Below are positions 1 to 54,691 of a stretch of DNA of 54,691 nucleotides, piece by piece. A program made the position numbers and the translations under genes. This DNA is from an uncultured Ruminiclostridium sp. (GTDB taxonomy: Bacteria; Bacillota; Clostridia; Oscillospirales; Ruminococcaceae). The stretch lies in the NCBI GenBank assembly GCA_949878745.1, contig CATLBH010000016.1, positions 1-54,691 on the forward strand, in the 5' to 3' direction. The notes beneath the pieces were generated by a model. It was not told the origin of the DNA. It did not search any database and worked only from the letters and a program-made list of their open reading frames with translations. Numbering within the stretch: the first letter of the stretch is position 1; each line of letters opens with the position of its first letter.

Positions 1-318
1 GGGCGAAGGTTTTTATCGAAGGCCTATTCCTTTATGTGATGTTTTATTTAATGCACGGGCCGTGCAGGGCCGCTCCCGCGGGGGGCTTAAGGTGACACCA
101 AAGGGGGGGAGATGGTGAACAGGCTACGCAGTGTTTACTTTTGGTATAATGAGCGCTTGTTTTTATCCAAAGTATACGGGTTCGGCGTAGCCTGTCCACC
201 ACTCTCCCCCCCTTAGGTTTCACCTTAAGAATCCCTTCCTTACCCCCCTCTGGGCGTTTTATTGTCAATATGGGTTTCTCTCTCATTTAATGCGGTGCCG
301 ATGAGTGCTATTATTGTT
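1..318. repeat. Stem-loop repeat, copy A (inverted relative to 6580-6900)
   Basis: Most of this stretch reappears in inverted orientation around 6580-6900. The core is a long imperfect inverted repeat. Each arm begins CTTAAGGTGA, continues through a G7-run, and ends in ACAGGCT. The arms flank a non-conserved centre. Outside the core, both copies share a flank containing GCACGGGCCGTGC-like sequence and another containing GCACTCATCGGCAC. Open frames across it are by-products of the repeat, so no gene is called. The left end of this copy lies outside the window. Confidence 0.8.
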
Positions 319-721
319 TGTTTTGTTTTGCTCTTAGGCTGTTTCCTTTATATAACCGCTCACATAAAAGCTTTTTCGCCCGCTTAAGCCGATGTCCCAT
401 CGGTTGTTGCCGATGATTGCGCACCCGTGAAAAACTTTGTTTGTGTCTTGCAAGTCATACTCCGCGCCCCATTCGTCAAAACTGCTCCTACACCGATAAT
501 TGCCCAACAGCGGGGGACGCAGCCCAAATTTTCCTGACGGAAAATTTGACGCCGCTTCGCTTCGCTCAGCGTCGGCTCACTCCGCTCCCGCTCCGTTCGC
601 GGCTGCGCCGCCGCCAATCCCACCCCCCAACCCCATAATTTCCCCCCGCCCTTCCTCTCCCCCCTTAAAAATCAGCCTACCCCTTAAAACCTATCTTTCA
701 TATACATTACGCCCTATAAAG
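319..721. other. Gene-free stretch with a G-run cluster on the minus strand
   Basis: No convincing coding region is present; the frames here lack ribosome sites and read as low-complexity Pro/Ser/Arg. Positions 618-664 are C-rich on the plus strand. The minus strand therefore carries six runs of three to six G within about 47 bases, which could fold as a G-quadruplex. The 500-610 part is GC-rich and holds short CGCTTCGCTTCG-type repeats. Confidence 0.5.
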
Positions 722-752
722 TCAAAACCCCCGATTTTCATCGGGGGTTTTG
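722..752. terminator. Rho-independent terminator downstream of the pilin gene
   Basis: Perfect arms CAAAACCCCCGAT and ATCGGGGGTTTTG enclose a TTTC loop. The hairpin carries A/T tracts on both sides, so it can act in either direction. It lies about 90 bases past the stop of the minus-strand pilin gene. Confidence 0.8.
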
Positions 753-841
753 AGTAGGAGAGCATAAACTATTTACTCTAAAGAGCAAAAGTCTATGTGC
801 GAGTTAGTTAGCTCCCTTTAGAGGGAGAAAACCAAAACCTA

Positions 842-1504
842 TTATGACTTGCTGGCAACATTAGCATCAACGGCAGTCTTTACAGGAACAGACACCTCTT
901 TATTAGCAGCATCACGAGTAACATTCTTATATGTACCAGAAACTCCAACAGGTGTTATAGCACCACCGGTTGTTGCAGTCAATTGGAAGAAATCTTTGCC
1001 GTCATTTGGCTGGCCATGCTGAGCATCGGTAGTATGAGCAATCGTACCGGTTTTGATTTCATCAGTGCTGTTTACATAAACAACTCCGGTAACCGCGCCA
1101 TTAGATACACTAATTAAAAATGCACATTTAGCGGGAAGTGTGTTTGAAAGAGTATTTGTTAATTCATTGGCAACTTTAGTTGCAGTATCGTCAGTGGCAG
1201 CTGTAAAGTCACCCGACTCGTTGACACTTCCAACCGATACTTTAAACCCAACAGAATTTTTGCTTCCCGTAATACAGTTATGGGTAACAGGTGTCGTAAT
1301 AGCGGCGTTGGACAACGCGTTATTTGCGTTATTCGAAATTGTTTGTGCAGCGTCTTGAAGTGTGGTATATGCTGCCTGTGAGGTATAGTTACCTACCAAC
1401 GGCACCAACACAGCAGTAAGTATCGCAATAATCGCAATTACTACGATCAGCTCAACAAGAGTAAAGCCCTTTTTCTCTCTGAGCTTTCTGAGTTTGTTTA
1501 ACAT
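842..1504 (-). CDS. Type IV pilin-like protein (prepilin)
   Basis: The 220-residue protein has a short charged leader followed by the class III cleavage site G|FTLVELIVV at about residues 14-15. Glu is at mature position 5, followed by a roughly 20-residue hydrophobic helix (IVVIAIIAILTAVLVPLVG). This is the signature of type IV pilins and pseudopilins cut and N-methylated by PilD/ComC. The rest is a Thr/Ala/Asn-rich globular domain with two Cys (about residues 77 and 127) that could form a disulfide. The start ATG is set by AGGAGG at 1514-1519, nine bases upstream. No pilus assembly ATPase, platform protein or peptidase lies in the window, so it is an orphan pilin here. Upstream are two promoters, a tetranucleotide microsatellite and a terminator-like hairpin, which suggest switchable expression (inference). 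Confidence 0.9.
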   Translation of the reverse strand: MLNKLRKLREKKGFTLVELIVVIAIIAILTAVLVPLVGNYTSQAAYTTLQDAAQTISNNANNALSNAAITTPVTHNCITGSKNSVGFKVSVGSVNESGDFTAATDDTATKVANELTNTLSNTLPAKCAFLISVSNGAVTGVVYVNSTDEIKTGTIAHTTDAQHGQPNDGKDFFQLTATTGGAITPVGVSGTYKNVTRDAANKEVSVPVKTAVDANVASKS

Positions 1505-1587
1505 TTTTCATTTCCTCCTGAAAAATAAATTTTTTACTAAAACCGCTTTTGCGGTGAATAGCCGATGACACACGGAAAATAAAACGC

Positions 1588-1627
1588 AAAAAACCGCTAA
1601 ACCGAACAAATGTTCAGTTTAACGGTT
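1588..1627 (-). terminator. Terminator-like hairpin in the pilin leader
   Basis: On the minus strand, arms AACCG.TAAAC.GAAC and GTTC.GTTTA.CGGTT form a hairpin with a 4-base loop, followed directly by six T. It lies between the pilin promoters and the pilin start, so it would be in the 5' leader and could attenuate transcription. A small second hairpin (ACCGC tttt GCGGT) sits at about 1541-1555. No known riboswitch core was recognised around it. Confidence 0.65.
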
Positions 1628-1660
1628 CTGTATTTTTATGTAAAAAAGGACGCAGTTATG

Positions 1661-1711
<51 letters not shown>

Positions 1712-1713
1712 AA

Positions 1714-1742
1714 ATCGTAACGCAGATTCAGCATTTTGTCAA
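1714..1742 (-). promoter_or_regulatory. Proximal pilin promoter abutting the microsatellite
   Basis: TTGACA (1737-1742) and TACGAT (1714-1719) are separated by 17 bases on the minus strand. The predicted start, about seven bases past the -10, falls inside the ACAG repeat. Confidence 0.6.
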
Positions 1743-1811
1743 GTCCCTTTCGTAAATTTCGGCGTTTCGACGGAAATTTTCTACTTCATATCCGTTTCTG
1801 TCACTACTGTA

Positions 1812-1840
1812 ATTATAGCAGATTAAATGTAAATTGTCAA
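1812..1840 (-). promoter_or_regulatory. Distal pilin promoter, full sigma-A consensus
   Basis: TTGACA (1835-1840), a 17-base spacer and TATAAT (1812-1817) on the minus strand, with an extended -10 TGC before TATAAT. The transcript would cross the microsatellite and then the leader hairpin. Confidence 0.8.
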
Positions 1841-1919
1841 CCGATTTTTATAAAATTGGAATATTTGTACAAATAACGGTGTTGCATTTGGAGCAGTTTT
1901 TCAACCGAAAAAATGAACT

Positions 1920-1943
1920 CCCGCCGAAAGTGATCTCGGCGGG
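1920..1943. terminator. Hairpin downstream of the zincin-like gene
   Basis: Arms CCCGCCGA and TCGGCGGG with an 8-base loop. It lies about 70 bases past the stop of the minus-strand gene at 2010 and upstream of the distal pilin promoter. On the minus strand a T6 run follows after about ten bases, so it is a weak or non-classical terminator. Confidence 0.55.
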
Positions 1944-2009
1944 AATAGGGAGGATTATTATAATGAAACTTTCGGATTTTATTTATTAAATTATCATATT
2001 ATCACGTTT

Positions 2010-2594
2010 TCACGCAACCTCGTCAAAAAGATCGCCTATCTCGCCCGCTTCGTCCTTAATCCCAACATCAAAGCGTTCGTCGCTCTTAGCCTTGGTAACG
2101 GTAACCGTTTCCCCGCCCGCAACATAGGAATCGCCGCATTCGGGACAAATGGCGTGCTTTATCCTTACGCTTTGATAAACCACTTCTTTTCCTTCACGGT
2201 CGGCCTTGGCCTGATTGCGGTTCACATGCTCGTACTCGTGGCCTCTTACCGCCGCTTCCGCCGTTCCGGAAGCGATTTTCGAGGCCGATTTAAAGGAAAC
2301 CCCCGGGTCGTCGGATTCGTCCTGGTACCGGCGGTTCTTACAGGTTTCACACTCGCCGTCCTCTTTCCCTTCCGCCCTCATTTTTGAAAGACGTTTTTCA
2401 AGGTTTTCTATGCGCTTGTCAATATCCTTAAGCTTTTCGTCGGGGATATTTGAAAAGCGCTCCGCCTGCTGCTTATTATACCGTTCCTTTTGGCTTTCAA
2501 GGCGCTTTATGACATTTTCTATATCGCTTTGAGAGCTTTTTTCATTAACTCCGAAAAGATTTCCCGACGCGCCTAAACCGTTTATTGCCGCCAT
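2010..2594 (-). CDS. Putative zincin-like protein with HExxH and CxxC motifs
   Basis: A 194-residue protein without signal peptide. Residues about 20-95 are strongly charged and helical, probably coiled coil. Then come a CxxC (CETC, about 82-85), HEYEH (about 120-124, an HExxH zinc-site pattern), a second CxxC (CPEC, about 150-153) and YVAGGETVTV. The order HExxH then a GGE strand resembles the SprA-related putative metalloprotease family, so a zinc-dependent peptidase-like fold is the best guess. That is similarity by eye only; it could be a non-catalytic zinc protein. The start follows AAAAGGGG with a full consensus promoter upstream. It is transcribed toward the pilin gene but separated from it by a hairpin and promoters. 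Confidence 0.75.
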   Translation of the reverse strand: MAAINGLGASGNLFGVNEKSSQSDIENVIKRLESQKERYNKQQAERFSNIPDEKLKDIDKRIENLEKRLSKMRAEGKEDGECETCKNRRYQDESDDPGVSFKSASKIASGTAEAAVRGHEYEHVNRNQAKADREGKEVVYQSVRIKHAICPECGDSYVAGGETVTVTKAKSDERFDVGIKDEAGEIGDLFDEVA

Positions 2595-2633
2595 AAAAAC
2601 ACCCCTTTTCTGTTTATTAGTCTGTTTAGGTTA

Positions 2634-2662
2634 ATTATAGCATTGAACGGGCGATTTGTCAA
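2634..2662 (-). promoter_or_regulatory. Sigma-A promoter of the zincin-like gene
   Basis: TTGACA (2657-2662), 17-base spacer, extended TGC-TATAAT (2634-2639) on the minus strand, about 45 bases upstream of the start codon. Confidence 0.8.
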
Positions 2663-2742
2663 GATTTTTCCGAATTTTTGCCGATTGCCGCTCGGCTTTT
2701 TTGCAAGAACCGAAAGCTGCTTTCGGAAAATAGCGTTTTCGT

Positions 2743-2931
2743 TTATTTCCCCATTGACTTTTTAAGCCTTCGCAGAATGCACTCAAACTTAATAAAAATA
2801 ACCAGATAAATAACGAACAAAACCGCGAACATCGCGCTTAACAGTCGGGGGATCAACTCTCCGCTTTCCCCGCGTGTAAAAACATCTTCACTATCTGAGG
2901 CATAATGGTACAAAAGAAAATGCAGACCCAA
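2743..2931 (-). CDS. Possible small membrane protein (62 aa), doubtful
   Basis: The frame encodes one clear transmembrane stretch (LLSAMFAVLFVIYLVIFIKF, about residues 30-49) with a basic C-terminal tail, as in many small inner-membrane proteins. The only start in frame is TTG and no good ribosome site precedes it. The 5' side runs directly into the hairpin repeat at 2941, so it may be the 3' remnant of a longer gene cut by that repeat. No family was recognised. Confidence 0.25.
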   Translation of the reverse strand: MGLHFLLYHYASDSEDVFTRGESGELIPRLLSAMFAVLFVIYLVIFIKFECILRRLKKSMGK

Positions 2932-2940
2932 ACGTTAGAA

Positions 2941-3085
2941 GCGGGCGAAGCCGCCGCTTCGGGATAAAAAGAAAAGCTTACGTTAAAAACCCGCCAAATC
3001 TCGTTTTTAAAACGGATTTGGCGGGTTTTATATCGTAAGTTTATTTTTAACTCCGAAGCCCCGCTTCGCGGCTTCTTACGTTTGT
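2941..3085. repeat. Nested hairpin repeat with a strong terminator core
   Basis: Inner arms AAAACCCGCCAAATC (2986-3000) and GATTTGGCGGGTTTT (3015-3029) form a strong terminator-like hairpin. CTTACG/CGTAAG (2977-2982 and 3034-3039) and partial GCTTCGG/CCGAAGC arms extend it outward. The left edge, GCGGGCGAAGCCGCCGCTT, recurs at the left edge of the hairpin at 29168, so the two are related elements. Confidence 0.65.
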
Positions 3086-3159
3086 TTTTACGCGACAAAT
3101 TATCGGATTGTTTTTTGCTCTTAAATAGTGGCAGTGGGGCTTTGCCCCACACCCCACTT

Positions 3160-3187
3160 CCTTTTCGGTGTCCGAAAAGGAAGCGAA
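3160..3187. terminator. Hairpin downstream of nfnB
   Basis: Arms CTTCCTTTTCG and CGAAAAGGAAG around a short GTGTC loop, about 40 bases beyond the nfnB stop. It lacks a long T-tract on the minus strand, so its strength is uncertain. Confidence 0.5.
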
Positions 3188-3223
3188 AAGGACATTATGC
3201 GGCTTCGCCAATTTTTATTTTTT

Positions 3224-4609
3224 TTATTTATTTAAGTATTCGTCTATAGCCTTAGCCGCCTGTTTACCCGCGCCCATAGCCAAAATAACCGTAGCCGCTC
3301 CGGTAACCGCGTCTCCTCCCGCATAAACGCCCTCTCTCGTAGTCTGCATAGTTTCCTCATTAACCACAAGACAGCCTCTGCGATTGGTTTCCAATCCCTC
3401 TGTGGTACTTCTGATAAGAGGATTGGGAGACGTACCTATCGCCATAATTACGGTATCAACTTCCAGCTCGAAGTTACTGCCTTCTTTTACCACAGGTCTC
3501 CTTCTTCCGCTTTCGTCCGGCTCTCCAAGCTCCATTTCAACACATTCCACGGTCTTTACTCTTCCGTTTTCGTCGCCCTTGATCTTAACGGGATTGTTAA
3601 GATTGCGGAAAATAATTCCTTCCTCCATGGCGTGGTGGATTTCTTCCTTACGGGCGGGCATTTCCTCAAGGCCGCGCCTGTAAACGATGTAAACGTTGTC
3701 CGCGCCCAGTCTCTTGGCGCATCTCGCCGCGTCCATGGCCACGTTTCCGCCGCCTACCACCGCTACGGACTTGCTCTTAATAATAGGCGTGTCATATTCG
3801 TCCAGATAGGCTTTCATAAGGTTGGTACGGGTCAGGTACTCGTTGGCGGAATAAACGCCGATAAGATCCTCTCCCTCTATTCCCATAAAAGAGGGGAGCC
3901 CCGCGCCGGAACCGATAAATACCGCCTTGTATCCCATCTCAAAAAGCTCGTCCACGGAAAGGGTCTTTCCGATAATCATATTCGTCTGTATCTCAACGCC
4001 CATATCCTCAAGGTTCTTTACTTCCTTATGCACTATTTCCTTGGGAAGTCTGAACTCGGGGATACCGTAAACCAATACGCCGCCCGCGGTGTGGAAGGCC
4101 TCGAATATCGTCACTTCATATCCCAGCTTCGCCAGGTCGCCCGCGCAGGTCAGCCCCGAAGGGCCCGCGCCTATTACCGCGACTTTTTTACCGTTTGAAG
4201 CGGGCTTATCTGCTTTCGCTTCGCTGTTCTTCATATGCCAGTCGGCGCAGAAGCGTTCCAGCCTTCCGATTGCCACAGGCTCGCCCTTGATTCCTCTTAC
4301 GCACTTTCCTTCGCACTGGCTTTCCTGGGGGCAAACGCGGCCGCATACCGCGGGAAGTCCGTTGGTGGAGGTGATTATCTTATACGCTTCCTCAAACTCG
4401 CCCGCCGCAACCTTTGCCACAAATTCGGGTATGCGTACGTTAACGGGACAGCCGTTTACACAGGGCTTGTTTTTACAGTTAAGGCAGCGTGTGGCTTCTT
4501 CCTTGGCCATTTCCTCGGTATAGCCCTCGGCGACCTCAAGAAAATTCTTGTTTCTTACGTCGGGAGCCTGTTCGGGCATGGGAACCTTTTTCAAACTCAT
4601 ATTAGCCAT
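3224..4609 (-). CDS. nfnB: NfnB-type NADPH-binding subunit / GltD-like flavoprotein
   Basis: The 461-residue protein begins with a GltD-type iron-sulfur domain: CLNC..PC..GCP at about residues 40-55 and CGRVCP...C...CVRG at about 90-108, ligands for two [4Fe-4S] clusters. Two dinucleotide-binding domains follow (GAGPSGLTCAGDLA near 145 and VVGGGNVAMDAARCAKRLG near 285) and an NADPH-type RRG segment. It ends with AIGTSPNPL and the GGDAVTGAATVI flavin motif. Next to nfnA, this is the large subunit of the electron-bifurcating NADH-dependent ferredoxin:NADP+ oxidoreductase, a soluble complex. The ATG at 4609 is chosen over a TTG at 4633 because GGAAAGGA sits at the right distance. Alternative: glutamate synthase small subunit, but no large subunit is nearby. 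Confidence 0.93.
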   Translation of the reverse strand: MANMSLKKVPMPEQAPDVRNKNFLEVAEGYTEEMAKEEATRCLNCKNKPCVNGCPVNVRIPEFVAKVAAGEFEEAYKIITSTNGLPAVCGRVCPQESQCEGKCVRGIKGEPVAIGRLERFCADWHMKNSEAKADKPASNGKKVAVIGAGPSGLTCAGDLAKLGYEVTIFEAFHTAGGVLVYGIPEFRLPKEIVHKEVKNLEDMGVEIQTNMIIGKTLSVDELFEMGYKAVFIGSGAGLPSFMGIEGEDLIGVYSANEYLTRTNLMKAYLDEYDTPIIKSKSVAVVGGGNVAMDAARCAKRLGADNVYIVYRRGLEEMPARKEEIHHAMEEGIIFRNLNNPVKIKGDENGRVKTVECVEMELGEPDESGRRRPVVKEGSNFELEVDTVIMAIGTSPNPLIRSTTEGLETNRRGCLVVNEETMQTTREGVYAGGDAVTGAATVILAMGAGKQAAKAIDEYLNK

Positions 4610-4646
4610 TTTTATCAGTCCTTTCCAATCCAATATCCAATTTTAA

Positions 4647-5480
4647 TCAGACGCCCTTATAAAGACGGCAGTGCGCCTTGTCGTGTGCCTCCGCCTCTCT
4701 GTAAGTGGAATTTCTCTTCATCAGCTCGTCAAAATTAACCAAATGTCCGTCAAAGTCGGGTCCATCCACGCAGGCGAACTTTATCTCTCCCCCCACGTTA
4801 ACGCGGCAGCCGCCGCACATTCCCGATCCGTCTATCATAATGGGGTTAAGGGACACCATGGTCTTTATTCCGTAAGGCTCGGTGGTCTTGCACACGAATT
4901 TCATCATGGGTATGGGGCCAATGGCCAAAACCATATCGTATTCATTGCCCGCGTCGATAAGCTTTTTAAGCTTTTCGGTAACCAAACCCTTTTCACCGTA
5001 GCTTCCGTCGTCGGTGGTGAGGTAGAAGTTGGTGCTTACCGCCTTGAACTCCTCCTCGAGAATAACAATGTCCTTGCTCCTGAATCCCGCGATAACGTCA
5101 ACCTCCGCTCCGCTGTTGAAAAGAGATTTCGCGGAAGGGTAAGCGATGGCGCAGCCCACACCGCCGCCGATAACACAAACCTTTTTATAGCCTTCAAGCT
5201 CGGTAGCTTTGCCTAACGGTCCCGCAAAATCCTTAAGACAGTCGCCTTCCTTTAAGGTGGAAAGAAGCTGTGTGGTGGCTCCCACTATCTGGAAAATAAT
5301 TGTGACGGTGCCCTTTTCCCTGTCGTAATCCGCAACGGTAAGAGGAATCCTCTCGCCGTACTCGTCAACTCTCAGGATAATGAACTGCCCCGCCAGCGCC
5401 TTCTTTGCCACATAAGGCGCATCAATATCCATCAGAACAACGTTTTCGTTAAGCTGACGCCTTTTTAAAATCTTATACAT
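4647..5480 (-). CDS. nfnA: NfnA, ferredoxin-NADP reductase alpha subunit
   Basis: A 277-residue protein of the ferredoxin-reductase / dihydroorotate dehydrogenase electron-transfer subunit type. The N-terminal half is an FAD-binding beta barrel (GQFIILRVDEYGERIPLTV). The middle is an NAD-binding fold (VIGGGVGCAIAYPSAKSL). The C-terminal part has the [2Fe-2S] ligand set D...CGGCRV...CVDGP. It binds NADH and pairs with NfnB, 37 bases downstream in the same operon. Together they couple NADH and reduced ferredoxin to NADP+ reduction, a typical redox-balancing enzyme of fermentative Clostridia. A promoter lies at 5579-5607. Confidence 0.93.
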   Translation of the reverse strand: MYKILKRRQLNENVVLMDIDAPYVAKKALAGQFIILRVDEYGERIPLTVADYDREKGTVTIIFQIVGATTQLLSTLKEGDCLKDFAGPLGKATELEGYKKVCVIGGGVGCAIAYPSAKSLFNSGAEVDVIAGFRSKDIVILEEEFKAVSTNFYLTTDDGSYGEKGLVTEKLKKLIDAGNEYDMVLAIGPIPMMKFVCKTTEPYGIKTMVSLNPIMIDGSGMCGGCRVNVGGEIKFACVDGPDFDGHLVNFDELMKRNSTYREAEAHDKAHCRLYKGV

Positions 5481-5578
5481 TTCGTATATTTCTTCCTTTC
5501 TTTTAATTTATATAAATTATTTTAGGAACAATTTGGAAATCAACAAGGCAAAAAGGCGTTGTTAAATTTCTAACAAGT

Positions 5579-5607
5579 ATTATAGCAGATTAAAGAAAAT
5601 AAATCAA
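5579..5607 (-). promoter_or_regulatory. Promoter of nfnAB
   Basis: TTGATT (5602-5607), 17-base spacer and extended TGC-TATAAT (5579-5584) on the minus strand, about 100 bases ahead of nfnA. The -35 overlaps an arm of the upstream terminator hairpin. Confidence 0.7.
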
Positions 5608-5624
5608 GGCATTTAGCCTTGATT
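5602..5624. terminator. Hairpin between the transporter gene and nfnA
   Basis: Perfect arms AATCAAGGC and GCCTTGATT with a 5-base loop, about 45 bases past the stop of the minus-strand transporter gene. AT-rich sequence follows. Confidence 0.6.
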
Positions 5625-5667
5625 TTCAGAGAAATTTGTGGGAAAAATGTTTTTTAGTGGGCTATTT

Positions 5668-6516
5668 TCACAAAATACCCGCCGCCTGAAATCCCAGAAT
5701 GCCCAGTGCGCACATTACGCTTCCCGCGAGATTGAGTCCCGTGGGACGGGCGCTTTTTCTGAGAAGATCCAGCACAAGTATGACTATAAGTATCATAGGC
5801 TGAATAAAGGCATAATTGGTAAGGCTTTCGGCGGCAACGGCGTTTTCCCCCAGAAGTCCCAAAGCGTTGGGAAGCTTACACAAAACAACAATAAGAACGC
5901 CCTTTTTGCCCTCGGGGCTGCCCGCCGCGATGGATAAAGGCTTGGCCTTCGGTATAAGTATCAACGCCAAAAGGATCAAGGCGAAAAACAGCATAAGAGT
6001 GGAGGATATATACCCCTCGCCCGCCTTTACCACAAAGCCATATCCGAATTTGGCGGCAATATATATTATAAGAGGTATGACTATTCTGGAATAGCTTACC
6101 TTTTGTCTCCCCGATTTGGCGATAAGCACAAGACCGCCCACCGTTATGACAATGCATAATATTTTCAACAGACTTACGCTCTGGCTCTGCATTATTATAT
6201 CCGTGAAATAGGAAAGGAAAAGCGAAATACCCAGCCACGCCTTAAGCTCAAAGGCGGACATCTGTTCGAGTATTTTGGCGCTCATATAAAACTCAAAATA
6301 CTTGCTTGCCGCCATTAGAAGGATAAAGACAAAGGTAAGGGGGGAAAGAGTAAAGGTCATATCGGTGAAAGGCAGCAGAACCGCAAGAAACGGCACCGTG
6401 CCCGCCGCCATAAGAAAGGTAAGCTGAGAGCCGTTGAATTTTGCTTTGCTGACGGCGTATTTGTCGTTCAGGGAGCAGATTGTGTAGAGGGCTACCACTA
6501 TTAACATTGTTAGCAT
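5668..6516 (-). CDS. EamA/DMT-superfamily membrane transporter
   Basis: The 282-residue protein is almost wholly hydrophobic with about ten predicted membrane helices in two halves, the usual size and layout of drug/metabolite transporter (EamA-like) permeases. The cargo cannot be read from sequence. The repeat at 6545-6966 begins under 30 bases upstream of the start, so the promoter must lie inside that repeat or further up in the fucosidase gene. The start ATG at 6516 has only a weak ribosome site; a second ATG at 6507 is possible. A hairpin follows the gene. Confidence 0.85.
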   Translation of the reverse strand: MLTMLIVVALYTICSLNDKYAVSKAKFNGSQLTFLMAAGTVPFLAVLLPFTDMTFTLSPLTFVFILLMAASKYFEFYMSAKILEQMSAFELKAWLGISLFLSYFTDIIMQSQSVSLLKILCIVITVGGLVLIAKSGRQKVSYSRIVIPLIIYIAAKFGYGFVVKAGEGYISSTLMLFFALILLALILIPKAKPLSIAAGSPEGKKGVLIVVLCKLPNALGLLGENAVAAESLTNYAFIQPMILIVILVLDLLRKSARPTGLNLAGSVMCALGILGFQAAGIL

Positions 6517-6544
6517 ATTATCACGCTGCTTTCTTATTCATTTA

Positions 6545-6966
6545 AGGGGCTGTAAAATAACTAAAAACTTTGGAGTTACCCAAACATACGATAATAGCAC
6601 TCATCGGCACAACATATTATTCGAGAAAAAGGCCGATTGACAACAAAACGCCCAGAGGGGGGTAAGGAAGGGATTCTTAAGGTGAAACCTAAGGGGGGGA
6701 GAGTGGGGGACAGGCTTCGCCGACTAAGTAGTTTTACGATAAAAACGTAAGCTTTTTAATTAAAACCAACACTGCGAAGCCTGTTCACCATCTCCCCCCT
6801 TTGGTGTCACCTTAAGCCCCCCGCGGGAGCGGTCCTGCACGGCCCGTGCATTAAATAAAGCATTACATAAAGAAACCGACTTTCGATAAAAACCTTTCTC
6901 CTCCTGCGACAAGCAGTTTTAAAGTTAGCCCCACCCTACAGGTAAGGACTTATTTTACAGCACCTC
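6545..6966. repeat. MITE-like element, copy B of the 1-318 stem-loop repeat
   Basis: The outer ends match as inverted repeats: GGGGCTGTAAAATAA at 6546-6560 and TTATTTTACAGC at 6950-6961. Inside is the same long imperfect inverted repeat seen at 1-318 (arms from CTTAAGGTGA through the G-run to ACAGGCT, about 6678-6818). It encodes no protein and sits between the fucosidase stop and the transporter start. Confidence 0.8.
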
Positions 6967-6990
6967 AAAGAAATGTTATAATTAAAATAA

Positions 6991-8466
6991 TCAATCGATT
7001 TCAATCTTAAACACAATAGGATAATCCCCGTTAACATAATCCGTTTTAACGTACAGCCCGTCGGCGCGTCTTTCCCATACGGGCTTCTTATCCGCGCCCA
7101 ACACCGTCACATCATTGACTATTCCGCAGAAATTGTCTCTTTGGGAAGCGTCTCTCGAGTCTAAGGCCGTTACAAGATATTCCCCGTTATCACTGTGTTT
7201 CAGCACCGTTGCGTACAAGTAGCCGTTGGCGGTGGTAAAGCGGATATCCTGTGATGTGAAGTTTTTCTTTATGCCGTCGGTAAACTGCCCTTCGGGAATT
7301 TCCGTGGGGCCTTCTCCCGACCTTCTCCAAAGGTTTGAGCCGTATATCGCTTCTCCGTTTATCTTAAGCCATTTTCCGATATCCAAGAGAATGTTTTTGT
7401 CCTCGTCGGGAATACTTCCGTCTGCTCTCGGGCCAATATTTAAGAGCAGGCAACCGTTTTTGCTGACAATATCCGCCAGATCGCACACCAAATCCTCGGC
7501 GCGGCGATAGAAGTTGTTTTCGGTGTGACACCAGGAATTGAGGGCAACCGCCGTGTCCGTCTGCCAGAAAAAGGGCTTTCTGTCCGCAAATTGTCCTCTT
7601 TCCACGTCGGGAACCGCCGTTCCGAACATATAGCTGTCGTGCTTATAGTTGATAACCGCTTCCGTGCCCCATTCATGGGCGCGGTTGTAGTAATAGGCGG
7701 CGAATTTTTTAATATAGGGCTTGAAGGCATGGTGCTGTATCCACCAGTCAAAATAAACGATCTTAGGACGGTAATTATCCACAATCTCACAGGTTCTGAC
7801 AAGCCAGTCCTGTAAATATTCCTCGGTGGGCTTGGGTTCGCTGTAAATATCGTGAAGCTCCGCCGAAGGCATGGAGGGCCAGTACAGATCGCCGCGGCTC
7901 AAGGGCTCCTTTATATCGCTGTCAAAGTCCTTTCCGCCGCCCATAAAGAACCAATGCTCCGCTCGGTGGGAGGAAGCTCCCAATTCTATTCCCAGTTCGT
8001 TGCAGGAGGTTTTAAGCTCGCCCAGAATGTCGCGCTTCGGCCCTTTCTCGAAGGCGTTCCATTGGGATACTTCGCTTTTGTACATCTGAAATCCATCGTG
8101 GTGTTCCGCTACCGGTACCACATATTTTGCTCCCGAAGCCGAAAAAAGCTCCGCCCACTCTTTCGGGTCAAAGCGCTCCGCCTTGAACATTGGAATAAAG
8201 TCCTTATAGCCGAATTCGGTATGCTTTCCGTAGGTTTCGATATGGTGCTTATACTCATTGCTGTCCTTTATGTACATATTTCTGGGATACCATTCATTGG
8301 CAAAAGCGGGTACGCTGAACACTCCCCAGTGAATAAAAATACCGAATTTAGCCGCCTTATACCAATCGGGAACCTTATAGGCGGACAAAGAGTGCCAGTT
8401 ATCGCTGTAAGGACCTTTTTGGATAACGTCGTCGATTTTTTTTAAATATTTTTCAAGATCGTACAT
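6991..8466 (-). CDS. Alpha-L-fucosidase, glycoside hydrolase family 29
   Basis: A 491-residue enzyme without signal peptide, so probably cytoplasmic. GH29 hallmarks are FGIFIHWGVFSVP near residue 42, EHHDGFQMY near 120, the nucleophile region IVYFDWWI near 240 and CLLLNIGPRADGSIP near 340. It hydrolyses alpha-L-fucosides from host or plant glycans. A beta-rich C-terminal part follows the TIM barrel. Two in-frame ATGs compete; AAGGAG is two bases before the first and eight before the second, so the second (8466) is chosen. The AraC-type gene just upstream on the same strand may be its regulator. Confidence 0.93.
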   Translation of the reverse strand: MYDLEKYLKKIDDVIQKGPYSDNWHSLSAYKVPDWYKAAKFGIFIHWGVFSVPAFANEWYPRNMYIKDSNEYKHHIETYGKHTEFGYKDFIPMFKAERFDPKEWAELFSASGAKYVVPVAEHHDGFQMYKSEVSQWNAFEKGPKRDILGELKTSCNELGIELGASSHRAEHWFFMGGGKDFDSDIKEPLSRGDLYWPSMPSAELHDIYSEPKPTEEYLQDWLVRTCEIVDNYRPKIVYFDWWIQHHAFKPYIKKFAAYYYNRAHEWGTEAVINYKHDSYMFGTAVPDVERGQFADRKPFFWQTDTAVALNSWCHTENNFYRRAEDLVCDLADIVSKNGCLLLNIGPRADGSIPDEDKNILLDIGKWLKINGEAIYGSNLWRRSGEGPTEIPEGQFTDGIKKNFTSQDIRFTTANGYLYATVLKHSDNGEYLVTALDSRDASQRDNFCGIVNDVTVLGADKKPVWERRADGLYVKTDYVNGDYPIVFKIEID

Positions 8467-8564
8467 AATCATATCTCCTTGTGGGATTTTTCTTAATTAT
8501 ATACTTTTAATTCATATAATATAAGAGCATTAAGCGACTTTTTAATCGGAAGTATGTCGCATTT

Positions 8565-9419
8565 TCATAATTTTCTTGTTTTATTTTTTCGAAATCTCCC
8601 CGGCGAAACGTTAAAGTACTTTTTAAAGGCGGCGTTAAAGTACTCCTGAGAGGAATAGCCCAATCTTTCCGAGATATCCGAAAGCGTAAGGGAGGTGTCG
8701 GAAAGCATAAGCTGGGCGGCGGACATTCTCGCTTTATTTTTCTTTTCGCTGAAGCTGCTGCCGTAATATTTTTCGATCAACCGCTGGGTCTGTCTCGATC
8801 CGAGTCCCAAGCGCTTTGACAGATCCTCCAATGTGGCGCTTCGGTATTCGTAGAGAAAATATTCCTCTATAATTATACTTGTCCTTTCCGAAGCGCAGCC
8901 GAATATTTCCCCCATGGGTTCGGAGGCGCTGATATAATTTCTCGCTATTCCCACGATTATTTCCGAAATCAAAAAACCCGCCATGCTTCGGTAACCCTCA
9001 TAGCGATTGTCAAGCTCCGAAAACAGCCTTTGAAACAGCGGGAGAAGTCCCTGTCCGTCTTGCCCTATCCAGAACCTTTCGGAAAGAAATTTCAAAACAA
9101 TATCGTCGTATTTTTCGGTTTCACCGGGCTCCGCCCGAAGGTAAATACACCATTCCTTCATGGGAGCGGCGGGGTCGGTAAACTGCGCGTGCTCCGTAAG
9201 TGGGCCGGTTACAAAAAGCGTATCGGGCTTCACGGGATAATCGGCGCCTTCGGCGTTAACGTCGCCGTAGCCTTCCGAAATCAAGTGTATTTCATAACAG
9301 TTTATGCCGTGGCTGTGCAAGGGAATGTCACGCTTTATCTCGGAACAGATAAGGTTCACGGCGTGAAATTTACAGCCGCCCGCGCTGAACTGTATATCTA
9401 TATTATTGTAAAAAACCAC
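8565..9419 (-). CDS. AraC-family transcriptional regulator
   Basis: A 284-residue protein with an N-terminal cupin-like sensing domain (HSHGINCYEIHLISEG, about residues 36-51) and a C-terminal double helix-turn-helix (about 185-280). The first helix pair is ATLEDLSKRLGLGSRQTQRL and the second LTLSDISERLGYSSQEYFN, followed by FKKYFNVSPGRFR. This is the sugar-responsive AraC/XylS layout. It lies about 100 bases upstream of the fucosidase on the same strand and probably controls it (inference). GTG at 9419 is taken as start behind AAAGGGCGGG. Confidence 0.92.
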   Translation of the reverse strand: MVFYNNIDIQFSAGGCKFHAVNLICSEIKRDIPLHSHGINCYEIHLISEGYGDVNAEGADYPVKPDTLFVTGPLTEHAQFTDPAAPMKEWCIYLRAEPGETEKYDDIVLKFLSERFWIGQDGQGLLPLFQRLFSELDNRYEGYRSMAGFLISEIIVGIARNYISASEPMGEIFGCASERTSIIIEEYFLYEYRSATLEDLSKRLGLGSRQTQRLIEKYYGSSFSEKKNKARMSAAQLMLSDTSLTLSDISERLGYSSQEYFNAAFKKYFNVSPGRFRKNKTRKL

Positions 9420-9548
9420 TTTTCCCGCCCTTTCTTATAAGTATATTTTTCGGAAACGGAAAACGTTCCGAATCCTTACACGTTTATTTGCTCCCAATCA
9501 AAGAAAAAACGAAGCTTTTTGAAAAAATACTTTTCGGGTTGAAGCCCG

Positions 9549-10100
9549 TCAGCCGTCTGTTTCCAAGTCTGACAAAAAACCGCCGCCGTTCCAACGAAGA
9601 ACGGGCTTATATCCGAGCTTCATATACCAATGCGCCAGATGTGTATAGTGAATCCAGGAGAGATCGAAGCCGTCCCGACGAAGCGTCTCGGTGGCAAGCC
9701 GCACCATTTCCGATCCTATGCCTTGCCTGCGATATTCTGGCACCGTTCCCACACAACCCGGCCCGCCGATACGAAGCCCCCGAAATCGACCCAAGTCGCC
9801 GAGACAGCAAAAAGCGGCGACCGTTTCGCCGTCAAAGACGCAATAAAACCGATCGCCTTCCCTGAAATACTGCGCCCAATCCTCGTCCACCCGACGAACC
9901 GCGCTTAAAAGCGGCGGCAATTCTCCTTGATACTCTCCGAAGGATATCCCCTTGGGGCAGTCGGACGGCGTTATATTCGGCAAAGCTCCGCGCAAATCCA
10001 TTGCCAATTCCGTAAAAATCCAATCCTTGGGTAAAGAACGAATACTTTTCTGTTGAAAAAAGTCTTTGTGCATACTGTTGAACAGTTCTTTATAGTTCAT
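9549..10100 (-). CDS. GNAT-family N-acetyltransferase
   Basis: 183 residues. The acetyl-CoA binding signature is VGTVPEYRRQGIGSEMV at about residues 119-135 (motif A, RRQGIG). A following WIHYTHLAHWYMKLGYKPV gives the usual GNAT beta bulge. Substrate unknown. The start follows GAAGGAG. It heads the downstream end of a minus-strand run of small accessory genes. Confidence 0.85.
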   Translation of the reverse strand: MNYKELFNSMHKDFFQQKSIRSLPKDWIFTELAMDLRGALPNITPSDCPKGISFGEYQGELPPLLSAVRRVDEDWAQYFREGDRFYCVFDGETVAAFCCLGDLGRFRGLRIGGPGCVGTVPEYRRQGIGSEMVRLATETLRRDGFDLSWIHYTHLAHWYMKLGYKPVLRWNGGGFLSDLETDG

Positions 10101-10129
10101 CGGGCTTCTCCTTCAGCGTTACCAACAAA

Positions 10130-10654
10130 TCATTTTGCTCGCGCGGCAATCTCATTCGCGATTTCTTCCACGCTCAGCGTACCGTCTATCACATAATCGG
10201 ACGAGGGCAAAATATCCTTTTGCATTTGGACAAAGGCTATTCGAGCGTATTTTAAATATACCTCCATATCACCGCGTATCTCGTCCGCGGAGGCATTACT
10301 CATATCTCTTAGAATATGCCTCGCTAAAGCTATATCAAGCGGAGTGTCAATAAAAAAGGCTTTATCGATATACGGCTTGATTGTATTGTGACAATAAGCA
10401 AAAGGATAGTCAAGTATCAAGTAATCACACGTTCCCTCGGCTTTGATCTTTAAGATATCATCTTCCAGAGGAGTTAAATCCCAGACATGATAATTCGCTC
10501 CGTCAAGTACCCATTGAAAATAGTTGTCCACTTCGCCTTCAAAAGTGTAATTGTCAAAATGAAGAGATTGTGAATTCCGAAGCTTTTTCTTTAATTCATT
10601 GACAACAGTTGTTTTTCCGCCGGCGGTTACCGCCGCAACAGAAATTACTTCCAT
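10130..10654 (-). CDS. Uridine-kinase-like P-loop kinase
   Basis: 174 residues starting directly with a P-loop variant, AVTAGGKTT (about residues 8-16). LHFDNYTFEG follows, and YLILDYPFAY in the Walker B position (about 77-86) resembles the catalytic region of small nucleoside kinases. An Arg-containing lid (ARHILRDM) is near 110. The size fits the uridine kinase/adenylate-kinase-like superfamily; the phosphate acceptor is not known. The start follows GAAGGAGCG and lies two bases from the stop of the upstream nucleotidyltransferase gene, implying translational coupling. Confidence 0.78.
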   Translation of the reverse strand: MEVISVAAVTAGGKTTVVNELKKKLRNSQSLHFDNYTFEGEVDNYFQWVLDGANYHVWDLTPLEDDILKIKAEGTCDYLILDYPFAYCHNTIKPYIDKAFFIDTPLDIALARHILRDMSNASADEIRGDMEVYLKYARIAFVQMQKDILPSSDYVIDGTLSVEEIANEIAARAK

Positions 10655-10656
10655 AC

Positions 10657-11049
10657 TTAAAACGCTCCTTCACGCTTCCTCGCCTTTTCTATCATCGCAA
10701 TATCCTCAATATCTTTTTCCCTGCCCAGTTTCTTTTTCATTTTTATAAGTCCGTCCACGCTCACAACGGGAACGCCGCCGATTATTTCCGTTTTATCCTC
10801 AATCCAGTTTTCAAAAATTTCTATATTTTCGGAATATGTAATTTTCCGGTTCCCGTCCCCGCAGCGTGAAACCGCATAACCCTGCCGCTCCAGCTTATCC
10901 GCCAAATTTGTATCACATCCTAAATCAATATCGCGCGTATAAGGCCGAAATCCATGTAAAACCATAGCACCGCCGGCAACTACCCAATATTCCTTTTCCG
11001 AAAAGGGGAGTTCCCGAAGCCGACGGAGCAAAGAAATCTTATCAAGCAT
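10657..11049 (-). CDS. Minimal nucleotidyltransferase-fold protein (AbiEii-like)
   Basis: 130 residues. The signature VVAGGAMVLHGFRPYTRDIDL (split here as VVAGGAMVLHGF and TRDIDLGCD, about residues 23-46) matches the G[GS]...D.D pattern of nucleotidyltransferases such as the AbiEii / MNT group. The protein is shorter than toxin members. No antitoxin-like partner flanks it, so a housekeeping or resistance-type role is equally possible. ATG at 11049 is preferred over GTG at 11055 because AGGAAG is seven bases ahead. Confidence 0.7.
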   Translation of the reverse strand: MLDKISLLRRLRELPFSEKEYWVVAGGAMVLHGFRPYTRDIDLGCDTNLADKLERQGYAVSRCGDGNRKITYSENIEIFENWIEDKTEIIGGVPVVSVDGLIKMKKKLGREKDIEDIAMIEKARKREGAF

Positions 11050-11075
11050 ACCCACACTTCCTATCGTTAAGCAGA

Positions 11076-11519
11076 TTATCGCCTTTTAAAAACAACGATC
11101 TCCGCGTCGGCGCCTTGCTCGCCGTATTCACATACCAAGAGAAAACTCCTGTCGGCCGCCAATCCGTAACACCTGTCGCTTTCTTTTTTATATATCTGAT
11201 TTCCCAGATATATCTTGCTGTCGTCAAGAAGCTTGACCCTTTGCCCGCTCGGCAACATATATTCAAGATTGATATATCCTCCGCTGAGGGCGTTAAGGCT
11301 TGTAACCTTTTCCATATCCTCAATACCGAGGGCGTTAAACTCGTTGATAAGGGTGTCTTTAAGCTCACAGGCGCCGTGACATTCCTCACAGCTTTTTTGC
11401 CCCAAGCTTTCACAGCAAAGCGCGACAATACAATTTTCCGATATCGCGCCGCAGCCTTTACAGCCGCTGTTCATTCCTCCGCATTCCTCGCAGTCGCAGC
11501 CGCATACTGTTTTAGCCAT
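11076..11519 (-). CDS. Cys-rich DUF3795-like protein
   Basis: 147 residues. The first 60 carry many Cys in CxCxxCxGxxxxCxGC and CC...C..C patterns, resembling the metal-binding N-terminus of DUF3795 proteins. The remainder is a small mixed alpha/beta domain of unknown role (LPSGQRVKLLDDSKIYLGNQ). ATG at 11519 is chosen because AAAGGAG stands just before it; an upstream in-frame start at 11585 has none. Function unknown. Confidence 0.65.
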   Translation of the reverse strand: MAKTVCGCDCEECGGMNSGCKGCGAISENCIVALCCESLGQKSCEECHGACELKDTLINEFNALGIEDMEKVTSLNALSGGYINLEYMLPSGQRVKLLDDSKIYLGNQIYKKESDRCYGLAADRSFLLVCEYGEQGADAEIVVFKRR

Positions 11520-11581
11520 ATTATTCTCCTTTGTTTCATATTCCGAAAACCGCCTTTCACTGCCGATAAAGCAAACTACGG

Positions 11582-12142
11582 TCACATCGGTTTCAGATTT
11601 TTATTGAGCCTATCCACCATCCAAAGAAACCGCTTTTCTTTTCCCGCGTCTGTTTTTGCGTCAAAATACGCTCGGGTATAGGTTTTCCTTACCGATAACG
11701 ACATTGACTCAAAATTTGTGCGGGCGGGTTCGTATCCCTCCAGCAGAGAGGATAAAAAAGAAATTTGTTCGTCTGTGACAGTGGGAGACTTAGGCGCGTC
11801 CCATTGACCGTTTTGTTTGGCTTCATCTATTTTCTTCCTGCCAAAGTCGGTCATAAGACCCCGTTCTTCAAGTTCTTTTGCCAGCGCTTTATTTTTCTCC
11901 GACCACTTGCTCTTCTCTCTGCGCTTTGAGAAGTATTTTTTATAAGTTTTATCGTCAATACTTTGCATTTGTCCGTCAATCCAGCCGAAACAAAGCGCTT
12001 CTTCAAGAGCCTCACCCGCTTTAACGGTTTTCGGGCCGCCCGTCTTTCCGAACAAAAGCCAAACGCCTTCATCGGATAAACAATTATCGGAAAGCCATTT
12101 CCGAAAATCCTCTCTGTTGGCAAATTTCATTGTTTCACTCAT
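11582..12142 (-). CDS. YdeI/OmpD-associated-family protein
   Basis: 186 residues. The sequence EALCFGWIDGQMQSIDD (about 44-60) followed by YKKYFSKRREKSKWSEKNKA is the hallmark of the YdeI/OmpD-associated family (bacteriocin-protection type annotation). These are small cytoplasmic proteins of uncertain function. It sits in the run of small accessory genes between the sugar kinase and the GNAT gene. Confidence 0.85.
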   Translation of the reverse strand: MSETMKFANREDFRKWLSDNCLSDEGVWLLFGKTGGPKTVKAGEALEEALCFGWIDGQMQSIDDKTYKKYFSKRREKSKWSEKNKALAKELEERGLMTDFGRKKIDEAKQNGQWDAPKSPTVTDEQISFLSSLLEGYEPARTNFESMSLSVRKTYTRAYFDAKTDAGKEKRFLWMVDRLNKNLKPM

Positions 12143-12181
12143 TATCCGTCCTCATATTACTTAATCTTACTTAATATTACT

Positions 12182-13270
12182 TTATCGCTTGATGTCGTAA
12201 TTCATATTCATCAGATTGCGAATACTTTGAACGTCGTCGGTAATGTTTCCGTCCCCGTGAATGGTGTGCTTAATAACACTGGAGGCAACCGCGAAGTTTA
12301 TCATATCCATTGATTTGAAGCCGTTCATCATAGCGTATATCAGTCCGCTGGCAAAAGCGTCGCCGCCTCCCACGCGGTCGAGAACGTTAAAAGTAAAAAG
12401 ACGGCTTTCAAAGGTATGTCCGTCGTACCACATAAAGGCTTTAAGACTGTTCTCGCTGCCGCTGTGGGCATAACGCACATGGCGGGCTATACATTTAAGG
12501 TTGGAATATCTTTCGATAAAGACGCGGAAGATTTCGTCCTGCTGCTCATAGCTTGGCTGAAGAGGTATTCCGTCCTTCACGTCCCCCGCCGAAGGGTCGT
12601 CTTGGTCTTTCCACAGGTGATAAGGCTCGATACCCAAAAGCACGTCCACGTAGGGGAGACATTCGGTGCAGAAATCCCTCGCTTCCTCCCAGCTCCAGAG
12701 CTGACTTCTGAAATTTCCGTCAAAGCTTATGATTATATTTTTTTCTTTGGCTATTTTAAGGCAATCCATGGTAAGCTTACGGCAGTTCAAGCCCAAAGCC
12801 GGAGTTATACCACTCAGGTGAAGCCAGTCATATCCCTCCAGCAAAGCGTTCAGGTCAACCTTGTTAAAATCGTATTCGGTTATCGCGCTGTGTTTTCTGT
12901 CGTAGGTGACCTTGCTGGGTCTTATTCCGTAGCCCGTTTCAAGATAATATGTACCCACACGGTGAGTGGGGGTTTCCTCAGGGGAGGTTAGTATTACGGG
13001 GGTGCAGTGTACGTCGTTGGCGCGAAGCCAGCGCACCGCGCTTTTTCCGAGGCTGTTGTTGGGTACGGCGGTAAAAAAGGTACTGTCTACCCCAAGGTTG
13101 GCCAAGGCCAGAGCGATATTGGCCTCACTCCCGCCGTAGCTTGCCTCAAAAGAAGAAGTAACGCGTATCTTTTCGTAATTCGGAGGGGTAAGGCGAAGCA
13201 TAATTTCACCGACGGTGATAAATTTTTTTCCGTCCTCGTTTTTGGGAAACAGGGGGTTGTAGTGTTCCAT
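12182..13270 (-). CDS. kdgK: PfkB-family sugar kinase, probably 2-keto-3-deoxygluconate kinase
   Basis: A 362-residue ribokinase-fold enzyme. The N-terminal signature is GEIMLRLTPP and GGSEANIALALANLG (about 45-60). The C-terminal PfkB signature DRVGGGDAFASGLIYA (about 297-312) carries the catalytic Asp and the anion hole. The N-terminal LRLTPP...YGGSEANIA pattern is typical of KDG kinases of the uronate pathway, which phosphorylate 2-dehydro-3-deoxygluconate. KDPG aldolase is not in the window, so the exact sugar remains inferred. Its AAAAGGAGG site overlaps the end of the GGDEF-EAL gene 12 bases upstream. Confidence 0.85.
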   Translation of the reverse strand: MEHYNPLFPKNEDGKKFITVGEIMLRLTPPNYEKIRVTSSFEASYGGSEANIALALANLGVDSTFFTAVPNNSLGKSAVRWLRANDVHCTPVILTSPEETPTHRVGTYYLETGYGIRPSKVTYDRKHSAITEYDFNKVDLNALLEGYDWLHLSGITPALGLNCRKLTMDCLKIAKEKNIIISFDGNFRSQLWSWEEARDFCTECLPYVDVLLGIEPYHLWKDQDDPSAGDVKDGIPLQPSYEQQDEIFRVFIERYSNLKCIARHVRYAHSGSENSLKAFMWYDGHTFESRLFTFNVLDRVGGGDAFASGLIYAMMNGFKSMDMINFAVASSVIKHTIHGDGNITDDVQSIRNLMNMNYDIKR

Positions 13271-13282
13271 ATAAGCCTCCTT

Positions 13283-15100
13283 TTAAAATAATTGTTTACT
13301 TTCTGCTTTGCCATATTCCATGACCAGCGCGTTGACGTCGTCTCCCTCCAAGGGGCGGCTGAACAAAAACCCCTGTATGCAGTCGCAGGATCTGCTCTTG
13401 AGATAATCAAGCTGCTCGCTGTACTCTACGCCCTCGGCGATAACCGTCATACCCAAGGTATGGGCGAGCCTGATAATGGTGTCCACAATGCTTTTTCCGC
13501 TGACGTCCTCGCCGATAACGTCCACAAAGGATTTGTCTATTTTCAGAGTGTCAATGGGAAGCGTTCTCAAATAGCTGAGCGACGAATACCCGGTTCCGAA
13601 ATCGTCGATGGACGTCTTTATATTCATCCGCTTAAGCTGAGTCAGCATTCCCGCCGTCTCCTCAACGGAATTCAAAAGCAGCGTTTCCGTAACCTCAAGC
13701 TCAAGCTGACCGCTGTTGGCTCCGCTGTCCAAAAGCGCCTTGCTCACGGATTTGACGAAATCCTTTTCCCTAAACTGTTTTGAGGAAACATTGACCGACA
13801 TTATCACGTCCGAGCCAAAAAGCTCCGTAATTTCCGCCAGCTTTTTACAAGCGGTTTCAAGTATCCACTGCCCCAATATCGTGATAAAATTGGTTTCCTC
13901 CGCTATGGGTATAAAAGAAACGGGGCTTATATTTCCCAGATAGGGAGAATTCCAGCGGATAAGCGCCTCAAATCCCCTCAGCTTTTTATTGGGAAAAAAC
14001 TGCGGCTGATACACAAGATAAAACTCGTTGTTTTCAAGCGCGCTTCGCATATTCGTGGCTATTCGGCTGTGAAAATCTATTTCTATCTGCATATTGCGGT
14101 CAAAAAGAACATAACGGTTCTTGCCTTCGTTTTTCGCCCTGTTTAAAGCGATATCGGCGCTTTTAAGAAGCTTGGAGCAGGTGTCGCCGTCCTTGGGATA
14201 GGAGGCGGTTCCAAAGCTGGCGTTAACATATATCCCGAGTCCCCCGTCCACCTGAAAACACGCGGCAAAAGCCCGGTATATTTCGTCCACATAGGTCTTA
14301 CATTCCTCGTCCGTATAGTGCGTGGTGCTTATTATAACAAATTCGTCGCCGCCGAGCCTTCCGCAAACGTCGTTGTTATCCGCCGCCAGCAGAATCCGCC
14401 TTGATACCTCGGAGAGCACCTTGTCCCCGACATCATGCCCCTTGCTTTCGTTTATGGATTTAAAATCGTCAAGTCCCACAAAAATAACCGAGAACGGAGT
14501 TTTGCGGGCTATGAGGTCAACTATCTCTTCCTTTATCTTTAAACGGTTGGCAAGCGAGGTCAGCTGATCGTAAAAAGCCAGATGATACAGCTCTTTTTCG
14601 TTTTTGTCAATTATTATCGAGCTTTCCTCCGCCTTTTTGCTTGCCGCCTTAGCCTTCCTCATCAATTCGTTGCGCTCGGAGTTTTCCCTCAGAAGCGGTT
14701 TAAGACGGCTGTTGATTCTGTATAGTATTATGTACACCAAAGACACCACGGATATCACCGTTAAGGAAAAAATCAGCCCATAGGCGGTTTGTATATTTCC
14801 AATACCTCCTCCGGCCGCCACCTTGGCGGCATAATGTCCGACTCTCGCAACATTCACCGCCAATGACAGCACAAACCCGGCGGTAAGTGTGCTTACCGTC
14901 ATTATTACCGACCCCAGCGCCACTAAAAATTCCATTACCATGCAAAAGAGCGTACCGTTCTCTCTCCCCGCCAAATACTCCCAAAACGTAAGTCCCATAA
15001 GCGCCAGCGCCAAAACCGTGTTAAGCACACCGAGTATTTTTCCTCTTTTTTCCGGCGAAGGCTTTTTCCACAGAGAAATAATGTTTTTCAAAAGGATCAC
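13283..15100 (-). CDS. Membrane-anchored GGDEF-EAL cyclic-di-GMP enzyme
   Basis: 605 residues. About four membrane helices occupy residues 20-130 and a short coiled coil follows. A GGDEF domain (about 165-330) has an intact GGDEF active site (GRLGGDEFVIIS). An EAL domain (about 345-600) has intact FEALIRW, EVTE, DDFGTGYSS, KIDKSFV and AEGVE motifs. Both halves look competent, so it could make and break c-di-GMP. The start is a GTG with a weak ribosome site. Only 12 bases separate it from kdgK downstream, so the two are probably co-transcribed. Confidence 0.93.
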   Translation of the reverse strand: MILLKNIISLWKKPSPEKRGKILGVLNTVLALALMGLTFWEYLAGRENGTLFCMVMEFLVALGSVIMTVSTLTAGFVLSLAVNVARVGHYAAKVAAGGGIGNIQTAYGLIFSLTVISVVSLVYIILYRINSRLKPLLRENSERNELMRKAKAASKKAEESSIIIDKNEKELYHLAFYDQLTSLANRLKIKEEIVDLIARKTPFSVIFVGLDDFKSINESKGHDVGDKVLSEVSRRILLAADNNDVCGRLGGDEFVIISTTHYTDEECKTYVDEIYRAFAACFQVDGGLGIYVNASFGTASYPKDGDTCSKLLKSADIALNRAKNEGKNRYVLFDRNMQIEIDFHSRIATNMRSALENNEFYLVYQPQFFPNKKLRGFEALIRWNSPYLGNISPVSFIPIAEETNFITILGQWILETACKKLAEITELFGSDVIMSVNVSSKQFREKDFVKSVSKALLDSGANSGQLELEVTETLLLNSVEETAGMLTQLKRMNIKTSIDDFGTGYSSLSYLRTLPIDTLKIDKSFVDVIGEDVSGKSIVDTIIRLAHTLGMTVIAEGVEYSEQLDYLKSRSCDCIQGFLFSRPLEGDDVNALVMEYGKAESKQLF

Positions 15101-15156
15101 TCACATTTCTTTTTATTTTTTGATTTCGGCGGGGTCGGTATATAATGCTTTATTAT

Positions 15157-15185
15157 AGAATAGCATTTTTTTACAATTTTGTCAA
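15157..15185 (-). promoter_or_regulatory. Promoter of the GGDEF-EAL gene
   Basis: TTGACA (15180-15185), 17-base spacer and TATTCT (15157-15162) on the minus strand, 57 bases ahead of the start codon. Confidence 0.65.
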
Positions 15186-15253
15186 GTAAAATATGTATAA
15201 TTATGTAACTGTTTATAACACAAACTTTGGCAGATTATACAAACGAGTTGCAT

Positions 15254-15290
15254 AAAAAAACGCCTTGCGGCGGAAAAGATGGCAAAGCGT
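15254..15290 (-). terminator. Terminator after the pseudouridine synthase gene
   Basis: Arms ACGCcTTGC and GCAAaGCGT followed on the minus strand by seven T. It lies between the rluA-like stop and the next promoter. Confidence 0.65.
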
Positions 15291-15345
15291 TATTTTGCAA
15301 AAAGATTATCTTGTTACTAAAATAAGTATTTCAATAAAATAAATT

Positions 15346-16188
15346 TCAAAAAATTTTACGCATATCCTCCGGAATGGGCATTTTAAATCTCATTTTCTCT
15401 TTTGTTATGGGGTGAAAAAATTCTATTCTGCCGCAGTGCAGCGCCTGACGTGAAATAAGTCCGGTATCTCCCCCGTACAGCTCGTCGCCCAACAACGGAA
15501 AACCGATAGAAGCCATATGCACCCGTATCTGATGAGTGCGTCCCGTTTCAAGCTCAATCTCCAGTAGCTTGTTTTCTCCATTCGCCATGACGGTTTTAAA
15601 ATGGGTGACCGCCGGCTTGCCGTACGGTGTGACTATTCTTTTTATGATGCCTTCTTTTTCCCTTTCTATGGGCAAATCCACCGTACCCGAAAAAGGAACG
15701 TTTCCCTTTACGGCGGCATAGTAGAGCTTTTTCGGCCTGTGGGAGCAGATGATAGCGGAGGCCAGCTTGTTGAGTGCCGCAAGACACAGACCCGACGTGT
15801 TTTTATCCAGCCTTGTGGCCACCCGAAATCGGGTATTTGGAAAAAGCGCGGCAAAATGATTCGCCAGAGTGTCCCGATAATGACCGATACTCTGATGAGT
15901 CGGCACATAAGGCGGCTTGTACAGCACCGCAACGTCTTCGTCGGAATAGATCAGCTTTATTTCGGGATTGGCGTTGGGTTCAATATCGGAAACCTCGTCG
16001 GGGAAAAACGTTTCCAGTAAATCATCGGAACGAAGTACCCTCACGGTATATGCCGCTTCGCCGTTTACCGTAAGCCCCCCTTTTTTCAAATCCTTTATAA
16101 TGTCGGCGGAGTATCCCATATGCCTAAGAAAGACTTTTGCTTCTTTACCTTCAAAGTCCTCGCCGATTATATATGAAAATTTTCTCAT
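15346..16188 (-). CDS. RluA-family RNA pseudouridine synthase
   Basis: 280 residues. An N-terminal S4-like RNA-binding segment (FLRHMGYSADIIKDLKKGG) precedes the catalytic domain with RLDKNTSGLCL (about residue 130, catalytic Asp). LETGRTHQIRVHMASIG and HC.R.EFFHP complete the RluA pattern. It isomerises specific uridines in rRNA or tRNA; the site is not predictable. ATG at 16188 shares its A with the TGA stop of the upstream histidine kinase (TGATG), so translation is coupled; a GTG one codon earlier is possible. Confidence 0.92.
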   Translation of the reverse strand: MRKFSYIIGEDFEGKEAKVFLRHMGYSADIIKDLKKGGLTVNGEAAYTVRVLRSDDLLETFFPDEVSDIEPNANPEIKLIYSDEDVAVLYKPPYVPTHQSIGHYRDTLANHFAALFPNTRFRVATRLDKNTSGLCLAALNKLASAIICSHRPKKLYYAAVKGNVPFSGTVDLPIEREKEGIIKRIVTPYGKPAVTHFKTVMANGENKLLEIELETGRTHQIRVHMASIGFPLLGDELYGGDTGLISRQALHCGRIEFFHPITKEKMRFKMPIPEDMRKIF

Positions 16189-17678
16189 CACGGTTTTAGA
16201 AGCTCTTTCTGTTCCGAGGATTGCGGTTCCATATATACGGGAAATTCAAACCAAAACGTGCTTCCTTTTCCTTCCACGCTGTCACAGCCGAAATTAAAGC
16301 CGTGTACCGTAAATATTTCCTTTACAATCGAAAGTCCGAGCCCGGTGCCTTTGACCACGCGCTTGTAATTTTCCGAGCGGTCAACCTTGTAGTATCTTTC
16401 CCATATATAAGGTATCTGTTCCTTGGGAATACCGGGTCCGTGATCCGAAACGCTGAATCGCGACATACCGTTTTCGCCCCGATTCAGCTTTACGGCTACA
16501 AGCTTATCTTCGCCGATGTAATTTATGGCGTTGTTAACCAGGTTGTAAACCACCTGTTCTATTTTTTGCTGATCCGCCATTATTTCAATGCCGTCCTCCA
16601 CGTCGGGAGTGACCGTATAATCCCTTGTGCCGTCCATAAGCGAGAAACGGCTGATGATATCCTTCAGAAGCTGAGAAAAGTCAAATACGGTGAGGTTTAT
16701 CTCGGCAACGCCGCTTTCCAGTTTTGACAAATTCAGTATATCGTTGACCAGCAGCGTCAGCCTGTCGGTTTCGTCTATGATTACCTTTAAATGTTTCAGT
16801 CTTTTTTCCGGATTGTCTCCCGAAAGATCCCTTATCATTTCCGCGTACGCCTTTATCATGGTGAGCGGGGTTTTGAGGTCGTGAGAAACGTTGGCCATAA
16901 GATCGTTGCGAAGCGTTTCCGTCTTGGATATCTCGGCGGAAGCGGCGTTGAGGTTTTCGGTCAGCGTTTTGATTTCGTCGTACTCACCGTGTCTTATAGT
17001 CATATTGAATTCGCCTTTGATAAGACTTTTGGCGTTTTTTGAAATTTTAACCAGGGGATTGGCTATATGCGAAGAAATAACTATCGATATAATACACGCA
17101 AAAAGCAGAATAATGTTTGCGCATATATATGAAACCGAGTTTACTATGCTCAGTGTGGTTCCTATAGGCTCGGTGTAGCTGAAAATAAAGATATATGCGG
17201 GAATATAAACCATATTCCCCAATTCCTGCTTTACGCATTTGGCTAAAATAATACCCTCGGAATTATGCAGCTCCACGGTGCTGATTATTGTGCCGTCGTC
17301 CTTATTGAGAAGGCTGTATTTTATTTCGTCGCTTACGCTTTGGGTAAGTATTTCACCGTCCCCCGATTTCAGCATCATTATATTGCGCATTGTTCCGGGA
17401 AGGTTTATGATAATATCAAACTGATGAGTAATAGCCATATCCCGAACCACCGATTTAAGGTACTCCACGTCGTTATTGTCATACTGGTTCCAGGTTTCCG
17501 AAGTAACCAGCCTTTCTATGGCAGCGGCGGCGTTAATACACTCGCTTTTCTTGTATTTGCCGTAAAAAATCGGGGTAAGAACTCCGCGGGAAACAAACAG
17601 TACGCCCATTGTCACTAAAGTGAACAATACGAAAATTATCCATAATCTGAAGCGAATGCTGCTGAAATATTCCTTCAT
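16188..17678 (-). CDS. Sensor histidine kinase
   Basis: 496 residues. TM1 is at about 10-35 and TM2 at about 180-205, enclosing an extracytoplasmic sensor region. HAMP follows, then a DHp domain with HDLKTPLTMI (phospho-accepting His) near 265. The HATPase domain has VVYNLVNNAINY (N box), DHGPGIP and GTGLGLSIV. All catalytic motifs are intact. It is the second gene after the response regulator (65-base gap) and overlaps the pseudouridine synthase start. The signal is unknown. Confidence 0.94.
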   Translation of the reverse strand: MKEYFSSIRFRLWIIFVLFTLVTMGVLFVSRGVLTPIFYGKYKKSECINAAAAIERLVTSETWNQYDNNDVEYLKSVVRDMAITHQFDIIINLPGTMRNIMMLKSGDGEILTQSVSDEIKYSLLNKDDGTIISTVELHNSEGIILAKCVKQELGNMVYIPAYIFIFSYTEPIGTTLSIVNSVSYICANIILLFACIISIVISSHIANPLVKISKNAKSLIKGEFNMTIRHGEYDEIKTLTENLNAASAEISKTETLRNDLMANVSHDLKTPLTMIKAYAEMIRDLSGDNPEKRLKHLKVIIDETDRLTLLVNDILNLSKLESGVAEINLTVFDFSQLLKDIISRFSLMDGTRDYTVTPDVEDGIEIMADQQKIEQVVYNLVNNAINYIGEDKLVAVKLNRGENGMSRFSVSDHGPGIPKEQIPYIWERYYKVDRSENYKRVVKGTGLGLSIVKEIFTVHGFNFGCDSVEGKGSTFWFEFPVYMEPQSSEQKELLKP

Positions 17679-17743
17679 TGTTTATTTTTCCTTTCGGAGG
17701 CTTAACGGGTTCTGAAAAAATTGTCTGAAAACAACGCTTTGAA

Positions 17744-18421
17744 TCAATCGTTATCCGTCTCGAACTTATACCCCATTCCGCGGAGAGTAACTATAAATTT
17801 TCTGTATGGACCCAGATTGTTTCTCAGCATTTTTATATGGGTGTCGATAGTGCGGTCGTCGCCGAAGAAGTCATAGCCCCATACCTCTTCCAGCAGCTTG
17901 TTTCTCGAGAGCGCTATATTTTTGTTTCTCACAAGGTAAAACAATAAATCGTATTCTTTGGGAGTAAGATTGGCTTTGATTCCGTCAATTTTTACATCGC
18001 GGGAGGTGAAATTTATCTCAAGACCCTCGAACACCGCCGTATCCGCCACCGAATCCGCGCCCTTGTTGCGCTTTATAATGGCGTTTATTCTCGCCAGCAC
18101 CTCCTTCGGCGAAAACGGCTTTACAACATAATCGTCGGCGCCTATTTCAAAACCGAACAGCTTGTCATACTCTTCGCCCCTCGCGGACAGCATAAGCACC
18201 GGGGTCTGCTTGAACTTTCGTATTTCCTTGCAAGCGGAAAACCCGTTCAGTCTGGGCATCATAATATCCAGAATAATTATATCGAAATCCTCCTGCTTGG
18301 ATAACTCCACCGCCTGCATTCCGTCAACAGCCTCTACCACCTCGTGACCCTCGTATTCCGCATATTCCCTTAAAACCTCGCGTATCTTCTGTTCGTCGTC
18401 GGCAATCAAAATTTTATACAT
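17744..18421 (-). CDS. OmpR/PhoB-family response regulator
   Basis: 225 residues. The receiver domain has the acidic pair (ADDE), phospho-acceptor in IIILDIMMP (about residue 52) and conserved Lys in DDYVVKPFSPKE. The C-terminal winged helix is of the OmpR type (LTPKEYDLLFYLVRN, DRTIDTHIKMLRNNLG, GMGYKFE). It is paired with the kinase downstream. A 17-bp perfect inverted repeat with an internal -10 box lies 43 bases before the start codon. Confidence 0.95.
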   Translation of the reverse strand: MYKILIADDEQKIREVLREYAEYEGHEVVEAVDGMQAVELSKQEDFDIIILDIMMPRLNGFSACKEIRKFKQTPVLMLSARGEEYDKLFGFEIGADDYVVKPFSPKEVLARINAIIKRNKGADSVADTAVFEGLEINFTSRDVKIDGIKANLTPKEYDLLFYLVRNKNIALSRNKLLEEVWGYDFFGDDRTIDTHIKMLRNNLGPYRKFIVTLRGMGYKFETDND

Positions 18422-18463
18422 TTTTTTATTCCTTTCTCTTGCTTTGGGTTCAATCTTTGATTT

Positions 18464-18517
18464 ATACTAATCTTTGGTCAGATTATAGACAAAAAAATGT
18501 TGACCAAAGATTAGTAT
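18464..18517. promoter_or_regulatory. Perfect 17-bp inverted repeat around a -10 box upstream of the response regulator
   Basis: Arms ATACTAATCTTTGGTCA (18464-18480) and TGACCAAAGATTAGTAT (18501-18517) flank a 20-base loop. On the minus strand the loop contains TATAAT; no good -35 matches at 17 bases. It is either an operator/promoter of the two-component operon or a small palindromic element, because its TACTAATC ends equal those of the repeat at 21041. Confidence 0.6.
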
Positions 18518-18821
18518 TACAGCTTAAATAAATGTATGACTGTTAAAAAAAATCGTCCAGTAAAGCTTTCGCCTCACTGAACGGCATTGCACAAAATGTG
18601 CGAAATCAAATGAGATTATAATGAAAATGTTGGGAGAGGAAATTATGATTAATTTTTCATTAACCACTGTCAGGATTTCTCCTGACAGTCAAAATTATAT
18701 ACCACCAATATGATAATTATGTGACAGCCATTTTAAAAAGGACAGAAAACTGCCGCGAAAAACAACACATTATCGTATTTCCTCTGTATATTCCCAAAAA
18801 AGATTTTTTGGGGAGCAGTCA
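18518..18821. other. Intergenic stretch with a small ORF and two hairpins
   Basis: No supported gene. A plus-strand frame of 22 codons (18645-18713) follows GGGAGAGGAAAT and contains inside it a 10-bp perfect hairpin ACTGTCAGGA tttc TCCTGACAGT (18666-18689). An A6/T6 hairpin lies at about 18796-18813, just after the stop of the minus-strand gene at 18822, and may terminate it. Confidence 0.35.
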
Positions 18822-19928
18822 TCAGTCCGAATCCGCGTGCTCTTCGGTTTCCATACGGAGTATTTCCCGAATGTAACTGCGATAAATACCGCTTTCGCTG
18901 TCGCCGTAGCATACGTTGGAGCTGTTAAGCATGGCGCCCCTGTTCTTTTTCGCCACGGGAACGGAAAACACGGTCTGCATACTCTTTTTTGTATCAACGC
19001 ATTCAAACATGCCGCCGTAATTGTACCTGATCACCTTTTTGGAGAGCTCGCGGTAAGCGCGGGAGGACATAAGCGTGCTTTCATCCGTTTTGTCTTCGGA
19101 AATCAGCGATGTTTTAATCTTTACAAGAAATGAACCGGCAGCCGACGCATCAACGGTATATTCGGCCGACAGCGTAACGGAGCTTCTGACGGGAGAAACG
19201 GCGATATGAGCGCGAAGCAGATGGAAAAAAGCCAACAAAAGCGTTCCGCCGTCTTTTGAAATGTAATAATCCTTTTCGGGAGCGGAAACATTGACTTTTC
19301 GCTTTATTTCCTTGAAATCTTCTCCTATATAGGAAAAAACGGTAGCAAACATAAGCGTAAGATTGGAAAATTCCTTATTCTCCGCGGGTTTTTTGTAGCA
19401 GGAATCGATAAAAAACCTCGTTTCGTTGAACATGGTAGTTATAACCCGCTCCTGCTCCCTAATCAACTCGTTAAGCCCGGCCAAACGGTCGGATTCTTCC
19501 CTGTCCGCGGTAAGCTCGGAAGCCGCCTCAAATATACTTTGGTTAAGTGAAGCGAGTTTTTCTATTCTGCTTTTGCCCTTATTCATTATATTATTGGAAA
19601 AGTCGGAAATTATGGAATTGTCCATAAGGCTGTAAATATCATATGCGTCTTTTATGACGCATACATATGCACAAATCGTGCGCACGGTTTTATGAACGGG
19701 CGTTATGCTGAGTACCGCTCTGACGCCGTCGTCCGACACAGATACGGTCGTCTCGGAGATCAGCTGACTGTCGCTTTTGACTTTTCTAAGATCAAAATTA
19801 TCGAAAAACTCATGATAATTGCTCCATACAAGATTCATCCCGTCATCATAAAGCGCACTTTTACCGCCCGTGGACTCAAGGTAGTTCTCCATCATTCTCT
19901 GTGCTCCGCCGGTCATGGATTTTGTCAT
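18822..19928 (-). CDS. Degenerate histidine-kinase-like protein (no phospho-His)
   Basis: 368 residues, soluble. Residues about 1-125 read like a PAS-type sensor (SALYDDGMNLVWSNYHEFFDN). Residues 130-215 are a helical dimerisation-like region (KSRIEKLASLNQSIFEAASEL) without an H-box. Residues 230-345 keep only traces of a HATPase fold (DGGTLLLAFFHLLRAHI at the N-box position; YGGMFECVDTKK..TVFSVPV at the end). Glycine boxes for ATP are missing. It is likely a signalling protein that binds partners rather than phosphorylates. Its start is three bases after the stop of the DUF896 gene, so the two are coupled. The family was not recognised. Confidence 0.7.
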   Translation of the reverse strand: MTKSMTGGAQRMMENYLESTGGKSALYDDGMNLVWSNYHEFFDNFDLRKVKSDSQLISETTVSVSDDGVRAVLSITPVHKTVRTICAYVCVIKDAYDIYSLMDNSIISDFSNNIMNKGKSRIEKLASLNQSIFEAASELTADREESDRLAGLNELIREQERVITTMFNETRFFIDSCYKKPAENKEFSNLTLMFATVFSYIGEDFKEIKRKVNVSAPEKDYYISKDGGTLLLAFFHLLRAHIAVSPVRSSVTLSAEYTVDASAAGSFLVKIKTSLISEDKTDESTLMSSRAYRELSKKVIRYNYGGMFECVDTKKSMQTVFSVPVAKKNRGAMLNSSNVCYGDSESGIYRSYIREILRMETEEHADSD

Positions 19929-19931
19929 TGC

Positions 19932-20150
19932 TTATTCCTCCATATTATTTAATTTACTTTTAAGCTTTGTCTTTTTGCCGTTTTTATCTATAATGTAGGT
20001 ATTGTCAAGCTGCGCGGAAAGGTTCCTCCGAAATCCCGCACGGTATTCGTCCCTTAAAGTCTGCTGCTCCGTTTTTTCTTCATCTGTCAGGCCTTCCGTT
20101 CTTGATTTGGCCGCAAGGAAATTTATTCTGTCAATCTTCGCTTTTTCCAT
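19932..20150 (-). CDS. DUF896 (YnzC-like) small protein
   Basis: 72 residues. The pattern IDRINFLAAKSRTEGLTDEE...LRDEYRAGFRRNLSAQLDN is the conserved core of the DUF896/YnzC family, short helical-hairpin cytoplasmic proteins of Firmicutes. In Bacillus subtilis the homologue lies near the SOS gene yneA. Here it precedes the kinase-like gene instead, with a GGAGGTG ribosome site. Confidence 0.9.
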   Translation of the reverse strand: MEKAKIDRINFLAAKSRTEGLTDEEKTEQQTLRDEYRAGFRRNLSAQLDNTYIIDKNGKKTKLKSKLNNMEE

Positions 20151-20410
20151 TCAACACCTCCGCAATCTGCAACCGATAAACCAACTTATGTTTTTGGTCA
20201 CTTATATAATACACCAATTTAGAATATATTTCAAGCTATTTTTTTAAATTTCAATATATTTCGTGTTTTTTTCACACATATACATAAAATTCGACATAAA
20301 AAACTTTTCTGTTTACTTCGATCAGATGGTTTTATCTGATTTTTATGTTATAAACAGCACAAAAGTAATTTGCTTAGATTACAAAATAAAGCTCTTTTCG
20401 TTAAATCGAA

Positions 20411-20445
20411 CAAAACCGCTCAATCAACTAATTTGAGCGGTTTTG
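20411..20445 (+). terminator. Strong hairpin with T-tract, orphan
   Basis: Perfect 13-bp arms CAAAACCGCTCAA and TTGAGCGGTTTTG, followed on the plus strand by ATTTTT. No plus-strand gene was found upstream of it, so it may end an unannotated RNA or be a relic. Confidence 0.6.
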
Positions 20446-20590
20446 ATTTTTCTGTTTAATAAATCCAAAAAATAAGTTTATATAGCATAATTTTTGTAGT
20501 ATGACATATAGCTTCAATAGGTAAATTTATAACGGAACGAAGATCATCGTTTGTTCGAGTTATCTCTTTATGCCGAATTATAGGAGGATT

Positions 20591-20825
20591 TAGAACCTGT
20601 CCACATAGGAATTGGCACGCGTCTTTTCGCCAGATTTTGCCGATGACTGCGTTTCGCCATTTGCTTTGCTGTCGGCGCGTCCTTGCGCCGACTTTGGGCA
20701 AATGACCGAACACCTCGTGTGTTAAAATTTCTTGACTTGCGACAGCAAGCCGGCGAAATTTTGCCTTGTCCTCGACAAAATCTGCTCGAAAATCCACGCA
20801 CCATTCCTATGTGGACAGGTTCTTA
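20591..20825. repeat. MITE-like element with 21-bp terminal inverted repeats
   Basis: Ends AGAACCTGTCCACATAGGAAT and its exact complement enclose about 190 bases with no gene. T/A dinucleotides flank both ends. The reading frames inside are by-products. The surrounding 20151-21040 holds no supported gene. Confidence 0.85.
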
Positions 20826-21040
20826 TTCCGTCCTGCATAATTCAACTTCTGACGGATGGCACACCGCTCAGCCAACTGCTTCTGACAGTCGTAACAATTG
20901 TACCTATCCTGTTGGAATTGTCATTTTCGTTCATACATAAAAAGTTTTCATTTGTAAAAATATTTTAAATGGCTTTACCCTTTCGCTTAAAATTGACTCA
21001 ACCGTTTTTGTATGGACGATATGGCATATAGACTATTTAA

Positions 21041-21132
21041 TACTAATCCCTCTTAAAACTGTTGGATTAGTGCTTTGGGTGCAATCCCTTTTTAAACTGT
21101 GTGTATTTCGTCAGTTTAAAAAAAGATTGGTA
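21041..21132. repeat. TACTAATCCC palindromic repeat, long form
   Basis: Begins TACTAATCCCTCTTAAAACTG and ends AAAGATTGGTA. It shares its full layout with copies at 25763 and 34818: a left palindrome TACTAATCC...GGATTAGT, then a right half AATCCCTTTTTAAACTG...CAGTTTAAAAA..GATTGGTA. It is non-coding. No gene was found from here to the terminator at 21282. Confidence 0.85.
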
Positions 21133-21281
21133 TAATATGCAATACTGTAGGGGGTGTTTTCGGATATTTGCATTACTTGCTGATGAAAATATCCCCTCGG
21201 TTTGTCAATAAATGCGACGTCCCCTTTAATTAAATATCCTAAACGTATTACCGAAGCTTCAAAGGACTTAGCCGGTATATC

Positions 21282-21325
21282 AAAAAAGCTGCAATCCAAC
21301 CCTTTTGGGGCTGATTGCAGCTTTT
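21282..21325 (-). terminator. Terminator of the secreted anchored protein gene
   Basis: Arms AAAAGCTGCAATC and GATTGCAGCTTTT form a perfect 13-bp stem, followed on the minus strand by a T6 run. It lies about 50 bases past the stop at 21376. Confidence 0.85.
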
Positions 21326-21375
21326 ATATTGCGGAGCGCTTCGCTCATTTTTATTCCGCTATTCGTTAAACCGAA

Positions 21376-22092
21376 TTACTTTCTTTTCTTGGAAACTACA
21401 ACAGCGCCGGCAGCGATTATAGCAAGACCTGCAACTACCGCAACACCCTCTACACCGGTATCGGCGTTGCCCTTATCGGAAGAAGGAGCATTGGTAACGG
21501 TATTGCCTGCGGGAGCGGCAGTGGTCTCGGCAGGAGCAGCATCTGTTGCAGTGGTCTCGGCGGGAGCCGCGTCGCTTGCGTACTCGGCAAGAATGGAGCC
21601 CTTACCGCCGCCGATGGTAAGAATAATCATATCGGGTGCTGCGGCTTCGGCAGCGTCGGGATACTTGGCAATATACTGAGCCCACTCGGAAGCAACGTCG
21701 GTAACGGCGGTGAATGTCATGGTGGTTCCGTCAACCGCTACGCCTTCGGGAAGGGAAACGTTAGCGCCGGTCCATGTCTCGAACGCGCCGCCGTCCCACT
21801 TGAAGTTGTTGGCTTCAACAGCCGCGTCTCCGCCCCAGTTGGTATGGATCATAGCGTAGCCGGTAGCGCCGTCGGCGGTTTCGTAAGAGATTGTGAGACT
21901 GTCAATCTTCTGGATATGACCGAGCTGAACCTGAGTATAGAATCCGCCGCCGGAAGTGTCAAGGTTAAGGTTGGCGGCAGAGTTTTTGTAGGTGTACTCT
22001 GTCTTGAAATCTGCTGCGCTTGCGGCAACAGCCATTGCGCTTACAGCCATAACGGAAGCAACGGCGCCCGCAAGGATCTTTTTAATGTTCAT
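21376..22092 (-). CDS. Secreted, C-terminally anchored surface protein
   Basis: 238 residues. A signal peptide (MNIKKILAGAVASVMAVSAM, cleavage near ASAAD) precedes a beta-rich domain of about 140 residues with Gly/Asp/Trp, possibly carbohydrate-binding-like. A Pro/Ala/Thr spacer of APAETTA repeats (about 168-200) leads to NADTG, a hydrophobic helix and KKRK. The tail looks like a sorting or membrane-anchor signal with a non-canonical NADTG in place of LPxTG. Ligand unknown. ATG at 22092 follows GGAGG by eight bases. A TTGCAA-17-TATAAT promoter lies at 22145. Confidence 0.85.
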   Translation of the reverse strand: MNIKKILAGAVASVMAVSAMAVAASAADFKTEYTYKNSAANLNLDTSGGGFYTQVQLGHIQKIDSLTISYETADGATGYAMIHTNWGGDAAVEANNFKWDGGAFETWTGANVSLPEGVAVDGTTMTFTAVTDVASEWAQYIAKYPDAAEAAAPDMIILTIGGGKGSILAEYASDAAPAETTATDAAPAETTAAPAGNTVTNAPSSDKGNADTGVEGVAVVAGLAIIAAGAVVVSKKRK

Positions 22093-22144
22093 TGTGAATT
22101 CCTCCATATTTTTTGTTATATCTTGGGATATTACCCTAAAGAAA

Positions 22145-22173
22145 ATTATATCTCAAAGGCATAGGGATTGCAA
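22145..22173 (-). promoter_or_regulatory. Promoter of the surface protein gene
   Basis: TTGCAA (22168-22173), 17-base spacer, TATAAT (22145-22150) on the minus strand, about 55 bases ahead of the start. Confidence 0.7.
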
Positions 22174-22302
22174 CAGTTAATAGTTACAATCTTTATTGAT
22201 ATTTTTGGTTGAAACTGTTTAAAAATACTGTGCAGTTTTTGTTAAATTTACTTAAAAATATATTTTTCCTTTTTTTAACCTAAAATTCAACAAAAATTTC
22301 TT

Positions 22303-23709
22303 TTAAACGGGCATCACCTTATTGGTTTTGTCGGCGTGAGCATTGTCTATGCCGTTTTCCCTGTCTCTGCGCTTTTCAAAGAACTTTTCGGCCACCTGTC
22401 CGAACATCGCGTAGCTGAGAACGTCCTCGTCCTGTTCGGCCCACTTCGCGGCTTCGGCCTTAAGCTTATTAAGCTCGGGAGCAATGAGGTCGGCGGGGCG
22501 GCAGTCAATGGGCGGCTCGTCCCCGATGATCTTCTTTCTGAAGGCGGGGTCGATATCCACGGGAGTTTTTCCGTATTCGCCGCGCACAAGGCCCTTGAAT
22601 TCCTTGGTAACGGTCTTGTAGCGCTCGCCGGTTATAACGTTGAACACCGCCTGAGTGCCCACTATCTGGCTGGTGGGGGTAACGAGAGGCGGATAGCCCG
22701 CGTCCTCTCTTACTCTCGGAACTTCCTTAAGCACCTCGTCGAGCTTCTCGGATTTTCCCGCCTGTTTAAGCTGAGAAACAAGGTTGGAAAGCATTCCGCC
22801 GGGAACCTGATACAAAAGCGTGTTGGCGTCAACGCCCATTACCTTGGGGTCAAGCTGTCCGCTCTTAAGGTACTTCTGACGGAGAGTCTGGAAGTAATCG
22901 CGAACCTCGTTGAGAGCGTGAAGGTCAAGTCCCGTGTCGAACTCGGTGCCCTGTAAAGCGGCCACCATGGATTCGGTGGAGGGGTGGCTTGTGCCCATGG
23001 CCAAGGGCGAAATAGCGGTATCTATAACGTCCGCGCCCGCTTCGATGCCCTTAAGGAGCGACATGGAGGCCAGACCGGAGGTGTAGTGAGAGTGAAGCTG
23101 AATGGGAATCTTTACCGCCGCTTTCAGCGCCTTTACCAGCTCATAGGTGGTATAAGGCTTAAGCAGACCCGCCATGTCCTTGATACAGATACTGTCGGCT
23201 CCTTCGTCCTCCAGCTGCTTGGCGAACTCCACGAATTTTTCGTTTGTGTGAACGGGGCTGAGAGTGTAGCTGATACAGCCCTGGAAATGAGCGCCCTCTT
23301 TCTTTGCCGCTTTTATGGAGGTTTTCATATTGCGTATATCGTTAAGCGCGTCAAAAATACGGATAATGTCTATACCGTTATAAACGCACTTCTGTACGAA
23401 ATATTCCAGAACGTCGTCCGCGTAATGGCGGTAACCCAACATATTCTGTCCTCTGAAAAGCATCTGGAGCTTTGAATTGGGCATTTCGCGGCGAAGTATC
23501 CTGAGTCTGTCCCAAGGGTCTTCGTCCAGGAAGCGCAGACAGCTGTCAAAGGTTGCGCCGCCCCAGCATTCCACCGAGCGATAGCCGATCTTGTCCATTG
23601 TTCCCAGAATCGGACGCATTTCGTCCATGGTCATACGGGTGGCAATAAGAGACTGGTGGGCGTCACGGAGAACGGTTTCGGTAATGCCCACTCTTTTTAC
23701 ATTAGCCAT
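22303..23709 (-). CDS. OadA/5S-type carboxyltransferase (oxaloacetate decarboxylase alpha or transcarboxylase 5S)
   Basis: 468 residues, a TIM-barrel carboxyltransferase. LRDAHQSLIATRM near residue 14 carries the metal-binding Asp, ICIKDMAGL near 175 the carboxylatable Lys, and QLHSHYTSG near 205 the two metal His. The C-terminal PYC/OADA domain is present but there is no attached biotin domain; that is the separate gene 33 bases upstream. It moves CO2 between biotin and pyruvate/oxaloacetate. Together with the neighbouring biotin protein and carboxyl transferase it could serve a Na+ decarboxylase or a 12S/1.3S/5S transcarboxylase. Confidence 0.93.
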   Translation of the reverse strand: MANVKRVGITETVLRDAHQSLIATRMTMDEMRPILGTMDKIGYRSVECWGGATFDSCLRFLDEDPWDRLRILRREMPNSKLQMLFRGQNMLGYRHYADDVLEYFVQKCVYNGIDIIRIFDALNDIRNMKTSIKAAKKEGAHFQGCISYTLSPVHTNEKFVEFAKQLEDEGADSICIKDMAGLLKPYTTYELVKALKAAVKIPIQLHSHYTSGLASMSLLKGIEAGADVIDTAISPLAMGTSHPSTESMVAALQGTEFDTGLDLHALNEVRDYFQTLRQKYLKSGQLDPKVMGVDANTLLYQVPGGMLSNLVSQLKQAGKSEKLDEVLKEVPRVREDAGYPPLVTPTSQIVGTQAVFNVITGERYKTVTKEFKGLVRGEYGKTPVDIDPAFRKKIIGDEPPIDCRPADLIAPELNKLKAEAAKWAEQDEDVLSYAMFGQVAEKFFEKRRDRENGIDNAHADKTNKVMPV

Positions 23710-23742
23710 ATGTGATCAAATCCTTTCTGAAATTTAAAAAGG

Positions 23743-24108
23743 TTAATTCAGGGTGGCGATAACGGAGCCGGTGGAAACGCTGTCGCCCTTGTTGACGTTT
23801 ATGGAGGCTATGGTTCCGTCTCTGTCCGCCACAACGTCGTTTTCCATTTTCATGGCTTCGAGAACGGCGATAACGGTTCCGTTCTTAACGGGATCACCCA
23901 CCTTCGCCTTTACGTCGACGATCGTTCCGGGCATAGGCGCGGTGATCTTTACGCTTCCGGCAGCCAAAGAGGATTTGGGAGCGGCGGGCTTGGACGCTGC
24001 CTTAGGTGCAGCGGGAGCGGCGGCAGCGGGCATTGCTCCATCGCCGTCCGCTTCTTCTACCGCAACGTCGTATAGGGTGCCGTTTACTGTAATGTTATAT
24101 CTTTTCAT
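23743..24108 (-). CDS. Biotin carboxyl carrier protein (1.3S / decarboxylase biotin subunit)
   Basis: 121 residues. An N-terminal strand (MKRYNITVNGTLYDVAVEE) and an Ala/Pro-rich hinge (about 28-48) precede the biotinyl domain, with the biotin attachment motif EAMKMEN at about 84-90. It carries carboxybiotin between the two carboxyltransferases encoded on either side, gaps 33 and 39 bases. Confidence 0.95.
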   Translation of the reverse strand: MKRYNITVNGTLYDVAVEEADGDGAMPAAAAPAAPKAASKPAAPKSSLAAGSVKITAPMPGTIVDVKAKVGDPVKNGTVIAVLEAMKMENDVVADRDGTIASINVNKGDSVSTGSVIATLN

Positions 24109-24147
24109 GAGATTTTTTCCTTTCTCCGATAAAATACAAATTATTTT

Positions 24148-25503
24148 TTAATATACAAAGTTGATATGCTTGCGCGCGGGGGAAGCTACTCTTTTACCAG
24201 AAAGTATTTCCAGGGCGGCGTTTATTTCCTTCCAAATGTCTTCCGGTTCAATGATCCTGTCCACAACGCCTTTTTCCATTGCGTTAAGCGCACCTGCTTC
24301 CTCCTGGGCGTATTTTTCAGCGGCGGCTTCCAGTTCTTCTTTGGTATTAAGCTTATCCGAATACAGGAAAACGGCTGCCGCCTTGGGAGTAGTGGGAGCG
24401 ATCACGGCCTGTTCCAAGGCGAGTGTGACGTCCGCGTTTGCCCCGCAGAATACCGTAAATGCGCCGCCTAATGCGTTGCCGGTTATAAGGGCTATTTTTT
24501 GCGTGGTGGAGGAGGCGTATACCTGGGTCAGCTTGGCCGCGTCGCGTACGCTTCCCGAAAGCTCGGTCTCCTTATCCGCGGCAAAGCCCTCGCTGTCCAC
24601 AACGGTTATAACGGGAATGGAAAAAGCGTCGCAAATTCCCACAAAGCGAGCAATCTTGACTGTATCTGCGGCGGTAAGCTTTCCTTCCGTCTTATCCGTG
24701 GCCACAAAGCCAACGGTTTTCCAGTTGACGCTTCCCAAAGCGGTATAGGCCGAAGCGCCGAAGTCCTCGAAAAGCTCGATAAGGCTGTCCTTGTCTGCTA
24801 TGGCCTTCACCATGGCTCCGCCCTTTAACGAAGCGTCGGGCGCGTCGGTGGGGAGAGCGAAATAATCGTTGCCCGCTACCTCCAGATTGTTCTGAGGCAG
24901 AATAGAAACGAGAGCCTTAGCCTTCTTTACCGCTTCGTCCATATTTTTTGCGGTCATACAGGAAACGCCCGCCTTTGCCGCGTTGGCGGCCGCCGACGAT
25001 CCTCCCGTGATGAATGGGGGATTGAGAAACAGCTCCGCTTTTTCGGTCATGATAACAAAATCGGCCATACAAGCCAGCGAAGCGCTTATGCCGCCGCATA
25101 CGCCGCCGATCAGAGCGATCTGGGGCGCAACGCCCGATATGGAGGCACAGGCATTGGCAATATCGCCATAAGCCGCCAGCAGATCCTGTCCCTCGGAGAT
25201 ATCCCCGCCCTTTGAATCGTAAACGGCTATAACGGGAGCACCGTTTTTCACCGCTAAAGAGTAAAGCTTGACAATCTTGCCCGCCGCCGCCTTGCACACG
25301 GCTCCGCTTTTTACCGAAACGTCCTGGACAAAAGCGTAAGCGGGACAGCCGTCGATCTGACCGTAGCCCGTTACCACGCTTCCTCCCGTATACGGCGACA
25401 ATTCGGTAAAGCTGTCCTCGTCAAACATGGAGATAAGAGTATTTCTTGCTTCGCTTGAAGCGTTTTCCAGCTTTAGCTCCGCCAAAGTCTTATTTGTATC
25501 CAC
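24148..25503 (-). CDS. Divergent acyl-CoA-type carboxyltransferase (MmdA/12S-like)
   Basis: 451 residues with two crotonase-like halves. The first contains VCGGISASLACMADFVIM (about 133-150) and the second ITGNALGGAFTVFCG (about 340-354). Both resemble the Gly-rich oxyanion sites of propionyl-CoA carboxylase beta / methylmalonyl-CoA decarboxylase alpha. It is shorter than the usual 500-520 residues and its N-terminal basic leader is abbreviated. The acyl-CoA substrate is therefore uncertain. It is the first gene of the operon, with GTG start behind GGAGG. Confidence 0.85.
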   Translation of the reverse strand: MDTNKTLAELKLENASSEARNTLISMFDEDSFTELSPYTGGSVVTGYGQIDGCPAYAFVQDVSVKSGAVCKAAAGKIVKLYSLAVKNGAPVIAVYDSKGGDISEGQDLLAAYGDIANACASISGVAPQIALIGGVCGGISASLACMADFVIMTEKAELFLNPPFITGGSSAAANAAKAGVSCMTAKNMDEAVKKAKALVSILPQNNLEVAGNDYFALPTDAPDASLKGGAMVKAIADKDSLIELFEDFGASAYTALGSVNWKTVGFVATDKTEGKLTAADTVKIARFVGICDAFSIPVITVVDSEGFAADKETELSGSVRDAAKLTQVYASSTTQKIALITGNALGGAFTVFCGANADVTLALEQAVIAPTTPKAAAVFLYSDKLNTKEELEAAAEKYAQEEAGALNAMEKGVVDRIIEPEDIWKEINAALEILSGKRVASPARKHINFVY

Positions 25504-25626
25504 TTTGTATGTTCCTCCGTTCTTGTTCCTTGTGAAATCCGTATAAGCGGCCGTGTAAAGCCGTTTATGCGGATCTTTTATCCGGCGCGGCCTTATAAGA
25601 CCAACCCGAAAAAATTTCCAATTTAT

Positions 25627-25655
25627 ATTATACTATATTGTTTGGTCAATTGCAA
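25627..25655 (-). promoter_or_regulatory. Promoter of the carboxyltransferase operon
   Basis: TTGCAA (25650-25655), 17-base spacer, TATAAT (25627-25632) on the minus strand. The 120-base leader is GC-rich with GGCCGC repeats that could pair, but no known riboswitch is recognised. Confidence 0.65.
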
Positions 25656-25762
25656 GGGGGGAATGCGAAAATTTTTAACTTTCCTCGGGTTTTCGAAGGA
25701 GTTTTACGGAAAAGCGTGTATACCTTATATAATATAATCGTTTTAGCCGTAACCCTGTTTCA

Positions 25763-26015
25763 TACTAATCCCTTTTAAAACTGTGAAATTAGGGCTTGTT
25801 TGATAATTGAGGAAATGACGGATTTTTGACCCCAAATGGTTAGCTTCAAGAAAAAAACGCAGTCAAACCGTCGTTTGACGAGGCTTTTTGACGCAGAAGA
25901 TGACCGTTTGATGGCGAAAAGACGACGTTTCCGATTTTTCAAACAAGCCATAGTGCTTTTGGCGCAATCCCTTTTTACTCTGTGGTAATTACGTCAGTTT
26001 AAAAAGGGATTGGTA
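25763..26015. repeat. TACTAATCCC repeat, long form, split by another element
   Basis: The two ends match the copies at 21041 and 34818 (TACTAATCCC... and ...AAAAAGGGATTGGTA). The repeat is interrupted at its central TA by the 159-bp element at 25792-25950, so its halves lie 160 bases apart. Confidence 0.85.
25792..25950. repeat. 159-bp MITE-like element nested in the TACTAATCCC repeat
   Basis: Terminal inverted repeats GGGCTTGTTTGA and TCAAACAAGCCA, with TA on each side as the apparent target duplication (25790-25791 and 25951-25952). Inside are further inverted parts (AAACCGTCGTTTGACG). A truncated copy in the other orientation lies at 47352. Confidence 0.85.
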
Positions 26016-26040
26016 TTAGGCGGAAAAGGTCCGTAAAAGA

Positions 26041-26075
26041 CTTTACCGTTCGAGGCTGTCCCCCGAACGGTAAAG
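26041..26075. terminator. Terminator after the ABC permease gene
   Basis: Perfect 12-bp arms CTTTACCGTTCG and CGAACGGTAAAG. The hairpin begins at the fifth base beyond the stop of the minus-strand permease gene. Confidence 0.7.
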
Positions 26076-26079
26076 ATTT

Positions 26080-27264
26080 TTATCTCAGCGCTTCTATTGG
26101 TCTGAGCCTGGCCGCCTTCAATGCGGGATATACCCCGAAAAGCGCTCCCATCAGAACCGAAAATCCGAAAGCCGCAATCACGCTTTCCAGAGGGAGCACA
26201 AACTCCACCCCCAGCACAAGACAGCCCCCGAGACAAGCGCCCAGCCCCGCCGCGATTCCTATCAGGCTTCCGAACGCCGTAAGCAGAACGCTTTCCAGAA
26301 GAAATTCTATCATTATGTCCGCGTTTCCTGCTCCGATGGATTTTTTTATTCCTATTTCCCTCGTTCTTTCCCCCACGCTGACCAGCATGGCGGTCATAAC
26401 TGTTATTCCCGACACCACAAGGCTTATTCCCGCGATCAGAGAAAGCACCGTTGTGATAATACTCAGAATATCCGTAAGCTGTCCCTTCTGGCTCTGAAAG
26501 TTGTTTATCACCAGACCGTCGGAGCTGTCCTTAAGACTGTTCACCTCTGCCGTAAGGGTTTTTGCCAGCCCTTCGTCCGCCGCGTCTTTTTCAAGGAGAA
26601 GCGCTATTTTGTCAAAGCTGGTTTTGCCCACTATATCCTGCATTGTGCTGTAAGGGAGATATACGAAATCGGGTATTATTCCCGACATAACGCTCTGAAG
26701 CCCCGTTATGCCGGATTTGGCTATTCCCACCACAAGAAATTCCCGATAGCTTCCCCCTAAAAGAATATTTATCTTCTTGCCGACTATATTGCTTCTCCCA
26801 TAGCTTTCTTCCGCCAGCACCTCATCTATTACGCAAACCGGGGCGTGATTTTCCACGTCCTTATCGTCTATAAGCCTTCCGTGCACCGCTTCTATGGAAA
26901 TTATGTCCTTTGCGTCCTGATCCACCCCCCAGGCGTAACAGTTTAGAAACTTCCCCAGAATTTTGGCCTTGCTCATTGCTCCCATAAGGGGCATGGCCTT
27001 ATTTACTCCCTTTAGCTCTCCGAACGCGGTCACGTCGTCGTCGGTCAGGTTTATTCCGCTGCCTGTCCCCGCAGCCTCCACCATCGCGGAATTTATCCCC
27101 ATGGTCAGCATGGTTGAGTTTATCTCCCGAGTACCCACCGAACCTATGCCCGATATCACCACCACCGCGAAAACGCCCACCGCCACGCTACACAAGGTGA
27201 GAAGTGAGCGGCTTTTTCCTCTTTTTATGCTGCGAAAAGCCGAGATCGCTTTGCTTCCTGTCAT
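26080..27264 (-). CDS. MacB/FtsX-type ABC transporter permease
   Basis: 394 residues. TM1 at about 20-42 is followed by a large extracytoplasmic MacB_PCD domain (about 45-265), then three TM helices of the FtsX domain with GERTREIGIKKSIGA (about 308-322). This is the mechanotransmission-type exporter permease. Its ATPase gene ends 21 bases upstream. The adaptor gene lies divergently at 28441. The cargo may be a peptide, antibiotic or lipid. Confidence 0.92.
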   Translation of the reverse strand: MTGSKAISAFRSIKRGKSRSLLTLCSVAVGVFAVVVISGIGSVGTREINSTMLTMGINSAMVEAAGTGSGINLTDDDVTAFGELKGVNKAMPLMGAMSKAKILGKFLNCYAWGVDQDAKDIISIEAVHGRLIDDKDVENHAPVCVIDEVLAEESYGRSNIVGKKINILLGGSYREFLVVGIAKSGITGLQSVMSGIIPDFVYLPYSTMQDIVGKTSFDKIALLLEKDAADEGLAKTLTAEVNSLKDSSDGLVINNFQSQKGQLTDILSIITTVLSLIAGISLVVSGITVMTAMLVSVGERTREIGIKKSIGAGNADIMIEFLLESVLLTAFGSLIGIAAGLGACLGGCLVLGVEFVLPLESVIAAFGFSVLMGALFGVYPALKAARLRPIEALR

Positions 27265-27285
27265 TTTACGCTTCCTTTCGTTTTT

Positions 27286-27951
27286 CTATACGACCACTTT
27301 TCCGTCGGATATTCTTATCTGTCTGTCCGCCGTCAAGGCCGCTTTTTCGTCATGGGTAATAAGTACCACTGTTTTCCCTATACGGTTCAGCCCGTGAAGC
27401 ATTTCCATTACGTCGGTTCCCGAACGGCTGTCCAGGTTGCCACATGGCTCGTCTGCCAGTATAAGGGGAGCGTCGGCGGCGAAGGCGCGGGCGATCGCCA
27501 CCCTTTGCTGCTGTCCGCCCGAAAGCTCCGAGGGGAGGTGATTCGCTCTTTTTTCCAGCCCCACCGCTTCAAGAGCCTCCGTCACTATCCTTTTTCTGGA
27601 GGAAGCCTCCGTTTTTCGGTATATTAGGGGCAACTCCACGTTCTCCGCAGCGGTAAGGGACGGAATAAGATTAAAGCCCTGAAAAACAAAGCTTATTTTT
27701 CGGCTTCTTATACGGCTTAGTTCACCGGAGCCGAGAAGCGAAATATCAGCCCCGTCGAGAGTGTATTTTCCCTCGGTGGGGATATCGAGACAACCCATAA
27801 TGTTCATAAGAGTGGTTTTTCCTGAACCCGAAGCCCCCACTATGGCGATAAACTCTCCGTCCCTTATTTCCAGCGAAACTCCGTCCAGCGCCTTTACCTT
27901 GATCCCGCCGTCGGTGGAATAGATCTTAGTCAGATTTTCCGTTACTATCAT
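27286..27951 (-). CDS. MacB-type ABC transporter ATP-binding protein
   Basis: 221 residues. Walker [10 protein letters not shown] (about 39-47), Q-loop [13 protein letters not shown], signature [15 protein letters not shown] (about 138-152), Walker [14 protein letters not shown] and H-loop LITHDEK are all present. It belongs to the LolD/MacB subfamily. ATG at 27951 follows AGGAGG and lies inside the 3' end of the small Cys-rich gene (26-base overlap). Confidence 0.95.
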
Positions 27952-28084
27952 CCTCTTCCTCCTTTCTCTCGTCAAAATAAACACATGGGGAGGAAATTAC
28001 GTCGGTTATCCTTCCATATTCGTCCAGACAGCAGTATCCGTCCTTTTGATGCTTGCAGTTTTCGCTGCACAATATCAGATTCAT
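27926..28084 (-). CDS. Small Cys-rich protein (52 aa) overlapping the ABC ATPase gene
   Basis: The frame starts MNLILCSENCKHQKDGYCCL, continues DEYGRITDVISSPCVYF and ends in an acidic tail. The CxxxC...CC...C.YF pattern matches a family of small Clostridial proteins, often carried in databases under an unlikely dehydratase name. Six Cys suggest metal binding. A GGAAGG site precedes the ATG by eight bases. It overlaps the ATPase start and is the first gene of the exporter operon. Confidence 0.75.
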   Translation of the reverse strand: MNLILCSENCKHQKDGYCCLDEYGRITDVISSPCVYFDERKEEEDDSNGKSD

Positions 28085-28208
28085 TTCTTTCGCCTTCCTT
28101 TCTCATTTCAAAAATATTCTGTACTTGAAATTCGGGTTTATACCAAAATTATCTTACCCGAACAAAAAATTTCCGACTTAAAAAGATCGGCGCCTTTTTA
28201 ATCCGAAT

Positions 28209-28375
28209 TAGGGAACCGCTGATTAAATCGGTGTGTGCATATTGCGCGGCAGATTTTTCGTCAGATTATACAAATTTGACGCAGGCGGGCTAGCGCCCGT
28301 CAAGGAGAAGTTGTGCAATCTGACGGAAAATATGCAAGCAAGATGTGCGCATCCGATTTAATCAGTGGTTCCTTA
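28209..28375. repeat. 167-bp MITE-like element, CTGATTAAATCGG family, copy 1
   Basis: Ends TAGGGAACCGCTGATTAAAT and ATTTAATCAGTGGTTCCTTA are inverted repeats. The interior, including CAGGCGGGCTAGCGCCCGTC, is about 97 percent identical by eye to the copy at 35339. It fills the divergent promoter region between the exporter operon and its adaptor gene. Confidence 0.9.
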
Positions 28376-28440
28376 GTATAACGCGGGAGCATTTTGGCAA
28401 AATATTAAGGCAATATCGAAAAAGAAAGGAAAATAGAAAT

Positions 28441-29130
28441 ATGACAAAAGGCAGGAAAATTTTTTCCATACTTAAAACCGTTTTAATATCCGCTCTTATT
28501 TTTTCGGCGGCGTATATAGCCTTCGCGGTGCCGGAGGCTGCGGAAACGTTTATGCCCGTTGTGGGAACCATAGGGCTTGAAGCTTGCGAGTATAAGCCTT
28601 ATGTTACCGCCAAGGGGGCCATCGTTAAAAAAGGGGAGCAATTCTGCGCGGTGGTAGCGGTGAACGAAGCTGATATTTCCCTGGTGGAGACGGGGCAAAG
28701 CGTTATACTGTCCGGCGCCGCCTTCCCCGACGGAAGCTATTCGGGAACGGTGAACAGCATTTCAGATACGGCCTACACCTCGGCGCTAAGCTCGGTATCG
28801 GCACCCGAAACGGTGGTTGACGTGGTCGTATTTATAGATGAGGGAGACACCTCTAAACTTCGGACGGGATATTCGGTAACGGCTCAGTTAAAAACAGGAG
28901 AAGAGCGAACGCTCAATATGCTGCCTTATTCGGCGATATGCCAGGACGACAGGGGAGAATACGTGTACGTTTTAAAAAACAATACGGCGGTAAGACGGGA
29001 CATCGTCACGGGAATGGAGCTGTCGGATAAAACGGAGATAATTTCGGGAGTTACGGCGGAAGATAGGGTTTTAAGCTCGCCGAAGCTGGTTTATGACGGG
29101 GGAAGGGTGAGAGTGAACCCGTCCGACTGA
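28441..29130 (+). CDS. Membrane-fusion (HlyD/MacA-like) adaptor protein, short
   Basis: 229 residues. One N-terminal membrane helix (KTVLISALIFSAAYIAFA) is followed by a beta-barrel and membrane-proximal domain with TGQSVILSGAAFPDGSYSGTV and LRTGYSVTAQL, typical of the C-terminal domains of MacA/HlyD adaptors. The alpha-hairpin is essentially absent, so it is shorter than the usual 350-400 residues. It likely works with the MacB-type transporter encoded divergently. An in-frame start at 28345 lies in the adjacent repeat and is rejected; ATG at 28441 follows AAAGGA. Confidence 0.8.
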   Translation: MTKGRKIFSILKTVLISALIFSAAYIAFAVPEAAETFMPVVGTIGLEACEYKPYVTAKGAIVKKGEQFCAVVAVNEADISLVETGQSVILSGAAFPDGSYSGTVNSISDTAYTSALSSVSAPETVVDVVVFIDEGDTSKLRTGYSVTAQLKTGEERTLNMLPYSAICQDDRGEYVYVLKNNTAVRRDIVTGMELSDKTEIISGVTAEDRVLSSPKLVYDGGRVRVNPSD

Positions 29131-29167
29131 TATCGCTCCCTTTGGTATGAATTCGGGAGCAAAAAAG

Positions 29168-29265
29168 CGGGCGAAGCCGCCGCTTGGTATTCGGAAAACA
29201 AAACTTTACTATTATAAAGCGTTTTTTAAGTTTGTTTTCCGCACACCAAACGGCGGCTTCGTCCG
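29168..29265. repeat. Long hairpin repeat downstream of the adaptor gene
   Basis: Arms CGGGCGAAGCCGCCG and CGGCGGCTTCGTCCG, extended inward by GGAAAACAAA.CTT and AAGTTTGTTTTCC. It resembles the element at 2941 at its left edge and may act as terminator for the adaptor gene. The rest of 29131-29600 shows no gene. Confidence 0.65.
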
Positions 29266-29600
29266 TTTTCCCCGTTAACTTTACTTTTTCTCTCAATCCT
29301 CTGAAAACCGAAAGCACCGCTCCGAAAATTTTGCTTTAACGCACATCATCGCGAAAGTTGACGTACGTCGGCTTTGGTAACGGCAATATTCCGATTACCG
29401 TACAGTTAAAAAGAAAAATCGTTTTCGGAATATTGAGTTTTGCAGTGTTTCCCGGCCATTTATGTAAAGATTTCCCGTAAAATATTATAACACATACTTT
29501 GTAATTTCGCACCTGCATTTTACGAAAAAAAACTGCATTTTACGACCTGAACAAGTTTTGAACCGAAAACAGTGAGACTGCTCCCGATAATAAACAAAAA

Positions 29601-29628
29601 CCGATACTCTTTTTTAAAGGAGTGTCGG
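29601..29628 (-). terminator. Terminator of the DRTGG gene
   Basis: Arms CCGATACTC and GAGTGTCGG (one G-U pair), followed on the minus strand by a T-rich tract, 15 bases beyond the stop at 29644. Confidence 0.55.
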
Positions 29629-29643
29629 CTTTAATGACGTTTT

Positions 29644-29994
29644 TCAGAGCTGTCTGTTACCGCCGAGACCCGCTTCGTACAGTCTTCCGCATGCCTCGAA
29701 CATTCTTAAATTGGTCGCCAGAACGGGAAGATTCACCTCCGAAGCTAAGCTGATGATGCTTTCATCGGGGGTTTTTCCTCTTACAAACACTATGCAGACT
29801 ATCCCCATTATATCGGCGGTACTGACAACCTGAGGGTTGTTAAGACCCGTCAGCAAAACGGCGTTGTCCTTTATGTATGCCAGCACATCACTCATTAAGT
29901 CGGAACCACAGGCGGTGCGCACTTCTCTTGACAGCATAGTCTGCCCCGTGATTACGCTCGCGTCCAGCAGGTCTTTAACATCGTTGACAGTCAT
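29644..29994 (-). CDS. DRTGG-domain protein
   Basis: 116 residues, one alpha/beta domain. SDVLAYIKDNAVLLTGLNNPQ and MGIVCIVFVRGKTPDESIISLA followed by LPVLATNLRMFEACGRLYEAGL fit the DRTGG fold. That fold is found as a regulatory domain in some phosphotransacetylases and as a stand-alone gene near Clostridial hydrogenases. No hydrogenase is in the window. It probably binds a small ligand. ATG at 29994 follows AAAGGA. A palindrome-free AT-rich gap separates it from bofA. Confidence 0.75.
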   Translation of the reverse strand: MTVNDVKDLLDASVITGQTMLSREVRTACGSDLMSDVLAYIKDNAVLLTGLNNPQVVSTADIMGIVCIVFVRGKTPDESIISLASEVNLPVLATNLRMFEACGRLYEAGLGGNRQL

Positions 29995-30165
29995 ATTATC
30001 ACCAGTCCTTTTCTTTTTTCCGAGTCTATGCAATAATTATAACATATTCAATATAAAATTTCAACAATTTGATAAAAATTTTATATATATTAAAAAAATA
30101 AAACAGAGTTTTTTACCACTCTATTTTACTTTTTGTTAAAATTTATATTAAAATTACTATATGTA

Positions 30166-30417
30166 TTATATTACAAACATTATTAAAATAAGTCCTATAA
30201 CACCCGGGATTCCCAGCGCGGTGGAGACCAGTACGGTTGCATAATTAACCGCAATGCCGCAGCCCATGATTCCGCTTATCAATGCGGCAGTCACAAGGGA
30301 ACACAATCCGGCCAGGGAATTTAAAAGCATTGATTTAATCGGTTTTTTCCGACCTCCGCATAGCCGAAAATACATAAATAGGGCTATTGCGGCTAAGGTA
30401 AGGGTTATCGCTTCCAT
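30166..30417 (-). CDS. BofA-family protein (pro-sigma-K processing inhibitor type)
   Basis: 83 residues, with two to three membrane helices and ending with the BofA pattern NYATVLVSTALGIPGVIGLIL. In Bacillus BofA restrains the SpoIVFB protease that activates sigma-K. Many Clostridial homologues are retained without a studied role. It directly follows the YaaL-like gene (16-base gap), the same order as yaaL-bofA in Bacillus. Confidence 0.85.
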   Translation of the reverse strand: MEAITLTLAAIALFMYFRLCGGRKKPIKSMLLNSLAGLCSLVTAALISGIMGCGIAVNYATVLVSTALGIPGVIGLILIMFVI

Positions 30418-30433
30418 TTTCGGAGTCCTTTCT

Positions 30434-30664
30434 TTATTGCCTTTCTATGTAATTTATCGTGATTCCTTTTTCCTTGGCTGTTTTCAGGAGATGAGCGTAA
30501 CGATGTTTAAGAGACATTTGTTCATAAATCAAGGACTCTATGAGCAAATCGTCGGTAGTCAGGTTGAAAAGTTGCTCGTTTTTGGCGATACGATCCGATA
30601 ACTGTTCTATTTCGGATAGAATTCGGGTTTTTTCGGGTGAGGAGTTGTCCTTTATTTTTAGCAT
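30434..30664 (-). CDS. DUF2508 (YaaL-like) protein
   Basis: 76 residues, soluble and helical. The pattern ILSEIEQLSDRIAKNEQLFNL...LIESLIYEQMSLKHRYAHLLKTAKEKGI is the YaaL/DUF2508 core, ending in an amphipathic segment. The AAGGAAGG site is close to ATG. The yaaL-bofA pairing supports both calls; recR, which precedes them in Bacillus, is not here. Confidence 0.85.
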   Translation of the reverse strand: MLKIKDNSSPEKTRILSEIEQLSDRIAKNEQLFNLTTDDLLIESLIYEQMSLKHRYAHLLKTAKEKGITINYIERQ

Positions 30665-30776
30665 TTTTTACGCCGCCTTCCTTGTTTTTTTTATTTATAT
30701 GAGTAAGGCGGGGGAATTATTACTGTTTTGACGATAGTTTTTATTTTATAAAAAAGCAAAGCTGCCCGAATGACAA

Positions 30777-30814
30777 AATCCCGACTCCGACATTTTTTTG
30801 CCGAAGCCGGGATT
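30777..30814 (-). terminator. Terminator after the decarboxylase beta subunit gene
   Basis: Imperfect arms AATCCCG.CT.CG and CG.AG.CGGGATT about 37 bases past the stop at 30851. The T-tract is short. Confidence 0.5.
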
Positions 30815-30850
30815 ATGTTTTCGAAGCGGCGCCTTGCCCGCTTTAATTTT

Positions 30851-32041
30851 TTAGCCGAATATGGAGAGCAGTACGCCCGCCGCAACCGCCGAGCCTATAA
30901 CTCCCGACACGTTAGGTCCCATAGCGTGCATCAAAAGGAAGTTTGAAGGATCGGTCTCCGCGCCAACCTTCTGGCTCACTCTCGCCGCCATAGGCACCGC
31001 CGAAACGCCCGCCGAGCCTATAAGGGGGTTTATCGTTCCGCCGCTGAGCTTATTCATAAGCTTGGCGAAAAGTACGCCCGCCGCGGTACCGATACTGAAC
31101 GCGATAAGTCCCAAAAGTATAATGGCCAAAGTCTCTATGCTGAGGAAGTTGGCGGCGGTGGCGGTGGCGCCGACCGTAACGCCCAGCATAATTGTTACGA
31201 TATTCATAAGCTCGTTCTGAGCGGTCTTGACAAGTCTGTCCACAACTCCGCTTTCTCTGAAAAGGTTGCCCAACATAAGCATACCCACAAGAGCGGTAGC
31301 GTCGGGAACTATAAAGGATACCAGAATGGTTACCGCTATGGGGAAAATGATTCTTTCGCGCTTGGAAACGGTGCGAAGCTGCTTCATTCTGATTGAGCGC
31401 TCCTTTTTGGTGGTGAGAGCCAGCATAATGGGGCGCTGAATAAAGGGTACAAGCGCCATATAAGAATATGCCGCCACGGCGATGGAGCCTAACATTTCCG
31501 GCGCCAGCTTAGAGGTCACAAATATGGCGGTAGGACCGTCCGCGCCACCTATGATTCCTATCGAAGCCGCCTGTTCCATCGTGAAGGAGGTTATTCCCGT
31601 CATACTTAAGAGACAAGCGCCGATAAAGGTGAAGAAAATACCCGCCTGAGCCGCCGCGCCCAGAAGAAAGCTCTTCGGATTCGCGATAAGGGGACCGAAG
31701 TCGGTCATGGTTCCTATTCCCAAAAAGATAAGCGGAGGGAAAAGCTGAAGCTTTACGCCTAAGTAAAGTATGTCCAGAAGGCCTCCGTCGTGAAGCACCT
31801 GACCGTAGTCAATGTTTCCGGTCATAAAAAATTCGGGATGATAAAGCTCCGCGCCCGGAATGTTGGTAAGTGCCATACCGAAAGCGATGGGCAGGAGAAG
31901 TAAAGGCTCGAATTTCTTTACGATGGCAAGATACATCAGCAGGAAGGAAAGTAAGATCATAACGCCCTGCTGCCATGAAATATTAGCAAAAGCGGATTCC
32001 GCCGCCAATGTTTTTATGGTTTCCCAAAAAGTTTCTAACAT
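30851..32041 (-). CDS. oadB: Na+-transporting decarboxylase beta subunit
   Basis: A 396-residue integral membrane protein with about ten helices. [21 protein letters not shown] (around residues 175-195) contains the conserved Asp of the sodium path. [12 protein letters not shown] and [17 protein letters not shown] match the OadB/MmdB/GcdB family. It uses decarboxylation of carboxybiotin to pump Na+ out of the cell. It is transcribed after the gamma subunit (38-base gap) from the promoter at 32618. The alpha/biotin subunits are in a separate operon at 22303-25503. Confidence 0.95.
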
Positions 32042-32079
32042 TTGCTTTTTTCCTTTCTATAGTTGTTTTATCCGCTTTT

Positions 32080-32532
32080 TCAGAAGGGCCTTGTGTTTTC
32101 TTGTACGCCCGCCGCGCTCCAGTTTCCGCGAAGCGCTTTTTCCTTTCTCTTTACGGAGGCGATCCTGTACATTTTTCCGTCCGCTTCTCCGTAGGCGGCT
32201 ACAGCCGCGGCGATTACCGCAATAATTTCGCCGTCGTCCTCGTCAAAACCGTCACTCGCGTATTCGTTTTCGCTTTCCGCTTTTTCGGGAACACTTGCGG
32301 AAGCTGCCGCAGGAGCGGGAACGGACTTCGTATTTTTAGGTGCGCCGGCCTTGGACTTAAAATCGATGTTAAGAACTTTTCCCAGCATCCACAGTATAAA
32401 TACCAGCAGCACCAATATCAGGAAGACCACCACAATACCCGTTACCAGCGTCGACCACATCATATCAATATGTTCGGACGGCACCGTGGCTCCCTTTGTT
32501 ACGGAGGTCAGAAGCTTAGCGATTTCAACCAT
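32080..32532 (-). CDS. oadG: Na+-pumping decarboxylase gamma subunit (OadG family)
   Basis: 150 residues. One membrane helix (LVTGIVVVFLILVLLVFILWML, about 27-48) is followed by a Lys/Ala/Pro linker with acidic stretch and a C-terminal DDGEIIAVIAAAVAAYGE segment. This is the usual layout of Firmicutes OadG proteins that tether the carboxyltransferase to the beta subunit. It is the first gene of the oadGB pair, with AAGGAG before ATG. Confidence 0.88.
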   Translation of the reverse strand: MVEIAKLLTSVTKGATVPSEHIDMMWSTLVTGIVVVFLILVLLVFILWMLGKVLNIDFKSKAGAPKNTKSVPAPAAASASVPEKAESENEYASDGFDEDDGEIIAVIAAAVAAYGEADGKMYRIASVKRKEKALRGNWSAAGVQENTRPF

Positions 32533-32617
32533 AACCTTATCTCCTTTTTATCATAATATCTTAAGCCAATTCGGGGAAATTTCACCCGAAAATTAACTTT
32601 TCATCAAATCAAAACTA

Positions 32618-32646
32618 ATTATACAATATTTTCCGAAAAATTTCAA
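32618..32646 (-). promoter_or_regulatory. Promoter of oadGB
   Basis: TTGAAA (32641-32646), 17-base spacer, TATAAT (32618-32623) on the minus strand. Confidence 0.7.
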
Positions 32647-32737
32647 TAACTATCGCCAAATAAAATAAGAAAATTTTAGGAATTTTTTTTGTTTATTTTT
32701 TCGCTGTAAAAAATTATGTTTTTGGCTTACTTTTTTG

Positions 32738-32766
32738 TTGATTTTAACTGAAATATGTGGTAAAAT
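32738..32766 (+). promoter_or_regulatory. Promoter of the zinc-ribbon membrane protein gene
   Basis: TTGATT (32738-32743), 17-base spacer, TAAAAT (32761-32766), divergent from the oadGB promoter about 90 bases away. Confidence 0.55.
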
Positions 32767-32843
32767 TGTTATGGGTATTTTTATCGCCCCGAATTCTCTT
32801 CGGTCGTTTTTACAATAAAGCGGATCGGGAAAGGAATATATAA

Positions 32844-34049
32844 ATGAAATGCAGCAATTGCGGACGTGAGAATAACGAGGGAAAATACTGCGAGGAGTGC
32901 GGTTTCCCTTTGGATAATATCTCCGAGCCTATTTCGGGATCGAAAAACGACGTTTTGTCCGATAGCGGCGCGGAAACTGAAGGCGGCGCGGAAGCGTTTT
33001 CGGAAGAAAATTTTTTCGGCGGGGAAAACCTTGAAATTGCCCCCGAAATAATCGAAGAAGAGGAATACGACGTCGGGGACGAGGAAAACGCAGAGGACGG
33101 GAGAGATCCCGCCGCAAGCGAAGCCCTTGAAAACCTTAAAAAATTTGAAGAGGGAACCATCACGCACCCCGATGAAAAGCCAAAGCAAAAAAGAAAATTT
33201 TACTGTCCCCGCAATCCCATGCTCTGGTCGTTTTTGTGGCTTTTGCTTTTCGGGGCGGTTTTGGGGGCACTGTCGGTATTTTTCTTCAACGTGGATCTTG
33301 ACGGAACGCAGATAGTTTTCGGAACGGTATTTTGTGTATTTACGGCGGCGGTGCTGGCAATTGACTTCGTATATTATTTTCCCGCCGCGCTGACCCTCGA
33401 CAAGCTTCTTAAGGGCAAGGGGGCGAGGCTGGAATACCGTCTGAAAAAACACGAACTGGTGGAACTGGCGGAGAAGGCTAAAAAACGCAACCGCGGTTTT
33501 TATATCGCGATTTCTCTTTTCGGTCTCGCTTTTTCCGTATATTATATTTATATTCTGGCAAATGCTATGGTTAAAACCAATCTAATGTGGATAAGCCTGT
33601 TTTTCAGCATAGGCGTTTTTGCCGTCTTTGCGCTTCTGTTCTTTGTAATGCCGAAATTCAACTACGAAAGAATGATGCAGAACGGCGAGAGAGTAATAGT
33701 GGGAAACAAGTCGGTATACTACGGAGGCACCTACTATCATTGGATAAAGATAAGAACCGAAGCCACCTACGGCACCCTGAATACAAAACGGCACAGGCTC
33801 GAGATAATTTTTACCCAGGAACTGAAAAACGGCGATACCAAGCGCCGAAAGGTTGAGCTTTACGCTCCCGATACGGCCATAAGGGATATAACAAGACTTC
33901 TTAACGAATACGAGGAAAGCGCGAAAAAATACAGGGAAACTCAGTCGAAAAGCTCGGTTATTACCGCCGACGGCGATAAAACGGATAAAAATGACATGAA
34001 AAATAAAAGGAGGAAACATTATGCCGCACATAGGAATAAAAATGCTTGA
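32844..34049 (+). CDS. Zinc-ribbon membrane protein, YcxB-like C-terminus
   Basis: 401 residues. The N-terminal zinc ribbon is CSNCGRENNEGKYCEECG (residues 3-20). A long acidic linker (about 25-110) leads to two pairs of membrane helices (about 130-180 and 215-270). The C-terminal cytoplasmic domain reads GERVIVGNKSVYYGG...HWIKIRTEATYGT, like the PH-fold YcxB-type domain. It is probably a membrane sensor or scaffold; no function is known. The 3' end overlaps the tautomerase start by 29 bases. Confidence 0.75.
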   Translation: MKCSNCGRENNEGKYCEECGFPLDNISEPISGSKNDVLSDSGAETEGGAEAFSEENFFGGENLEIAPEIIEEEEYDVGDEENAEDGRDPAASEALENLKKFEEGTITHPDEKPKQKRKFYCPRNPMLWSFLWLLLFGAVLGALSVFFFNVDLDGTQIVFGTVFCVFTAAVLAIDFVYYFPAALTLDKLLKGKGARLEYRLKKHELVELAEKAKKRNRGFYIAISLFGLAFSVYYIYILANAMVKTNLMWISLFFSIGVFAVFALLFFVMPKFNYERMMQNGERVIVGNKSVYYGGTYYHWIKIRTEATYGTLNTKRHRLEIIFTQELKNGDTKRRKVELYAPDTAIRDITRLLNEYEESAKKYRETQSKSSVITADGDKTDKNDMKNKRRKHYAAHRNKNA

Positions 34050-34257
34050 GGGAAGAACCGAGGAGCAAAAGAAAAGAGCCGCCGAAGCCGTTAAAAACGC
34101 GCTTGCGGAAGCTCTCAACATGGGGGATCATTATATAACAGTTTCCATTGAGGATTTTAACGCGGAGCAGTGGCAGGAGGTGTTCAAAAGCGAGATCACC
34201 GACAAGCCCGATAAGGTTTACGTTAAGCCCAATTACGATCCAAAGAGTCTTTTGTGA
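34021..34257 (+). CDS. 4-oxalocrotonate tautomerase-family protein
   Basis: 78 residues. Pro follows the initiator Met, giving the catalytic N-terminal Pro1 after Met removal. GIKMLEGRTEEQKKRAAEAV and ITVSIEDF complete the tautomerase fold. It is a small enzyme forming oligomers; its substrate in this context is unknown. A clear AAAAGGAGG lies inside the upstream gene, so it is translationally linked to it. Confidence 0.9.
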   Translation: MPHIGIKMLEGRTEEQKKRAAEAVKNALAEALNMGDHYITVSIEDFNAEQWQEVFKSEITDKPDKVYVKPNYDPKSLL

Positions 34258-34275
34258 TAAAGCGGGCGTATTTTA

Positions 34276-34806
34276 ATGAAAACTTATTTTACGGAAAGGC
34301 TTAAGCTTCGACATTTTAGACCTGATGACGCAAAAGCGGCTTTTGAGTATATGGGAAATCATGAAAACACAAAATACACCCGTTCGGGGATTCAATCTTA
34401 CGAAAACTGCGTAAATTTTATCTCCGGACTGTCCGAGGAAGATTATGTTTTCGCCGTGGAATATGAGGGAAAAGTAATAGGTACGACGGAGCTGAGCCTG
34501 TGCGAAGATAATCAGGCCACATTGGGCTGGATAATTCACCGTGATTTTTGGGGCAGAGGCTTTTGTACCGAGATAGGACGGCTGCTCTTAAAAATCGCCT
34601 TTGAGGAAGCGGGACTTCGCCGCGTAATCGCTCACTGTGATACCGAAAATGCGGCTTCGTGGCATGTTATGGAAAAAATCGGAATGCGCCGCGAGGGATG
34701 TTTTATCGGCGGAAGATGCGCTTATGCGTATGCCCCGTACAGGTACGGTGACGAGTATTCATACGGTATTCTTAAGAAGGAATATAAAAAGCTAAACACC
34801 ATTTAA
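34276..34806 (+). CDS. RimJ/RimL-type GNAT acetyltransferase
   Basis: 176 residues. The N-terminal TERLKLRHFRPDDAKAAFEYM and motif A WIIHRDFWGRGFCTEIGRLL (about 95-114), then NAASWHVMEKIGMRREG, are typical of the RimJ/RimL branch that acetylates protein N-termini or small amines. The ribosome site is weak. It is followed at once by a palindromic repeat. Confidence 0.88.
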   Translation: MKTYFTERLKLRHFRPDDAKAAFEYMGNHENTKYTRSGIQSYENCVNFISGLSEEDYVFAVEYEGKVIGTTELSLCEDNQATLGWIIHRDFWGRGFCTEIGRLLLKIAFEEAGLRRVIAHCDTENAASWHVMEKIGMRREGCFIGGRCAYAYAPYRYGDEYSYGILKKEYKKLNTI

Positions 34807-34817
34807 AAGGAGAATAA

Positions 34818-34909
34818 TACTAATCCCTCTTTAAACTGTTGGATTAGTGTTTCGGGGGCAATCCCTTTTTAACCTGTGGGTATTACGTCAGTGTAAAAAG
34901 GGATTGGTA
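34818..34909. repeat. TACTAATCCC repeat, long form, abutting a start codon
   Basis: TACTAATCCC...GGATTGGTA, same layout as the copy at 21041. It ends four bases before the ATG of the glyoxalase-fold gene, and its AAAAAGGGA near the right end is the only ribosome-site-like sequence for that gene. Confidence 0.9.
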
Positions 34910-34913
34910 TAAA

Positions 34914-35423
34914 ATGCACCCAATAATAGATCACATAGACATAACCGTCGAAGATTTATATCGTGCCGAAAAGTTTTACGACAAGCTTTTGCCGCTGTTG
35001 GGATTTGATCTTTCTGCAAAGGAATACACGGAAGTGCCCGAACACGAATATAAAATAGTGGAGTATCACAGCTCTTATATGTCTATAGGATTTGTAAACA
35101 GGCGCGATGCTTACAAAAATGAAAAACTCAGCCGACGAAAAGCGGGAGCGCTTCATCATCTGGCATTCAGAGCGGAGAACCGCGAGGAAGTGGACTCCTT
35201 ATTTGAAAAAATTAAAGCTATCCCCGCCGTAATCGTACACCCTCCGAAATTCTATCCCGAATACTGTTCCGATTATTACGCTTTCTTTTTCAAGGATTCG
35301 GAGGGTATAGAATACGAAATAGTAAACTTTGAAAGAGTTAAGGATCCGCTGATTAAATCGGTGTGTGCATATTGCGCGGCAGATTTTTCGTCAGATTGTA
35401 CAAATTCGACGCAGGCGGGCTAG
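34914..35423 (+). CDS. VOC/glyoxalase-fold protein with a repeat-encoded C-terminus
   Basis: 169 residues. MHPIIDHIDITVEDLYRAEKFY starts a vicinal-oxygen-chelate fold, with metal-ligand-type His near residue 8 (DHIDI) and in HHLAF near 82, and Glu in EYEIVNFE near 138. The fold ends there. The remaining 27 residues (143-169) are encoded by the repeat at 35339. The 5' side is bounded by another repeat that also supplies the ribosome site. A small-molecule lyase, isomerase or resistance role is possible. Confidence 0.8.
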   Translation: MHPIIDHIDITVEDLYRAEKFYDKLLPLLGFDLSAKEYTEVPEHEYKIVEYHSSYMSIGFVNRRDAYKNEKLSRRKAGALHHLAFRAENREEVDSLFEKIKAIPAVIVHPPKFYPEYCSDYYAFFFKDSEGIEYEIVNFERVKDPLIKSVCAYCAADFSSDCTNSTQAG

Positions 35424-35504
35424 CGCCCGTCAAGGAGAAGTTGTGCAATCTGACGGAAATATGCAAGCAAGATGCGCGCATCCGATTTAATCAGTGGTTC
35501 CTTA
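35339..35504. repeat. 166-bp MITE-like element, CTGATTAAATCGG family, copy 2
   Basis: Near-identical to 28209-28375. The left end TAAGGATCCGCTGATTAAAT lies inside the glyoxalase-fold reading frame and runs in frame for 27 codons to a TAG within GGGCTAGCGCCC. The right end is ATTTAATCAGTGGTTCCTTA. Confidence 0.92.
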
Positions 35505-35533
35505 AATATTTTACATAATGAAAGGACGCCCAA

Positions 35534-35848
35534 ATGATATACGCTGTTTACGCAATAACGGCTTTATACGCGATTTTATCCTCTATAGCCGCCTTAATCC
35601 AAATGAAAACCTCCAAGGGAAAAGCAACCTCTCTTATAATGCTTATCGGCGGAGTAATTTTGATTGCGGCAATTTTTCTGAATATTCTGCAAATACCTTA
35701 CGGCTGGATCGCGACAATTTCGGGCGGTTTGGCAATATGCGCTGCCGCCTTTATCAACGGAAAGAAAAGCGGAAATTTTCATGCGATTCACCATGTAATT
35801 CGCTTTATCGTAACCGCTTTATTGGTTACGGGATTTATCGTATTTTGA
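35534..35848 (+). CDS. Small membrane protein, four helices
   Basis: 104 residues with four hydrophobic stretches (about 5-22, 35-52, 58-75, 88-104) and few charges, which resembles small integral membrane proteins of the TMEM14/UPF0136 type by helix pattern only. AAAGGACG precedes the ATG. No family can be assigned with confidence. The next gene follows after 19 bases. Confidence 0.65.
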   Translation: MIYAVYAITALYAILSSIAALIQMKTSKGKATSLIMLIGGVILIAAIFLNILQIPYGWIATISGGLAICAAAFINGKKSGNFHAIHHVIRFIVTALLVTGFIVF

Positions 35849-35867
35849 TAAAAGGAGCCGAAATGCT

Positions 35868-36701
35868 ATGAACGCCGATCTGACAAAAATTACGGAAAAT
35901 TTTCTTAATGAAATGAAAAATAACGAAGGAGTAATCGGCGTATGGAGCTTCGGCTCGGCTGCCCGCGATATGTCCGATGAATATTCCGACGCCGATATTG
36001 TTTTTTTGATCAACGGAAGTAAATTCAAAGAAACGGAAAAGAAACTTGAAGCAGTGATATTGGGGATATGCGATGACATACTAATTTGTTATGAGGAAGA
36101 GTTTAACGGCGAATCTATAATCAATAACGGTTATCTTATAGAAAAGGACAACAACATTTTCCAGCTTGATATTTTTCTTCTCAATAATGACAGAAAAGAC
36201 GACTTTATATGCAGAATACATTACACCGATATTTTCGAGAGAGATATTTTGTTTGACCCAATGGGCTATGTTAAAGAGCTTTGCGGAAATTGTCCTCACG
36301 GAAGTTTATGGAACAGCAATGTAAGCAAATTATTCACAACATATCTTTATCATTTTTATATGAGTGCAAAATATCTTGCAAGAAAAGATCATTTTAAACT
36401 TAATAATGTTATGAGGAAGCTTTTTGAAACCCACTCCTCCCTTTTGTTATCACTTTATGACAGCATTAAATGGGGCGGCGAAGGAAATAAGCTTAATTTT
36501 ATTCCGGCGGAAAAACAGGGACACTTGAAAAAATATTTTTGCTGCGAAGATTTTACGGTAGACAAAGCAAATTTGCTCAAGGAAATTGAGTATTTTCAAT
36601 CCGATATAGAAGAAACCGTCCAAAGTATCGGTACAAAAAATTATACCGATACTTTGGACGGCGTAAAAAAATTTTGGCTTAAAACTACCGCGAAAATTTA
36701 A
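35868..36701 (+). CDS. AadE-like nucleotidyltransferase-domain protein
   Basis: 277 residues. GVWSFGSAARDMSDEYSDAD (about residues 24-43) is the GS...D.D active site of aminoglycoside adenylyltransferase-like enzymes. FQLDIFLLNN near 98 supplies a third Asp. The helical C-terminal domain resembles the ANT(6)/Lnu group. It could adenylylate a small molecule or be a resistance homologue; substrate unknown. Base use is more AT-rich than the neighbours, which suggests acquisition. Confidence 0.75.
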   Translation: MNADLTKITENFLNEMKNNEGVIGVWSFGSAARDMSDEYSDADIVFLINGSKFKETEKKLEAVILGICDDILICYEEEFNGESIINNGYLIEKDNNIFQLDIFLLNNDRKDDFICRIHYTDIFERDILFDPMGYVKELCGNCPHGSLWNSNVSKLFTTYLYHFYMSAKYLARKDHFKLNNVMRKLFETHSSLLLSLYDSIKWGGEGNKLNFIPAEKQGHLKKYFCCEDFTVDKANLLKEIEYFQSDIEETVQSIGTKNYTDTLDGVKKFWLKTTAKI

Positions 36702-36711
36702 AACGTTTTTA

Positions 36712-36765
36712 TACTAAACCCTTTTTAAACTGACGTAATATCCACAGTTTGAAAAGGGTTTGGTA
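36712..36765. repeat. TACTAATCCC repeat, short form (54 bp)
   Basis: TACTAAACCCTTTTTAAACTG and CAGTTTGAAAAGGGTTTGGTA are near-perfect inverted halves around ACGTAATATC. It lies between two converging genes and may serve as terminator. Confidence 0.88.
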
Positions 36766-36790
36766 TTAACATAGCGATAACCAACACTCA

Positions 36791-37234
36791 TCAAAAAGCC
36801 AGCCTTCTCTCAACTTCCTCTATAAGCTTGGGTTGTATCAGCGGATATGTCCAGTTGTTTATAAGTTCTTCCGTTATAATGATCTTCTCTATTTCGCTTT
36901 CGCTGTGAAGTTCATTTTCGAAGGCATGAATATCCGCATAAAACAACATACCGAAGGTTTCGTCCTCATCGCTTCTATTGACGGTGTTTTTTCCCTTAAC
37001 CGAATAAACGCAAACCGGAACAAGGCGGAAATCCAAAGCCCCCGTTTCCTCCCTAAGTTCCCTTTCAGCTGCTTCAAAAATCGATTCCCCCGCTTCTCTA
37101 TGTCCGCCGGGGCACTCATAAGTGTCTCTTTGTCTGTGCTTACAAAACACCCATTTTCCTCGGGTTTTGCCAACGATCACCGCAAATTTGAGCAGACCGT
37201 CCTCTGCGCTTTCGTGAAATTTAACTTCAATCAT
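36791..37234 (-). CDS. NUDIX hydrolase
   Basis: 147 residues. The Nudix box GGHREAGESIFEAAERELRE followed by ETGA (about residues 43-66) is complete. It hydrolyses a nucleoside diphosphate linked to some moiety, with Mg2+ bound by the REEtE Glu residues. It starts nine bases after the ychF stop and is likely in its operon. Confidence 0.92.
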   Translation of the reverse strand: MIEVKFHESAEDGLLKFAVIVGKTRGKWVFCKHRQRDTYECPGGHREAGESIFEAAERELREETGALDFRLVPVCVYSVKGKNTVNRSDEDETFGMLFYADIHAFENELHSESEIEKIIITEELINNWTYPLIQPKLIEEVERRLAF

Positions 37235-37243
37235 TTAACCTTT

Positions 37244-38338
37244 TTATACGTTAAATCTGAACAGCACTACGTCTCCGTCGTTCATAACGTATTCCTTGCC
37301 TTCCAGCCGCACAAGCCCTTTTTCCTTCGCTCCCGCCATTCCTCCACTGTTTACCAGATCGTCGAAGGAAACTACCTCAGCTCTTATAAAGCCTTTTTCA
37401 AAATCCGTATGGATTTTCCCGGCTGCCTGGGGCGCTTTTGTGCCCTTGGTTATTGTCCACGCTCTTACCTCCTGAGGTCCGACGGTGAGATATGATATCA
37501 GGCCGAGAAGCGCGTACCCCTTGCTTATGATTCGGTTTAGTCCGCTTTCCTCCAGCCCGAGATCCGCCAAAAACATATCCCTGTCCTCTTTGTCCATTCC
37601 CGCGATCTCCGCCTCGATCTGTGCGCAGATGGGGAGAACGGTGCTGTTTTCTTTTTCGGCAATGTCAAGAACCGAGTTATACTCCTTATTTTTGTTTATA
37701 TCTCCCGTAAAATCGGCTTCGCTCATATTTGCGGCGTAAATAACGGGCTTGTTAGATAAAAGGGGAACTGTTTTTATGATTTCCGATTCCTCGTCGGAAA
37801 AGTCAAAGGATCGCGCGGTATTGCCGTCCTCCATATGGGAGGTAAGCCTTTCCAGAAAATCAATCTCCCTTTGTATGCTTTTATCGCCCTTTAGCAGTTT
37901 TTTGTCCTTGTCCAGACGGCGCTGAAGTATTTCAAGATCGCTGAATATCAGCTCCAGGTTGATGGTTTCTATATCCCTTGCGGCACCTATCGTGCCGTCC
38001 ACATGTATTATATTGTCGTCCTCGAAACAGCGGACAACGTGCACAATCGCGTCCACCTCCCTTATATCCCCGAGAAATTTATTACCAAGCCCTTCGCCCT
38101 TTGAGGCGCCTTTTACCAGCCCCGCTATATCCACGAATTCCAGCGTCGCGGGAGTGAATTTCTCTGGATTATACATTTCCGCCAGCTTGTCCAGACGCTT
38201 GTCGGGAACGCTTACGATTCCCACGTTGGGTTCGATGGTACAAAAAGGATAATTCGCCGATTCGGCTCCGGCGTTGGTAAGCGCGTTAAAGAGAGTGCTT
38301 TTTCCCACGTTGGGAAGTCCCACCATACCTAATTTCAT
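37244..38338 (-). CDS. ychF: Ribosome-binding ATPase YchF (Obg family)
   Basis: 364 residues. G1 GLPNVGKSTLFNALT (about 7-21), G3 DIAGLVKGASKGEG and the degenerate G4 NMSE in place of NKxD mark YchF, which prefers ATP. The C-terminal TGS domain ends in RLEGKEYVMNDGDVVLFRF. It is a universally conserved translation and stress factor. A consensus promoter is at 38470. Confidence 0.97.
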   Translation of the reverse strand: MKLGMVGLPNVGKSTLFNALTNAGAESANYPFCTIEPNVGIVSVPDKRLDKLAEMYNPEKFTPATLEFVDIAGLVKGASKGEGLGNKFLGDIREVDAIVHVVRCFEDDNIIHVDGTIGAARDIETINLELIFSDLEILQRRLDKDKKLLKGDKSIQREIDFLERLTSHMEDGNTARSFDFSDEESEIIKTVPLLSNKPVIYAANMSEADFTGDINKNKEYNSVLDIAEKENSTVLPICAQIEAEIAGMDKEDRDMFLADLGLEESGLNRIISKGYALLGLISYLTVGPQEVRAWTITKGTKAPQAAGKIHTDFEKGFIRAEVVSFDDLVNSGGMAGAKEKGLVRLEGKEYVMNDGDVVLFRFNV

Positions 38339-38469
38339 ATTCTTTCATTTCTCCTTTATTTATCGGTGTTTATTGATTTATTTGGGTGTGTACGCACCAA
38401 TTGTATTATATTGCCTGAAACGCCCGTTCAAATTTCAATCTCTTTTAAAAAAGCTTTACACATACAGTA

Positions 38470-38498
38470 ATTATATCATTTTTGCTATTTATTGTCAA
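38470..38498 (-). promoter_or_regulatory. Promoter of ychF
   Basis: TTGACA (38493-38498), 17-base spacer, TATAAT (38470-38475) on the minus strand. The leader is about 125 bases and AT-rich, with no gene in it. Confidence 0.8.
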
Positions 38499-38588
38499 TC
38501 AAACCTTTAAAATTTTTGCCATTTCAATTTCATATAATCATATAATAAATGGAACAAAAAATATCACTCCCCGAAAAAATAACGCCGC

Positions 38589-38639
38589 AAAAAAAACGCC
38601 ACCCGTAAACGGAAAAACTCTTTTCAGTTTACGGGTGGC
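38589..38639 (-). terminator. Strong terminator of the MBOAT-galM-nadA operon
   Basis: Perfect 13-bp arms GCCACCCGTAAAC and GTTTACGGGTGGC followed on the minus strand by eight T. It ends transcription about 110 bases past nadA. Confidence 0.9.
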
Positions 38640-38748
38640 AGTAAAGCCGTTAACAACAGACTATTTTAAAACGCATCAAAACAAGAACAAGCTTCCGAAA
38701 TTGCTCCGCAATTCCGAAGCAATATTTTCCGCTTAGAACATTTTCTAA

Positions 38749-39669
38749 CTAATCCCCCAGCCTCAGCATTTCATCAATACACTTTCTTCCCCTCTCGATC
38801 TCCTCAGTGCTCATAACGATTTCGCACCCGTTTTCGGGCTCCTCCAGCGCTTTCAGAACGTCAAGCAGCGTGGTGATCTTCATATCCGCGCACACCAGTT
38901 TTTTTGAAAGAGGATAAAAGCTCTTTTCGGGGCACTCATACTGCAAGCTTTCCATTATCTGAAGCTCGGTTCCGATAATGAATTCCTTTTTATCCGACTT
39001 TTTGGCGAACGCGGTTATCCCTGAGGTTGAGCCCACGTAATCCGCCAGCTTGGTAACCTCCAGACGGCATTCGGGATGAACCAGCAAAAGCGCGTTCGGG
39101 TGAAGCCTTTTAGCTTCCGACGCTTCTTCTCTCGTTACGGAGGCGTGAATGGGACAGCCGCCGTCGATCGTTCTGATATCCTTTTGCGGCAGCTTTTCCG
39201 CCACATACGCTCCCAAGTTGGGGTCGGGAATAAACAAAATCTTATCGTTGCCGATTTTATTCACTATCTCCACCGCAGAGGAGCTGGTAACGCAAACGTC
39301 GCAGTGCTCCTTAAGCGCGGCGGTGGTGTTGACGTACGCGACCACCGCGCGGTCGGGGTACTGTTTTTTCAGCGCGATAAGGTCGTCGGGGCTGAACTGC
39401 TCGGCCATGGGACAGCCGGCCGCGCCGTTGGCAAGGTATACCCTTTTTTGAGGATTCAGCATTTTCGCGGTTTCCGCCATAAAACGCACGCCGCAGAATA
39501 AAATGTTTTCCGCTCCGATATCGCAGGCGTCTCGGCTGAGCTTAAAGCTGTCTCCCGTTTTATCGGCGATCTCCAATATTTCTTTTTTCACATAGCTGTG
39601 GGCTAAAATACAAAAATCCTTTTCCTTTTTCAGCCGAATTATTTTCTCCTGAACCCGTCGAATGTCCAT
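38749..39669 (-). CDS. nadA: Quinolinate synthase
   Basis: 306 residues. ILAHSYVKKEI near 22, the first cluster Cys in ENILFCGVRFMAETAK near 80, YVNTTAALKEHCDVCVTSS near 110-130, IDGGCPIH and HPECRLEV (second Cys) near 185-195, and NGCEIV (third Cys) near 285 match the NadA [4Fe-4S] set. It condenses iminoaspartate with DHAP to quinolinate in NAD synthesis. NadB and NadC are not in the window. ATG at 39669 follows AAAGGAAG; an upstream in-frame start would add a poorly conserved 27-residue extension. Confidence 0.96.
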   Translation of the reverse strand: MDIRRVQEKIIRLKKEKDFCILAHSYVKKEILEIADKTGDSFKLSRDACDIGAENILFCGVRFMAETAKMLNPQKRVYLANGAAGCPMAEQFSPDDLIALKKQYPDRAVVAYVNTTAALKEHCDVCVTSSSAVEIVNKIGNDKILFIPDPNLGAYVAEKLPQKDIRTIDGGCPIHASVTREEASEAKRLHPNALLLVHPECRLEVTKLADYVGSTSGITAFAKKSDKKEFIIGTELQIMESLQYECPEKSFYPLSKKLVCADMKITTLLDVLKALEEPENGCEIVMSTEEIERGRKCIDEMLRLGD

Positions 39670-39697
39670 TTTACCGCTTCCTTTCCCGTTTTTACGC

Positions 39698-39782
39698 TTT
39701 TGGGGGCACTGACTCCCGTTCATTCGCGGCCTGTGCTCGTTTATCCACAAACAAGGCTATGTTCCGATTTTTGGGGGCACTG
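39698..39782. repeat. Pair of TTTTGGGGGCACTG direct repeats
   Basis: TTTTGGGGGCACTG at 39698-39711 recurs at 39769-39782, filling most of the gap between galM and nadA. An inverted match (AAGTGCCCCCAAAAA) is at 47501 and a looser one (TTTTTTTGGGAGCATTGAC) at about 49693. Function unknown. Confidence 0.6.
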
Positions 39783-39788
39783 TCTTTA

Positions 39789-40820
39789 TTATTCCTCGGC
39801 GCCGAATTCGTAAACCGTAACATGATGATATTCTTCGTTCTTTTTAAGTACGCAGGATCCGAATTGGGGCTTGTTGGGGCTGTCGGGACAGAACTGTGTT
39901 TCAAGGCAAAATCCCGTGTGCTTGCTCATGGGCTTGCCTCCCTTTCCGATCTCGTCTTTCAGTCCGTTGCCGGTATAAAGCTGCATGGCGGGCATATCCG
40001 TCCTGCAAGTGAGAGTGCGGCCGCTGACAGGCTCCTTGGCGAAAGCGGCCATGGGAAGCCCGTCGCCCTTTTGCTCCCTTAAAATAAAATTATGGTCATA
40101 TCCGTCGGCGTCCTTGTGGGCTATGGAACGAAGCTCGGTGAAATCGAATACCGTGCCTTTTACCTCCGCGATTTCTCCCGTGGGAATAAGCGCGTCATCT
40201 ACGGGGGTGTATTTGTCGGCGAATATCTTCATTTCCGTTTCCATTACGTCGCCCTCGCCGCGAAGATTAAAATAAACGTGATTGGTGAGGTTGATTATGG
40301 TGTCCTGATCCGAAACCGCGTCATAGGTGAGGGTTAAAGCGTTTTTCTCGTCAAGGCAGTAGTCTACCGTTATAGCCGCCGTTCCTGGGAAGTTTTCCTC
40401 GCCGTCGGGGCTGGTATAGCCGAATACGACGTGATTTTCGCCGCCTGTCTTGTCCTCTTCAACCGCCACTAATTCCCATACGCGCTTGTTATAGCCTACC
40501 GAACCGCCGTGAAGTGTGTTGTTCCCGTCGTTTTTGTACAGCGCGTATTCGGTTCCGTTGAGAGTGAACTTGCCTTCGCCGATTCTGTTGGCGAAGCGCC
40601 CTATAAGCGCTCCTTGAGAAGAAACTCCGTTAATAAAGCCCTGAATGTCGTCATAGCCCAATACCACGTCGGCAAAATCGCCGTTTTTATCCGCGGTTTT
40701 TACGCTCATAATGGCTCCGCCGTAGTTGGTGAGCGCCACTTCGGTGCCTTTGGAATTCGTAAGGGTGATTTTCCAAAGTTTATAGCCGTCATGAAATCCT
40801 ATGTGTTCTTTTTTAATCAT
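39789..40820 (-). CDS. galM: Aldose 1-epimerase (mutarotase)
   Basis: 343 residues. NRIGEGKFTLNGTEYALYKN, NTLHGGSVGYNKRVWE (catalytic His near 100), LTNHVYFNLRGEGD (second His near 180) and GFCLETQFCPDSPN (catalytic Glu near 305) are the GalM set. It interconverts alpha and beta anomers of galactose and glucose. It lies 29 bases downstream of the MBOAT gene. Confidence 0.96.
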   Translation of the reverse strand: MIKKEHIGFHDGYKLWKITLTNSKGTEVALTNYGGAIMSVKTADKNGDFADVVLGYDDIQGFINGVSSQGALIGRFANRIGEGKFTLNGTEYALYKNDGNNTLHGGSVGYNKRVWELVAVEEDKTGGENHVVFGYTSPDGEENFPGTAAITVDYCLDEKNALTLTYDAVSDQDTIINLTNHVYFNLRGEGDVMETEMKIFADKYTPVDDALIPTGEIAEVKGTVFDFTELRSIAHKDADGYDHNFILREQKGDGLPMAAFAKEPVSGRTLTCRTDMPAMQLYTGNGLKDEIGKGGKPMSKHTGFCLETQFCPDSPNKPQFGSCVLKKNEEYHHVTVYEFGAEE

Positions 40821-40849
40821 TTTTTTATGTCCTTTCGTTTATATATTTT

Positions 40850-42271
40850 TTAAAACCTGAAATAAAGAAACGGATTGTTCGTACTGCTGACAAGCATTAT
40901 GCTTGATACTGCCAGAACAGCCGCGTTAAAAACCACCTGCGAAGTACCGATAATCATTCCGCCCGAGGTTTTTGTAAGCAAAAGCTTTTTAACCTTCGGA
41001 ACCCACGGAATGCTCAGAATAACAGCCGCCGTAAACAAAAAGATATTGTTCATAAACGTGGTCTGTATGGATAAATCCATAAAAGCGTTCCCGTTCAGCC
41101 CCAACAGCGACTTAAAGAAGTCCCCCAGCAAAGACAGACTTTCAAAATGAAAAATCCCGAATCCTATGACGATAACCGTAAGGCTGTAAACGTGGGACAA
41201 CACTCTCGGAGCTTTTTTCATACGCTTGCTCCCTATCTGTCGCTCAATGAAGATGAAAAGCCCGAAGTAAAGCCCCCAGATAATATAATTCCAGCTGGCT
41301 CCGTGCCATAAGCCGGTGCAGAACCATACGAGAAAAAGGTTAAGATACTGTCTGCGCTTTCCGAAAAGCGGGACATAGAGAAGGTAATCACGGAAGAACG
41401 ACCCCAAGGATATATGCCATCTTTGCCAGAACTCGGTTATGTTTTTGCTGACAAAGGGGTAAATAAAGTTTTCGTTAAAATGGAATCCAAAGATACGGCC
41501 AAGGCCTATGGCCATATCTGAATAGCCCGAAAAGTCAAAGTAGTACCACAGGCTCAGCAGTATCACTCCGTACCAGGTACCCGCCACCGACAGACCGGAA
41601 ATATCGGTATATCCCTCCGAAGCGCTGCCGAAAATCGAGAGAACCACCGAGCTTATACTGTTGGAAAGTATCACCTTTTTGCCCAATCCTATAACAAAAC
41701 GGGTTATTCCCTCGCTTATATCGGCGGATGTGGAGGTTCTGCTGTCTATTTCGGCTTCGATAACGCCGTAGCGAACGATGGGTCCCGCCACCAGCTGCGG
41801 GAAAAGTGAGACGTACATCAGAAATTTAAAAAAGCTTCGCTGAACCTTCACCTTTCCCCAATAGGCGTCAAGAATATAGGAAATTATCTGGAACGTATAA
41901 AAGCTTATGCCTATGGGAAGTCCTATATTCGGAGCGGGAATATCGAATGGCAAAATCAGGTTGAGATTTTCAACAATAAAGTCGGTGTACTTAAACACGC
42001 CCAGTGCTCCCAAGCTGAAAACAAGGGAAATTATAACGCCCGCTTTGGCGTATTTCGTGTCGTGGTACCGCTCTATCAGCAGACCGCAGAAATAATTGAC
42101 CACCACGCTCCCCAAAAGAAGAATTATCCAGAAGGGCTCTCCCCAGGCGTAAAAAATCAGCGAAAATACTATAAGAACACCGTTTTTCCATTGTATGTCC
42201 TTTATACAGAAGTAAAGCAGAAGACAGGCGGGAAGAAATGCGTAAAGAAAAAACAAATCGGAAAAGACCAT
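40850..42271 (-). CDS. MBOAT-family membrane O-acyltransferase (AlgI/PatA-like)
   Basis: 473 residues with about eleven membrane helices. PIGISFYTFQIISYILDAYWG (split: PIGISFYTFQ near 118), PQLVAGPIVRY near 160, FWQRWHISLGSFFRDYLLYVP near 285 and GLWHGASWNYIIWG with the catalytic His near 320 are the MBOAT signatures. It transfers acyl groups to exported polysaccharide or teichoic acid. Its usual AlgJ/SGNH partner is not adjacent; the SGNH lipoprotein at 49750 is 9 kb away and only a speculative partner. Confidence 0.95.
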   Translation of the reverse strand: MVFSDLFFLYAFLPACLLLYFCIKDIQWKNGVLIVFSLIFYAWGEPFWIILLLGSVVVNYFCGLLIERYHDTKYAKAGVIISLVFSLGALGVFKYTDFIVENLNLILPFDIPAPNIGLPIGISFYTFQIISYILDAYWGKVKVQRSFFKFLMYVSLFPQLVAGPIVRYGVIEAEIDSRTSTSADISEGITRFVIGLGKKVILSNSISSVVLSIFGSASEGYTDISGLSVAGTWYGVILLSLWYYFDFSGYSDMAIGLGRIFGFHFNENFIYPFVSKNITEFWQRWHISLGSFFRDYLLYVPLFGKRRQYLNLFLVWFCTGLWHGASWNYIIWGLYFGLFIFIERQIGSKRMKKAPRVLSHVYSLTVIVIGFGIFHFESLSLLGDFFKSLLGLNGNAFMDLSIQTTFMNNIFLFTAAVILSIPWVPKVKKLLLTKTSGGMIIGTSQVVFNAAVLAVSSIMLVSSTNNPFLYFRF

Positions 42272-42457
42272 TTTGGCTCCTTAAATAATTTTTATATTTT
42301 TTTATTTAACGCTTTTTCGCGATATATTTCACATTTTTTTAAAAAATCGACATCGTATTTATTATATTACTTTTTAAGCTTCAATGCAAGAAGTTTGAGA
42401 AATTTTTCATATTTTTTTTGAATTTTTAAAAAAAGGAAATTAAAAACATATTTATTG

Positions 42458-42486
42458 TTGACAAAACGCTTTAATCATATTAAAAT
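42458..42486 (+). promoter_or_regulatory. Promoter of mscL
   Basis: TTGACA (42458-42463), 17-base spacer, TAAAAT (42481-42486), 45 bases before the mscL ATG. Confidence 0.7.
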
Positions 42487-42531
42487 AATAAGAGGTATTA
42501 TTGAAAAAATTTAAAATCAACGGAGGCAGAT

Positions 42532-43014
42532 ATGTCAGAAGAAAAAAAGACAAGGAAAAAATCAAAATTTCTTACTGAATTCAAGGAATTTGCCCTTAAG
42601 GGAAACGTTATGAGCCTTGCCGTGGGCGTTATCATAGGCGGAGCTTTTCAGAGCATCGTCTCCTCTCTTACCGAAAACCTGATTAAACCGCTTATCGCCG
42701 TATTTACGGGGGGCGTAAAGCTTGACGACGCGGGAAATCCTCAGTACATAGGCGGAGCCTTCGCCATACGCGGGGTCGAATTTAATTACGGAGCCTTTTT
42801 GTCGGCGGTTATAAATTTCATTATTATGGCGCTGATATTGTTTTTATTGGTCAAGGCCATGAATAAGGTGCTCTCTTTGGGTCATAAGAAGGAGAAAGAA
42901 GAGGAAAAAGCAAGAAAGGCTGAGGAAGCGAAAAAGGCCGCCGAGGAAGCGGCTAAGCCCGATCCGCAGATCGTTTTGCTTACGGAAATAAGGGACTTGC
43001 TGAAAAAGGATTAA
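42532..43014 (+). CDS. mscL: Large-conductance mechanosensitive channel
   Basis: 160 residues. KEFALKGNVMSLAVGVIIGGAF (split: FALKGNVMSLAVGVIIGGAF near 20-39) is the pore-lining TM1 of MscL; TM2 is FLSAVINFIIMALILFLLVKAM near 88-109. A charged helical C-terminal bundle (KEKEEEKARKAEEAKKAAEE) ends in ILLTEIRDLL-like sequence. It opens under membrane tension to release osmolytes. It has its own promoter. Confidence 0.97.
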   Translation: MSEEKKTRKKSKFLTEFKEFALKGNVMSLAVGVIIGGAFQSIVSSLTENLIKPLIAVFTGGVKLDDAGNPQYIGGAFAIRGVEFNYGAFLSAVINFIIMALILFLLVKAMNKVLSLGHKKEKEEEKARKAEEAKKAAEEAAKPDPQIVLLTEIRDLLKKD

Positions 43015-43053
43015 AAATATGTTCTTAATATAATCGTTGAAAGGAAACGAACA

Positions 43054-43824
43054 ATGCGTAATCCAAAAAACAATACCGAACAAAAGAGACTGGTCGACAG
43101 TTTTATAAGGTATCTGGACTGTCCCTGCCGCTACTTTGCTCCGTCCGACAATGACAGTGAGCTGATGAAAGCTTATGACGATGCTTTTAAAAGAGGTAAA
43201 AAAGAAGGCTTTATTCCCATGATAGTTACGGTTGACAGTATTCTCTGGGAATGTCTTGTAATGAATACCGAACAAAACGCCGACGAAAGCTTTGAGTTTG
43301 ACTACGAAAAGGTAAAGGCATACAGAAAAAAGGCTCTTTCCGAGTCTCTTCCTTCGGTAAATGAGGTTTTTCACCCGTATGATGAAGATGAAGAAGATGA
43401 GCGGGAAGAAACGGAAGATATTGACGAATATACCGATGTTGAAGCCGCGGACAGTCTTACGGGGTATTGGGATATCTTATCCGACAATACCTTACCTCTT
43501 ATATTGGCGGAAATACCCGTTAAAAATCCCTGGGAGGTTTTTGCGTGGCTTCCCTTCGGCGGTTGGAACGAATGTCCCGATACAGGAGAGCAGATGGTAG
43601 CCGCCAAGCATTGGTTCGAGCTTTACGGAGCTCAGCCCGCTCTTGTGACACACGATGTGTTGGAGTACGTGCTTCCGGAACCCGTGGGAAAAGAAAAGGC
43701 CATGGAGGTCGCCCGTGAACAGTACGGATTTTGCGGCGATATTGTGGATCAGGGGATTGAGAGCGTGGAAGCGTTGGCGGAATTGACGGCGATTTCCTCG
43801 GTGTGGTATTTTTGGTGGGATTAG
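43054..43824 (+). CDS. DUF4253 protein
   Basis: 256 residues, soluble. An N-terminal alpha/beta part of about 100 residues is followed by a very acidic linker (DEDEEDEREETEDIDE). The C-terminal DUF4253 domain reads PFGGWNECPDTGEQMVAAKH, YGAQPALVTHDVLEY and REQYGFCGDIVDQG, ending SVWYFWWD. Function unknown; such proteins often occur in polymorphic-toxin immunity neighbourhoods (family knowledge), but no toxin is near. The stop codon is part of the repeat that follows. Confidence 0.85.
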   Translation: MRNPKNNTEQKRLVDSFIRYLDCPCRYFAPSDNDSELMKAYDDAFKRGKKEGFIPMIVTVDSILWECLVMNTEQNADESFEFDYEKVKAYRKKALSESLPSVNEVFHPYDEDEEDEREETEDIDEYTDVEAADSLTGYWDILSDNTLPLILAEIPVKNPWEVFAWLPFGGWNECPDTGEQMVAAKHWFELYGAQPALVTHDVLEYVLPEPVGKEKAMEVAREQYGFCGDIVDQGIESVEALAELTAISSVWYFWWD

Positions 43825-43913
43825 GGAACCGTTGATTAAACAATCGCCCCGTTCAAAGCAGCGTATTCACGCGGCTGGTTGTGTTACGCTGCGCTTTAAT
43901 CTGCGGTTCCTTA
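43822..43913. repeat. 92-bp MITE-like element related to the CTGATTAAA family
   Basis: Ends TAGGGAACCGTTGATTAAA and TTTAATCTGCGGTTCCTTA match those of the 167-bp elements at 28209 and 35339. The interior differs and matches, in reverse, the element at 47222 (TTGAACGGGGCGATTGT). The first three bases are the stop codon of the DUF4253 gene. Confidence 0.85.
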
Positions 43914-43942
43914 GAAGGTAATCTCAAATTGTAGACGCCTAC

Positions 43943-43971
43943 TTGAAAAAAACCGTTTAATGTGCTACAAT
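43943..43971 (+). promoter_or_regulatory. Promoter of the HAD-nucleoside kinase-comM operon
   Basis: TTGAAA (43943-43948), 17-base spacer, TACAAT (43966-43971), 40 bases before the HAD gene. Confidence 0.65.
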
Positions 43972-44011
43972 AATAAAAAAATAAAAACTAAAAAAGGAGA
44001 ATTCCGCCGCT

Positions 44012-44668
44012 ATGAAAATAAAAGCCGTTATCTTTGATATGGACGGAATAATTCTCGACACCGAGACGCTTTTGGAAAAATACTGGCGCGCCGCCGCAAA
44101 AGAATTCGGCTTTGAAATGAGTCGGGAACAGGCGCTGGAACTAAGAAGTCTCGCGGGGGAATACGCTTCTCCGCTTTTGAAAAAATATTTCGGCGAAGGC
44201 TTTGATTACGCCGTTGTCCGCAATCGCCGAAAGCAGCTTATGGAAGAGGATATTGCACAAAACGGCCTGAAAAAGAAAAAAGGCGCGGAGGAAGCCCTTG
44301 AATATATAAAAAAGTTGGGGCTGAAAAGAGCGCTGGCTACCGCAACGGATATTGAAAGAGCCGAAAAGTATCTGAAAAAAGTTGAGCTTTACGATAAATT
44401 TGACTGCGTATGCTGCGGCCCCATGGTGAAGCACGGCAAGCCGAGTCCCGATATTTACCTTCTGGCGGCGGAAAAGCTCGGGCTTTCGCCCGAGGAATGC
44501 GCGGCGGTGGAGGATTCCCCCAACGGGATAACCTCCGCTTACAGGGCGGGAATGAAGCCGATAATGGTGCCTGATCTTTCGGAACCCGACGAGGAGCTTA
44601 AAAAGCTTTTGTATAAAAAATGCGGCAGTCTTTTGGAGCTCCCCGCCGCGCTAGAGGAGCTTGTTTGA
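44012..44668 (+). CDS. HAD-superfamily phosphatase / beta-phosphoglucomutase-like
   Basis: 218 residues. Motif I VIFDMDGIILDTE (about 6-18) with the nucleophile and acid/base Asp, a helical cap, motif II ALATATD near 108, motif III KPSP near 145 and motif IV AAVEDSPNGITSAYRAGM near 168. This is the subfamily I layout of phosphoglycolate or sugar-phosphate phosphatases and beta-phosphoglucomutases. Substrate not assigned. The kinase gene starts 58 bases downstream. Confidence 0.92.
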   Translation: MKIKAVIFDMDGIILDTETLLEKYWRAAAKEFGFEMSREQALELRSLAGEYASPLLKKYFGEGFDYAVVRNRRKQLMEEDIAQNGLKKKKGAEEALEYIKKLGLKRALATATDIERAEKYLKKVELYDKFDCVCCGPMVKHGKPSPDIYLLAAEKLGLSPEECAAVEDSPNGITSAYRAGMKPIMVPDLSEPDEELKKLLYKKCGSLLELPAALEELV

Positions 44669-44726
44669 TCATACAACAAACATCGAAAAGCGGATATCCG
44701 CTAACGGACAGAAAGGAAACGCAAAT

Positions 44727-45653
44727 ATGAACATACTTCCCATCACCGACCTTAATAATGCCCTTAACGCCGACAGCGGAAAGGTGGTCAGCGAAGCCGA
44801 GGAGCTGTACCACCGTCAGCTTGAGTCAGCGGCTTCCGAGATAGCGGAAAGCTGTAAGGAAAAGCCTATCGTGTTACTTTCCGGCCCGTCGGGGAGCGCA
44901 AAGACCACTACCGCGCTTAGACTTAAGGCGCTGCTTAGAAAAAACGGACACGGCGCTCACGTTATTTCCATGGACAATTATTTTTTACCCTTGAACGGAC
45001 TCAGCGGGGAAGAACTTATCAAAATCGATCTGGAAGCTCCCTCCCGCGTGGATATACCCTTGCTCAAAGAGCATTTGGAGCGGTTCTGGGAATGTCTTCC
45101 CACTCAGCTTCCCGTGTTTAATTTTGCCGATCAGACGAGGGGAGAGGGGGAACTGCTTTGCAGGAAAGAAAACGAGATAATAATACTGGAAGGCATTCAT
45201 GTACTAAACCCATTGGTGACAGGCGATATAAATCAGCATTCTCAAGGAATCTACGTCAGCGTAAGAACAAGACTTTCAAATCAGAACAAGCTTCTGCACC
45301 CGAGTATGATACGTCTTATGCGCCGACTGATGCGGGACAGGCTTTTCAGGGGCAGAAAAACCGAGGATATAATAAGAGCCTTCAAATCGGTTCAAAGGGG
45401 AGAAACCCTCTATATAATGCCCTTTAAGGATAACGCCTCCTTAAATATAGACACCTTTATGTCCTTTGAAGCGGCAGTTTACTGCAACAAGCTCCTGCCG
45501 CAGCTTCAGGAGGTGAACAAGGATTTCGAGCTTTACGGTACCGTAAGGGAGCTTTTGGATTTTCTGGAAAATATTGTGCCTTTGCCTACCGCAATAGTGC
45601 CCGACGGATCGATCGTGCGCGAGTTTGTGGGCGGGAGCGTATTCAGTTATTGA
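44727..45653 (+). CDS. Nucleoside (uridine/phosphoribulokinase-like) kinase
   Basis: 308 residues. P-loop LSGPSGSAKTTTALRL (about 50-65), MDNYFLP near 83, DLEAPSRVDIPLL near 102 and EIIILEGIHVLNP near 152 match the uridine kinase family. The length exceeds the 210-residue Udk, as is common for Clostridial nucleoside kinases. It lacks the N-terminal TGS domain found in some of those. ATG at 44727 follows AGAAAGGA; an upstream in-frame start overlaps the HAD gene and has no ribosome site. Confidence 0.88.
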   Translation: MNILPITDLNNALNADSGKVVSEAEELYHRQLESAASEIAESCKEKPIVLLSGPSGSAKTTTALRLKALLRKNGHGAHVISMDNYFLPLNGLSGEELIKIDLEAPSRVDIPLLKEHLERFWECLPTQLPVFNFADQTRGEGELLCRKENEIIILEGIHVLNPLVTGDINQHSQGIYVSVRTRLSNQNKLLHPSMIRLMRRLMRDRLFRGRKTEDIIRAFKSVQRGETLYIMPFKDNASLNIDTFMSFEAAVYCNKLLPQLQEVNKDFELYGTVRELLDFLENIVPLPTAIVPDGSIVREFVGGSVFSY

Positions 45654-45691
45654 GAACGGTTCCGATTTATAAAAAAAAGGACGGTTAAGAA

Positions 45692-47215
45692 ATGTTCGCT
45701 AAAGTTGACACCTTTGGTCTTACGGGATTAAACGCCTTTTCGGTGACGGTGGAAAGCAGCACCGAAAAAGGAACCCCCGATTTCAGAATAACGGGACTCG
45801 GCGACGCCTCTATACAGGAAAGCAGACAGAGAGTTATCGCCGCCATGGAAAACTCGGAATTTTCCACCGCCAAGCTAAGGGCGGTGGTTAATCTTTATCC
45901 CGCCGACGTAAAGAAAAGCGGTTCCTCCTACGACCTTCCCATACTTATAAGCGTTCTCACCGCGCTGGGCGATATCCGTCCTCCCGAAGATGGGGACGTT
46001 TTTATAGGCGAGCTTTCCCTGTCGGGCGGTCTTGCGGGAACGGCTGGTGTGCTCCCCATGGTGGCGGCCGCCAAGGAAAAGGGCTTTAAAAGAGTTTTCC
46101 TTCCCTTCGTAAACGTTAAAGAGGCTTCCCTTGTTAGGGGGATAGAGATATACGGGATACATAACATAAGAGAGCTGGCTTCCTTTTTATCGGGGAGCAT
46201 TGGCTTGTCTCCCGCCGAACCTTATACTCCTACGGCGGAGGATTACTTCGAAGCCTCCGATTTTTCCGACGTAAAGGGACAGGAAAATATAAAATTTGCC
46301 GTTCAGACCGCCGCCGCGGGTTTTCACAATATGCTCATGATAGGCCCTCCGGGCTCGGGAAAAAGTATGATAGCCAAAAGAATAGCGGGAGTGCTTCCAA
46401 CCATGACCTTTGAGGAAAGTATCGAGACCACTTCCGTATATTCCGTTGCCGGATTATTGGACAGCAGGTCGCCTTTCATTACCCGCCGCCCCTTCCGCCC
46501 AGTTTCCCATACAGCGAGCGGAGTGGGTATCGTAGGCGGCGGCAAAATCCCATCACCCGGCGAAATAAGTCTCGCCAACAACGGTGTGATGTTTCTGGAC
46601 GAGCTTCCCGAGTTTCGCCGCGACGTTCTGGAAACGCTCCGTCAGCCCTTGGAGGACAGAAGGGTGGTTATAACGAGAGCGTCGGGAAAAACCTCCTATC
46701 CCTGTAAAACAATGCTGGTGGCGGCAATGAACCCGTGTCCCTGCGGCAACTACGGAAGCGGCAATCCATGCACCTGCCCGGAGGGCGCCATCTCCAAATA
46801 TTTGGGCAAAATAAGCCGCCCCGTATTGGACAGAATTGATATTCAAATAGAGGTGAGCGCGGTAAATTACAGTCAGCTCAGAGAAAAAGCCGGAGCCCTG
46901 TGCTCGGCCGAAATAAGAGAAAATATAGAAAAAGCGCGGGAAATTCAAAAGGAAAGATTCAAAGGCACGGATATACTTTTCAACAGCGAAATTCCCCCTT
47001 CGAGACTCACCGAATTCTGTCCCCTAAGCGAACAGGCGGAGAAATTTTTAAGCGGAGTTTTTGATTCTCTCGGCCTTTCCGCCAGAGCCTACGACAGGAT
47101 AATGAAGGTGTCGCGAACCGCTGCGGATCTCGACGGAAGCGAAGTTATTGAAAAAAAGCATATTAGCAGAGCGGTGATGTACAGAACACTGGACAGAAAG
47201 TATTGGAAATCATAA
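45692..47215 (+). CDS. comM: YifB/ComM-family Mg-chelatase-like AAA+ ATPase
   Basis: 507 residues. The N-terminal Lon-protease-like domain (MFAKVDTFGLTGLNAF..VTVESS, about 1-170) is followed by a magnesium-chelatase AAA+ domain with Walker A IGPPGSGKSMIAKRI near 217 and Walker B GVMFLDELPEF near 298. PCPCGNYG near 350 and a C-terminal helical domain complete the family. ComM is a hexameric helicase aiding branch migration in natural transformation; in Clostridia the role is less studied. Confidence 0.95.
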   Translation: MFAKVDTFGLTGLNAFSVTVESSTEKGTPDFRITGLGDASIQESRQRVIAAMENSEFSTAKLRAVVNLYPADVKKSGSSYDLPILISVLTALGDIRPPEDGDVFIGELSLSGGLAGTAGVLPMVAAAKEKGFKRVFLPFVNVKEASLVRGIEIYGIHNIRELASFLSGSIGLSPAEPYTPTAEDYFEASDFSDVKGQENIKFAVQTAAAGFHNMLMIGPPGSGKSMIAKRIAGVLPTMTFEESIETTSVYSVAGLLDSRSPFITRRPFRPVSHTASGVGIVGGGKIPSPGEISLANNGVMFLDELPEFRRDVLETLRQPLEDRRVVITRASGKTSYPCKTMLVAAMNPCPCGNYGSGNPCTCPEGAISKYLGKISRPVLDRIDIQIEVSAVNYSQLREKAGALCSAEIRENIEKAREIQKERFKGTDILFNSEIPPSRLTEFCPLSEQAEKFLSGVFDSLGLSARAYDRIMKVSRTAADLDGSEVIEKKHISRAVMYRTLDRKYWKS

Positions 47216-47221
47216 GTGTTA

Positions 47222-47300
47222 TCGCTGATTAAAGCGTAGGTAACACAATCAGCGCGTGAGTACGCTACTTTGAACGGGGCGATTGTGTTTTAAACAGCGA
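47222..47300. repeat. MITE-like element, inverted relative of 43822
   Basis: TCGCTGATTAAAG at the left and TTTTAAACAGCGA at the right are inverted repeats. The interior TTGAACGGGGCGATTGTGT matches the reverse complement of 43822-43913. It is the first of four elements packed end to end after comM. Confidence 0.75.
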
Positions 47301-47351
47301 CTCTAATCCCTTTTTAAACTGACGTAAAATCCACAGTTTTAAAAGAGATTA
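47301..47351. repeat. TACTAATCCC repeat, short form
   Basis: CTCTAATCCCTTTTTAAACTG and CAGTTTTAAAAGAGATTAG are inverted halves around ACGTAAAATC, the same core as the copy at 36712. Confidence 0.8.
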
Positions 47352-47425
47352 GGGCTTGTTTGAAAGGAAACGTCGTCTTTTCGCCCCCAAAAGGTCATCT
47401 TCTGCGTCAAAAAGCCTCGTCAAAC
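47352..47425. repeat. Truncated copy of the GGGCTTGTTTGA element
   Basis: Starts GGGCTTGTTTGA next to TA and matches the reverse complement of the right half of 25792-25950 (AAACGTCGTCTTTTCG, TCATCTTCTGCGTCAAAAAG). It stops after CTCGTCAAAC, so about half of the element is missing. Confidence 0.8.
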
Positions 47426-47462
47426 TAAGAAACTGTTCCAATAGGAATGGTTTCTTAGTATT
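47426..47462. repeat. Short palindrome
   Basis: CTAAGAAAC.GTTCC and GGAAT..TTTCTTAG form a hairpin with an AATA loop, directly after the truncated element. Confidence 0.6.
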
Positions 47463-47529
47463 AGGCGTAAGGAAAAAAACTTCCCGGCGAAAAAAACAAA
47501 AAGTGCCCCCAAAAAAATATAAAAAACCC

Positions 47530-47562
47530 TTGACAAATAGTACTATATAGTATTATACTATA
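47530..47562 (+). promoter_or_regulatory. Promoter with overlapping MarR-type operator
   Basis: TTGACA (47530-47535) and TATACT (47554-47559), spacer 18. A 17-base palindrome TATAGTA-tta-TACTATA (47546-47562) covers the -10, and ATAGTACTAT overlaps the spacer. Such placement fits autorepression by the MarR protein encoded directly downstream. Confidence 0.75.
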
Positions 47563-47584
47563 TAAAGATAACAGGAGGAAAAAA

Positions 47585-48034
47585 ATGCCGCTTAAAACAA
47601 ACGGAGGCTTTCTGATAGGCAAGATCAAACAAATTCAGGGGCGGGTGTTTGAAAAAATGCTGTCGGAATATGGTATAAGCGAATTTAACGGAGCACAGGG
47701 GAGAATTCTTTTCGTCCTTTGGGAAAAGGACGATATCCCCATAACGGAGCTTTCCGAAAAAACCGGACTCGCCAAAACCACCCTTACCGGTATGCTGGAC
47801 AGGCTGGAGCTGTCGGGGCATATTTCAAGAAATTACGGCCAAAAGGATCGCCGTACGGTAAAAATAAAGCTTACCGAAAAATCTCGGAGTCTAAGGGAAA
47901 AATACGAGGCGGTGTCCGAGGAAATGAACAAAGTTTTTTACAGGGGTTTTAGCGAAGATGAAATACTCGATTTTGAAAATCGTCTTGGGAAGATCCTTGA
48001 AAATCTTGCGGAAAAGGAGAAAGGGCATGGATAA
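47585..48034 (+). CDS. MarR-family transcriptional regulator
   Basis: 149 residues. The winged helix-turn-helix comprises ITELSEKTGLAKTTLTGMLD (about 57-76), LELSGHISRNYGQKDRRTVK and the wing RKxxD-like QKDRR, flanked by helices for dimerisation. MarR proteins bind palindromes and release them on ligand or oxidation. The palindrome over its promoter is the likely site. The oxidase-like gene overlaps its end by eight bases. Confidence 0.93.
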   Translation: MPLKTNGGFLIGKIKQIQGRVFEKMLSEYGISEFNGAQGRILFVLWEKDDIPITELSEKTGLAKTTLTGMLDRLELSGHISRNYGQKDRRTVKIKLTEKSRSLREKYEAVSEEMNKVFYRGFSEDEILDFENRLGKILENLAEKEKGHG

Positions 48035-48455
48035 CAAGATAAAAAAGGATATCGAAACGCTGCGCAAAAACGCCGAGGTGGTCTATGTGGCTTCGGTAAA
48101 CGAAGAGGGCTTTCCTCAGATCAAAGCTATGTTTACGGCCGAACACGACAAGCTCGGAACTCAGCTTTTTTCCACCAACACAAGCTCAAAACGCGCCGAT
48201 CAGTTTATGAAAAACCCTAAAGCCGGCGTATACTACTGCGATGAGGAAAACTTTATCGGAGTGCTTTTTACGGGCACTATTGAAGTGTGCAACGATCACG
48301 ACACAAAAGCGTCTATTTGGCGCGAGGGCGACGAAATGTATTATCCGAAGGGAGTGGACGACGAGGATTACTGCGTTTTCCGATTCACCGCCGAGACGGT
48401 CAATTATTACCACGGATTGTCAAACGCGACTTTTTCCATAGATGAGCTTGAATGA
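48027..48455 (+). CDS. Pyridoxamine 5'-phosphate oxidase-like FMN-binding protein
   Basis: 142 residues. VVYVASVNEEGFPQIKAMF (about 19-37), LFSTNTSSKRADQFMKNPKA (about 49-68) and the split-barrel strand VLFTGTIEV match the general-stress / PNPOx-like flavin split-barrel family. It probably binds FMN or F420-like cofactors; substrate unknown. ATG at 48027 follows AAAAGGAG; it is co-transcribed with the MarR gene and so likely its target. Confidence 0.88.
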   Translation: MDNKIKKDIETLRKNAEVVYVASVNEEGFPQIKAMFTAEHDKLGTQLFSTNTSSKRADQFMKNPKAGVYYCDEENFIGVLFTGTIEVCNDHDTKASIWREGDEMYYPKGVDDEDYCVFRFTAETVNYYHGLSNATFSIDELE

Positions 48456-48462
48456 AAAACAT

Positions 48463-48491
48463 AAAAAAAGCAGTGCCTTGCACTGCTTTTT
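48463..48491. terminator. Bidirectional terminator between the oxidase gene and rplL
   Basis: GCAGTGC ctt-GCACTGC stem with A7 on the left and T5 on the right, between converging genes. Confidence 0.9.
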
Positions 48492-48512
48492 AAAATTGCG
48501 TATAAACTGAAC

Positions 48513-48887
48513 TTACTTAAGCTCGATCTTAGCGCCGGCTTCCTCAAGCTTCTTCTGAAGCTCTTCGGCCTCAGCCTTGGCGATGCCTTCCTTGATAGCC
48601 TTAGGAGCGGATTCAACAAGCTCCTTCGCTTCCTTAAGTCCGAGACCGCAGATATCCTTAACGGCCTTGATAACGTTCATCTTAGCGTCGCCGAAGCTTA
48701 CGAGAACTACGTCAAACTCGGTCTTTTCCTCGGCAGCCGCAGCGGCACCGCCGGCGGGAGCCGCAACGGCCATAGCGGCGGCGGATACGCCGAATTCTTC
48801 TTCAAGCGCCTTTACAAGATCGTTAAGCTCGAGAACTGTAAGAGTCTTAACTTCCTCAACTAAATTCAAAACTTTCTCTGAAGCCAT
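48513..48887 (-). CDS. rplL: 50S ribosomal protein L7/L12
   Basis: 124 residues. The N-terminal dimer helix ([16 protein letters not shown]), an Ala/Gly/Pro hinge ([11 protein letters not shown], about 40-50) and the C-terminal factor-binding domain ([32 protein letters not shown]) are complete. It forms the ribosomal stalk with L10. ATG at 48887 follows GGAGG. Confidence 0.98.
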
Positions 48888-48929
48888 TTTTATGTTCCTC
48901 CGTAAATTAAATTTTGTGTTATGCCGCAA

Positions 48930-49448
48930 TTAAGCGACGGTTTCCGTTTCGCCTTCGTTTTTCTTCGCGATCTCGCTTGCGGCGATGGCAAGCTTCTGAA
49001 TAGGAGACTGGAGAACGAAAAGGAGCTTTGCGACAAGAGTGTCCTTGTCGGGCAGCTTTGCGTACTCGGTAACCTCCTCCGCGGTGATGGTCTGACCGTC
49101 GATAAAGCCTACCTTAATGGAATAAGCGCCCTTGGAAGCCTCTACCTGCTTATAAAGCAGCTTGGGAGCGATGATGATATCCTCCTTGGAGAGGGCGAGA
49201 GCGGTGGTTCCTTCAAGATGAGCGTCCAAGCCTTCGATTCCCGCCTGTTCGGCGGCTCTCTTAAGCAGGGTGTTTTTTACTACAAAATAATCCACACCCG
49301 CCTCGCGAAGACTTTTTCTGAGCATGGTATCGTCGGCAACGTTTATTCCCTTGTAGTCCACAAGAACTCCGCAGGCGGAGCTTTTGAGCTTGTCCGCAAG
49401 CTCGCTGACAAACTGCTGCTTTGATTCCAGCACCTTCTGACTTGGCAT
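48930..49448 (-). CDS. rplJ: 50S ribosomal protein L10
   Basis: 172 residues. The N-terminal rRNA-binding domain (SACGVLVDYKGINVADDTML, VKNTLLKRAAE) and the C-terminal helix that holds L7/L12 dimers are recognisable. It binds 23S rRNA and its own mRNA leader. RBS CAGGAGG. rplL follows after 42 bases. rplKA, often upstream, are not in the window. Confidence 0.98.
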   Translation of the reverse strand: MPSQKVLESKQQFVSELADKLKSSACGVLVDYKGINVADDTMLRKSLREAGVDYFVVKNTLLKRAAEQAGIEGLDAHLEGTTALALSKEDIIIAPKLLYKQVEASKGAYSIKVGFIDGQTITAEEVTEYAKLPDKDTLVAKLLFVLQSPIQKLAIAASEIAKKNEGETETVA

Positions 49449-49500
49449 ATTTTTACCTCCTGTGTTAGTCTTGCTGTTACTAAACTATTCAAGGAGCAAT

Positions 49501-49625
49501 AAAAAACCTTTCCCGAAACGCAAAAAGGCAGGGGAAAGGACGTAAAAATCTTATTACTTCCCATTCCTCGGCAGGCGGCTGTAAAAGCCGTTAGCGCAGA
49601 GCGACCTGCTGTCTTTAGAACAGCA
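49501..49625 (-). promoter_or_regulatory. L10 leader with terminator-type attenuator
   Basis: On the minus strand the leader contains CTAAAGACAGCAGGTCG (about 49602-49618), the hallmark of the ribosomal L10 leader bound by L10(L12)4. A rho-independent hairpin CCTTTCCC...GGGAAAGG (49507-49539) followed by six T lies ahead of the rplJ ribosome site. Excess L10 complex is expected to favour termination. Confidence 0.88.
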
Positions 49626-49630
49626 AAAAT

Positions 49631-49659
49631 ATTATACAGTATTTTTTTCTTTTTGTCAA
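49631..49659 (-). promoter_or_regulatory. Promoter of rplJL, full consensus
   Basis: TTGACA (49654-49659), 17-base spacer, TATAAT (49631-49636) on the minus strand. Confidence 0.88.
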
Positions 49660-49749
49660 TAGGTAATGTTGAATTTTTTACCGTTTTTTATGTTTTTTTG
49701 GGAGCATTGACTGGGTTTGAAGCGCAAGCCCGTTTTTTTATTTCGTCAT

Positions 49750-51063
49750 TTACCGAACATAACCTATTCCAAGCACCGTGATCTCTTTATCTTCGTCGCC
49801 CTCCGCCATTTTGATCTCAACCCGGTGAGATTCGGCTTCCTGAAGCGGATACACGATTTCCGCGACTACGTTGCCCCAGCCGTTTTCGCTGTATCCCTTT
49901 AAGGTTTTTACCTTTTCGCCGTCGATGTAAACGTCCGCCGCGCCGTTGGTTTTGGAATTCACCTGCTTGTAAGCGATAGTCAGCTTGCTGAATTCAAGCT
50001 CCATTACCATGGGAGCGTTTTCCGCGCCGCCGCTCCGCTTCCAGCCCTTGTTGTAGGTAAAGCAGTTGGCCAATCCGTATTCGAAATCGCCGTTTGAAAC
50101 TATATACTCCGATCCTTCCGTGATATTTTCCAGATTCTCGAAGGAAGCCGTAAACTGAACATCTTCGGGTACGGTGTAGGGGGAGCTTTCCGTCGCTTCC
50201 GCCCTGTCAAGATAATAGCCGATAAAATCGGAAATAAGAGCGTGTCCGAAGTTGGAGGGGTGAGCCTCGTCCACCGCATATTCGCCGATAAAGGTCATTC
50301 TTCCCGCGTCTATTTCGGGGGTTATGGCCTCGCGCACGCTTATCATGCCCAAATCGTAATGCTCTCCGGTCGCCTGCATATTATCCTGCGCCGTATATCC
50401 GTTGGACAGAACGGTAAATATCAGAATCACCGCGGGGGAGGTTTCGCTGTTGAGCAGCTTTCTCACAAGGCTTTCGTACACGTCGCGGCTGGTCGCGTCC
50501 GTGCCGTCGTTTACGGCGAATTCCACGAATACCACATCGGGACGTGTGCTTATTATATCGCTGTTGCAGCGGGTTATGCCCAACAGGGAGGGAGTTCCCG
50601 CAATACCCGCGTTTACATAATTTATCTTATTTTCGTCCTTGGCGAATTTTTCCGCGAAAAGCTTGGCGGAAAGAGCGGCGTAACAGGTTTTATTGTCGGG
50701 AGTTGCTCCCACGCCCTGGGTAATGGAGCCGCCGAGATAAGCGAGTGTAACTTCTTCTCCGTTTTTGGCCTTTGTTATGGCCTTTTGTATTCTTTCCGTG
50801 TTGCCTGTGGATATAAGTGAGCGTTCGATCATTTCCATGCGGATAGTCTCCTCCTCGCTTTTTGGCTCATCTTTTTCGGTCGCTTCCGTTTTTGCGGTTT
50901 CTTCGGTCTTGTTTACGGGAAGTGTTGTAGCGCTGTCGGAGACCTTCGAGTTATTTTCGCTTCCGCCGTTTTCCGAACCGATGTTTTCTTTTTCGGCGTT
51001 GCATCCGCTGAGAAGCGCTATACATAATACTGCCGAAATAAATTTGTTAAGGTGTTTTTTCAT
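49750..51063 (-). CDS. SGNH/GDSL-hydrolase lipoprotein
   Basis: 437 residues. A lipobox LLSGC at residues 18-22 gives a membrane-anchored lipoprotein, followed by a Ser/Thr/Glu-rich linker to about 75. The SGNH domain has block I YLGGSITQG (Ser nucleophile, about 111), block III VEFAVNDG (Asn, about 180) and block V DEAHPSNFGH (Asp and His, about 270). A C-terminal beta-sandwich (about 300-437) looks like a carbohydrate-binding or jelly-roll domain. It is likely a cell-surface polysaccharide deacetylating esterase. The divergent AraC gene could have been its regulator. Confidence 0.9.
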   Translation of the reverse strand: MKKHLNKFISAVLCIALLSGCNAEKENIGSENGGSENNSKVSDSATTLPVNKTEETAKTEATEKDEPKSEEETIRMEMIERSLISTGNTERIQKAITKAKNGEEVTLAYLGGSITQGVGATPDNKTCYAALSAKLFAEKFAKDENKINYVNAGIAGTPSLLGITRCNSDIISTRPDVVFVEFAVNDGTDATSRDVYESLVRKLLNSETSPAVILIFTVLSNGYTAQDNMQATGEHYDLGMISVREAITPEIDAGRMTFIGEYAVDEAHPSNFGHALISDFIGYYLDRAEATESSPYTVPEDVQFTASFENLENITEGSEYIVSNGDFEYGLANCFTYNKGWKRSGGAENAPMVMELEFSKLTIAYKQVNSKTNGAADVYIDGEKVKTLKGYSENGWGNVVAEIVYPLQEAESHRVEIKMAEGDEDKEITVLGIGYVR

Positions 51064-51109
51064 TATATTGCCTCAATTCGTGTTTATTTCAGTACGTTCT
51101 GATAATGAT

Positions 51110-51138
51110 ATTATAGCCGATATTGACATAACCGTCAA
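51110..51138 (-). promoter_or_regulatory. Promoter of the SGNH lipoprotein gene
   Basis: TTGACG (51133-51138), 17-base spacer, TATAAT (51110-51115) on the minus strand. Confidence 0.75.
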
Positions 51139-51166
51139 TAAATGATATTATTATAATTGAACGATT

Positions 51167-51195
51167 TTGACATAAAAATTTTAAAATTATATAAG
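51167..51195 (+). promoter_or_regulatory. Promoter of the truncated AraC gene
   Basis: TTGACA (51167-51172), 17-base spacer, TATAAG (51190-51195), divergent from the lipoprotein promoter with 28 bases between them. Confidence 0.7.
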
Positions 51196-51255
51196 CAATC
51201 CGTTTGAACAGACAAAGCGGCGGGCGGATTTATACGGAAAGGAGCGCCTATAAAA

Positions 51256-51813
51256 ATGCAGTATTACGATTGTCCCGACGTAAACAAGGAATATATGCTT
51301 CCCTTATTTGTGTTCAACGTGGGAGTAAACCAGTGGCAGTATCACGTTACTCGCGGCGACGAATTTATCCTCCCACAATTTATCTATTCCACCGAGGGGA
51401 GCGGTACCTTGATATTCGACGGCGAAACGCACATTATCGAGCCGGGCACGGCGTTTTTTCTTCCCGAACACTACCCGCACGAGTATTACTCCAACGGCGG
51501 CGTCTGGGATACCCATTGGGTGGTTCTCGCGGGCTTCGCGGTAAAGGAAACGCTTCACAATATGGGATTCGACAAGCCGCTTGTTTTTAAGCTGAACGAC
51601 ATAAAGCTGATAGAACACCACTTTAAAAAAATGCACGAAGCCATCATAGGCGATAAAATCTACGGAACATTTCGTGCGGCGGGCTTTCTCTACGATTTCC
51701 TTCTGGAGCTTTACCGCCAGTTCGCCGTATTCGGCGCGGAAAATTCGGTCAATCCCTCCGTAATATTGTTCCCCCAATTAAACCTTGCCAAAATCAAGCA
51801 GCATATTTTGTAA
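51256..51813 (+). pseudogene. AraC-family regulator truncated by the IS630 element
   Basis: Residues 1-169 are an AraC N-terminal sensing domain: cupin strands with GSGTLIFDGETHIIEPGTAFF and LPEHYPHEYYSN, then helices to NSVNPS. The frame then enters the IS630 end at 51763 and stops after 16 foreign residues. The DNA-binding domain is gone and is not found on the far side of the element. The product could still fold as a ligand-binding or dimerising domain. Promoter and ribosome site (AAAGGAGCG) are intact. Confidence 0.88.
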
Positions 51814-52894
51814 AAGGAGCATTGAAAAAAGAGGCAATTTTAGAAGGGTTCAACTGCAAGGATTTCAAATGCGAACGAACATTATGCTCCAGTTCTTCTT
51901 TTGACTGTGCAGACGCTTTGCTACCAACAGAACGTTTTAAATCACTGTTCACAAGCTCATCGGGATTATATTCGGGGGCATAAGGCGGAAGGTAAAATAC
52001 TTCAATTTTATCCTTACGTTTTTCAAGCCATTCCTGCACCTTTTTTGAATGATGCACTCTAAGATTGTCAAGAATAAGAAACACTTTCTTTGCGCTGTCA
52101 TTGACAAGCCTTCTCATAAAATCAATCAGTTTATCAGAGTCCATGTTTTCTTTATACAGCACAAATCTCAGCTTGCCTCTCTTGGAAACAGCCGACAGCA
52201 TATTGACTTTGAACTTCTGTGCTTGCGTTCTTACCACAGGTGTTTTTCCCTTAGGCGCATATCCTTTCATGTAGTTACAAGTATTCTGTATATTGGTTTC
52301 GTCACCGAAAAAAATCTCCGCATTTTCAGCATTTGCACGTTCTGTTATGCCGGGAAATTCTTCATTCAACCACTCGTCTATTTTCTTATCGTCCTGTTTA
52401 TAGGCACGCTTTACAGGTCGTTGAATGCTGAATCCCCACCGCTGAAGATAGTATCCGAGTGTGGATAATTTCATTTTTATTCCGTACTTTCGAAAGATCA
52501 ATTCGGAAATATTTTTCCTTGTCCACATACATTCCTTAAACTTTAACTGCATCGGATCTTTATCTACAATTATTTTCTGAATTTCTTTTTCTTCTTCTGA
52601 CGTAAGTATTCTTTTTTCACCCACACTGCGCCCACGCTTTTTGGGCTTAAGGGCAGCCAAACCTACTTCGGCGTATTGGTTCTTGATTGACCTGACGTGC
52701 CTTTCGCTCACATCAAGTATTTCTGCAATCTCACCGTTCTTTTTTCCTAATTTACTCAAACGGACAATACTCTTTCTGATTTGATATTGTTCTTCCGGAC
52801 TTAATTTTACTGCGTTTGTTTTTAATTCATCTTCCATGCTTATATTATATCACTTTTCTTAAATTTTGGCAAGGTTTATTTGGTGTATCAATAT
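51763..52894. mobile_element. IS630-family insertion sequence
   Basis: About 1132 bp. The terminal inverted repeats are ATATTG.T.C.CCAA.TAAACCTTGCCAAAAT and its counterpart (about 32 bases with four or five mismatches). TA precedes the left end, as IS630 elements target TA, but the right end is followed by CA rather than TA. The flanks belong to different genes, so it is not a simple insertion. Confidence 0.9.
51794..52837 (-). CDS. IS630-family transposase
   Basis: 347 residues, single intact frame. The N-terminal helix-turn-helix is KKNGEIAEILDVSERHVRSI with a Pro/Arg linker (KPKKRGRS), then a second winged helix (about 75-140). The DDE domain has IFFGDETN (first Asp near 185), FLILDNLRVHHS (second Asp near 245) and LPPYAPEYNPDEL (Glu near 285). 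It looks active. Confidence 0.95.
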   Translation of the reverse strand: MEDELKTNAVKLSPEEQYQIRKSIVRLSKLGKKNGEIAEILDVSERHVRSIKNQYAEVGLAALKPKKRGRSVGEKRILTSEEEKEIQKIIVDKDPMQLKFKECMWTRKNISELIFRKYGIKMKLSTLGYYLQRWGFSIQRPVKRAYKQDDKKIDEWLNEEFPGITERANAENAEIFFGDETNIQNTCNYMKGYAPKGKTPVVRTQAQKFKVNMLSAVSKRGKLRFVLYKENMDSDKLIDFMRRLVNDSAKKVFLILDNLRVHHSKKVQEWLEKRKDKIEVFYLPPYAPEYNPDELVNSDLKRSVGSKASAQSKEELEHNVRSHLKSLQLNPSKIASFFNAPFTKYAA

Positions 52895-53293
52895 CATTGT
52901 AAATGTTTCTATCAAGGCAAACGATTGTACTTTTATCATGAAATTCGAATCTTTCTGTGACAAGTACACCAATCTGCGCCACATTTGGGAAAGCCAAAGG
53001 GATATATGTATTAAAATCTTCACTAAAAATCACATCAACTAATCCTGGAAATTTTCTTTCAAACTCTTTTTTATATGTAATCCGCCTTCGTAAGTTATCG
53101 GAGTTTTTATTTGAAGAAAATATTCGTTTTCTTTTTCTCTTATTCTTACAGTAATACCATGCTTAGCGCAATACATATTGGCCGTATCGTAATAATAATT
53201 TTTTTGAAAAACTTTATTATTCCACAAAAAAGCAGATTGCATCTTTTTGTATTGTTTTGAATTGATCAAGGTCTTATATTCCTTTTCTATCAT
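52895..53293 (-). pseudogene. CYTH-domain protein, frameshifted and truncated
   Basis: The gene begins MIEKEYKTLI with the ExExK signature of CYTH (CyaB/thiamine triphosphatase) proteins, then GITVRIREKENEYFLQIKTP. A run of six T (53067-53072; A on the coding strand) where seven would be needed shifts the frame. The correct continuation KKEFERKFPGLVDVIFSEDF and VLVTERFEFHD..IVCLDRN lies in the next frame. The 3' end is then cut by the IS630 terminus at 52894. CYTH enzymes act on triphosphates or make cAMP. The start overlaps the carrier protein gene by 20 bases. Confidence 0.8.
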
Positions 53294-53531
53294 ACAACAA
53301 CCCTTCTTTTATTTTTAAGGATTTTTCAATTATCTCCGCCAAGTCCCTAACCGTATGAGCATTTCGAATGTCAGCTAAATAATCATCCAATTCTATTCCC
53401 AAATCCTCTTCAAATCCAAAAATTAAATTTACAATACCCAACGAATCAATACCTGTATCTCGATTTAATACTGTTTCTTCTGTCACCTGGCGAAAATTTT
53501 TTATTATTACATCAACTACACTTTGATTTAT
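53274..53531 (-). CDS. Stand-alone acyl/aminoacyl carrier protein
   Basis: About 85 residues if read from 53531. NRDTGIDSLGIVNLIFGFEE carries the DSL phosphopantetheine Ser, followed by IELDDYLADIRNAHTVRDLAEIIE, a four-helix carrier fold. It follows the ligase fragment with a 3-base gap and its AGGAGG lies in the ligase 3' end. The codon nine bases from AGGAGG is ATA, not ATG; the first conventional start is GTG at 53486, which would lose helix 1. So it either uses AUA or has lost its start. Confidence 0.8.
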   Translation of the reverse strand: MNQSVVDVIIKNFRQVTEETVLNRDTGIDSLGIVNLIFGFEEDLGIELDDYLADIRNAHTVRDLAEIIEKSLKIKEGLLYDRKGI

Positions 53532-53534
53532 AAA

Positions 53535-53846
53535 TTATTTCCTCCTGTTATAATATGCGTTTTTAATTTCATCCGGCCACTGAATCGGATCAAAACCACA
53601 CTGACATAAAAATGCTATTACCCATCGTTCTATTCCAAAGACTATACATCCGGTAACGGTATCATTTCTATTAGCAATTTTTATATTAAATGGATGTGTA
53701 AAAGCCGATCCATGCAAATTAAATGACGCTACTGAAATTCTATCTTTAGGAGACCAATTCAATTTAATTTCATATTTATAATCTGCCTTTCTGCGAAAGG
53801 CACCAATCGGGTAATGAAAAGTGCTTTCGCTAAACAAAATAAAGTA
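53535..53846 (-). pseudogene. C-terminal fragment of an amino-acid:[carrier protein] ligase (SerRS-like)
   Basis: About 103 codons remain. Strands FRRKADYKYEIKLNW and SVASFNLHGSAFTHPFNI lead to the class II motif 3 segment TGCIVFGIERWVIAFLC, ending CGFDPIQWPDEI. GxxxGxER with the HGxDPxxWP tail is typical of truncated seryl-tRNA-synthetase homologues that load amino acids onto carrier proteins. The adjacent carrier protein gene supports this. The N-terminal two thirds, with motifs 1 and 2, are missing, replaced by the IS110 end at about 53838-53850. Confidence 0.78.
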
Positions 53847-53854
53847 TTATAATA

Positions 53855-54054
53855 GTAGTTGAGAAAAAACGGTCAACTACAGAAACCGAGGAGGAGAGTG
53901 GCGGGGCTGAATAGCGGCAACCCCGCATATTTATATGGTTCGTTACTCCATTAAGGCATCAATAAATGGCGCAAACAGCCCGTAAACTTATCTCTTTCAA
54001 ATCGTCTCGATTTTGCCGGAGGAACAGTCAATGCCGTTCTTTCTTAATTTTATT
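53855..54054 (+). ncRNA. Predicted IS110 bridge RNA
   Basis: The non-coding left end begins with the hairpin GTAGTTGA-gaaaaaacgg-TCAACTAC (53855-53880). A second stem GCGGGG...CCCCGC (53901-53926) has a 14-base loop, then further weak stems reach the transposase ribosome site. A TATAAT lies at 53848-53853 with no good -35 in the flanking DNA. That matches the IS110 rule that a strong promoter forms only when the two ends join in the circular form. Bridge RNAs of this group lie at this position. Exact ends and loops are inferred. Confidence 0.65.
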
Positions 54055-54068
54055 GAGGAGGTATGTTT

Positions 54069-54691
54069 GTGGCATTTAAAATTTTTAGAAAAAACTGCTG
54101 CGGTCTTGATGTTCACAAAACTTGGATTTATGCCTGTATCGGAATAACCGATTCCAACAATCGTACGGAATACAAACAAGCGCACTTTTCTTCTTTCTCC
54201 AAAGGACTAAACGAATTAGCCGAATGGCTTGCAAAATACTCCTGTACCGAAGTCTGTATGGAATCATCGGGTAAATATTGGATCCCTGTTTTCAATATTC
54301 TCGAAAAAACCTGTTGGGTCACTCTCGCTCACCCCAAATATACCAAACAGCAAAAGGGCAACAAAACCGACCGTAAAGACGCAAAATGGATATGTGATCT
54401 GTTTATGTTTATGTGCGATATGATTAAGCCAAGTTTTATCCCACCGCCGGATATACGGCAGCTTCGTGATCTTATGCGATTTCGTATGAAATTGGTAAAT
54501 CAAATTACCGGTATGAAAAATCGTGCTTTTAATTGTCTTACCGTTTCTAATTTAAAGTTGGATAATGTGTTTTCAGACGTTTTTGGTAAATCCTCACGTT
54601 CCATTATTCAACAGATTCTTGATCATCCCGGTGAGACTTTTGATGTGTCATCATTTGTTCATAAACGCTGCAAAACGCCTATTGAGGAAAT
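54069..54691 (+). CDS. IS110-family DEDD recombinase (partial)
   Basis: 207 codons are visible. The N-terminal RuvC-like domain starts CCGLDVHKTWIYACIG with the first Asp of the DEDD set, then VCMESSGKYWIPVFN with the Glu, and NKTDRKDAKWICDL with the remaining acidic pair. This is the IS110/IS621 recombinase pattern. The C-terminal Tnp domain with the catalytic Ser is outside the window. GTG at 54069 is chosen because GGAGG is seven bases ahead; ATG at 54063 is only one base from it. Confidence 0.93.
   Translation, partial: MAFKIFRKNCCGLDVHKTWIYACIGITDSNNRTEYKQAHFSSFSKGLNELAEWLAKYSCTEVCMESSGKYWIPVFNILEKTCWVTLAHPKYTKQQKGNKTDRKDAKWICDLFMFMCDMIKPSFIPPPDIRQLRDLMRFRMKLVNQITGMKNRAFNCLTVSNLKLDNVFSDVFGKSSRSIIQQILDHPGETFDVSSFVHKRCKTPIEE

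Follow-up and report, generated by a model that had tools for sequence, protein, structure and literature searches.

Relic of an amino acid:carrier protein ligase, carrier protein and CYTH operon in an uncultured Ruminiclostridium, and related gene clusters in other Firmicutes

Knowledge of amino acid:carrier protein (aa:CP) ligases dates back to 2010 and comes mainly from proteobacteria; ligases of the Bll0957 type are without the large N-terminal tRNA-binding domain and have Cys/Glu/Cys zinc ligands. Mocibob (2010) reportedly described them, among them the Bradyrhizobium enzyme Bll0957, a glycine:[carrier protein] ligase, and to our knowledge the use of the loaded amino acid is still open. 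In the butirosin side-chain system, the carrier protein is BtrI and the transferase BtrH. The 2010 ligase work is cited in PMC2922099 and PMC9437257, and BtrH is treated in PMC10318531. TTM-like proteins lie inside the nucleocidin (Orf2) and phaseolotoxin (PhtB) clusters (PMC10946740, PMC5453526), the TTM assignment of PhtB having a Phyre2 confidence of 54.1% only; they share with the present loci a TTM-like protein in a natural-product cluster, but the passages on them describe no aa:CP ligase or carrier pairing. Within the open-licence PMC literature, no paper names CYTH together with BtrH, with or without a carrier protein, with an acyl carrier protein and a biosynthetic gene cluster, or with Ruminococcus bromii, and none combines a carrier protein ligase, seryl-tRNA synthetase and a biosynthetic gene cluster; CYTH and nonribosomal peptide occur together in one paper.

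The locus studied here occupies the right-hand part of the window, by which we mean the whole stretch of DNA analysed, 54,691 nucleotides from an uncultured Ruminiclostridium. On the minus strand, the end of a ligase gene, a carrier protein gene and a CYTH gene follow one another, and all three are damaged. The evidence supports the reading of the original prediction, a relic of an aa:CP ligase / carrier protein / CYTH operon; both the trio and its decay were borne out, with profile and relative comparisons confirming the gene identities.

The ligase piece comprises the C-terminal 78-80 codons of the gene (about 53535..53770, minus strand); motif 3 of the class II enzymes and a cysteine of the Zn-ligand type fall within it, and the N-terminal three quarters of the protein are gone. 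Over 80 aa, the piece shares 93.8% identity with the intact 378-aa ligase P0004, and it matches the type-2 seryl-tRNA synthetase (SerRS) / aa:CP ligase models NF002120 (1.1e-17) and NF005479 (1.2e-13), with scores far below the whole-protein cut-offs because the piece is a fragment; among PDB entries, it matches 3w3s (1.1e-12) and 4h2w (1.6e-5). The SerRS-like fragment thus has its best matches in aa:CP ligase and type-2 SerRS proteins, not in an unrelated protein, in profile, structure and relative searches alike. The predicted open reading frame at 53535-53837 (minus) does exist, but it opens with 22-23 residues that belong to the end of an IS110 element, and we rejected the whole frame as ligase; in two other members of the genus (G016 and G008), the untrimmed fragment is matched over residues 2-25 and 6-25 only, probably at the same insertion sequence end. 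Beside the motif 3 cysteine, the window has Val at a position, G344 in P0004 numbering, that is Gly in 32/32 relatives. The candidate zinc ligands Cys156, Glu222 and Cys342 are kept in all 32 ligase relatives; of these, the window piece retains only Cys342, the rest being missing.

The intact relatives resemble Bll0957 in their class II SerRS-like catalytic core, by sequence and fold, in the candidate zinc ligands and in the carrier encoded nearby. Residues 83-373 of the P0004-type ligase align to the aa:CP ligase, and in front of this aligned region the Firmicute ligases have an N-terminal extension of about 80 residues, which sets them apart from Bll0957. The rhizobial neighbourhood viewed is also different, consisting of an ACP, an acyl-CoA dehydrogenase, the ligase, a DUF1839 protein and a glycoside hydrolase, with no CYTH named.

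Next to the ligase piece, the minus-strand frame at 53274..53531 encodes a stand-alone phosphopantetheine carrier protein that keeps the serine of its DSLG motif. Its match to PP-binding (E 5.9e-4) reaches 20.5 bits against a cut-off of 20.8, and it is closer to the carriers of other ligase loci, with ten matches, the best at 2.6e-17; the predicted identity holds on both counts. No in-frame ATG, GTG or TTG is found between the ligase stop and position 53486. Of the close packing originally described, the 20-base overlap between carrier and CYTH genes stands, but the 3-base gap between ligase and carrier holds only on the assumption of an ATA start. Proximity of carrier and ligase genes is a feature of Bll0957-type ligases and recurs in 11 of the 17 related loci considered below.

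The CYTH gene spans two frames, from 53293 to about 52880. The N-terminal part (53042..53293, minus strand; 84 aa, with the EKEYK motif, RIR and K) matches Pfam CYTH at 4.8e-10, as predicted, and is 81% identical to residues 1-84 of the relative P0199; the continuation in the other frame (52893..53084, minus strand) runs to the end of an IS630-type element and is 77% identical to P0199 residues 71-134. The frameshift lies near an A run at about 53067-53072. Since the 84-aa frame-shifted reading frame (P0226) is listed on six contigs, an error in a single assembly is an unlikely cause. With the frame shifted and the IS630 cut preceding the distal Glu residues, the active site is incomplete in the window. 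Relatives of the protein match the tunnel fold and keep the ExExK motif (each Glu in 39/40, Lys in 40/40); in fold, ExExK and other active-site positions they resemble the YjbK-like proteins 2gfg and 3sy3 and YgiF (5a60).

Insertion sequences flank the relic on both sides, as had been claimed. To the left lies an IS630-type element (51781..52876, minus strand), delimited by 14-bp inverted repeats at 51781-51794 and 52863-52876 and encoding a transposase at 51794-52837 (DDE_3 1.7e-41). Beyond it is the ligand-binding (cupin) half of an AraC-type protein (51256..51780, plus strand; AraC_binding 7.5e-14), a neighbour of the operon and not a member, which was apparently cut by the IS630 element; the frame of this half (51256-51813) runs into the element, and the left and right flanks of the latter belong to different genes. 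To the right, the left end of an IS110 element and the start of its transposase (from 54063 on) occupy 53769..54691 on the plus strand (DEDD_Tnp_IS110 3.2e-24), and the contig ends inside the transposase gene. The IS110 left-end DNA is common to the start of the window reading frame and a copy on contig C31, and in diverged copies (C13, C61, C26) the match begins at query bases 24-25, corresponding to window positions 53768-53769; as other copies match up to there, the boundary between IS110 and ligase falls at about 53768-53770. Five copies or part copies of this left end are found in the source genome, the one in the window included. At C31:30655-31070, the reversed left-end sequence of the same IS110 stands behind the end of a transposase gene, and two part copies, or one rearranged copy, appear to meet there.

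The pathway cannot run in the window, as the ligase N-terminus has been lost to IS110, the carrier is without a usual start, and the CYTH gene is frame-shifted and cut by IS630. Elsewhere in the source genome, the Pfam CYTH search found no further CYTH, BtrH_N had no match at E <= 0.01, and the ligase profile found no second ligase piece at E <= 1e-20, a search that a short N-terminal piece could escape. The AT-richness of the locus is confirmed, with a G+C of 0.309 for 52880-53769 against 0.460 for positions 1-51780, where none of 509 windows of 890 bp is as low. The genes are also sporadic: the P0199-type CYTH occurs in 1/71 genomes of the genus and the ligase in 1/394 genomes of the order sample, in both cases the source genome only, and the ligase is found in 4/297 genomes of the family sample at a loose limit and in 6/391 of the class sample, the source genome counted in both; one genome, G124, has a weak ligase match (E 0.003). 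Low G+C and sporadic presence would fit acquisition. Of the proposal of an acquired pathway in decay, the decay is established, and the acquisition is suggested by these two features.

When genome contigs were scanned, 17 ligase loci were obtained, which belong to 16 other genomes. Six of these loci have a CYTH gene at a distance of no more than 6 kb from the ligase (L012, L013, L015, L016, L019 and L027), including R. bromii YE282 (L015) and Clostridium tepidiprofundi DSM 19306 (L016), and ligase, carrier and CYTH stand together in 5/17, no carrier gene having been found in L013. The CYTH of L012 was counted by hand, the best match of this fusion protein being the BtrH query, and L051 and L052, the same regions as L027 and L019, were excluded from counts and tree. 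In five of the six loci, the CYTH gene is spaced by -20 to 15 bases from cluster genes on at least one side, and in the sixth it ends 9 bases before an exporter ATPase gene. The 16 CYTH genes of these genomes, if placed at random, would yield 0.068 near-ligase CYTHs (P 1.3e-10, a guide only, the loci being related to each other). Within the stretches examined, CYTH is absent from 10/17 loci, L014 ending 0.16 kb after the ligase and L011 beginning 1.8 kb before it, and from 11/11 more distant ligase loci (L009, L043-L050, L053 and L054); in L018, a CYTH of the ligase-linked group lies 18.6 kb from the ligase, beside unrelated genes. When proteins were paired by an exactly equal size of the longest contig, we counted, among the matches listed, five ligase-CYTH pairs against 0.46 expected under a crude jitter control and 11 ligase-BtrH pairs against 0.15 expected; BtrH-CYTH pairs were absent among the matches listed, which covered 120/354 ligases, 120/150 CYTHs and 45/45 BtrH proteins. 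The five include P0008-P0202 and P0013-P0196, which belong to the window's own ligase and CYTH groups. The association of CYTH and ligase is thus recurrent, not universal.

The predicted trio recurs, then, but as part of a larger gene set that includes a BtrH-type transferase, a nucleotidyltransferase and an ABC-2 exporter. Across the 17 loci, we found a carrier protein in 11, ABC-2 permeases in 11, NTP_transf_5 in nine, an AMP-ligase in five and a PP-transferase in four. A BtrH-type transferase was recognised in 9/17 by similarity plus a weak match in L027 (8.8e-5), and with that weak match counted the protein is present in 6/6 loci with a close CYTH. A 354-aa protein upstream of the ligase in L008 and L011 was considered as a further BtrH and rejected, having no match in Pfam even at E 10 and a BLASTP value of 0.60 to the BtrH of L016; the apparent BtrH similarity in L011 was a match of the protein to itself. 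The R. bromii locus (L015:9412-12394) holds an intact set of CYTH, ligase, carrier and BtrH-type genes; with P0170, the CYTH type of this locus, listed on 1000 contigs, the cluster type may be common in gut metagenomes. No relatives were encoded on viral contigs in the 31 pattern-matching stretches. A distant ligase in a genome of the same family (G331; L009:8271-19868) stands beside AMP-ligase and condensation-like proteins, carriers and a ketoacyl-synthase-like protein, the protein names at the end of this list, the last one included, having been assigned by eye.

The core of the set is also found on plasmids, where 91 records have a match, all below 60% identity. The Rhizobium gallicum plasmid locus has ligase, carrier and a papain-like DUF1839 protein, and those of Priestia koreensis and Alkalihalophilus pseudofirmus have ligase, carrier and a papain-like BtrH_N protein. 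No feature named CYTH appears in the four plasmid regions viewed, for which the gene table is incomplete. As these distant loci share the core with no CYTH named, it seems that the CYTH was added within a part of the Firmicute branch. On the A. pseudofirmus plasmid (L069, 8067-19047), the BtrH-type, ligase-like and carrier genes precede dehydrogenase genes, the downstream genes encoding 3-hydroxyacyl-CoA dehydrogenase, acyl-CoA dehydrogenase, HAD-IIIC and acyltransferase proteins, a gene set that we take to resemble extender-unit pathways of the zwittermicin type.

The ligase-linked CYTHs stand apart from other CYTHs. In a tree of 50 rows, chosen from profile hits after the long-branch P0232, P0235 and P0249 had been dropped and with L061 (a wrong reading frame of 79 aa) left uncounted, 13 ligase-linked CYTHs, the window's included, fall in one group of 31 rows (96/84), and eight that are encoded at other sites of the same genomes lie outside it. 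Rows of unknown linkage belong to the group as well, among them P0224 of Streptococcus sanguinis, which groups with the CYTH-carrier fusion P0201 (95/82). In the ligase tree, 12/12 linked rows are found in one 31-row group with weak support (84/88). Ligase and CYTH distances for 12 pairs correlate with r 0.57, a value reached in 38 of 20000 permutations and one to which shared host descent can add. Linkage or fusion to carrier-protein machinery is frequent in this group and marks a further difference from the known CYTH/TTM proteins: L012 encodes BtrH_N and CYTH in one protein of 529 aa, and P0201 has a CYTH followed by a carrier domain (2.3e-9), each a single example. P0219, a candidate fusion of CYTH and ABC2_membrane_6, was set aside, as it stops short of the CYTH end, enters the permease profile past its start and may be a deletion join.

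We consider it probable that the locus is what remains of a defunct, sporadically acquired operon for a pathway of ligase, carrier and BtrH-type transfer with an exported product and a dedicated CYTH. In such a pathway, the stand-alone SerRS-like ligase would activate an amino acid as the adenylate and transfer it to the phosphopantetheine arm of a dedicated carrier protein, near which a putative PP-transferase is sometimes encoded in intact relatives; the BtrH-type papain-fold transferase would pass the aminoacyl group to an acceptor, and the ABC-2 exporter would remove the product. The likeness to butirosin biosynthesis lies in an aminoacyl group presumably held on a carrier protein and in the BtrH-type transferase, and the differences in the SerRS-like ligase as the loading enzyme and in the CYTH of some loci. 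The CYTH, predicted from its relatives to be an active metal-dependent triphosphatase, would take part in this pathway, its likeliest substrate being the acceptor or product in a triphosphate or nucleotide form. That a part of the relic still works, the carrier for instance serving another enzyme, has a very small probability: the carrier retains its DSLG serine and an intact body, but the gene lacks a usual start codon, IS110 has removed the upstream operon, and our searches of the source genome gave neither BtrH_N nor another ligase piece. We give equally little weight to the ligase being a type-2 SerRS of translation or of a tRNA-dependent pathway, for although the fragment scores best on NF002120 and 3w3s and the fold comparison of the P0004-type ligase is tied with type-2 SerRS, the relatives have about 370-390 aa against 518-527 for the synthetases (378 for P0004, 527 for 3w3s), the full-length profile scores best on aa:CP ligase, and a carrier accompanies 11/17 loci.

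Two other explanations concern the role of the CYTH. Its absence from 10/17 loci and from all 11 distant ones, within the stretches examined, and its remote position in L018 would be natural if it stood beside the ligase by chance or as a loose passenger of the island, but six close cases against 0.068 expected, the tight spacing in all six, the fusions and the separate subfamily make this the least probable of the readings considered. The CYTH could instead regulate the cluster, for example as a cyclase or as a sensor of nucleotide or polyphosphate level; the CYTH proteins include class IV adenylate cyclases, TIGR00318 gives a weak match (0.011), and adjacency and fusions do not tell an enzyme from a regulator. 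This reading, though unlikely, carries appreciably more weight than a chance neighbourhood. For a pathway enzyme, the recurrent CYTH partner and its fusions, one to a BtrH-type domain and one to a carrier domain, predict a phosphate-bearing substrate in the pathway. We suggest, tentatively and with less than even confidence, that Firmicutes of gut and environmental origin, R. bromii included, share undescribed clusters in which a SerRS-like ligase and a carrier supply a BtrH-type transferase with an aminoacyl group, and in which the acceptor carries a triphosphate or nucleotide and is processed by a dedicated CYTH triphosphatase, the exported product being an aminoacylated phosphate or nucleotide compound.

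Overall, our analyses suggest that the genes of the trio belong to a larger, undescribed type of cluster, in which the role of the CYTH is a prediction that can be tested. The CYTH link gives a handle on the use of aa:CP ligases, with C. tepidiprofundi DSM 19306 and R. bromii as culturable organisms, and it would provide a first suggested role for a subgroup of the YjbK-like CYTH proteins.
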